A stretch of DNA of 28,879 bases, from IMG/VR virus record IMGVR_UViG_3300047994_000632, positions 1 to 28,879 of that record. One strand, 5' to 3'. This stretch comes from a virus. Below the pieces are notes generated by a model, which worked only from the letters and a program-made list of their open reading frames with translations, was not told where the DNA came from and made no database searches. Below, in pieces: positions 1 to 28,879 of this stretch (within the stretch, counting starts at the first letter, position 1; each line of letters starts with the position of its first letter). A program made the translations under genes and the position numbers.

Positions 1-180
1 TCATTGCTTGCTCCGCGATGGCGTGCCGACGTGGAACTGCGTGCATTGCGGGCAGCGGTACACGTTCAGCGCGCGGTCACGCTTGCGGTTTGAGCTCTTG
101 GCGACGCGGCCGGCCAGGTCTTTGGTTGGGAAGGGCTGCTTGCCTTGGCACTGCGCCCGCGTGTCGGGTGATTGCTGCAT
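1..180 (-). CDS. Small Cys-containing phage protein (half zinc-ribbon-like)
   Basis: This encodes a 59-residue basic protein ending in a short CPQC-x3-H motif (Cys-Pro-x-Cys then Phe-His-Val-Gly). That pattern is seen in tiny phage-encoded zinc-binding proteins; no specific function is known to me. The reading frame stays open up to 204, but I chose the ATG at 178-180 because an AAGGAG lies 6 nt upstream of it, whereas the upstream ATG lies inside a hairpin. A TAAATA element and a perfect 8-bp hairpin (196-225) sit directly upstream, the same arrangement found before the virion genes, so it probably belongs to the same phage. The stop codon is the first three bases of the window, so the gene is complete. 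Confidence 0.6.
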   Translation of the reverse strand: MQQSPDTRAQCQGKQPFPTKDLAGRVAKSSNRKRDRALNVYRCPQCTQFHVGTPSRSKQ

Positions 181-195
181 TCGGTTCTCCTTGAG

Positions 196-225
196 TTCGT
201 ACAACCAGCTGTACGAAGGTATTTA
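196..225 (-). promoter_or_regulatory. TAAATA element plus hairpin (site A)
   Basis: On the minus strand, TAAATA (225-220) is followed after two bases by a perfect inverted repeat: TTCGTACA, 6-nt loop, TGTACGAA (217-196). The AAGGAG ribosome site (192-187) and the ATG (180) follow. A CTCC directly upstream of TAAATA (229-226) could pair with the GGAG. This is one of nine such elements in the window. The promoter role is inferred from repeated position and orientation. Confidence 0.5.
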
Positions 226-290
226 GGAGATCGTGTCGAGATATGCTCTGACAGTGCTTTGCAATAAATTTTCTAGAATAAGGAATGCTC

Positions 291-1154
291 ATGGAAGTCC
301 AGACGATCGCCGAACAACTGTTCTTCACGACGATCCGCATTGATACGGTCTCGGCGAAGGGAGAACGAGGATCTGGAACGGGCTTCTTTGTATTGCACAA
401 GCTCGGCGGCATTGACTACTTGTTCGTGGTTACGAACAAGCATGTCGTCATGGGTCAGCGCGAGGGGCAGCTCTCGTTCCTGAAACAGAAGGATGGGAAG
501 CCTGTACTAGGAGATGGATTCAACCTTCACATCGCATCGACTGATTGGCAGTCAATGTGGTTTGGCCACCCTGATCCGAACGTAGACATCGCGATTTGTG
601 GCTTGGCGCCCCTTCTGGAATTCGTGAAACGCACTCACGGCGTGGACTTGTTCTTTCGGGCGGTGGACACGACGTTGATTCCCACAGTACAACAAGCACA
701 GGAACTGGACGCAGTCGAGTCCGTGACGTTTATCGGCTACCCGAATGGCATTTGGGACAGCAAGAACTTGCTACCGGTATTGCGGCGCGGAACTACGGCG
801 ACACCGATGCAAGTGGACTTTGAAGGAACGCCACGATTCCTCATTGACGCTTCCGTTTTCGGAGGGTCGAGTGGAAGCCCTGTCTTCGTCCTGAATCAAG
901 GATCTTGGGCAACGAAGGCTGGCGGCTTGGTCGCAGGTTCAAGGCTGCATTTCGTCGGCGTGATCGCCGCCGTGTTCTTCCGCACTCATCTGAATCAGAT
1001 CGTCCCGGTGCCGATTCCGACGAACATCCAACCGATGGCACAGCAGCAGGAGATGATCGACCTCGGCATCGTCTTCAAGGCAAGGACCGTGCTTGAAGCA
1101 ATTGAAGCGTTCTTGAAGCACCACAACATCGACACCGCCGTGCAGGCAAAGTAG
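291..1154 (+). CDS. Trypsin-like serine protease, cytoplasmic
   Basis: This is a 287-residue protein with the chymotrypsin-fold catalytic triad in order (numbered from the ATG at 285): GSGTGFF lead-in at about 30-35, His53 in TNKHVV, Asp101 in NVDIAI, and Ser196 in GGSSGSPV. No signal peptide or membrane segment is visible, so it should act in the cytoplasm, which is unusual for HtrA-type proteases; it also lacks a PDZ domain. The ATG at 291 is preferred because AAGGA (280-284) ends 6 nt upstream of it; that site directly abuts the ATG at 285. Its strand is opposite to both neighbours, it lacks a TAAATA element, and it is less GC-rich than the virion genes, so it looks like a cargo (moron) gene. 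Stand-alone trypsin-like proteases occur in defence islands; a defence role here is inference. Confidence 0.8.
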   Translation: MEVQTIAEQLFFTTIRIDTVSAKGERGSGTGFFVLHKLGGIDYLFVVTNKHVVMGQREGQLSFLKQKDGKPVLGDGFNLHIASTDWQSMWFGHPDPNVDIAICGLAPLLEFVKRTHGVDLFFRAVDTTLIPTVQQAQELDAVESVTFIGYPNGIWDSKNLLPVLRRGTTATPMQVDFEGTPRFLIDASVFGGSSGSPVFVLNQGSWATKAGGLVAGSRLHFVGVIAAVFFRTHLNQIVPVPIPTNIQPMAQQQEMIDLGIVFKARTVLEAIEAFLKHHNIDTAVQAK

Positions 1155-1155
1155 A

Positions 1156-1611
1156 TCAGCGCAGCGGCTTCAACCCGCGCGTCAGCTCCCAAGCGGCGCG
1201 GGACTTCTCAGAACGGATCGACCAGTACCAGGTGAACGCCTTCGTGAACAGCAGGTCCTTGTACTTGTCCTCGGTGATGCGACCAGTCTTGTGCTCGTGC
1301 AGCAACTGATCGGCGAACTGCTGATCCAGGTGCTTCGTCGCTTCGAACCAGTCCTTGAACTCAGCGCCGGCCAACTTGCCCCAGCGCGCCTGAAGCTCGC
1401 GCAGCGTCCAGAACGAGTCCTTCTTGATCACGCCCATGTTCGCCGACGCCGCGCTGATCGCGCGCGTCAGCTCCTGATCCCATTCGAGCTGCATGTTCGG
1501 GTCCATCAACTTCGCCTTTCGTCCCGAGCCGGTGCGCTTGCCGCCTGATTTCTTCTGGTCACGGGTCAATCGTTCTTCGGGTGTCTTCTTCGCCGTCATT
1601 CGTTCATCCAA
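1156..1611 (-). CDS. Hypothetical phage protein, 151 aa
   Basis: I do not recognise this family. It is a charged protein with a basic, Gly/Lys-rich N-terminus (about residues 7-36) followed by a mostly helical region rich in Trp and Lys. The internal ATG at 1599 (residue 5) is an equally possible start; neither ATG has a strong ribosome site. It converges with the protease gene, with one base between the two stop codons. A minus-strand TAAATA element with a hairpin lies about 135 nt upstream (1721-1751), linking it to the phage's transcription programme. The basic N-terminal tail could bind nucleic acid, but nothing firmer can be said. Confidence 0.6.
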   Translation of the reverse strand: MDERMTAKKTPEERLTRDQKKSGGKRTGSGRKAKLMDPNMQLEWDQELTRAISAASANMGVIKKDSFWTLRELQARWGKLAGAEFKDWFEATKHLDQQFADQLLHEHKTGRITEDKYKDLLFTKAFTWYWSIRSEKSRAAWELTRGLKPLR

Positions 1612-1647
1612 CTTGGCGCAGGCGCTTGGTCAAACCTGCGGGTTCAT

Positions 1648-1728
1648 CGGCTTGAGACAGCAGGCCCGGATGAGGAACCCTGCGTTGCACAGGAAAAGCG
1701 ACCAAGCTTTACCTGCTGACTCAAGCCG
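1648..1728. repeat. 17-bp imperfect inverted repeat
   Basis: CGGCTTGAGACAGCAGG (1648-1664) is matched by the reverse complement of CCTGCTGACTCAAGCCG (1712-1728), with one mismatch and a 47-bp spacer. The right arm overlaps the hairpin of TAAATA site B, so the leader RNA of the 1156-1611 gene could fold in two mutually exclusive ways. Confidence 0.5.
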
Positions 1729-1751
1729 ACGAGCTTGATTGATCTTATTTA
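1721..1751 (-). promoter_or_regulatory. TAAATA element plus hairpin (site B)
   Basis: Reading the minus strand, TAAATA lies at 1751-1746 and is followed 7 nt later by a perfect 6-bp hairpin, TCAAGC with a 6-nt loop and GCTTGA (1738-1721). It points towards the 1156-1611 gene about 110-140 nt downstream. The layout matches the elements before the virion genes. The promoter function is inferred. Confidence 0.45.
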
Positions 1752-1855
1752 GCCGTTTGCCATCGTGCACGCCGGTTTTGGGATCACGGCTCTGAAAAAG
1801 AACGCGTCCGTTGTCCTGTTGGTCCTCGGGAATGGTTCATGGCTCCAGATTCGCC

Positions 1856-1913
1856 CCTTTTGAAAAGGAAACATCGATAGATAGATATCTAATAGAGAGT
1901 CACCTTTTCAAAA
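1856..1913. repeat. Paired palindromic boxes, possible operators
   Basis: CCTTTTGAAAAGG (1856-1868) is itself a palindrome around a central G. A near copy, CCTTTTCAAAAC, begins at 1903, and together they form an exact 11-bp inverted repeat (1858-1868 and 1903-1913) with a 34-bp AT-rich spacer that contains AGATATCT. Two spaced palindromes around AT-rich DNA resemble a repressor operator pair. No repressor gene is visible beside them. Confidence 0.35.
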
Positions 1914-2424
1914 CGGGCAGACGTGCACTGGCCGCAGGCCAGAGAAACAGGACGGGACGAACGCGGAGCACGGCGCTAGCCGGGCGACGTGGGCGGCGCG
2001 GACTGCCGAGGCGGGACGCCGAGGCCGGCGTGTACAGACATGTGGTCGAGCCAGTTCTGCTGACCTATGACCTTAAGCATGCGCTCGCGTGCCGCGAGCA
2101 GGCGATGTCTCGGCGTGCCGCCTCGACCCGCCTTGACCGCGATGCGGGAGACGGCTAACGAGTCATGAACCATCCGCCCGTGCCAGCTCTTTCTATCCCG
2201 GACGCTGACGCGCCGGGAAGACGCTCATGCCAACGAACGCGTCCTTTCTCAGACCAGATTGCTAGATTGGAAATAGTCACCGATTCCTCGGATTGACCCA
2301 GCAAACAGCTTGGGATACAAGCCGGCCACGGTCGCATTCATGCGATCCGCCGCCCTTTTGAACGCTCCGACAAGCTTGGCGCAATCCGAACATGTGCCTG
2401 CCTTTTAGGAGAGTGAGAAGGGAT

Positions 2425-2454
2425 TGCCATTGGCAGGTTTAGACATGCCTAAAC
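2425..2454. promoter_or_regulatory. Possible operator upstream of secreted-protein gene
   Basis: Two small inverted repeats sit just upstream of the ATG at 2464: TGCCA-t-TGGCA (2425-2435) and GTTTAG-acatgc-CTAAAC (2437-2454). Their position suggests regulator binding over the promoter of the secreted-protein gene. No clear -35/-10 pair could be assigned. Confidence 0.25.
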
Positions 2455-2463
2455 GATTGGAAA

Positions 2464-2829
2464 ATGATGAATATCAGAGCTATTCAAAAGAGTTTCATGG
2501 CTTGTGCAGCCTCCGCCTTCCTCGCTATCCCGCAACTCGCATCTGCAAATATGTCTTGTGGCGGTGTGGTTACATATCTGGGAGTAGGGTCTGACGGTAC
2601 TGTCACAGTGGCGCTTAATGGCTTAAACGCAAATAATATTTGCAATGTGACCACGCAAGGCGTCTATCAGATGAATCCATCCGCTTGCAAGATGGCATAT
2701 GCGACTCTGTTGGCTAGTGAAGTCGCAGGAAGGTCCGCGTCGATCTTCTATAACGATCCCGCGATTACCGCCTGCAGTCAGATTGTCGCCTGGAGTAACC
2801 AGCCTAGTATGTATTTCGTCGCGTCCTAA
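2464..2829 (+). CDS. Small secreted cysteine-containing protein
   Basis: This encodes a 121-residue protein with an N-terminal Sec signal peptide: Lys9, a hydrophobic stretch at about 11-24, and an Ala-Ser-Ala cleavage motif near residue 29. The mature part of about 92 residues has four cysteines that could form two disulfides. I do not assign a function; it fits a family of small exported proteins of unknown role. ATG at 2464 is followed at once by a second ATG at 2467, and the ribosome site (TTGGAAA) is weak. The gene is clearly more AT-rich than the virion genes and lies in tandem with another exported-protein gene, which suggests a lysogenic-conversion pair acquired by transfer. Confidence 0.65.
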   Translation: MMNIRAIQKSFMACAASAFLAIPQLASANMSCGGVVTYLGVGSDGTVTVALNGLNANNICNVTTQGVYQMNPSACKMAYATLLASEVAGRSASIFYNDPAITACSQIVAWSNQPSMYFVAS

Positions 2830-2903
2830 GCATTGTCGTACAACGTCGACTGAATTACGTGTTATGCCTAGAAAATTTGGAGCACTTCATTGAGCTCAAA
2901 ATA

Positions 2904-3464
2904 ATGCGATATCTGATTGAGAATTTTGAAAGAAACTGGCGGGCTTGCGTTGCTGGCTCGCTTAGGTCCCTCTGGATAATATTTCGACTCTGCGTGATAT
3001 GTTTGCTGTCAGTGAACTGGCCCTCGACGGCCAGGGCCGACAGTGCATGTGCGTATTATTTGAGTACGAATTTCTATGGGAATAGTAATTTCACACAGGG
3101 GCAAACGCCAACCTTAACACTGTTTGGAACATTTGGTGCCAATGCCAACGAAGGAACGATCGCATGTACTCCCAGCAGTTCCAGCGTAACTTTTACTGTG
3201 CGAGTTCTTCCCGCCGGAAATTCTCTAGGGCAAATCGTGCTGTACCTGGAAACTCAGACAAACGCACTTCGCTACAATATGTCTGGGCAAGCGAGCATCA
3301 CGCTTCCTCAGCTGCCTGTAGGTAGTTATACGATCGCTTTAGAGGGGTTTTCGGGTGTTGCGATACCCTATTTCAAGAAGTTTTCAATCCTTGCTCCAAA
3401 TGCGCCCACACCGCCTCAGAATAAGGCGCTAGCTCCAATACTGAATATCTTCGTTGAAGATTGA
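2904..3464 (+). CDS. Putative exported protein with beta-rich domain
   Basis: This encodes a 186-residue protein with a long N-terminal region and a hydrophobic segment (about residues 22-38 from this start) ending in Thr-Ala-Arg-Ala, which reads as a signal peptide. The mature part is rich in Ser, Thr, Gly and beta-prone residues, with two cysteines, and looks like a beta-sandwich. The frame is open from a GTG at 2859, but the ATG at 2904 gives a more usual N-terminus; the start is uncertain because neither has a strong ribosome site. The base composition is low-GC like its upstream neighbour, so the two probably arrived together. I recognise no enzyme motif. Confidence 0.55.
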   Translation: MRYLIENFERNWRACVAGSLRSLWIIFRLCVICLLSVNWPSTARADSACAYYLSTNFYGNSNFTQGQTPTLTLFGTFGANANEGTIACTPSSSSVTFTVRVLPAGNSLGQIVLYLETQTNALRYNMSGQASITLPQLPVGSYTIALEGFSGVAIPYFKKFSILAPNAPTPPQNKALAPILNIFVED

Positions 3465-3570
3465 GGGGCGGTCTGCTCGGGCCCGTCTCTCTGTACATCT
3501 CCGGGGGGCGATGCACCGACAATTCGCGGTCGCGCAGAAGCTTGTCTAGTCAAGAGCGCGCGGGATCAAT

Positions 3571-4353
3571 ATGAACACCACCGACCTCGCTTTTTCAGCC
3601 ATCGGCCAGATCGTGATCGCTGGCGGCGGCGGTGCGGCGATCACGTTCCTGTTGATCAAGTCGTTCGGGAAGTCGCTGCTCGACGACTACTTCCAGAAGA
3701 AGGCCGCGAAGTTCAAGACTGAGCAGGACATCGCGCTGGCCGAGCTGAAGCGCGTGCATGATGCCGCCTTGAAGGAGGTTCAGGCATACATCGACAAGGA
3801 CCTGCATCGTGCTCGCAAGCTATACGACCGAGAGTTCGAAGTTCTCTCCGAGGCGTGGATGCTTCTGGTGAAGGCGTTCGATACGACGCTTACCACGATT
3901 GCAAGCTTCGAGACGCGCATCGACTTGCTGGACGACCAGGAACGCGCCCGCCTATTTGAGGCCGGGAAGTTCGCACACTGGCAGATTGACCAGGTGTTGG
4001 CCTTTGAAGGGCAAGCAATGGTCGATGAGTATCGCAAGATCAAAGATCAGAAGCGCCTGTTCGAGTACCGGGAACATCGTCTGGCGTTCGCGAGGTACCT
4101 TGCCATAAACGTAGTGTTCATGCCGAATGGTTTCAAAGAGCGATTTACCGCAATCGATGCCTTGGTAGATGCGGCGCTGCTTGAATTTGATGATCGGATC
4201 AACTTCCCCCCGGCATCTGAAAGGGATGACGCGATCTTGAAGTTGATTCAAGACGGACGCCCGCTGCTCAATGAGCTTGAGCAGTTGATTCATAACCGAA
4301 TCTGGTCGGCTGGTGCCGAGCGCGCCGTTCAGGTTGATGGATCGGCCGCGTAA
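3571..4353 (+). CDS. Membrane-anchored coiled-coil protein
   Basis: This is a 260-residue protein with one N-terminal transmembrane helix (about residues 9-30, including a run of four glycines). A highly charged heptad-like helix follows (about 37-100, rich in Lys, Glu, Ala and Leu), then a mostly helical cytoplasmic domain. Similar one-TM plus coiled-coil proteins are common as orphan genes in mobile elements and defence regions; their function is generally unknown. The ATG follows a weak GGGA 9 nt upstream. The stop codon lies one base from the stop of the convergent recombinase gene. It could be a superinfection-exclusion or membrane-sensing protein, but no motif proves this. Confidence 0.6.
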   Translation: MNTTDLAFSAIGQIVIAGGGGAAITFLLIKSFGKSLLDDYFQKKAAKFKTEQDIALAELKRVHDAALKEVQAYIDKDLHRARKLYDREFEVLSEAWMLLVKAFDTTLTTIASFETRIDLLDDQERARLFEAGKFAHWQIDQVLAFEGQAMVDEYRKIKDQKRLFEYREHRLAFARYLAINVVFMPNGFKERFTAIDALVDAALLEFDDRINFPPASERDDAILKLIQDGRPLLNELEQLIHNRIWSAGAERAVQVDGSAA

Positions 4354-4354
4354 G

Positions 4355-4921
4355 TCACTGCACGCCGAGCATGTACACCGCCGCCAGCTCCTCGGCCTGA
4401 ATCCCGACGTACTTCAGCGTGACCCGGCCGGACTTGTGACCGTACATCTCCTGAAGGATCGCCAGATCGACCTTGTGCTGCGTGCGCATCGTGTACCCGA
4501 AGGTCTTGCGCAGGGAGTGCGATGAGTACTCACCGGTCAACCCGGCCAACTCGCACCAGTGCTTCACCAGCCGGCCGTACGCCGATACCGTGAGCCGCGT
4601 GCCGCGCTTGTGACCGACGAACAGCGGCGCGTCGTCGTGAACCGGCTCGATGCTGGCCAGCAGGCTCGCCAGCGCGTCGATCACGAGCTGGTTCACCGTG
4701 ACGGCACGGCGATTGCCGGTCTTCTTCTCCTTGATCAGCAGCGTGCCGCCGACCCTGAGCGACCGCACGTCGCCGCAGTTCAGGCCAAGGATGTCGGAGG
4801 CGCGGAACGCCGTGTTCGTCGAGATGATGAACAGCGCCAGATCGCGAGGTGAATGCTGTACCACCGCGCGGACCTTCGCGATGTCGTCGCCTTTGAGTGG
4901 TTCAGTCGTGATGTTTCCCAT
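4355..4921 (-). CDS. Minimal tyrosine recombinase/integrase
   Basis: This 188-residue site-specific recombinase consists almost only of the catalytic domain. The expected catalytic residues are all present: Arg40 (TAFRASD), Lys67 (EKKTGN), His135 and Arg138 (HSLRKT), His162 (GHKSG) and the nucleophile Tyr171 (LKYVG). The ATG at 4921 was chosen because GGAG lies 7 nt upstream; an in-frame extension to 5011 has no ribosome site. The length is close to FimB/FimE and well below classical phage integrases (about 300-400 aa), because no SAM-like core-binding or arm-binding domain precedes it. It should cut and rejoin DNA at a short core site, probably in the repeat-rich region directly upstream (4939-5277), for integration/excision or for inversion. 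Confidence 0.85.
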   Translation of the reverse strand: MGNITTEPLKGDDIAKVRAVVQHSPRDLALFIISTNTAFRASDILGLNCGDVRSLRVGGTLLIKEKKTGNRRAVTVNQLVIDALASLLASIEPVHDDAPLFVGHKRGTRLTVSAYGRLVKHWCELAGLTGEYSSHSLRKTFGYTMRTQHKVDLAILQEMYGHKSGRVTLKYVGIQAEELAAVYMLGVQ

Positions 4922-4938
4922 TGGGTATCTCCGTGAGT

Positions 4939-4950
4939 ATTCGTCTATTA
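4939..4950 (+). repeat. 12-bp inverted repeat, left copy (recombinase box)
   Basis: ATTCGTCTATTA lies 18 bp upstream of the recombinase start codon. Its exact reverse complement is at 5266-5277. Either a recombinase binding site or an autoregulatory operator would fit this position. Confidence 0.5.
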
Positions 4951-5056
4951 TTTTTCGCGGCATGACGAACGTACACTGATAAACCCACGGCTCCCGATTG
5001 CCGATTACCACCCAATTGCCTCACCTGGAACCTGGTCCTGAACCTGAACCCGAGCC

Positions 5057-5124
5057 GTCATCCCGAGGTATACCAGCGGGATGACCGGCGACGCCGGTGA
5101 GCCCCGGCGCACCAAGCGCGGGGC
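5057..5124. repeat. Cluster of nested inverted repeats
   Basis: GTCATCCCG (5057-5065) and CGGGATGAC (5077-5085) form a perfect 9-bp inverted repeat enclosing the palindrome GGTATACC (5067-5074). Next come ACCGGCG-A-CGCCGGT (5084-5098) and a GC-rich hairpin, GCCCC-g-GCGC with 5-nt loop and GCGC-GGGGC (5101-5124). None is followed by a T-run, so terminators are unlikely; protein binding or DNA cruciforms are more plausible. Confidence 0.5.
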
Positions 5125-5246
5125 GGTATATGAATATTCACCAGGGCGCCGGCAGGGGAGTCGGTATGCATCCGGTGGCCCTCAGGGGTGTTCGTCGCAT
5201 TCGGCGTGACCCAGTTTGCGCGGTTCTCATCACGAGGACCTCCATT

Positions 5247-5277
5247 ATTCGTCCAATAAGTACATTAATAGACGAAT
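5247..5277. other. Candidate recombination core site (attP-like)
   Basis: Two inverted 12-bp arms, ATTCGTCCAATA (5247-5258) and TAATAGACGAAT (5266-5277), match at 10 of 12 positions and are separated by a 7-bp spacer (AGTACAT). Two inverted arms around a 6-8 bp spacer is the usual layout of tyrosine recombinase crossover sites. It lies upstream of the only recombinase gene. The right arm is repeated in inverse orientation at 4939-4950. The function is inferred. Confidence 0.4.
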
Positions 5278-5511
5278 GGCGTGCCGGCCACCTCGGCGAC
5301 GAATCGCGACAACTCGGCCAATCTAGCCGAAGTGTGTATATGCCATCACCGGCATAGATTAGGTGCAGCCGGAGTGCAACGGGTGTCACCGGGGACCGAT
5401 TTGGATTCCGGACCTCGGTTTGGGGCGCGGCGGGTCGTGCAACCCCAAAGTGCGGGTGCGTCCGCTCAGATCGAAGGTACAGGCACTATTTCAGTCGGGC
5501 AATATTCGGGT

Positions 5512-6348
5512 TCACTTGGTGCCAAGCTTCCGAAGTGCTCCTGCCTGCTCTTGTGGGATGACGAATTGCACCAAGAGGCATGCCAGCTGATCAAGTACAA
5601 GCCTGCCAAATTCCAGCGTATGACCGGACCAGATAATTAGCGCTACTTGCAGAGATGACAAGCACGCCATATATCTGAGCTGCTCTTCTGGGGACATATC
5701 TGCTGCGTCGCTCGGTGTGAACGTCGCCTCGCAGTCTGCATGCAGCCGATTGTACGATTTAACGAATTCCGCGCTGAATTGATCCCCATGATCTAACACG
5801 CCCATTCGGAACAGCAGCTCCAACAGGAAAAGTCTATATTTTGGGATTCCCTCAAATTCATGCGTCTCAAATGGATTTGGCATCGTTAACCGGACGAGAC
5901 GTTCGTAGTGCCGTACGCGCGCTTTCCACATTACTCGTTTTGCAGCAGTTGCGTCGAAGTCCTTCAACATACGAACGGGAAACTTCGTATCCGGGTCTAG
6001 TTTCCAATATTCGAATTCCTCTTCGGGTATGGCGTAGCGAATTTCTCCGCTTTTTAGATTTTTGCGAACGACGATTGTTAGCTCATTGCTAAGAATCCAA
6101 TTTCGCACAGTCAGAGCGTCGCAGTATTCTGTCCAATCTGAAGGGTTTTTGTCAAATTCGTCTGATGCTTTGACCTGAATGAATATCTTGAAGGGTTCAA
6201 TGATTTCATCCTCTTCGGCGTAGACGAAGAAGTCCTCCCCGAAATCATCTGCAATATCATTGCAGACGTACCCGAGGTCTTCAAAGATCGTCCAGACGGC
6301 GGTCTCACCACGCCTTCCAGTCCTTTGATTTCTTGAGTTTTTCGCCAC
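5512..6348 (-). CDS. DUF4365-like nuclease-fold protein
   Basis: This is a 278-residue protein whose first 100 residues match the DUF4365 pattern of the PD-(D/E)xK nuclease fold. The elements are Gly-Arg-Arg-Gly-Glu (11-15, Glu15), Gly-Glu-Asp-Phe (Asp39) and Ile-Gln-Val-Lys (Gln58-x-Lys60). In this family those residues are expected to bind metal and cleave DNA or RNA. The rest (about 110-278) is a helical domain I do not recognise. The start is a GTG at 6348 with GGGAG 5 nt upstream. The gene is more AT-rich than the late genes and lies on the opposite strand beside the recombinase, which is typical of prophage cargo. DUF4365 proteins are often found near defence genes; a role against competing phages is inference. 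Confidence 0.7.
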   Translation of the reverse strand: MAKNSRNQRTGRRGETAVWTIFEDLGYVCNDIADDFGEDFFVYAEEDEIIEPFKIFIQVKASDEFDKNPSDWTEYCDALTVRNWILSNELTIVVRKNLKSGEIRYAIPEEEFEYWKLDPDTKFPVRMLKDFDATAAKRVMWKARVRHYERLVRLTMPNPFETHEFEGIPKYRLFLLELLFRMGVLDHGDQFSAEFVKSYNRLHADCEATFTPSDAADMSPEEQLRYMACLSSLQVALIIWSGHTLEFGRLVLDQLACLLVQFVIPQEQAGALRKLGTK

Positions 6349-6391
6349 TCACGCTCCCTGATGTTGGTTTTCATGTGCCAGCGATCAGACT

Positions 6392-6781
6392 CTAATCTGG
6401 AATGCGAGTTCGTCGGCGCTTCTTAGAGGCCTGGATCTGCGGCGAGTGCAGCATCAGCAGGTCCTTCGCGACCTCATTCGCGCTGATCGGCACGTACAGC
6501 TGCTGCTGTTCGTACCAGACCAGGATCTCTAGCCAGTTCGGCTGAGGTCGGCCAGCGGCCTTCCAGGCGGCCCGGCGATCAGCCCAGGGCGTGACCGCCG
6601 CTGCTGCGGCGCATCGCTCCTCCCATGCATCTAGGAACTCGTTCATCGCGTCCAGCGAGGCATATGCCTGCAGGACGTGCTGGGCCAGCGTGCCGGCCTT
6701 GAGCATGTGAACTAGGTTCGACGGCATGCCCATCCGGTGCAGGCTTTGGTACGTATCGCGGTAGTTCTTGGCTTTGGACAT
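6392..6781 (-). CDS. Hypothetical phage protein, 129 aa
   Basis: This encodes a 129-residue helical protein, Ala- and Trp-rich in the middle, with a strongly basic C-terminus (Lys-Lys-Arg-Arg-Arg-Thr-Arg). I do not recognise it. The ATG at 6781 gives a sensible N-terminus; a GTG at 6832 would add 17 residues but would overlap the TAAATA element of the divergent terminase operon. It lies 43 bp upstream of the DUF4365 gene in the same direction. Coding GC resembles the virion genes rather than the cargo, so it is probably native to the phage. A DNA-binding role would suit the basic tail but is not shown. Confidence 0.55.
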   Translation of the reverse strand: MSKAKNYRDTYQSLHRMGMPSNLVHMLKAGTLAQHVLQAYASLDAMNEFLDAWEERCAAAAAVTPWADRRAAWKAAGRPQPNWLEILVWYEQQQLYVPISANEVAKDLLMLHSPQIQASKKRRRTRIPD

Positions 6782-6810
6782 GCCGGTACTTAGCCTCGGC
6801 GTCGGTTTAC

Positions 6811-6816
6811 TAAATA
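6811..6816 (+). promoter_or_regulatory. TAAATA element upstream of terminase genes (site C)
   Basis: TAAATA sits 60 bp upstream of the small-terminase start. The next eight bases include the palindrome ACGCGCGT, and a perfect 8-bp inverted repeat GCAAGCGC/GCGCTTGC (6848-6855 and 6867-6874) ends 2 nt before the ATG, so the start region is structured. It probably begins the packaging transcript. The role is inferred from the repeated motif. Confidence 0.5.
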
Positions 6817-6876
6817 CGCGCGTCCCAATCACCCGCCCATCTCGAACGCAAGCGCGCCATCGAGAAGCGCTTGCCC

Positions 6877-7296
6877 ATGACGCACGTACAAACGTCGGCG
6901 ACCGAGCCCGACGAAACCGCCGTATCGCCCGAGGTTGACCGGTTCCTCCGAGCCGAGGCCGTTGTAGCGGCCATCAATCTCGCCGCCGCCGACGAGGGCC
7001 TGCCACCCATCCCCCGCGACTATGTCTTCAGAAAGCGTGACCGCGAGTCGGTCAGCGCGGCGTTCCATGCCGCGTTCGAGCTGATCGGCGGCGTGCCGGC
7101 GCTGATGCAGTGGGCGCAGCACAACCCGGACAAGTTCTTCCCGCTCTATCAGCGGTTCGCGCAGAGCGACACGCTGACGCCGACCGGGAACACCTTCGTC
7201 TTCAACAGCGCGATCCCGCCGAACCCGCTGGATCTGGTGAACGTCAAGGACGGGCAGGTCGTGCTTGAGGCCGACACCGGCGAGCTGCCCGAATGA
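6877..7296 (+). CDS. Putative terminase small subunit
   Basis: This encodes a 139-residue protein directly upstream of, and overlapping by 4 nt, the large terminase gene. The central segment reads Gly-Gly-Val-Pro-Ala-Leu-x-x-Trp-Ala...Asn-Pro-x-x-Phe...Tyr-x-x-Phe. This resembles the conserved core of many small terminases, where a 'GGVEALxxWA...FY' pattern is common. It would recognise the packaging site on phage DNA and regulate the large subunit. A TTG at 6871 is a possible alternative start, but the ATG at 6877 has a GAGA-type ribosome site at suitable distance. The assignment rests on position plus this motif, since small terminases diverge quickly. Confidence 0.65.
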   Translation: MTHVQTSATEPDETAVSPEVDRFLRAEAVVAAINLAAADEGLPPIPRDYVFRKRDRESVSAAFHAAFELIGGVPALMQWAQHNPDKFFPLYQRFAQSDTLTPTGNTFVFNSAIPPNPLDLVNVKDGQVVLEADTGELPE

Positions 7297-8708
7297 GGCG
7301 CGAGGTCCGGTTCTCATACAAGCCGCGCAAGCAGTTCATGCCGTTCCATGCGCGGCACCAGCGGTTCGCGCTGATCGTGGCGCACCGGCGCTGCGGCAAG
7401 ACCGTCGCGGTGGTCAATGACCTGGTCGTCCGCGCGCTGCGCACGCCGAAGCGCGACGCGTTCTACGCGTACGTCGCGCCGACTTACGGTCAGGCCAAGA
7501 ACATCGCCTGGACGTACGTCAAGGAGGCGGTGCGCGACCTGCCGCCCGGTCTGGTCAAGATCAGCGAATCGGAGACCTCGGTCCTGCTGCCGAACGGCGC
7601 CAAGATCCGGCTGTTCGGCGTGGACAACCCGGACGCGATGCGCGGCCTGCGCCTGGACGGCGCGGTGCTGGACGAATTCGGGGAGTTCGAGGGCCGGGCG
7701 TGGTCAGAGGTCATCCGGCCGGCGCTCGCCGACCGGCGCGGGTTTGCGATCTTCATTGGCACGCCGAAGGGGCCGGTGAACAAGTTCGCGCAGATGCGCG
7801 AGAAGGCGATGCGGCCGGACAGCGGCTGGTTCTACCTGGAGCTGAAGGCGTCGCAGACGGGCATCCTGCCGGCGTCCGAGCTGGAGGCGCTCCGTCAGGA
7901 GATGGACGAGAACGAGTACGCGCAGGAGCTGGAGTGCTCGTTTCAAGCGGCGGTGCGCGGCGCGTACTACGGGACGCACATGGCTGACCTGGAGCGGAAC
8001 GGCGCGATCTGCGACGTGCCGTACCTCGCCGATGAGCCCGTGACCATCGCGATGGACCTTGGCTTTGCCGACGCGCTGTCGATCTGGTTCTATCAGGTCG
8101 TCGATGGGCGCGTCCGGTTCTTCGACTACTTCGAGGCGACCGGCATGGACGCCGAGCAGACGCTTGATCTGCTGGAGCTGCGCCCGTACGCGTACGAGAC
8201 GATGTTCCTGCCGCACGACGCGAAGGCCAGGACCTTCCGCTCCAAGAAATCCGTGATCGACACGTTCATTGAGCGCTCGGCGCCAGCTCGGCTTGTTCCG
8301 AAGCTCGAAATCAAGGACGGCATCGACGCCGTCCGCAAGACGCTGCGCACGTACCCCGTGCTGTTCGACGCGACCCGGTGCGAGCGCGGCCTGAAGTGCC
8401 TGCGGAACTACCAGCGCAAGTGGGACAAGGACGGCGGCGTGTACTCGAACACCCCGATCCACGACCAGTGGAGCCACGGCGCCGACGCGTTCAGGTACGC
8501 CTGCACGGTGATCAACCAAGACACGTTGCAGCGCTCGAAGGAGCGCGGAATGCAGCGCCGCGCGCAGGTCCAGCGCGACCGGCAAGCGACCGGGTTCGGT
8601 TCACTAAATACCTCCGAACAAAACGAGGTGTGGACCCTAAACGACGCGTTCAAGCATCACGCGCGACAGAAGGCCGCCCGAGCTAGCTACGGGGACCCAG
8701 CGCTATGA
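7293..8708 (+). CDS. terL: Terminase large subunit (packaging ATPase/nuclease)
   Basis: This is a 471-residue DNA-packaging motor protein. The ATPase domain has a Walker A-type motif HRRCGKT (31-37), Walker B with Asp127-Glu128 in GAVLDEF, and coupling motif GTPKG (156-160). The RNase H-like nuclease domain has acidic residues Asp255 (AMDLGFAD), the HDA motif at 308-310 and Asp398 in HGADAF. The length and order of motifs are complete for the family. ATG overlaps the previous stop (ATGA), indicating translational coupling. It docks on the portal encoded next and cuts concatemeric DNA. A TAAATA element is embedded near its 3' end, so the portal can be transcribed separately. Confidence 0.95.
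   Translation: MRREVRFSYKPRKQFMPFHARHQRFALIVAHRRCGKTVAVVNDLVVRALRTPKRDAFYAYVAPTYGQAKNIAWTYVKEAVRDLPPGLVKISESETSVLLPNGAKIRLFGVDNPDAMRGLRLDGAVLDEFGEFEGRAWSEVIRPALADRRGFAIFIGTPKGPVNKFAQMREKAMRPDSGWFYLELKASQTGILPASELEALRQEMDENEYAQELECSFQAAVRGAYYGTHMADLERNGAICDVPYLADEPVTIAMDLGFADALSIWFYQVVDGRVRFFDYFEATGMDAEQTLDLLELRPYAYETMFLPHDAKARTFRSKKSVIDTFIERSAPARLVPKLEIKDGIDAVRKTLRTYPVLFDATRCERGLKCLRNYQRKWDKDGGVYSNTPIHDQWSHGADAFRYACTVINQDTLQRSKERGMQRRAQVQRDRQATGFGSLNTSEQNEVWTLNDAFKHHARQKAARASYGDPAL
8605..8628 (+). promoter_or_regulatory. TAAATA element plus hairpin inside terL (site D)
   Basis: TAAATA (8605-8610) lies in the 3' coding part of terL, 95 bp before the portal ATG, and is immediately followed by a short hairpin: CCTC and GAGG (8611-8628), extendable by one G-C pair with a bulged C. 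It has the same layout as the intergenic elements although it must also encode terminase residues, which suggests selection for the motif. Confidence 0.45.
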
Positions 8709-10810
8709 GCCATGTGTACGGCGATGAATTTGAGACGGGCGTGTCAGAGGACGCGTTCGAGCAAGACCCAGTGCTTGCAAAGTACCAGACCGAAGACGAG
8801 CAGGCGCACTGGCTCGACGAGCTGAAGGCGTCCCGGAAGGAGCGCGAGAAGTTCAACAAGGTCGCGACGGAGACGATCAAGCGGTACGGCGACGAGGGCA
8901 GTGCCGAGAACCCGGGCATGTCCAGGTACAACCTGTTCGCCTCGAACACCGACATGAAGCGCGCCGCGCTGTACGCGCAGACTCCGGTACCGACCGTGAA
9001 GCGCCGCTTTGATGACGCCGACGACGACGTGGCGCGTGTTGCTGGGTACCTCGTTGAGCGCTCCATCGCGTACGAGCTGGAATGCGGCGGCTTCGACGCG
9101 AAGTTCAAGCAGACGCTGTTCGACTGGAAGGTGCCGGGCATCGGGGTGAACTGGGTTCGCCTGGAGCAGACCGAATCCGAACCGACGACCGCGATCCAAC
9201 CGGCGCAGGACCCGCTGACGGGTCAGACCGTCATGCAGGAGGTGCCAGTCCCGCCGCAGGTAACGAACCAGTTCGCGGAAATCGACTACGTCGCGTGGAA
9301 CGACTTCTTCTGGTCGCCATGCACGGTGTGGACGATGTGCCGCTGGGTCGGCCGTCGCGTACCGATGAGCAAGCCGGCTATCGGTGATCGCTTCGGCCAC
9401 ACCGCTCCGCCCGATGTGCTGGCCGGCCTGAGCTTCACCAAGCCAACCGAGACGAACAAGACGGATCGACTGGCGAACCTGCTCCCGCAGAACCAGACTG
9501 AGGCAACCGTCGATGTCTTCGAGCTTTGGGACAAGGAGCGCAGGGTTACGTTCTGGATCGCTGAAGGCGCCGCCGTACCGCTCGATGTTCAAGGCGATGT
9601 CTGCGAGTTCGACGGCTTCTTCCCGACGCCGCTGCCGCCGCTCGGTCGCTTCGACACGTCGAACACGCTGCCGATCAGCGACTACAAGCTGGTGCAAAAC
9701 CAGTACCGTGAGCTGGACAGCCTGAACACCCGCGCAGCGAATCTGGCTCGCGCCCTGAAGCTGCGCTTCATGTACGACGCGGGGAACACGGACCTCGCCA
9801 CGCTGTTCACTGAGACGAACGAGCTGGAAGGGGTGCCCGTCAAGGACTGGTTGATGTTCGTGACCGAGAAGGGCGGTCTACAAGGCTCCGTTCAGTTCAC
9901 GCCGCTGAACGAAACCGTGCAGGCCTATCAAGGCATCCTTGCAGCCCGCGACTCGGTGAAGGCTCAGATCTTCGAGATTGAGGGCATCAGCGACATCATG
10001 CGCGCCGCCTCGATGCCGTACGAGTCGGCCAGCGCCGTCGCGTCGAAGGCGACGTTCGGCTCATCGCGTCTCTCGATGGATCAACGCGAGGTCGCCGATT
10101 ACATCGCACGCACGCTGCGCCTGAAGGCGCACCTGATCTGCAAGTTCTACCAGCCAGAGTTCATCTTGAAGCGCGCGGGCATCATCCCGCAGGCTGATCA
10201 GCAGTACGTCCCGGCAGCGATCCAGCTGCTGAAGGACGCGCAGTCGAACTACTTCCGCCTGGAGGTTTCGACCGACTCCATCGAGCTGCCGAACTGGAAC
10301 CAGAAGACCGCCGAGAAGGCGCAGGTCATTCAGGCGATCAGCGGGATGGCTTCACAACTCGGCCCGCTCGTGCACCAGATTCCGGAGCTTGTGCCGTTCC
10401 TGGCGCAGATGACGAAGTGGGGCGTCGCAGGCATGAAGGGAACGGCGGAGCTAGAAGGCTTCCTTGATCGCACCATCGACCAGATGGAACGTGCGCTGGC
10501 CGCGCAGCAGGGACAGCCGAAGCCGCCGTCGCCGGACGAGATGAAGGCCCAGCAGGCTCAGGCACAAACCCAAGCAGCGGCGCAGATCGCGCAAGAGAAG
10601 GCGCAGGCCCAAGTTCAAGTCGCTCAGATCCAAGCGCAGGCGAAGACCGAAGCTGCCGCGCTGCAGGCGCAGCTCGACAAGTACAAGGCCGACTCCGACA
10701 ACCAGCTTCGACAGATGGAGCTGGCGATCAAGGCCATGAATGCCAGGACCGCGCGCCTCGACGCCGTGCATGGAAACGCGCTGGATGTCGCCACGCTGGG
10801 AGTCGCCTGA
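8705..10810 (+). CDS. Portal protein
   Basis: A 701-residue portal (head-tail connector ring) is indicated by its position right after terL, its length close to P22-type portals (about 725), and its composition. The N-terminal 560 residues are mixed alpha/beta with many Tyr/Trp/Pro residues. The last 110 or so are a long Gln/Ala-rich helix, resembling the C-terminal coiled-coil barrel of podovirus portals. The start codon overlaps the terL stop (ATGA). Its dodecamer would form the DNA entry channel at one capsid vertex and bind the terminase. The end overlaps the next gene by one base (TGATG). Confidence 0.85.
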   Translation: MSHVYGDEFETGVSEDAFEQDPVLAKYQTEDEQAHWLDELKASRKEREKFNKVATETIKRYGDEGSAENPGMSRYNLFASNTDMKRAALYAQTPVPTVKRRFDDADDDVARVAGYLVERSIAYELECGGFDAKFKQTLFDWKVPGIGVNWVRLEQTESEPTTAIQPAQDPLTGQTVMQEVPVPPQVTNQFAEIDYVAWNDFFWSPCTVWTMCRWVGRRVPMSKPAIGDRFGHTAPPDVLAGLSFTKPTETNKTDRLANLLPQNQTEATVDVFELWDKERRVTFWIAEGAAVPLDVQGDVCEFDGFFPTPLPPLGRFDTSNTLPISDYKLVQNQYRELDSLNTRAANLARALKLRFMYDAGNTDLATLFTETNELEGVPVKDWLMFVTEKGGLQGSVQFTPLNETVQAYQGILAARDSVKAQIFEIEGISDIMRAASMPYESASAVASKATFGSSRLSMDQREVADYIARTLRLKAHLICKFYQPEFILKRAGIIPQADQQYVPAAIQLLKDAQSNYFRLEVSTDSIELPNWNQKTAEKAQVIQAISGMASQLGPLVHQIPELVPFLAQMTKWGVAGMKGTAELEGFLDRTIDQMERALAAQQGQPKPPSPDEMKAQQAQAQTQAAAQIAQEKAQAQVQVAQIQAQAKTEAAALQAQLDKYKADSDNQLRQMELAIKAMNARTARLDAVHGNALDVATLGVA

Positions 10811-11166
10811 TGCCGACGTACGTCGCCGAATGCGCGACCTGCGGCGAGCAGCAGGACTTCATCCGCAAGGTCGCCGATCGCGACGACACGCCGCTGCACT
10901 GCGGCACAGCGATGAACCGACTCGGCAGCTGGGCCGTCGCACCCCAGGTGGGCGCGATGAGCTGGACCGGCCATCAAGGCTTGATGGTGAACGGGAAATG
11001 GGCCGAGTCCGGCACGGACTACAAGCGAATCATGAAGCAGGACCGCTTGCTGTCTGGCAGTGAAGGCGCCCGTGAAGCGGAGATTCAGGCCAAGAACAAG
11101 GAGGAGCGGATCAGCAAGGTCCGCCGCCAAGCCGTCGCTGATGCGGTCCATCAGCACATGAAATAA
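10810..11166 (+). CDS. FmdB-like zinc-ribbon protein
   Basis: This encodes a 118-residue protein beginning with a short strand and CATC (Cys8, Cys11) followed by a His-Cys-Gly near residues 30-32. This is the layout of FmdB-type putative zinc ribbons, though the fourth ligand is not a clear CxxC. The C-terminal half is a charged helix rich in Lys, Arg, Glu and Ala. Small FmdB-like genes are frequent between portal and scaffold genes in podovirus-like phages; their function is not known. Translation is probably coupled to the portal gene. Confidence 0.65.
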   Translation: MPTYVAECATCGEQQDFIRKVADRDDTPLHCGTAMNRLGSWAVAPQVGAMSWTGHQGLMVNGKWAESGTDYKRIMKQDRLLSGSEGAREAEIQAKNKEERISKVRRQAVADAVHQHMK

Positions 11167-11177
11167 GGACGTACCGA

Positions 11178-12242
11178 ATGACAACCGACACCATTGCCGA
11201 TCAGGACTCCCTGACCACGGCGAATGTCGCTGATTCAGCAGTCACCCCTGACGCGCCAGCAGCGATCCCAGCCGACAGCGCGCCAGCCGATCCGAACACC
11301 GCACGCCGGCAGACCATTGCCGCCGCGTTTGATGCGCTCGGAGCAGAGGAGGGCGCCGAGCCGACCAAGGCTGCACTGCCGAAGGTCGAACCTGCTGCCG
11401 CACCGGCTCCGACCATCGATCCAATCACCGGGCGTGCCGTCGAGCCGATGAAGCCGCCCGCGTCGATGTCGGCCGCGCTTCGTGAGAAGTGGAGCACCGT
11501 CGATCCTCAGTTCCAGAAGTACTGGCTTGACCGTGAGCGCGATATGGCCACGAAGCTCACTGAGACCGCTGACGAGCGGAAGTTCGCCAAGGAGATGCGT
11601 GATGTGATCGCGCCGCACGAGGCGTCGCTGTCCTCGCTGGGCACCACGGCGGCGAAGCACGTCAGCGAACTGCTGGAGCTGTCGCGCGGCCTGCACGCCG
11701 GCACGCCGCAGCAGCGCGCGAAGATCATCGTGGACCTCACGAACCACTTCAAGCCAGATGCGAACACGATGGTCGCGCTGTTCAACGGCCAGGCCGTGCA
11801 GGTGCCACCAGTGCAGGCACCCCAACGCCAGCTGTCCGAGCAGGAGATTGCGGACAAGGTCATCGCGGAGCGCGAGCAAGCGCAGTTCGCGGAGGAAGCG
11901 AAGAACGTGCTTGCGCAGTTCCAGAGCGACCCTGCAAATGAGTTTCTCCCTGACGTACAGGAGCGGATGGCCAAGCTCATCTCGGCAGGTCTTGTGGAGG
12001 GGGACAGCATCATTGAGTCGTACAAGAACGCCTATGACATGGCGGTCGCGCAGGACAAGGGAATCCAAGAGGTGCTGAAGGCGAGGGCGCTCACGCCCCA
12101 GATTCAGCCGGCCCAGGCAGCACGTCAGGCACCGCGCTCCGTGAAGCCATCGCTCGGCACCGGTCGGGCGAACGCGCCAGCATCGAAGCCAATGTCATCG
12201 CGCGAGGCGGTGGCCGCAGCGTGGGAGCAGCTGAAGCCGTGA
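11178..12242 (+). CDS. Putative scaffolding protein
   Basis: This is a 354-residue, acidic, Ala/Gln-rich protein with a disordered Pro/Ala-rich N-terminus (about 1-95), a helical middle and a basic C-terminal tail ending in a short helix. This composition and its position between portal and major capsid protein fit an internal scaffold, whose basic C-terminus usually binds the coat protein. No protease motif is visible. An AAGGA that overlaps the previous stop lies 9 nt before the ATG, so it is in the same operon. Confidence 0.7.
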   Translation: MTTDTIADQDSLTTANVADSAVTPDAPAAIPADSAPADPNTARRQTIAAAFDALGAEEGAEPTKAALPKVEPAAAPAPTIDPITGRAVEPMKPPASMSAALREKWSTVDPQFQKYWLDRERDMATKLTETADERKFAKEMRDVIAPHEASLSSLGTTAAKHVSELLELSRGLHAGTPQQRAKIIVDLTNHFKPDANTMVALFNGQAVQVPPVQAPQRQLSEQEIADKVIAEREQAQFAEEAKNVLAQFQSDPANEFLPDVQERMAKLISAGLVEGDSIIESYKNAYDMAVAQDKGIQEVLKARALTPQIQPAQAARQAPRSVKPSLGTGRANAPASKPMSSREAVAAAWEQLKP

Positions 12243-12272
12243 GCGCCAGCGGCGACTTTCGGCGCTGCCCGC

Positions 12273-12308
12273 TAAATACGCCCGTATCAACACCATGCCG
12301 GGCGGGAG
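12273..12308 (+). promoter_or_regulatory. TAAATA element plus hairpin (site E, capsid operon)
   Basis: TAAATA (12273-12278) is followed immediately by stem CGCCCG (12279-12284), a 14-nt loop and CGGGCG (12299-12304). The ribosome site GGGAG (12304-12308) begins in the last stem base, and an upstream CCCGC (12268-12272) could also pair with GCGGG. It probably drives the small gene and the capsid genes. Confidence 0.5.
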
Positions 12309-12315
12309 TTTATTG

Positions 12316-12507
12316 ATGGTCTCACTGTTCACACGCATGGTGGCAGCAAGCGTTCAGGTACCAGCAATCGATCCACGGATCGAGGGGCATACCGATGTCG
12401 CAGCTGTAGTCGATCCAGCAGAAGAAGGACCAGCGGCGCCCGCTGATGGTTCAGTGAGTGTCGAAGACGCATCGGCCGCGCAGCCGACCAGCGACTCCAC
12501 GAGCTGA
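12316..12507 (+). CDS. Small hypothetical protein upstream of capsid gene
   Basis: This encodes a 63-residue protein with a short hydrophobic N-terminus and an acidic, Ala/Asp/Ser-rich C-terminus. I chose ATG at 12316 because GGGAG lies 7 nt upstream; the earlier in-frame ATG at 12295 sits inside the predicted hairpin loop with no ribosome site. It lies between scaffold and major capsid genes, 83 bp from the latter, and is transcribed with it. I recognise no family. Confidence 0.45.
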   Translation: MVSLFTRMVAASVQVPAIDPRIEGHTDVAAVVDPAEEGPAAPADGSVSVEDASAAQPTSDSTS

Positions 12508-12590
12508 GCCCCGCGCGGCGATGGCATCTTGAATCGAGGACAAGACTTCCAAGCAAAACCGTCCGCAAGTCATTGATGAAAGGGTAAGCG

Positions 12591-13562
12591 ATGAGCTTTC
12601 CGAATCTGACCGACCTTGCGGCAACCTCGATGGCTAACTACCAGTCTCAGCTTGCTGACAACGTCACCTCTCACAACGCGCTGCTTCTGGCGCTGAAGAA
12701 ATCCGGCCAAGTCCAGATCACCGGCGGCGACCCGATCTACGAGCAGTTCATGTTCGCGGAAAACGGGAACGGCGGCTCGTACTCGGGCTATGACCCGCTG
12801 CCGACTGGCGCGCAGGATGTCATCTCGGGCGCGCAGTTCTCGCTGGCGCAGTACGCCGTGCCAGTCACGTTCAACGGTCGCGAACAGCTGATCAACGCGG
12901 GCAAGCAGGAGGTCATCGACCTGATCGATGGTCGCATGCAGGTCGCGGAAGCGACGATGTCGAACCTGCTCAATCGTCACCTGTACCTCGACGGCACCGG
13001 AAACAACGGGAAGAACATCACTGGCCTCGCGGCTGCGGTGACGGCTTCGCCTTCCACCGGCGTTTATGGCGGCATTGACCGCTCCGTCGCCTCGAACGCG
13101 TTCTGGCGCAACAAGTACTGGGGCGCTACGGCCTCAGGCGGTGCCGTCGCGACGGCTGCGACGATTCAGACGCAGTGGAACAACTTCATCATCCAGCTGA
13201 CCCGTGGCACGGATCGGCCTGACATGGTGATCGCCGGCCCATCGGTGTTCGCGCTGTTCGAGTCGTCCCTACAAGCCATGCAGCACATCTACTCGGAAGA
13301 GGATGCGTCGGCTGGCTTCAAGACTGTGGCGTACCAAGGCATCAAGGTCACGTTTGACACGGCCGCGTCGGGTATCTCGACGAACTACGCGTACTTCCTG
13401 AACAGCAAGTACCTGAAGTTCCGCTCGCACAAGGACCGGAACTTCGTGCGTCTGGACACCAAGAACTCGTTCAACCAGGACGCGAGCGTGAACACGTTCG
13501 TGTGGGCGGGGAACCTGACTTGCGCAGGCGCTCAGTTCCAAGGTCTGTTCAACAACGTCTAA
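12591..13562 (+). CDS. Major capsid protein
   Basis: This is a 323-residue protein in the canonical position after the scaffold gene. The length and features fit an HK97-fold coat protein like that of epsilon15-type podoviruses: an N-terminal helix, a Gly/Tyr/Ser-rich extended-loop region (about 45-75), a central helix around 100-125 and a beta-rich peripheral domain. The phrase around residues 140-165 (Ile-Thr-Gly-Leu ... Gly-Gly-Ile-Asp-Arg) is typical of phage coat proteins. A GAAAGGG ribosome site precedes the ATG by 8 nt. It should assemble the icosahedral shell with the small protein encoded next. Confidence 0.8.
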   Translation: MSFPNLTDLAATSMANYQSQLADNVTSHNALLLALKKSGQVQITGGDPIYEQFMFAENGNGGSYSGYDPLPTGAQDVISGAQFSLAQYAVPVTFNGREQLINAGKQEVIDLIDGRMQVAEATMSNLLNRHLYLDGTGNNGKNITGLAAAVTASPSTGVYGGIDRSVASNAFWRNKYWGATASGGAVATAATIQTQWNNFIIQLTRGTDRPDMVIAGPSVFALFESSLQAMQHIYSEEDASAGFKTVAYQGIKVTFDTAASGISTNYAYFLNSKYLKFRSHKDRNFVRLDTKNSFNQDASVNTFVWAGNLTCAGAQFQGLFNNV

Positions 13563-13575
13563 GGAGGACTGAGAT

Positions 13576-13848
13576 ATGTCTATCGCAAACTTCGACGGCC
13601 TCGCTGGCGTCACGAACGACGCGCCGAGCACGGCGCTGCAGTTCCCGCTTGGGATGGTCACGGTGATGGGGAACACCTCGTACACGTACGCTCAAGCCAC
13701 GGCCGGCGCTATCGCGGCAGCCGGCACGGTCGCCCTGACGGGCGGCTTTGGCACGACGGCTGGTTCCACGTACACGCATGACGTGCCGGCACCGGGTGTG
13801 CCTGCAAGCTCGTACTTCTGGGCGAAGAAGGTCGCGTCGCCGTTCTAA
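13576..13848 (+). CDS. Putative capsid decoration/stabilising protein
   Basis: This is a 90-residue protein rich in Gly, Ala, Thr and Val, with no charged clusters and a predicted all-beta character. A near-perfect AAGGAGG that overlaps the capsid gene stop lies 8 nt before the ATG, implying very high translation, as expected for a stoichiometric head component. Epsilon15-like phages encode a small capsid 'staple' protein near the coat gene; a similar role here is inference. A strong terminator follows 20 bp later. Confidence 0.6.
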   Translation: MSIANFDGLAGVTNDAPSTALQFPLGMVTVMGNTSYTYAQATAGAIAAAGTVALTGGFGTTAGSTYTHDVPAPGVPASSYFWAKKVASPF

Positions 13849-13868
13849 GACGGCACCGCACCATGAAG

Positions 13869-13898
13869 AAGGGCTGCCTTGGCAGCCCTTTCATTTTT
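13869..13898 (+). terminator. Rho-independent terminator after capsid operon
   Basis: AAGGGCTGCC and GGCAGCCCTT (13869-13878 and 13881-13890) form a 10-bp inverted repeat with a minimal loop, followed by TTTCATTTTT-type T-rich sequence. It ends the plus-strand capsid transcript and lies between convergent genes, so it may also weakly stop minus-strand transcription from the 13915-14751 gene. Confidence 0.85.
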
Positions 13899-13914
13899 GC
13901 GCGGCCAAGGACGA

Positions 13915-14751
13915 CTACTTCTTCCGAGGCACGAGATGCTTGGCGAAATAGATCCGGAAATCGACGGGCTCAGCGTCTCGCTTGAGAAGCTCCCATAGTT
14001 CATCTGTCACTGCTGCGTAAGTGTCATTTCCATAGCCTCCGATGTACACGTCCTCGTCCTCATCTGCCTCTCTCAGAGGATCCCAAAATATGATCCCAAC
14101 AAAGTCAAACCGAAGGACAGTGCTGAGTAACGCGACCTTATGGGCTACCGGAAGATCGTTGCTCAATGAAATCGTCCATCTATCTGGAGGGCGCTCCGGC
14201 GAGCCAAAGACGGTGGTCAAAGGGATCTTGGCACTCCGTAGCGCCTCGCGAATCTCTGTGAATCGTGGATGCGCCTCGTTAAGAGCTACGGGCCAGCGAC
14301 TCCAGTCCAACGGTTCCGAGTTTGAGGGCGTGGAATCGACGGCCTGTTCGACGTCCGCATGATGGCTGATCCTGAGGATTGAGCGTTCCAGAGCCTCAAT
14401 CTTGGCTTCCTGTGCGGTGGTTTTTTCAACCCTCACCACGGACGCGCTCTTCTTCGTCAAATACTCAGAGTAGTACGTATCCTCTTGCAGCTCAGCCCTG
14501 AACCGCGTCTGGAGTATGAACAGCGCCGCCAAGAATAATGGCACGTTCACGATTGAAGCAATGATCAGTGCTCCGCGCTCCCAGCCGCCGTCCCCGAGTC
14601 GGGAAGCCGCAACCAGGAAGCTAGCGTTTGTCAGTACCAAGCCAACCAGCCAGGCGGCAAGAAGCTGTATCGGCTTTGTGACCTTGTGCGGTTCGATTTT
14701 TTGTTCTGTCATCGCTGGCGTTGAGAGTGGCGCGCCGCCACATGTTGCCAT
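13915..14751 (-). CDS. Two-TM membrane protein with cytoplasmic domain (cargo)
   Basis: This is a 278-residue protein with two adjacent transmembrane helices (about 28-50 and 60-80), then a short coiled coil (about 110-130) and a soluble alpha/beta C-terminal domain (about 160-278) that I do not recognise. The ATG at 14751 has a weak AAGAG 4 nt upstream; a second in-frame ATG at residue 14 is possible. It is the only minus-strand gene inside the late cluster, lies just behind a terminator, and is visibly less GC-rich than its neighbours, so it is a moron-type insertion. Small 2TM-plus-sensor proteins act as membrane effectors in several anti-phage systems and in superinfection exclusion; such a role here is only inferred. 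Confidence 0.65.
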   Translation of the reverse strand: MATCGGAPLSTPAMTEQKIEPHKVTKPIQLLAAWLVGLVLTNASFLVAASRLGDGGWERGALIIASIVNVPLFLAALFILQTRFRAELQEDTYYSEYLTKKSASVVRVEKTTAQEAKIEALERSILRISHHADVEQAVDSTPSNSEPLDWSRWPVALNEAHPRFTEIREALRSAKIPLTTVFGSPERPPDRWTISLSNDLPVAHKVALLSTVLRFDFVGIIFWDPLREADEDEDVYIGGYGNDTYAAVTDELWELLKRDAEPVDFRIYFAKHLVPRKK

Positions 14752-14840
14752 CTAACTCTTGGTGTCAGACGTTTGCACTTGCGAAGTGATGCGAGCTGTC
14801 GAGGAATTGCGACGTTCTCCGTACGGGGCGTTCCAATTGC

Positions 14841-14873
14841 TAAATATCCAGCAGCACCGTCGCTGTGTTTGGA
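14841..14873 (+). promoter_or_regulatory. TAAATA element plus hairpin (site F)
   Basis: TAAATA (14841-14846) is followed at once by TCCA-GCAGC, a 6-nt loop, GCTGT and then TGGA (14847-14873), which pair with one G-U and a small internal loop. It lies 70 bp before the gene at 14916 and restarts late transcription after the cargo gene. Confidence 0.45.
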
Positions 14874-14915
14874 GCCCCGCAATGACAAGCGGCCGGCCCA
14901 CCAAGAGGATGAGCT

Positions 14916-15590
14916 ATGACCGAGAAAACCCTGCAAGACCAGATCGACCGCATCAACGCGATCAGCGCATACGCCGGTGGCAACCGCTTCGATGAAGACG
15001 AAAACCGCTTGACCCGCGACCCCAAGACCCGCCGCATTACCAGCAGCCCGGACTACGGCTCGGACGAGCAGGTCAGCGTCGCCTTCACGTCAGAGGAGGT
15101 GTTCTCCAAGGCCGCATCGTTCGATGCTGGCGTCCCGACCTATGTGCCGATGGACTTCATCACGCTGACCACGCCTGGGAACAAGCTGAACATGGTTCAC
15201 CGGCCCGTGACGGACATGGACATGTGGCGTTTCCCGCTTGAATGGGAGGGCTTCAAGTCCGGCCAGCAAGCCGTCGAGTCCGGCACACCCCTCGAAGCGT
15301 GGCCGCTACTGACCAAGGGGCAGATCAAGGACCTGAAGCACAACAACGTGCACACCGTCGAGCAGGTCGCGAACCTCTCCGACTCGGTGCAGGGCGTGCT
15401 GCGCGCGTTCTACTCGATGAAGCTCAAAGCCGCCGCGTTCCTTGAATCGCGCGCCGACAAGAGCGCCGAGGTCGAACTGCAAGCCAAGCTCGATGAGCGC
15501 GACGCACGTCTGGCGGCGCTGGAAGCTCAGCTTGCCGCGCTATTGGCTGCGCAAGCCAACACATCGGAGCCGAAGCCCAAGCGCGCCTGA
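14916..15590 (+). CDS. Phage head protein with C-terminal coiled coil
   Basis: This is a 224-residue protein. The N-terminal part has phage-type charged loops. Residues about 115-160 carry Gly-Thr-Pro-Leu-x-Ala-Trp-Pro-Leu-Leu-Thr and a 'Val-His-Thr-Val-Glu-Gln' segment that recurs in head proteins of many phages. The last 50 residues form an Ala/Leu/Glu coiled coil with a Lys/Arg tail. The AGAGGA ribosome site is 7 nt before the ATG. It probably belongs to head completion or an internal virion role; the exact function is unknown. Confidence 0.6.
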   Translation: MTEKTLQDQIDRINAISAYAGGNRFDEDENRLTRDPKTRRITSSPDYGSDEQVSVAFTSEEVFSKAASFDAGVPTYVPMDFITLTTPGNKLNMVHRPVTDMDMWRFPLEWEGFKSGQQAVESGTPLEAWPLLTKGQIKDLKHNNVHTVEQVANLSDSVQGVLRAFYSMKLKAAAFLESRADKSAEVELQAKLDERDARLAALEAQLAALLAAQANTSEPKPKRA

Positions 15591-15601
15591 TCGACCTGCG
15601 T

Positions 15602-15630
15602 CCTCTCGTAAATAGGACTCAAACGAGGGG
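15602..15630 (+). promoter_or_regulatory. TAAATA element within hairpin (site G)
   Basis: TAAATA (15609-15614) begins inside the loop of an 8-bp inverted repeat: CCTCTCGT (15602-15609) pairs with ACGAGGGG (15623-15630), with one G-U. The right arm is the ribosome site of the GTG at 15636. RNA read through from upstream would hide that site, but RNA starting at the TAAATA element would lack the left arm. Confidence 0.5.
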
Positions 15631-15635
15631 ATGCA

Positions 15636-16352
15636 GTGGCGCAAAAGACGATCATTCAAATCTGCCAGCAGGTCGCCGGTGAGCTGAACTTGCCGGCACC
15701 GCAGGCGGTCCTGTCATCGCAGGACCAGAACGTGCAGAAGCTGCTCAATCTGGCCCGTGCAGTCGGCGATGACCTGGTTGCGGAATACGACTGGCAGGCG
15801 CTGCAGACGCCGTACCAGGTCTCCACGGTCGCCGGCACCGACAACTACGCCTTCCCAACCGATATCGCGCGTTTCACCGCGTTCACGATCTGGGACAACT
15901 CAACGCGCTGGGCGCTACGCGGCTCGCTGACACCGGGCCAATGGAACACGCTACGACACGGCCTGATCGCATCGGCGCCGCCGTACTCACGGTACCGAAT
16001 CATGGCGAATCGGATCTACCTGGACCCGGTCCCATCGGCCGTGCACAACCTGACGTTGGAGTACATCTCCTCGTACTTCGTCCGCGACGCCTCTACAGGC
16101 TTGCCGAAGGCCGACTTCACGAACGACGCCGATGTGTGCATGTTCGATCACCGCATCATGGTTTACGGCATGAAGCTGAAGTTCCTGACCTCCATCGGCC
16201 AGGACACGACGGCAGCGCTGTCCGACTATGGTCGCGCGCTTGAGTTCGCCAAGGGGCACGACGCGCCGCGCCAGAAGCTCTCGCTGATCGGCAACCAGGG
16301 CAGCGGCCTGATCAACACGTCGAACTATCCAGACGGGTTCTGGAACCAGTGA
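15636..16352 (+). CDS. Head-tail connector/adaptor protein
   Basis: This is a 238-residue protein with a helical N-terminus and a beta-rich middle ('Ala-Phe-Pro-Thr-Asp-Ile' followed by Trp-rich strands). It resembles gp4-type podovirus head-tail adaptors found after the capsid genes in epsilon15-like phages. It would bind beneath the portal ring to receive the tail nozzle. The start is GTG at 15636 with GAGGGG 5 nt upstream; the nearer ATG (15631) is in another frame and short. The next gene starts in the stop codon (TGATG). Confidence 0.65.
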   Translation: MAQKTIIQICQQVAGELNLPAPQAVLSSQDQNVQKLLNLARAVGDDLVAEYDWQALQTPYQVSTVAGTDNYAFPTDIARFTAFTIWDNSTRWALRGSLTPGQWNTLRHGLIASAPPYSRYRIMANRIYLDPVPSAVHNLTLEYISSYFVRDASTGLPKADFTNDADVCMFDHRIMVYGMKLKFLTSIGQDTTAALSDYGRALEFAKGHDAPRQKLSLIGNQGSGLINTSNYPDGFWNQ

Positions 16353-18010
16353 TGCCGGCAGTCTCATACCGCGCGCAGCGCGCGAACACGATCCCGGCCG
16401 AGACGCCCGCGCCATGGAAGGGTTTGAACACCGTCGATTCGCTGGCCGCGATGGACCCAGCGTACGCGCTGTCCTGCCAGAACTTCATCGCGACGCCACA
16501 GGGGCTATCCGTCCGGCAGGGCTACCGCAATTGGGCAACGAACCTGCCTGCGGCGACGACCTCACTGCTCGCGTACAACGGCCGCGTTGCCTCTGGGAAC
16601 AAGCTGTTTGCCGTCTCCGGCTCGGTGATCAAGGACATCACGACGGGCGGTGACGTGTCCGGCGCGGGCTTCACCGTGCAGAGTGGCCTCGACTCGACGC
16701 ACCCGTACTGGCAGTACACGCACCAGACGTACACGACCGGCTCGGCGAACTACCTGATCGCCGTGAACGGTTCCGACTTCCCACGCATCTACGACGGCAC
16801 AAGCTGGACGGTCTGTTCGCAGACAGGGACACCATCGGCGCCCGGCCAGTTCAGCACCGTAGACAACAACGGCGCCGGATTCAACATCCAGAACTTCGTT
16901 GACGTGCAGCTGCACCAGCAGCGTTTGTGGTTCGTACGTGATGGATCTTCCATCGCGTACTACTGCCCAGTTGGCCAGATCGGCGGCGCGATGAAGGCGT
17001 TCGACTTCGGTCCGCTGTTCCCACGCGGCGGCAAGCTGATGAAGCTGGCGACCTGGACGCTCGACAACGGCTCGACCTCGGGCACGTCGGCGATGCTGGT
17101 AGCACTGTCCAGCAAAGGTGATTGCGTGGTTTACACCGGCAATGATCCAGCGACCGCAGCAAACTGGCAGCTGAGCGGCACGTACCAGCTCGGCTCGCCC
17201 ATCGGTCGGCGCTGTGTCATGCCGTACCAAGGCGATCTGTGGCTGCTGACGACCGATGGCCTGTACGCGCTCACCAAGTACATCCAGTCGGCGCGCCTCG
17301 ATCAGACGCAAGCGCTGTCGTACACGATCTCCCCGACCATCTCGGACCTGATTGCCACGCTGGGCGGCACGCCCGGCTTCGAGATGATCAGCAACCCGTC
17401 TAACGACACGGTCCTGCTGAACATCCCGCAGGCGAATGCGGCGAACAACTTCCAGTTCTGCTTCAACACCGTGACGCAGGGCTGGTCGCAGTTCGACTCG
17501 TGGGGTGCGCAGTGCTTCGCGATGTTCAACGACGCGTTCTACTTTGGCGGCTCGAACTACGTCGCCTTGGGCTTCATCGGCTTCAAGGACGGCGCCGACA
17601 TCAACGGGAACGGCGGGAACAACATCATCAGCACGGCGCTGAGCGCCTTCAGTCAGTTCTCGGATGACACCGGAGTCGGCATCCTGAAGCACGTCAAGAT
17701 GGTGAAGCCGTACATCGTCACGGGTCAGGCGAATCCGACGATTCGCATCGGCGTGAACACAGACTTCAACCTCGTCCCGATCATCGGCTCGGCGACCGTG
17801 AACCCCGTGACCGGTGCCGTTTGGGACAACGCGATCTGGGACAACTCGGGCTCGACCTGGGTTGGCTCGCTGACCACTTTCAACCAGTGGAGCACGCCGC
17901 TCTCATACCCAGGGAACTACCTTGCGCTGGCGCTGTCCATCTCGGCCACGTCCGACACGCTATGGGCGGCGACGAACTGGATCATCACCCCTGGAGGCCA
18001 GTTTGGCTGA
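16352..18010 (+). CDS. Tail nozzle-like / head-tail stabilisation protein
   Basis: This 552-residue, Gly/Thr/Ser-rich, all-beta protein has repeated blade-like segments containing Trp and Tyr: 'LLAYNG...LFAVSG', 'YLIAVNG', 'LWFVRDG', 'LWLLTTDGLYAL'. This reads as a beta-propeller, the fold of podovirus tail nozzle proteins (P22 gp10, T7 gp12). The ATG at 16352 overlaps the preceding stop (TGATG); a GTG one codon earlier is also possible. It would extend the connector as the short tail tube. Recognition is by pattern and position, not by a diagnostic motif. Confidence 0.65.
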   Translation: MPAVSYRAQRANTIPAETPAPWKGLNTVDSLAAMDPAYALSCQNFIATPQGLSVRQGYRNWATNLPAATTSLLAYNGRVASGNKLFAVSGSVIKDITTGGDVSGAGFTVQSGLDSTHPYWQYTHQTYTTGSANYLIAVNGSDFPRIYDGTSWTVCSQTGTPSAPGQFSTVDNNGAGFNIQNFVDVQLHQQRLWFVRDGSSIAYYCPVGQIGGAMKAFDFGPLFPRGGKLMKLATWTLDNGSTSGTSAMLVALSSKGDCVVYTGNDPATAANWQLSGTYQLGSPIGRRCVMPYQGDLWLLTTDGLYALTKYIQSARLDQTQALSYTISPTISDLIATLGGTPGFEMISNPSNDTVLLNIPQANAANNFQFCFNTVTQGWSQFDSWGAQCFAMFNDAFYFGGSNYVALGFIGFKDGADINGNGGNNIISTALSAFSQFSDDTGVGILKHVKMVKPYIVTGQANPTIRIGVNTDFNLVPIIGSATVNPVTGAVWDNAIWDNSGSTWVGSLTTFNQWSTPLSYPGNYLALALSISATSDTLWAATNWIITPGGQFG

Positions 18011-18476
18011 GAACCTGAAGGTCATCGCTGACCAATCGCACGCCGCGCTGTTCGCTGCTTTCCTGGACGCGCGGATGCCGGCTCCAATCGAGCTTGACCT
18101 TGATAGGACTCGCTTCATCGCGCTGGTCGATATCCCTGAGGACCGTCCGGCCACCATCGGCGACATCCTGACGGTGTGCGCCTTGAATCGCTGGACTCCG
18201 CACACCTGCGAGGCAACCTTGGCGTCATCGGGCGGCAAACGCCAGAAGGCGACCCGCGAGTACATCACGACGATCTTCGACTTCGTCTTCAACCACGCCA
18301 AGCGCTCGCGACTGATCACGCACGTCGCGGTTGAAAACGAAAAATCCATCGCCGTGCAGCACATGCTCGGCATGAAGCAAGAGGCGCTGCTGCGTGATCA
18401 CTTCGGCGAGGACCAAGACGCCTTGCTGTTCGGCCTGACAAAGCGTGAATGGCTTGCTGGACCTTGGCGTCCGTAA
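18003..18476 (+). CDS. GNAT-family acetyltransferase
   Basis: This is a 157-residue protein with the C-terminal GNAT signature: a Val-Glu-Asn-x-x-Ser-Ile segment, then Leu-Gly-Met-Lys-x-Glu-Ala-Leu-Leu-Arg-Asp and a final 'Leu-Phe-Gly-Leu-Thr' strand, as in acetyltransferases that modify proteins or small molecules with acetyl-CoA. The cofactor-binding loop (Ser-Gly-Gly-Lys-Arg-Gln-Lys-Ala) is a degenerate form. The TTG start at 18003 overlaps the previous stop and has GGAGG 5 nt upstream; no ATG fits. It is embedded in the tail cluster, where such enzymes recur in related phages. The substrate is unknown; it might modify a host or virion protein. Confidence 0.75.
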   Translation: MAENLKVIADQSHAALFAAFLDARMPAPIELDLDRTRFIALVDIPEDRPATIGDILTVCALNRWTPHTCEATLASSGGKRQKATREYITTIFDFVFNHAKRSRLITHVAVENEKSIAVQHMLGMKQEALLRDHFGEDQDALLFGLTKREWLAGPWRP

Positions 18477-18513
18477 GGGCTGCAAGCAGGGGCTTATGTT
18501 GTCACTTTTGAGG

Positions 18514-18525
18514 CGCTGATCAGCG
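18514..18525. repeat. 12-bp perfect palindrome
   Basis: CGCTGATCAGCG lies between the acetyltransferase gene and site H. It has no T-run and is too short a hairpin for a convincing terminator. A DNA-binding site is possible. Confidence 0.3.
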
Positions 18526-18548
18526 TTCTCAGTCCCGTGCTCTAACCA

Positions 18549-18583
18549 CCCGACTTCGTAAATAGCTCTCGAAGAACGGGAGC
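18549..18583 (+). promoter_or_regulatory. TAAATA element with two alternative hairpins (site H)
   Basis: TAAATA (18559-18564) is followed by stem GCTCTCG (18565-18571), a 5-nt loop and CGGGAGC (18577-18583). It also lies in the loop of an upstream-paired form: CCCG-a-CTTCG (18549-18558) with CGAAG-aa-CGGG (18570-18580). Both folds hide the ribosome site GGGAG of the ATG at 18588. Transcripts starting just downstream of TAAATA would lose the upstream-paired form. Confidence 0.5.
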
Positions 18584-18587
18584 ACGA

Positions 18588-18821
18588 ATGGACGGACTCA
18601 TCGCGGGCGCGGACACCCAAGCCGCAGGCACCGCCGCGCCGAATCAAGGCGCCAGCGCACCCCAGCAAGGCCTGACCCCGCAGCAGATTCAGGCAATCGC
18701 GGCAGCACTGAAGTCGGCTGGACAAAGCGGCACGCAAGCCCCGGCGATGGGGCAAATGGCTCAAAGCCGCAACACCTACGCGCCAGCAACTGGCTTGGTG
18801 AACACGATGGGAGGTCGCTAA
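18588..18821 (+). CDS. Small Gln/Ala-rich hypothetical protein
   Basis: This is a 77-residue protein dominated by Ala, Gln, Gly and Pro, with one helix (about 28-45). GGGAG lies 5 nt before the ATG and the gene overlaps the next by one base (TAATG), so it is translated with the internal virion-type proteins that follow. I recognise no family. Confidence 0.5.
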   Translation: MDGLIAGADTQAAGTAAPNQGASAPQQGLTPQQIQAIAAALKSAGQSGTQAPAMGQMAQSRNTYAPATGLVNTMGGR

Positions 18822-20278
18822 TGGACAGCGGCTCATCGGCACCAGCACCAGACTACGTCGGCCAAGCGCAAGCCACTGCGGCCGGCAACCTAGAGAACCT
18901 GAAGTACCAGACCGTCGCCAACCGGCCGACGATCCAGACGCCCTGGGGGACTGACACCTGGAGCACTCCAGACGCGAACGGCCAGCAAACCGAGACGGTC
19001 ACGCTGACGCCTGACACGCAGGCCGCGCTCGACGCCCAGCAGAAGGTCCAGAACAACCAGTCGCAACTTGCTGCGTACATGCAGGGCCAAGTCGCGAACA
19101 CGATGAGTACGCCGTTCCAGGCGCCGTCGATGTCCGACTACATGAGCTCGGTCCCTGGCGTTCAGTCGAACTTCGCTGGCTTCTCGCCAACGGGCGTTGG
19201 TGGAACGAACCAGCAGTCGTTCAACCCGTCGATGTTCACGCGCGGCAACCAGCAGGTCGGCCAGAACCTGAACACGGGCGCGAACAACCTCAATCAGAAC
19301 TTCACGTCATCGGCTCAGAACGTCAACACCGACGCCCAGGGCGCAGTAGCTGGCGCCGGCACCGTCAACCAAAACACGCCGCAGTTCTCGGATGCAACGG
19401 CTCAAGCTGGCGCGCAGTCCGCCTATGACGCCGCGCACTCGCTGATCGCAGACCAGCAGAGCCAGGACACGACCAACCTAGACACGCAGCTCCGCATGCA
19501 GGGGCTGATGCCGGGCACTGAGGCGTACAACAACGCGGCGCAGAATCTGTCCCGCACGCAGGCCCAGCAGAACAACAACCTTGCAGCGCAGGCCGTTCAG
19601 GTCGGGAACAACGAGGCCAATCAGAACTACGCCTCGGCGCTGGCGGGGTACAACGCGAATCTTGGCGCGCAGAACCAAGCCTATGCCCAAGGTGCGAACA
19701 CCTTCAGCCTTGGCAACTCAGCGCTTGGTCAGCACTACGGCCAGGACGCGAACACGGTTTCGCTGAACAACGCTGCGAGCACGCAGCAGTCGCAGAACGC
19801 AATCAACACGTTCAACGCGCAGAACGCGGCACGCACCCAGGCCCAGACCAACAGCCTTGCGAACTACAACGCGGCGCTGGCAGGGCAGGGGGCATACAAC
19901 ACGGCCCAGAACCAAGCCTACAACCAAGCGTTGGCTGGCTACGGCGCAAACCAAACGGCGCAGGCTCAGTCGAACGCAGCGCAAGCTCAGCAGTACGGGC
20001 AGGCCATGCAGAACTACAACACTGCGTACAACACGGCTTACCAGAACTACAACACGCCGCTGAACGAGATGAACGCCGTCCTGTACGGCAATCAAGTCCA
20101 GAACCCGAACTTCGGCTCGTACGCGCAGTCTGGCTACGTCGGTGGCGCTGACCTCACGACCGCCGCGCAGAACCAAGGCCAATACCAATCGGCTCAGGAC
20201 GCAGCAAGCACTGCGTCGAACAACGGCACGATGGGCATGATCGGCAGCTTGGCCGCTGCCGCAGCGATTGCGTACTGA
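18821..20278 (+). CDS. Asn/Gln/Ala-rich virion (ejection-type) protein
   Basis: This is a 485-residue low-complexity protein. The N-terminal 60 residues contain a 'Thr-Pro-Trp-Gly-Thr-Asp-Thr-Trp' strand typical of podovirus proteins encoded near the tail. The remainder is a long series of Ala/Gln/Asn/Tyr-rich helices with a Gly/Ala hydrophobic C-terminus. Such composition fits internal proteins ejected with the DNA, or a tail-associated sheath; no enzyme motif is present. The stop overlaps the next gene (TGATGG). Confidence 0.55.
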   Translation: MDSGSSAPAPDYVGQAQATAAGNLENLKYQTVANRPTIQTPWGTDTWSTPDANGQQTETVTLTPDTQAALDAQQKVQNNQSQLAAYMQGQVANTMSTPFQAPSMSDYMSSVPGVQSNFAGFSPTGVGGTNQQSFNPSMFTRGNQQVGQNLNTGANNLNQNFTSSAQNVNTDAQGAVAGAGTVNQNTPQFSDATAQAGAQSAYDAAHSLIADQQSQDTTNLDTQLRMQGLMPGTEAYNNAAQNLSRTQAQQNNNLAAQAVQVGNNEANQNYASALAGYNANLGAQNQAYAQGANTFSLGNSALGQHYGQDANTVSLNNAASTQQSQNAINTFNAQNAARTQAQTNSLANYNAALAGQGAYNTAQNQAYNQALAGYGANQTAQAQSNAAQAQQYGQAMQNYNTAYNTAYQNYNTPLNEMNAVLYGNQVQNPNFGSYAQSGYVGGADLTTAAQNQGQYQSAQDAASTASNNGTMGMIGSLAAAAAIAY

Positions 20279-21018
20279 TGGAGCTGGAAGCCGCGCTCAA
20301 GCAGCACGCCGGTCACGTTGCGCTGCAATTCAGCGGTGGGCGTGACAGCCTTGCGATGCTGCTGCTGTTGCGGCCGTACTGGGATCGCGTCACCGTGTAC
20401 TACACGGCGTCAGGTGATGCGTACCCGGAGACGCTGGCCTTGGCCCATGCGGTCAGCCAGCACGTTCCGCGCTTCGTCCAGATTGAGGGCAAAGTGAAGG
20501 AGACGCACACGAAGCACGGCTGGCCGTCCGATGTCCTGCCCGCTGGCGCAACTTGGCGGTTTGGCAAGGAGCACATCAAGGGCCATCTGCCGCTCATCGA
20601 CCGCCACAATTGCTGCTACCTCTCAATCATGGCGCCGATGCACGAGCGCATGCGGGCCGATGACATCACGCTGATCCTGCGCGGCCAGCGTGATGCCGAT
20701 GAGCCCAAGAGCCACGTCAAGAACGGCGAGACGGTCGATGGCTTCACCATCATGTACCCGATTGCTGACTGGTCCGCCGAGCAGGTAGATGCGTTCATCG
20801 AAGCTCAAGGCCTGCTGCTGCCACCGTACTACGCCGCAGGCGCCACCTCAGCCCCGGATTGCATGCACTGCACGGCATGGCTTGAGACCAACGCGCATAA
20901 ATACCTGCGAACAAATCACCCGGCCGTGGCAAGCGAAGTGCAGCGCCGGCTGAATCAAATCAAGGTGAGCGTCGAGCCCTTCATGCGGAACCTCGACCTC
21001 AACGCAGGAGCAGCCTGA
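20278..21018 (+). CDS. PP-loop ATPase, PAPS-reductase/DndC-like
   Basis: This 246-residue protein belongs to the adenine nucleotide alpha-hydrolase (PAPS reductase) superfamily. The PP-loop is Ser-Gly-Gly-Arg-Asp-Ser (19-24). A second conserved block, Arg-Gly-Gln-Arg-Asp-Ala-Asp-Glu-Pro, lies at 135-143. Four cysteines, Cys112-Cys113 and Cys195-x2-Cys198, could hold an iron-sulfur cluster or zinc. Relatives reduce PAPS or activate sulfur or nitrogen insertion in nucleic acids (DndC, tRNA thiolation). It is unlikely to serve sulfate assimilation inside a tail operon, where it is coupled on both sides by one-base overlaps. A role in modifying phage or host nucleic acid is inference. Confidence 0.8.
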   Translation: MELEAALKQHAGHVALQFSGGRDSLAMLLLLRPYWDRVTVYYTASGDAYPETLALAHAVSQHVPRFVQIEGKVKETHTKHGWPSDVLPAGATWRFGKEHIKGHLPLIDRHNCCYLSIMAPMHERMRADDITLILRGQRDADEPKSHVKNGETVDGFTIMYPIADWSAEQVDAFIEAQGLLLPPYYAAGATSAPDCMHCTAWLETNAHKYLRTNHPAVASEVQRRLNQIKVSVEPFMRNLDLNAGAA

Positions 21019-22901
21019 TGGCAAATGATTACAGCGGATACAGCGCCGACAACGGGTTTGCTGGCTTCAACTACACCAACGAGCAGGCGAAGCTGGCCCG
21101 TCAGCAGGCTGCAGCGCAGCAGCTTCAGGCGCTGGCAATGAAGCAAAGCCAGCCGTCGTTCGTTCAAAACGGCATGGGCACGTTCTACTCAGGTGGCAAC
21201 GGCAAGGTCGGCGCCATTTCTCAGGTGCTGGCCGCGCTGCTTGCGAACAAGACCAACGCCGACAACGACGCCTCGCAAAAGGGACTCGACTCGACCAGTC
21301 AGGCCGCGCTCGCATACAACCTCGATCCGTACAACGCGCCAAACGTTCGATCTGCGGTGGCAGCACAGCAAGCCGATGAGGATGCTGCTCAGCTTCAGCG
21401 TGAGCTGAATCGGTACTCAACGCCGGCACCAGTTGACCCATCGGCGCAGCCTGGATCGGATGCGTCAGCTCCCGACAATGCCCCAGGCGTTGAGACGTTC
21501 CCAGTTCAGCCGCAGTCGCCGAGCAATGCCACCCAGCTTCCGCCGAGCGATCCGGCACCTCAGAGGGCTGCTCTGTCGCCATCCCAGGTAGCGGCGCTCT
21601 CAGCGCTGAAGCCTGATCCAAACGCCATGCCAGGACGCAGTACCGGCAACGGTGGCCCAACGGCATCCGAGCTGGCAATCTGGAACGCAAAGCAGGCCGG
21701 CACTGATCCGCTGGCCGACTTCCGCGCTCGTGAGCTAGCCCAGGCCAAGAAGAACCAAGCGCTTGCCAATTCACCGTTCCCGTCGGTGAAGGCGCCACCG
21801 CAGCCGCCAATCGTCTACCAGACTACCGCCACGCAGGAGGCCGCCAAGGCCGCTCAAGCTGCGGCGCAGCCACAACCGCAGCCAGCGCCGCAGCCTACGC
21901 CGCAAGTTCCGCCGCCAATGCCGGCACCACAGGCCATGCCTGCGCCAGCAGCGCCGCAACCTGAACCGGAGCCAACGCCACCGGCTGATCCGTCGATGTA
22001 CGACCCACGGACGGCGAAGCAAATCGCCGCTGACAACGCCGTGCAGAGCATGACGCCGGCCGACCACATTAAGCAGCTCATTGCGATCAGCAACACCGGA
22101 CCACTGGGCCAGCAGATCGCGACCGCTCAGATGAACCAGATGTTCGGCTCGAAGAACGGCCGCTACACCACCGACGTGAAGGCCGACACGGTGAATGGCG
22201 GCTTCGTTGCCGTCACAACCGACTCGCAGACTGGCCGCATCACCAATGCCGTCCCAATCGGTGCGACCGGCAGTGGCAAGCTTGTCACCGGCCAGACCAC
22301 GGACGCCAACGGCAATCGCTTCAACGTCCACAAGGACGGCAGCACCAGCCCAATGCTCGATCCCAGCGGCAACCGCATCGTTGATCCGAGCGTCAAGAAG
22401 GCGAACGACGAGTTCAGTCAGCGGACTAACGAAGCCGTCGCGAAGAATAAGGCCGCCATCGGCGCCATCGACTCGACGCTGCAACGCCTCGACACCATCG
22501 ACGCGCTGTCCGATCAGTACGGTGGTCCGCTGAACTCGGTTGTGCCTGATAAGGTGGCAACGGCTGGCCTGCGCACCTACCGTGGCTTGATTGGTCAGGA
22601 CGTGTTCTCAGGCGTCCGCGATGCGGTCAATGCTGGCGGCGAAGGCTCGCCACGCTTCACGCAGGGCGAGTTCTCGCACTTCGAGAACAACGGTGGCCTG
22701 AACGCCGACATGAAGCCAGAGACGGTCAAGGAGCTGACGGCGCAGCAGCGCGCTGCTCTGCTTGCCAAGCGTGATGCGCTGGTCCAGTACGGCCAGTCGC
22801 TGCCAATGCCGCAGGCCAATCCAACGCCGTCGATCCCAGCCCGACAGCCAGGCGCACCACCAAGCCAGCTGAACTACAGCCAGTTCACCGGAGGCCGCTG
22901 A
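21018..22901 (+). CDS. Pro/Gln/Ala-rich internal virion-type protein
   Basis: This is a 627-residue protein with an Ala/Gln-rich helical N-terminus (to about 135) and a disordered Pro-rich stretch (about 135-330, with tandem Pro-Gln repeats near 275-320). A folded domain follows (about 340-470, rich in Thr, Gly, Asp), then a helical C-terminus with a further Pro-rich tail. No catalytic motif was recognised. It starts and ends with one-base stop/start overlaps, between the PP-loop gene and the ejection transglycosylase, so it is probably a structural or DNA-ejection component. Confidence 0.5.
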   Translation: MANDYSGYSADNGFAGFNYTNEQAKLARQQAAAQQLQALAMKQSQPSFVQNGMGTFYSGGNGKVGAISQVLAALLANKTNADNDASQKGLDSTSQAALAYNLDPYNAPNVRSAVAAQQADEDAAQLQRELNRYSTPAPVDPSAQPGSDASAPDNAPGVETFPVQPQSPSNATQLPPSDPAPQRAALSPSQVAALSALKPDPNAMPGRSTGNGGPTASELAIWNAKQAGTDPLADFRARELAQAKKNQALANSPFPSVKAPPQPPIVYQTTATQEAAKAAQAAAQPQPQPAPQPTPQVPPPMPAPQAMPAPAAPQPEPEPTPPADPSMYDPRTAKQIAADNAVQSMTPADHIKQLIAISNTGPLGQQIATAQMNQMFGSKNGRYTTDVKADTVNGGFVAVTTDSQTGRITNAVPIGATGSGKLVTGQTTDANGNRFNVHKDGSTSPMLDPSGNRIVDPSVKKANDEFSQRTNEAVAKNKAAIGAIDSTLQRLDTIDALSDQYGGPLNSVVPDKVATAGLRTYRGLIGQDVFSGVRDAVNAGGEGSPRFTQGEFSHFENNGGLNADMKPETVKELTAQQRAALLAKRDALVQYGQSLPMPQANPTPSIPARQPGAPPSQLNYSQFTGGR

Positions 22902-25054
22902 TGGACTTCCGCCAAGATCCGCAGTTCGACAACATCACCGCCCAGCTTGAGCAAAGCCGCGGCTTGCCTCGGGGCTTGCTGTCAGCGCTGGTTGGCACTG
23001 AGAGCACTGGCAATCCAAACGCGGTGTCGCCGGCTGGTGCTCATGGCCTGACTCAGTTCATGCCAGCTACGGCGCAGCAGTACAACGTGAACACGAGCGA
23101 TCCAGTCGATTCGCTGCGTGGCACCGCCGACTACCTGCAAGACCTGACGCACCAATACGGCGGGAACTTGAAGGCGGCACTTGCACACTACAACGGTGGC
23201 GCGGCCAATGCGCAGTACCAAGTCGATGGCACCGTGCCGCCTGCGTCGAAGGTGTCGGCGCAGAACTTCCAGACCAATCAGAACTACGTCAACGGCATCG
23301 TGGCCGCGCTGCCAGCGTCTGAGGTGTCGGCAGCGAACCAGGGCATGTCGGTCGATCAGGTGAACTCGATGGTTGCCAAGCTTGCATCCCAAGGCGCGAC
23401 GCCTGTTCGCATCGTGTCCGACCTGATGCGCAATCCACTGACCGCCCAGCTCGTGGCCCAAGGGAAGGCCCAGGGTGACTCGGTGGACACCATCGTGACC
23501 AATCTCGGTGGCGAACCGCTCGCGAAGATCAAGGCGGCGCAAGCAAAGGTGAGTGCTCAAGGCTTCTTCACGAACCTGGGCCAAGGTGCATCGCAAGCGG
23601 TGGACGACCTGGGCCAAGGTGCCAAGCAGCTCGGTGCACGCATCACCGGCAATGACGCAAAGCTCGCAACACTTCAGCAAGCGCAGCGAGAGGCAGAAGC
23701 CGATCCAGAGCGCCAAGCCCTGGGCAACACCTGGGGCGCGAACATTGGCAAGCTCGGCGTCGATGCGGTGCCATACGCGCTGGCCGCTGCCGGAACCGCT
23801 GCGGCACCTGAGATTGGCCTACCAGCCATCGCGGCGATCAACGCTGGCGTTGGCGGCACTCAGGGCGCGCTGACCCCAACGACGGGTGACGGTCAGTTCG
23901 GCAAGAACGTCGCGCTGTCTGCGGCACTGGCGGCTGCGCCGATTGCCGGCGTCAGTGGTGCTGGCAAGGTGATGGACATGATGCCGGCCGTCCTTGGTGG
24001 TGGCGCTGAGAAGGTTGCGGCTCGCACCGCAGCAGCCGACGCGCTGCGCGCTCAAGGCCTGCCAGTGAATGCGATTACGCTGACCGACGCCGGCAAGAAC
24101 ATCGCCTCACACATTCCCGACAACGCGTCGATCACCGCATTCCGCGAGGCGTCAGACAAGACCATTGCCGGCAAGGTCGCAGATGGCCTGGGCATCGGCG
24201 GCTATACCGGCCCGATTGACTCGGAGATGCTGAACAAGGCACGGCCAGTGATCAAGCAGGCCCTCGATGACGCCACGAACGTCAGCGTCACGCTGCCATC
24301 GTCGCTGAAGACCGATCTGCAAGGTCTGCTCAGCAGCGCGAAGAATCCGCTGACTGAGGGCATCGCGACCAACAGCACTGTGCAGCAGGCAGCTGCGAAC
24401 TTGATCAAGGCGACCGACGCTGGCACCGCAGTGTCTGGGCGCCAGCTTCAAGACCTTGCGTCCGAGCTGAAGGCCGTAGCTTCCAATCCAGCGGCATCAG
24501 CGACCGAGCGGCAGACGGCAGGCCAGATGGTCGGCAAGGTCAACAACGTCCTGACCACGGCCATGACGCCAGACCAAGCCGCTGCATTCAACGCCGCGAA
24601 TCGGCAGTACGCGAACCTAAAGGCCGTTGAAAAGATGGTCACCGCATCGAACGACACCGGCTTCGTGACGCCACGGCAGATGCTCATTGCGGTGAAGAAC
24701 GGTCGCTTCAAGTCTTCGTTCCTGCAAGGCGAGGCGCCATTCCAAGAGCTGTCAGGTGCGGCGATGGATGCGCTTGGCCCAGCGAACGGCAAGGGCCTCG
24801 CCGACGTGCTTGGCCGTTCGATGGGTGGACACGACCTAACAACCGCGATGGCTTTGGAGCCGACCAAGGCGCTGCCATATTGGGCTGCGAAAAAGCTTGC
24901 CTCGGTGATCGCAGGCAAGGCCCTGACCAGCGAGAACCCAACGGTGGTGAAGCTGCTGACGGGCGTTTCAGGGAAGCCAGGGACGATGAATGCGGCCCAA
25001 CGACAGTACATCGCCCAAGCTCTCGGTGGAACGCTCGCGAGCGAGCAGAACTGA
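22901..25054 (+). CDS. Ejection protein with lytic transglycosylase domain
   Basis: This is a 717-residue protein with an N-terminal SLT-type lytic transglycosylase domain (about 15-105). Catalytic Glu34 lies in Val-Gly-Thr-Glu-Ser, the 'AGAHGLTQFMP' motif is at about 45-55, and His-Tyr-Asn-Gly-Gly is at 96-100. The enzyme cleaves peptidoglycan locally as phage DNA enters. The remaining 600 residues are Ala-rich helices with a Gly/Ala hydrophobic segment around 285-310, typical of large internal virion proteins. The start overlaps the preceding stop (TGATG). This is a virion-associated hydrolase and should not be mistaken for the lysis endolysin. Confidence 0.85.
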   Translation: MDFRQDPQFDNITAQLEQSRGLPRGLLSALVGTESTGNPNAVSPAGAHGLTQFMPATAQQYNVNTSDPVDSLRGTADYLQDLTHQYGGNLKAALAHYNGGAANAQYQVDGTVPPASKVSAQNFQTNQNYVNGIVAALPASEVSAANQGMSVDQVNSMVAKLASQGATPVRIVSDLMRNPLTAQLVAQGKAQGDSVDTIVTNLGGEPLAKIKAAQAKVSAQGFFTNLGQGASQAVDDLGQGAKQLGARITGNDAKLATLQQAQREAEADPERQALGNTWGANIGKLGVDAVPYALAAAGTAAAPEIGLPAIAAINAGVGGTQGALTPTTGDGQFGKNVALSAALAAAPIAGVSGAGKVMDMMPAVLGGGAEKVAARTAAADALRAQGLPVNAITLTDAGKNIASHIPDNASITAFREASDKTIAGKVADGLGIGGYTGPIDSEMLNKARPVIKQALDDATNVSVTLPSSLKTDLQGLLSSAKNPLTEGIATNSTVQQAAANLIKATDAGTAVSGRQLQDLASELKAVASNPAASATERQTAGQMVGKVNNVLTTAMTPDQAAAFNAANRQYANLKAVEKMVTASNDTGFVTPRQMLIAVKNGRFKSSFLQGEAPFQELSGAAMDALGPANGKGLADVLGRSMGGHDLTTAMALEPTKALPYWAAKKLASVIAGKALTSENPTVVKLLTGVSGKPGTMNAAQRQYIAQALGGTLASEQN

Positions 25055-25064
25055 CACACCTTTG

Positions 25065-25095
25065 TAAATAGACCTCAAGCATGAAGCATGAGGTC
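25065..25095 (+). promoter_or_regulatory. TAAATA element plus ribosome-site hairpin (site I)
   Basis: TAAATA (25065-25070) is followed at once by GACCTCA (25071-25077), an 11-nt loop and TGAGGTC (25089-25095), a perfect 7-bp stem. The right arm contains the GAGG ribosome site 7 nt before the tail-fibre ATG at 25101. It is the clearest case of an element whose hairpin would block translation unless the transcript starts within the stem. Confidence 0.55.
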
Positions 25096-25100
25096 TCCGC

Positions 25101-27353
25101 ATGGCGCGCAATGGCAGTGGCACGGCAATCCCGCCTGTCTCAGTAAACCCGGTTGCACCGGGAACCGTGATCACCAGCAATTGGGCGAACACGACGATCA
25201 CCGACACCTACAACGAGCTGACCAACAGTCTGCCGCGTGATGGTCAGGCGCCGATGCTGGCGCCGCTCAAAGTCATCGATGGCTCGAACACGATCCCCGG
25301 CGTGGCCTTCAACAGCGAGTCGGCAACGGGCCTGTATCGCCCAAGCTCAGGGAATCTAGCGATCACCGTTGCAGGCGTTGAAGGCCTGCGAGTGAACAGC
25401 GGTGGCCGCACATTGGTTGCCACCACGTCTGACGACGGCTCATCGAAGCTGCAAGTGGGCGGCAATGCCGCCATCTCTGGCAACGCGACTGTTGGCGGAA
25501 CGCTTGGAGTCACAAGCAATGCCACTTTCGGTGGGACGCTGACCGTCACCGGAACGGCAACGCTGAATGGTGGTGTCAGCGGCACCGGTATCACCTCGCT
25601 CTTCGCCTCTCCACCAGCAATCGGCGGCACGGCGCCAAATGCGGGGGCATTCACGACGCTTACAGCTTCTGGTGCGACGACTCTGAACGGGACACTTGGC
25701 GGCGCTGGCTTCACAAGCTTGTTCGCGTCGCCCCCAGCTATCGGCTCCACGACTCCTAACACTGGCGCATTCTCTGGCGTGCAGCTTGGGAATTCGCAGT
25801 ACATCAGCAGCAAGACGAGCGGCGGCACCAGCACCCGCATCATCGGCATCAACGGCAGCAATGACTTCTACCTCGGTGGCATTGATGCGGCTGTTGGATC
25901 AATGTTCATTACGTCTGGCGGCACCACCCGCATGCTGATCGATAGCAATAGCAACGTCGGCATTGGGCGCACACCGTCAACAACGCTCGATATTCAAGGT
26001 TCAGGACTGAGCATTGTCCGGGTGCGCGGCGGCACTTCTAGTGGACAGGGCTCCGCGTACTACGGAACCCAAGCTGGGACCGACACGACCCTCTTTGCTC
26101 TTGGCGATTCGAGCGCCATTACTGGCGGCGCAACAAGCAGCACTGTGTCGCTGTACACCGCCAACGCGGTGCCTTTGCTTTTCCTTGTCAGCACAACCGA
26201 AAAAATGCGGCTCGATGCCAGCGGCAATCTCGGCCTCGGGGTAACGCCTAGTGGATGGTCTGGTTCAACGGCTCTTCAGTTCGGCAGCTTTGGAACGCTT
26301 GCCTACGTCGGCGCATCGCCAACTGCCGAGTTCGGCCTGAACTACTACTACAACGGTTCGAACTACGTAGCCAAGGCTTCCTGCTTCGCGCCTCGGTATG
26401 CGGTCAATGGTTCGACTGGCTCGCACGCTTGGTTCAACACCAGCGGCAACTCCGTCACTGGCGGAAGCTCGATTAGCTACACGCAGGCGATGACGCTGGA
26501 CAACAGCGGCAATCTTGGTCTTGGCATCACACCAAGCAGCTGGGGTCCGAACCGCCCGACGCTGGAATTCGGTGGCTCGACGCAGGGCACGATTGCATTC
26601 AACGGCAACAACTCCAACGGTTACGCCTTCTGGACTAACTCGTACTACGACGGCTCTTTCAACCGCTACAAGAACAACGGCTGGGCTACGCTTCTCAGCC
26701 AGCCGAGCACTGGCGGCTATACGTGGAACGTGGCCCCATCTGGAACCGCTGGTGCGGCGCTCACGTTCACCGAGGCGATGCGCCTGGATTTGAATGGCAA
26801 CTTGCTGCTGGGTGGCACATCCAATCCTTCTGGCTACAAGCAAGTGACGTACGGTGGGTCAGGGCTCGTCGTCGGCTCGGGGTCTGACTCGCCAAGCGGA
26901 GGCAAGGCGGTGTGGGTAACGCAGGACGGCGGCAGTACCTACAACGCATTTGCTTGGCAACTCAACTCTTCAAGTGGTGCTTCGCTCTTTGTCGGCAATG
27001 GCTCGAACGCTTGGAATGAAGTGCTGCGCACGACCAGTTCCGGCACATTCACATACAACGGCATCGAAGTTGGCTACCGCGATGTACCTCGCACGACTGG
27101 CGGCCTCACGCGCGGCCAGTGCTTTTCGACTGGCAGCGGTTTCACAGTCAACACCGGCCTGACAGCCGGCTCGTGCTATTCGATCTTCAACAACAGCACC
27201 TCAGCCATCACGGTCACGCAGGGCTCTGGCCTGACGCTTCGTCTTGCTGGCACGACGACCACTGGCAACCGCACCATTGCAGGCAAGGGCATGGCAACGA
27301 TCTGGGTTGAGAGTACGACCGAATACATCATGTCCGGCGCTGGGGTGACCTGA
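25101..27353 (+). CDS. Tail fibre/receptor-binding protein
   Basis: This 750-residue, Gly/Ser/Thr-rich fibrous protein contains internal repeats. Two 40-residue copies lie at 25560-25799 (each with Phe-Ala-Ser-Pro-Pro-Ala-Ile-Gly and ...Gly-Ala-Phe). Four shorter 'Met-x-Leu/Ile-Asp-x-x-x-Asn-Leu/Val-Gly/Leu' repeats occur at about 25930, 26208, 26488 and 26775. The N-terminal 50 residues (Pro-rich, 'Ile-Thr-Ser-Asn-Trp-Ala-Asn') look like the tail-attachment part, and the last 100 may form the receptor-binding tip. It would bind the host surface, probably as a trimer. Its own TAAATA-hairpin element allows separate late expression. Confidence 0.8.
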   Translation: MARNGSGTAIPPVSVNPVAPGTVITSNWANTTITDTYNELTNSLPRDGQAPMLAPLKVIDGSNTIPGVAFNSESATGLYRPSSGNLAITVAGVEGLRVNSGGRTLVATTSDDGSSKLQVGGNAAISGNATVGGTLGVTSNATFGGTLTVTGTATLNGGVSGTGITSLFASPPAIGGTAPNAGAFTTLTASGATTLNGTLGGAGFTSLFASPPAIGSTTPNTGAFSGVQLGNSQYISSKTSGGTSTRIIGINGSNDFYLGGIDAAVGSMFITSGGTTRMLIDSNSNVGIGRTPSTTLDIQGSGLSIVRVRGGTSSGQGSAYYGTQAGTDTTLFALGDSSAITGGATSSTVSLYTANAVPLLFLVSTTEKMRLDASGNLGLGVTPSGWSGSTALQFGSFGTLAYVGASPTAEFGLNYYYNGSNYVAKASCFAPRYAVNGSTGSHAWFNTSGNSVTGGSSISYTQAMTLDNSGNLGLGITPSSWGPNRPTLEFGGSTQGTIAFNGNNSNGYAFWTNSYYDGSFNRYKNNGWATLLSQPSTGGYTWNVAPSGTAGAALTFTEAMRLDLNGNLLLGGTSNPSGYKQVTYGGSGLVVGSGSDSPSGGKAVWVTQDGGSTYNAFAWQLNSSSGASLFVGNGSNAWNEVLRTTSSGTFTYNGIEVGYRDVPRTTGGLTRGQCFSTGSGFTVNTGLTAGSCYSIFNNSTSAITVTQGSGLTLRLAGTTTTGNRTIAGKGMATIWVESTTEYIMSGAGVT

Positions 27354-27796
27354 TGAGCATGCAGATGATGCTCATGGCCGGCGTCAGGCTAGTCGTCGCG
27401 CTCGATGCCAGTTCGTTCGCCGCTGCTGGCAGCACTGGCAAGCCAGCGAATGCCAAGGTGCTCTACAACGCCGATGGCACGATCACCGATGGCGGCACGG
27501 CAGTCAGCGGCGGTCACTCGTACACAGGGCCGGCCAACTGGTACTCCCCAACTACGGCGGGCGTTGGCTCGTCGTACTACATCCGTTTTACGGTTCTCAG
27601 CGATCCCAACAGTGCCTTGAATGCGAGCCTTACGTTCGGAACTATTGGCGTCCTTACGTCTGGTGCCTATGTCGCCTGTAGCGCCGGCGCCGGCCAAGTT
27701 TTCAGCGCGCAAGCAAAGGTAGAAGTCTTTGCGGATTCAGGCGGCGCTGTCCTCATCGGGACCGGCACCATCAGCTTCGACGCCGAGGGCAGCTAA
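27353..27796 (+). CDS. Small fibre-associated protein
   Basis: This is a 147-residue, Gly/Ala/Ser/Thr-rich, mostly beta protein; I recognise no family. It is translationally coupled to the fibre gene (TGATG overlap) and followed by lysis-type genes, so it may be a second tail-tip or fibre-assembly component. The Met-rich N-terminus is short and hydrophobic but not a clear signal peptide. Confidence 0.5.
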   Translation: MSMQMMLMAGVRLVVALDASSFAAAGSTGKPANAKVLYNADGTITDGGTAVSGGHSYTGPANWYSPTTAGVGSSYYIRFTVLSDPNSALNASLTFGTIGVLTSGAYVACSAGAGQVFSAQAKVEVFADSGGAVLIGTGTISFDAEGS

Positions 27797-28110
27797 TGAA
27801 CACCCACACCACCCAGTCACCATCGCAGGAGTCGTCCGCAGCGAGTGGCACCCACTACGGAAGGCGTCAGATGGACGACATGCTTGAAATCCGCGACCGC
27901 TTGGCGCGCACCGAGACCAATCACCAGAACCTGAAGGAGCAGTTCAGCGAGTTCAAGGTCGATACGCAGGGCGAGTTCAACACGCTCACCAAGAAGATTG
28001 ATTTGATGATGGAGCAGGTCGGCACGATCAAGGTCACGATTGCCCGCTACGTCGGCGGGTGCAGCGTGCTGATCTTCCTGGCCGAGCTGCTGCTCAAGAA
28101 GCTGACCTGA
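27796..28110 (+). CDS. XhlA-like coiled-coil membrane protein (lysis-associated)
   Basis: This is a 104-residue protein with a disordered N-terminus, a charged coiled coil (about 28-80) and one C-terminal transmembrane helix (about 84-100) ending in Lys-Lys. This is the layout of haemolysin XhlA-type proteins that sit beside holins. It would act at the cytoplasmic membrane in lysis, possibly as an antiholin or holin partner. One-base overlaps couple it to both neighbours. Confidence 0.6.
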   Translation: MNTHTTQSPSQESSAASGTHYGRRQMDDMLEIRDRLARTETNHQNLKEQFSEFKVDTQGEFNTLTKKIDLMMEQVGTIKVTIARYVGGCSVLIFLAELLLKKLT

Positions 28111-28337
28111 TGCTGCTCACGACCATCATCACCGAGGCCCTGAAGGACGAGTTGGGCCACTACAGCCTGACCCGCGTGGCCGAGCTGCTGGGCTACGTCA
28201 CGGCGACCGTTGTGGTGCTGAAGCTGACGTGGATGGGTGGGCTGACCAGCGAGTACTTCCTGATCTACCTCTCGACCGTTGCGACTCGTGGCGGATTGAA
28301 CAAGTTCATCGAGTCCAAGTACCGCAAAGCTGACTAA
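28110..28337 (+). CDS. Putative holin
   Basis: This is a 75-residue protein with two hydrophobic helices (about 22-41 and 46-60) and charged ends, finishing Lys-Tyr-Arg-Lys. The size, topology and position at the end of the late operon fit a class II-type holin that opens the inner membrane for endolysin. The ATG at 28110 overlaps the preceding stop (TGATG); an in-frame extension upstream is not needed. The endolysin expected nearby is not in the window, because an IS interrupts the operon 80 bp later. Confidence 0.6.
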   Translation: MLLTTIITEALKDELGHYSLTRVAELLGYVTATVVVLKLTWMGGLTSEYFLIYLSTVATRGGLNKFIESKYRKAD

Positions 28338-28392
28338 TAGCTTGCCGCGCATTTACAGTACGACACATCGAATTTGTGCTCTGGGAGGGGCT

Positions 28393-28416
28393 ATGCGGAA
28401 GGTGTTGATCGGGGCA
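28393..28416 (+). pseudogene. Phage gene truncated by IS after eight codons
   Basis: A strong ribosome site (GGGAGGGG, 28383-28390) precedes ATG at 28393. The frame reads Met-Arg-Lys-Val-Leu-Ile-Gly-Ala and then runs into TGA, which is the first triplet of the IS end. The basic-then-hydrophobic start could be a signal peptide or lipoprotein leader, as in spanins or exported endolysins, but too little remains to say. The lost gene is probably part of the lysis cassette. Confidence 0.5.

Positions 28417-28879
<463 letters not shown>

Follow-up and report, generated by a model that had tools for sequence, protein, structure and literature searches.

A candidate lox-like module of a minimal tyrosine recombinase and its predicted sites in a phage genome

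The window, the whole stretch of 28,879 nucleotides from a virus record that was analysed here, harbours a gene for a tyrosine recombinase consisting of the catalytic domain only, with two related two-armed sites directly upstream. The gene and its sites probably constitute a self-contained lox-like phage module, serving multimer resolution or circularisation of a plasmid-like genome as Cre/loxP does in P1.

The recombinase and its two upstream sites

The recombinase gene lies on the minus strand (4355..4921). Its start is likely the ATG at 4919-4921, which gives a protein of 188 aa. This codon has a GGAG ribosome site and the same position relative to the upstream site, 17 bp away, as the start codon of the homologue L095. 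It was preferred over a 218-aa open reading frame reaching 5011, which is probably too long. The start at 4921 is nevertheless a predicted one, since an in-frame ATG further upstream, at 4963, would add 14 residues, a length that fits the N-terminal tail of several relatives.

The protein was identified as a tyrosine recombinase by its match to PF00589 (1.9e-20, Pfam) and as a member of PHROG 216 by a profile match (phrog_216) over the protein (6.9e-39). An earlier note, made from the sequence, had described an enzyme with all catalytic residues and without an N-terminal DNA-binding domain, and both statements were borne out. The six residues R40, K67, H135, R138, H162 and Y171 are all present, and an alignment of 50 relatives showed no variation at any of them. 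The AlphaFold model (pLDDT 92) comprises the catalytic domain alone, with neither the N-terminal core-binding domain nor the arm-binding domain of lambda-type integrases, and its fold matches XerA, XerH and Cre. FimB and FimE profiles scored 29 and 28 bits on the protein (cut-offs 221 and 222). The XerC, XerD and XerA equivalog models scored far better, at 54-68 bits, but remained below their cut-offs of 220-335. Profiles and folds thus point to a Xer/Cre-like enzyme and not to a member of the FimB/FimE family.

The distal, core-like site (site I, minus strand, 5247..5277) is an imperfect 12-7-12 palindrome, ATTCGTCTATTA-ATGTACT-TATTGGACGAAT, in which 10 of the 12 arm positions pair. It resembles the core sites of the family, among them a perfect 12-7-12 site in L095, and is proposed to be the crossover site. 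The perfect 12-bp inverted repeats from which the earlier note had started are both there: positions 4939-4950 read ATTCGTCTATTA, positions 5266-5277 read its exact reverse complement, and the right copy is indeed one half of the core-like site. The left copy does not stand alone: together with GACGAA at 4964-4969 it makes up a degenerate two-armed site (4939..4970, minus strand, at the site II position), 17 bp before the start codon. As had been suggested for an extra operator, this proximal site is predicted to be a likely operator or accessory site. The centres of the two sites are 307 bp apart, and the spacer between them (4971..5246) is presumed to be the recombinase promoter region; no consensus promoter was found in it. 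A further palindrome of unrelated sequence, with GTCATCCCG arms pairing at 9 of 10 positions, lies between the sites at about 5057-5085.

A chance palindrome was ruled out by counting. The 12-mer ATTCGTCTATTA occurs three times in the window at up to 2 mismatches, always at the recombinase locus (0.49 expected), a number reached in 1 of 100 shuffles. The outer-arm pair TTCGTC-N14..24-GACGAA was found exactly twice in 28.9 kb, at 4940-4969 and 5248-5276 (0.03 expected; 0 of 100 shuffles). Two other readings were rejected, as no terminator was found at the repeats and no tRNA that could serve as attachment site was found in the window. The proximal and distal sites have an arm in common, but their overlaps are unrelated (at best 3 of 7 bases match), and they are therefore unlikely to recombine with each other.

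Core sites of the family

About 160 relatives were gathered from plasmids, phages and chromosomes, the scans giving 79 genome loci and 80 viral loci. Upstream of many of these recombinase genes, commonly at 100-200 bp, a near-perfect palindrome was found with arms of 11-14 bp and a spacer of 6-8 bp. A palindrome score of at least 10 was obtained upstream at 37 of 118 loci and never in shuffles; five downstream control stretches also reach this score. In 47 upstream stretches the score is 6 or lower, so that the core is not visible at every locus. Core arms and recombinase sequences covary (Mantel r 0.40; 0 of 2000 permutations). In the main group of relatives a second site is present nearer to the gene, with the same arms placed 11 bp, one helical turn, further apart; arm pairs widened by 9 to 12 bp were counted 15 times versus 0.05 expected. 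This second site overlaps the recombinase promoter and is located about 114 bp from the core. The window deviates from this arrangement in the 307 bp between its sites, in the core-like spacing of both and in its imperfect core.

The recombinase of L095 is 45% identical to that of the window. Its contig carries a perfect 12-7-12 core (2127-2157) with the outer arm of the window site (ATTCGTCTAT), at 7.7 kb from the gene, and a near match to window 4939-4970 at 9837-9869, with 17 bp between it and the ATG. The exact arm pattern TTCGTCTA-N12..17-TAGACGAA was found in 41 stretches of viral contigs, which is of the same order as a rough estimate of the chance number, and the L095 contig is the only one of these that also has the recombinase. 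A large serine recombinase, a candidate separate integrase, is encoded on the same contig (12346-14046). The distance of the L095 core from its gene counts against a lox-like module, as do the imperfect pairing (10/12) and the spacing of 307 bp instead of about 114 bp in the window. The imperfect core and the unusual spacing would agree with autoregulation alone, in which both sites, lying upstream of the recombinase gene, serve as operators in a phage that is no longer recombined. However, the recombinase has lost none of its catalytic residues, which do not vary across the family, and perfect cores have been retained in many relatives; this explanation is considered quite improbable.

The plasmids pDCAR5 and pCP157_08 and the element Ssp-JY41 have one clear core apiece. 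These single cores, together with the unrelated overlaps in the window, argue that the reaction would take place between copies of the same site. An extra, weaker palindrome elsewhere on the plasmids pC and pMB09 is a point against the lox-like module.

In a chromosomal branch (L055, L090, L077, L076, L085, L078, L069, L047 and L228) two inverted cores are found about 120 bp apart, for instance at 4715-4870 in L055 and at 5760-5920 in L090. Overlaps match at 6-8 of 8 bases in 9 of 10 pairs, the recombinase promoter lies between both cores, and in some cases a possible divergent gene is located beyond. The pairs were chosen and aligned by eye and are for that reason regarded as a lead. They may represent an invertible promoter; a comparison of the same segment among Rhodobacteraceae for an inverted state yielded too few homologues to compare. 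It was proposed earlier, as one of two options, that the window itself could hold a FimS-like switch, recombination of 4939-4970 with 5247-5277 flipping the segment and altering expression of the recombinase or its neighbours. The inverted 12-bp repeats around the upstream region and the chromosomal pairs with their matching overlaps around a promoter would suit such a switch. The overlaps of the window sites, in contrast to those of the chromosomal pairs, are unrelated, and the recombinase falls outside the FimB/FimE family, so that the proposal was abandoned as highly improbable for the window. It may nonetheless be true of its chromosomal cousins.

Replicons and gene neighbourhoods

The nearest annotated relatives are plasmid-borne, one (45%) on the 9.5-kb plasmid pDCAR5 and others on cyanobacterial and marine plasmids. 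Among the closest relatives are recombinases of plasmids whose replicons carry ParA/Rep genes, and one relative resides on Ssp-JY41, an element with Rep and ParA. On the Spartinivicinus plasmid pC, which is circular and 82 kb long, a relative occurs together with phage virion genes and a perfect core site. Another relative is found in phage Lietuvens, which encodes an actin-like protein and, in the parts examined, no other annotated integrase. Counted against a lox-like module were the absence of a recognisable replication or partition gene from the 28.9-kb window fragment and of ParA (PF13614) from 42 viral records with relatives. Queries with the recombinase, TerL and portal proteins did not retrieve close relatives of the window phage.

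The gene for the large terminase subunit (TerL; 7293..8708, plus strand) is located 2.4 kb from the recombinase gene of the window. Phage relatives lie less than 3 kb from TerL in 23 of the 25 records in which TerL was located, with several TerL types represented, and additional relatives adjoining TerL were found among phrog_2 matches. L106 and L110 display the order replication initiator, small gene, sites, recombinase and TerL, and the TTCGTC arm is present in both.

A phage integrase with its attP, integrating at a host site that resembles 5247-5277 and using the second site to regulate expression, was also weighed. PHROG 216 is annotated as 'integrase', a core beside the gene is typical of attP, the window has no other integrase and in L002 a tRNA-Thr is located just downstream of the recombinase. 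On the other hand, the modelled protein lacks the core-binding and arm-binding domains, and Streptococcus SM1 and Listeria PLM34 possess a separate full-size integrase besides the recombinase relative. Furthermore, many relatives belong to plasmids or plasmid-like phages, and the complete ones have a single clear core each; in bacterial genomes covered by a pattern search the recombinase usually has one core, alone or accompanied just by the nearby second site, a distant second copy as in an attL/attR pair usually being absent. An integrase with attP is thus unlikely: of the attachment site suggested earlier, the core-like site at 5247-5277 stands, but its role as attP is weakened.

Under the favoured lox-like module, the 188-aa recombinase would bind as a dimer to the 12-7-12 palindrome 5247-5277 of each DNA copy, and strand exchange between two such copies would occur inside the 7-bp spacer. 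Since two copies would come together in a multimer or in a terminally redundant linear genome, the outcome would be resolution to monomers and/or circularisation, comparable to Cre/loxP in P1. Bound at 4939-4970, where the corresponding site of relatives overlaps the recombinase promoter, the recombinase would repress its own gene and/or use the site as an accessory. We infer this binding, catalysis and repression, and with them a circular plasmid-like stage of the window phage.

Known systems, other window features and significance

With Cre/loxP of P1 the module shares a phage-borne tyrosine recombinase and, in cis near packaging genes, a palindromic site built of two arms and a spacer; loxP is located near pac in P1, to be compared with the TerL neighbourhood of the phage relatives. 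The cognate inverted-repeat core in cis is a site predicted by family comparison at 5247-5277. Multimer resolution and circularisation, as in P1, are the functions proposed for the module. loxP is a 13-8-13 site and the window site is 12-7-12. Cre is a protein of 343 aa with an N-terminal core-binding domain, and structural alignments give 17-20% identity with the window recombinase, which consists of the catalytic domain alone and is accompanied by a second site at the promoter. Xer/dif systems (XerA, XerC, XerD, XerH), of which XerA and XerH act as single recombinases, provide the best profile and fold matches, but the window protein is far below the XerC/XerD/XerA cut-offs, lacks the N-terminal domain and has a gene-linked site on a mobile element. 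FimB/FimE invertases are similar in size, in being catalytic domains only and in having inverted repeats upstream, but differ in the profile score (29 bits, cut-off 221) and in that the window sites have no overlap in common. TnpI/IRS of Tn4430 likewise has a core inverted repeat and, close to the promoter of the recombinase gene, additional recombinase sites; those sites are directly repeated and TnpI is a larger protein, whereas in the relatives the second site repeats the core arms with one more helical turn between them. Small PHROG 216 'integrases' (gp32 of Streptococcus SM1 and others) belong to the same protein family, are about 30% identical to the window recombinase and share the terminase or cos neighbourhood, some of them beside a true integrase.

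Several other features of the window were observed. A trypsin-like protease (285-1154) matches the candidate defence family PDC-S45 (2.6e-97) and phrog_7688, and a possible defence nuclease at 5512-6348 has a weak DUF4365 and Aga_REase-type match. A phosphoadenosine phosphosulfate reductase-like gene (20278-21018) lies amid structural genes. The contig, which may break at an insertion sequence, ends on the right with a DDE (rve) transposase fragment (28502-28867). The G+C content rises from about 55% in positions 1-7000 to 63% in 7000-28879, with the step at the terminase, and the left 7 kb may therefore have a different origin.

Among the papers of an open-access library, from which most subscription journals are absent, none was found to name such a module. 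It is tentatively suggested, as a possibility that is itself somewhat doubtful, that the family represents a widespread class of minimal, self-contained modules that has apparently gone undescribed. Each would consist of a recombinase of some 190 aa that lacks the core-binding domain, its own palindromic core and, over the promoter at a nearly constant distance of about 114 bp, a second site whose arms are the same but lie farther apart by one helical turn. Such modules would resolve multimers on plasmids and phages, and the chromosomal inverted pair could flip a promoter. The findings suggest a reinterpretation of 'integrase' genes adjoining phage terminases as systems for resolution or circularisation, and a possible conversion of the module into a promoter inversion system in bacterial chromosomes. 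With its natural site mapped, a recombinase reduced to the catalytic domain and roughly half as large as Cre would be a useful tool, and the family, in which arms covary with the protein, is a large natural collection of recombinases paired with their sites.
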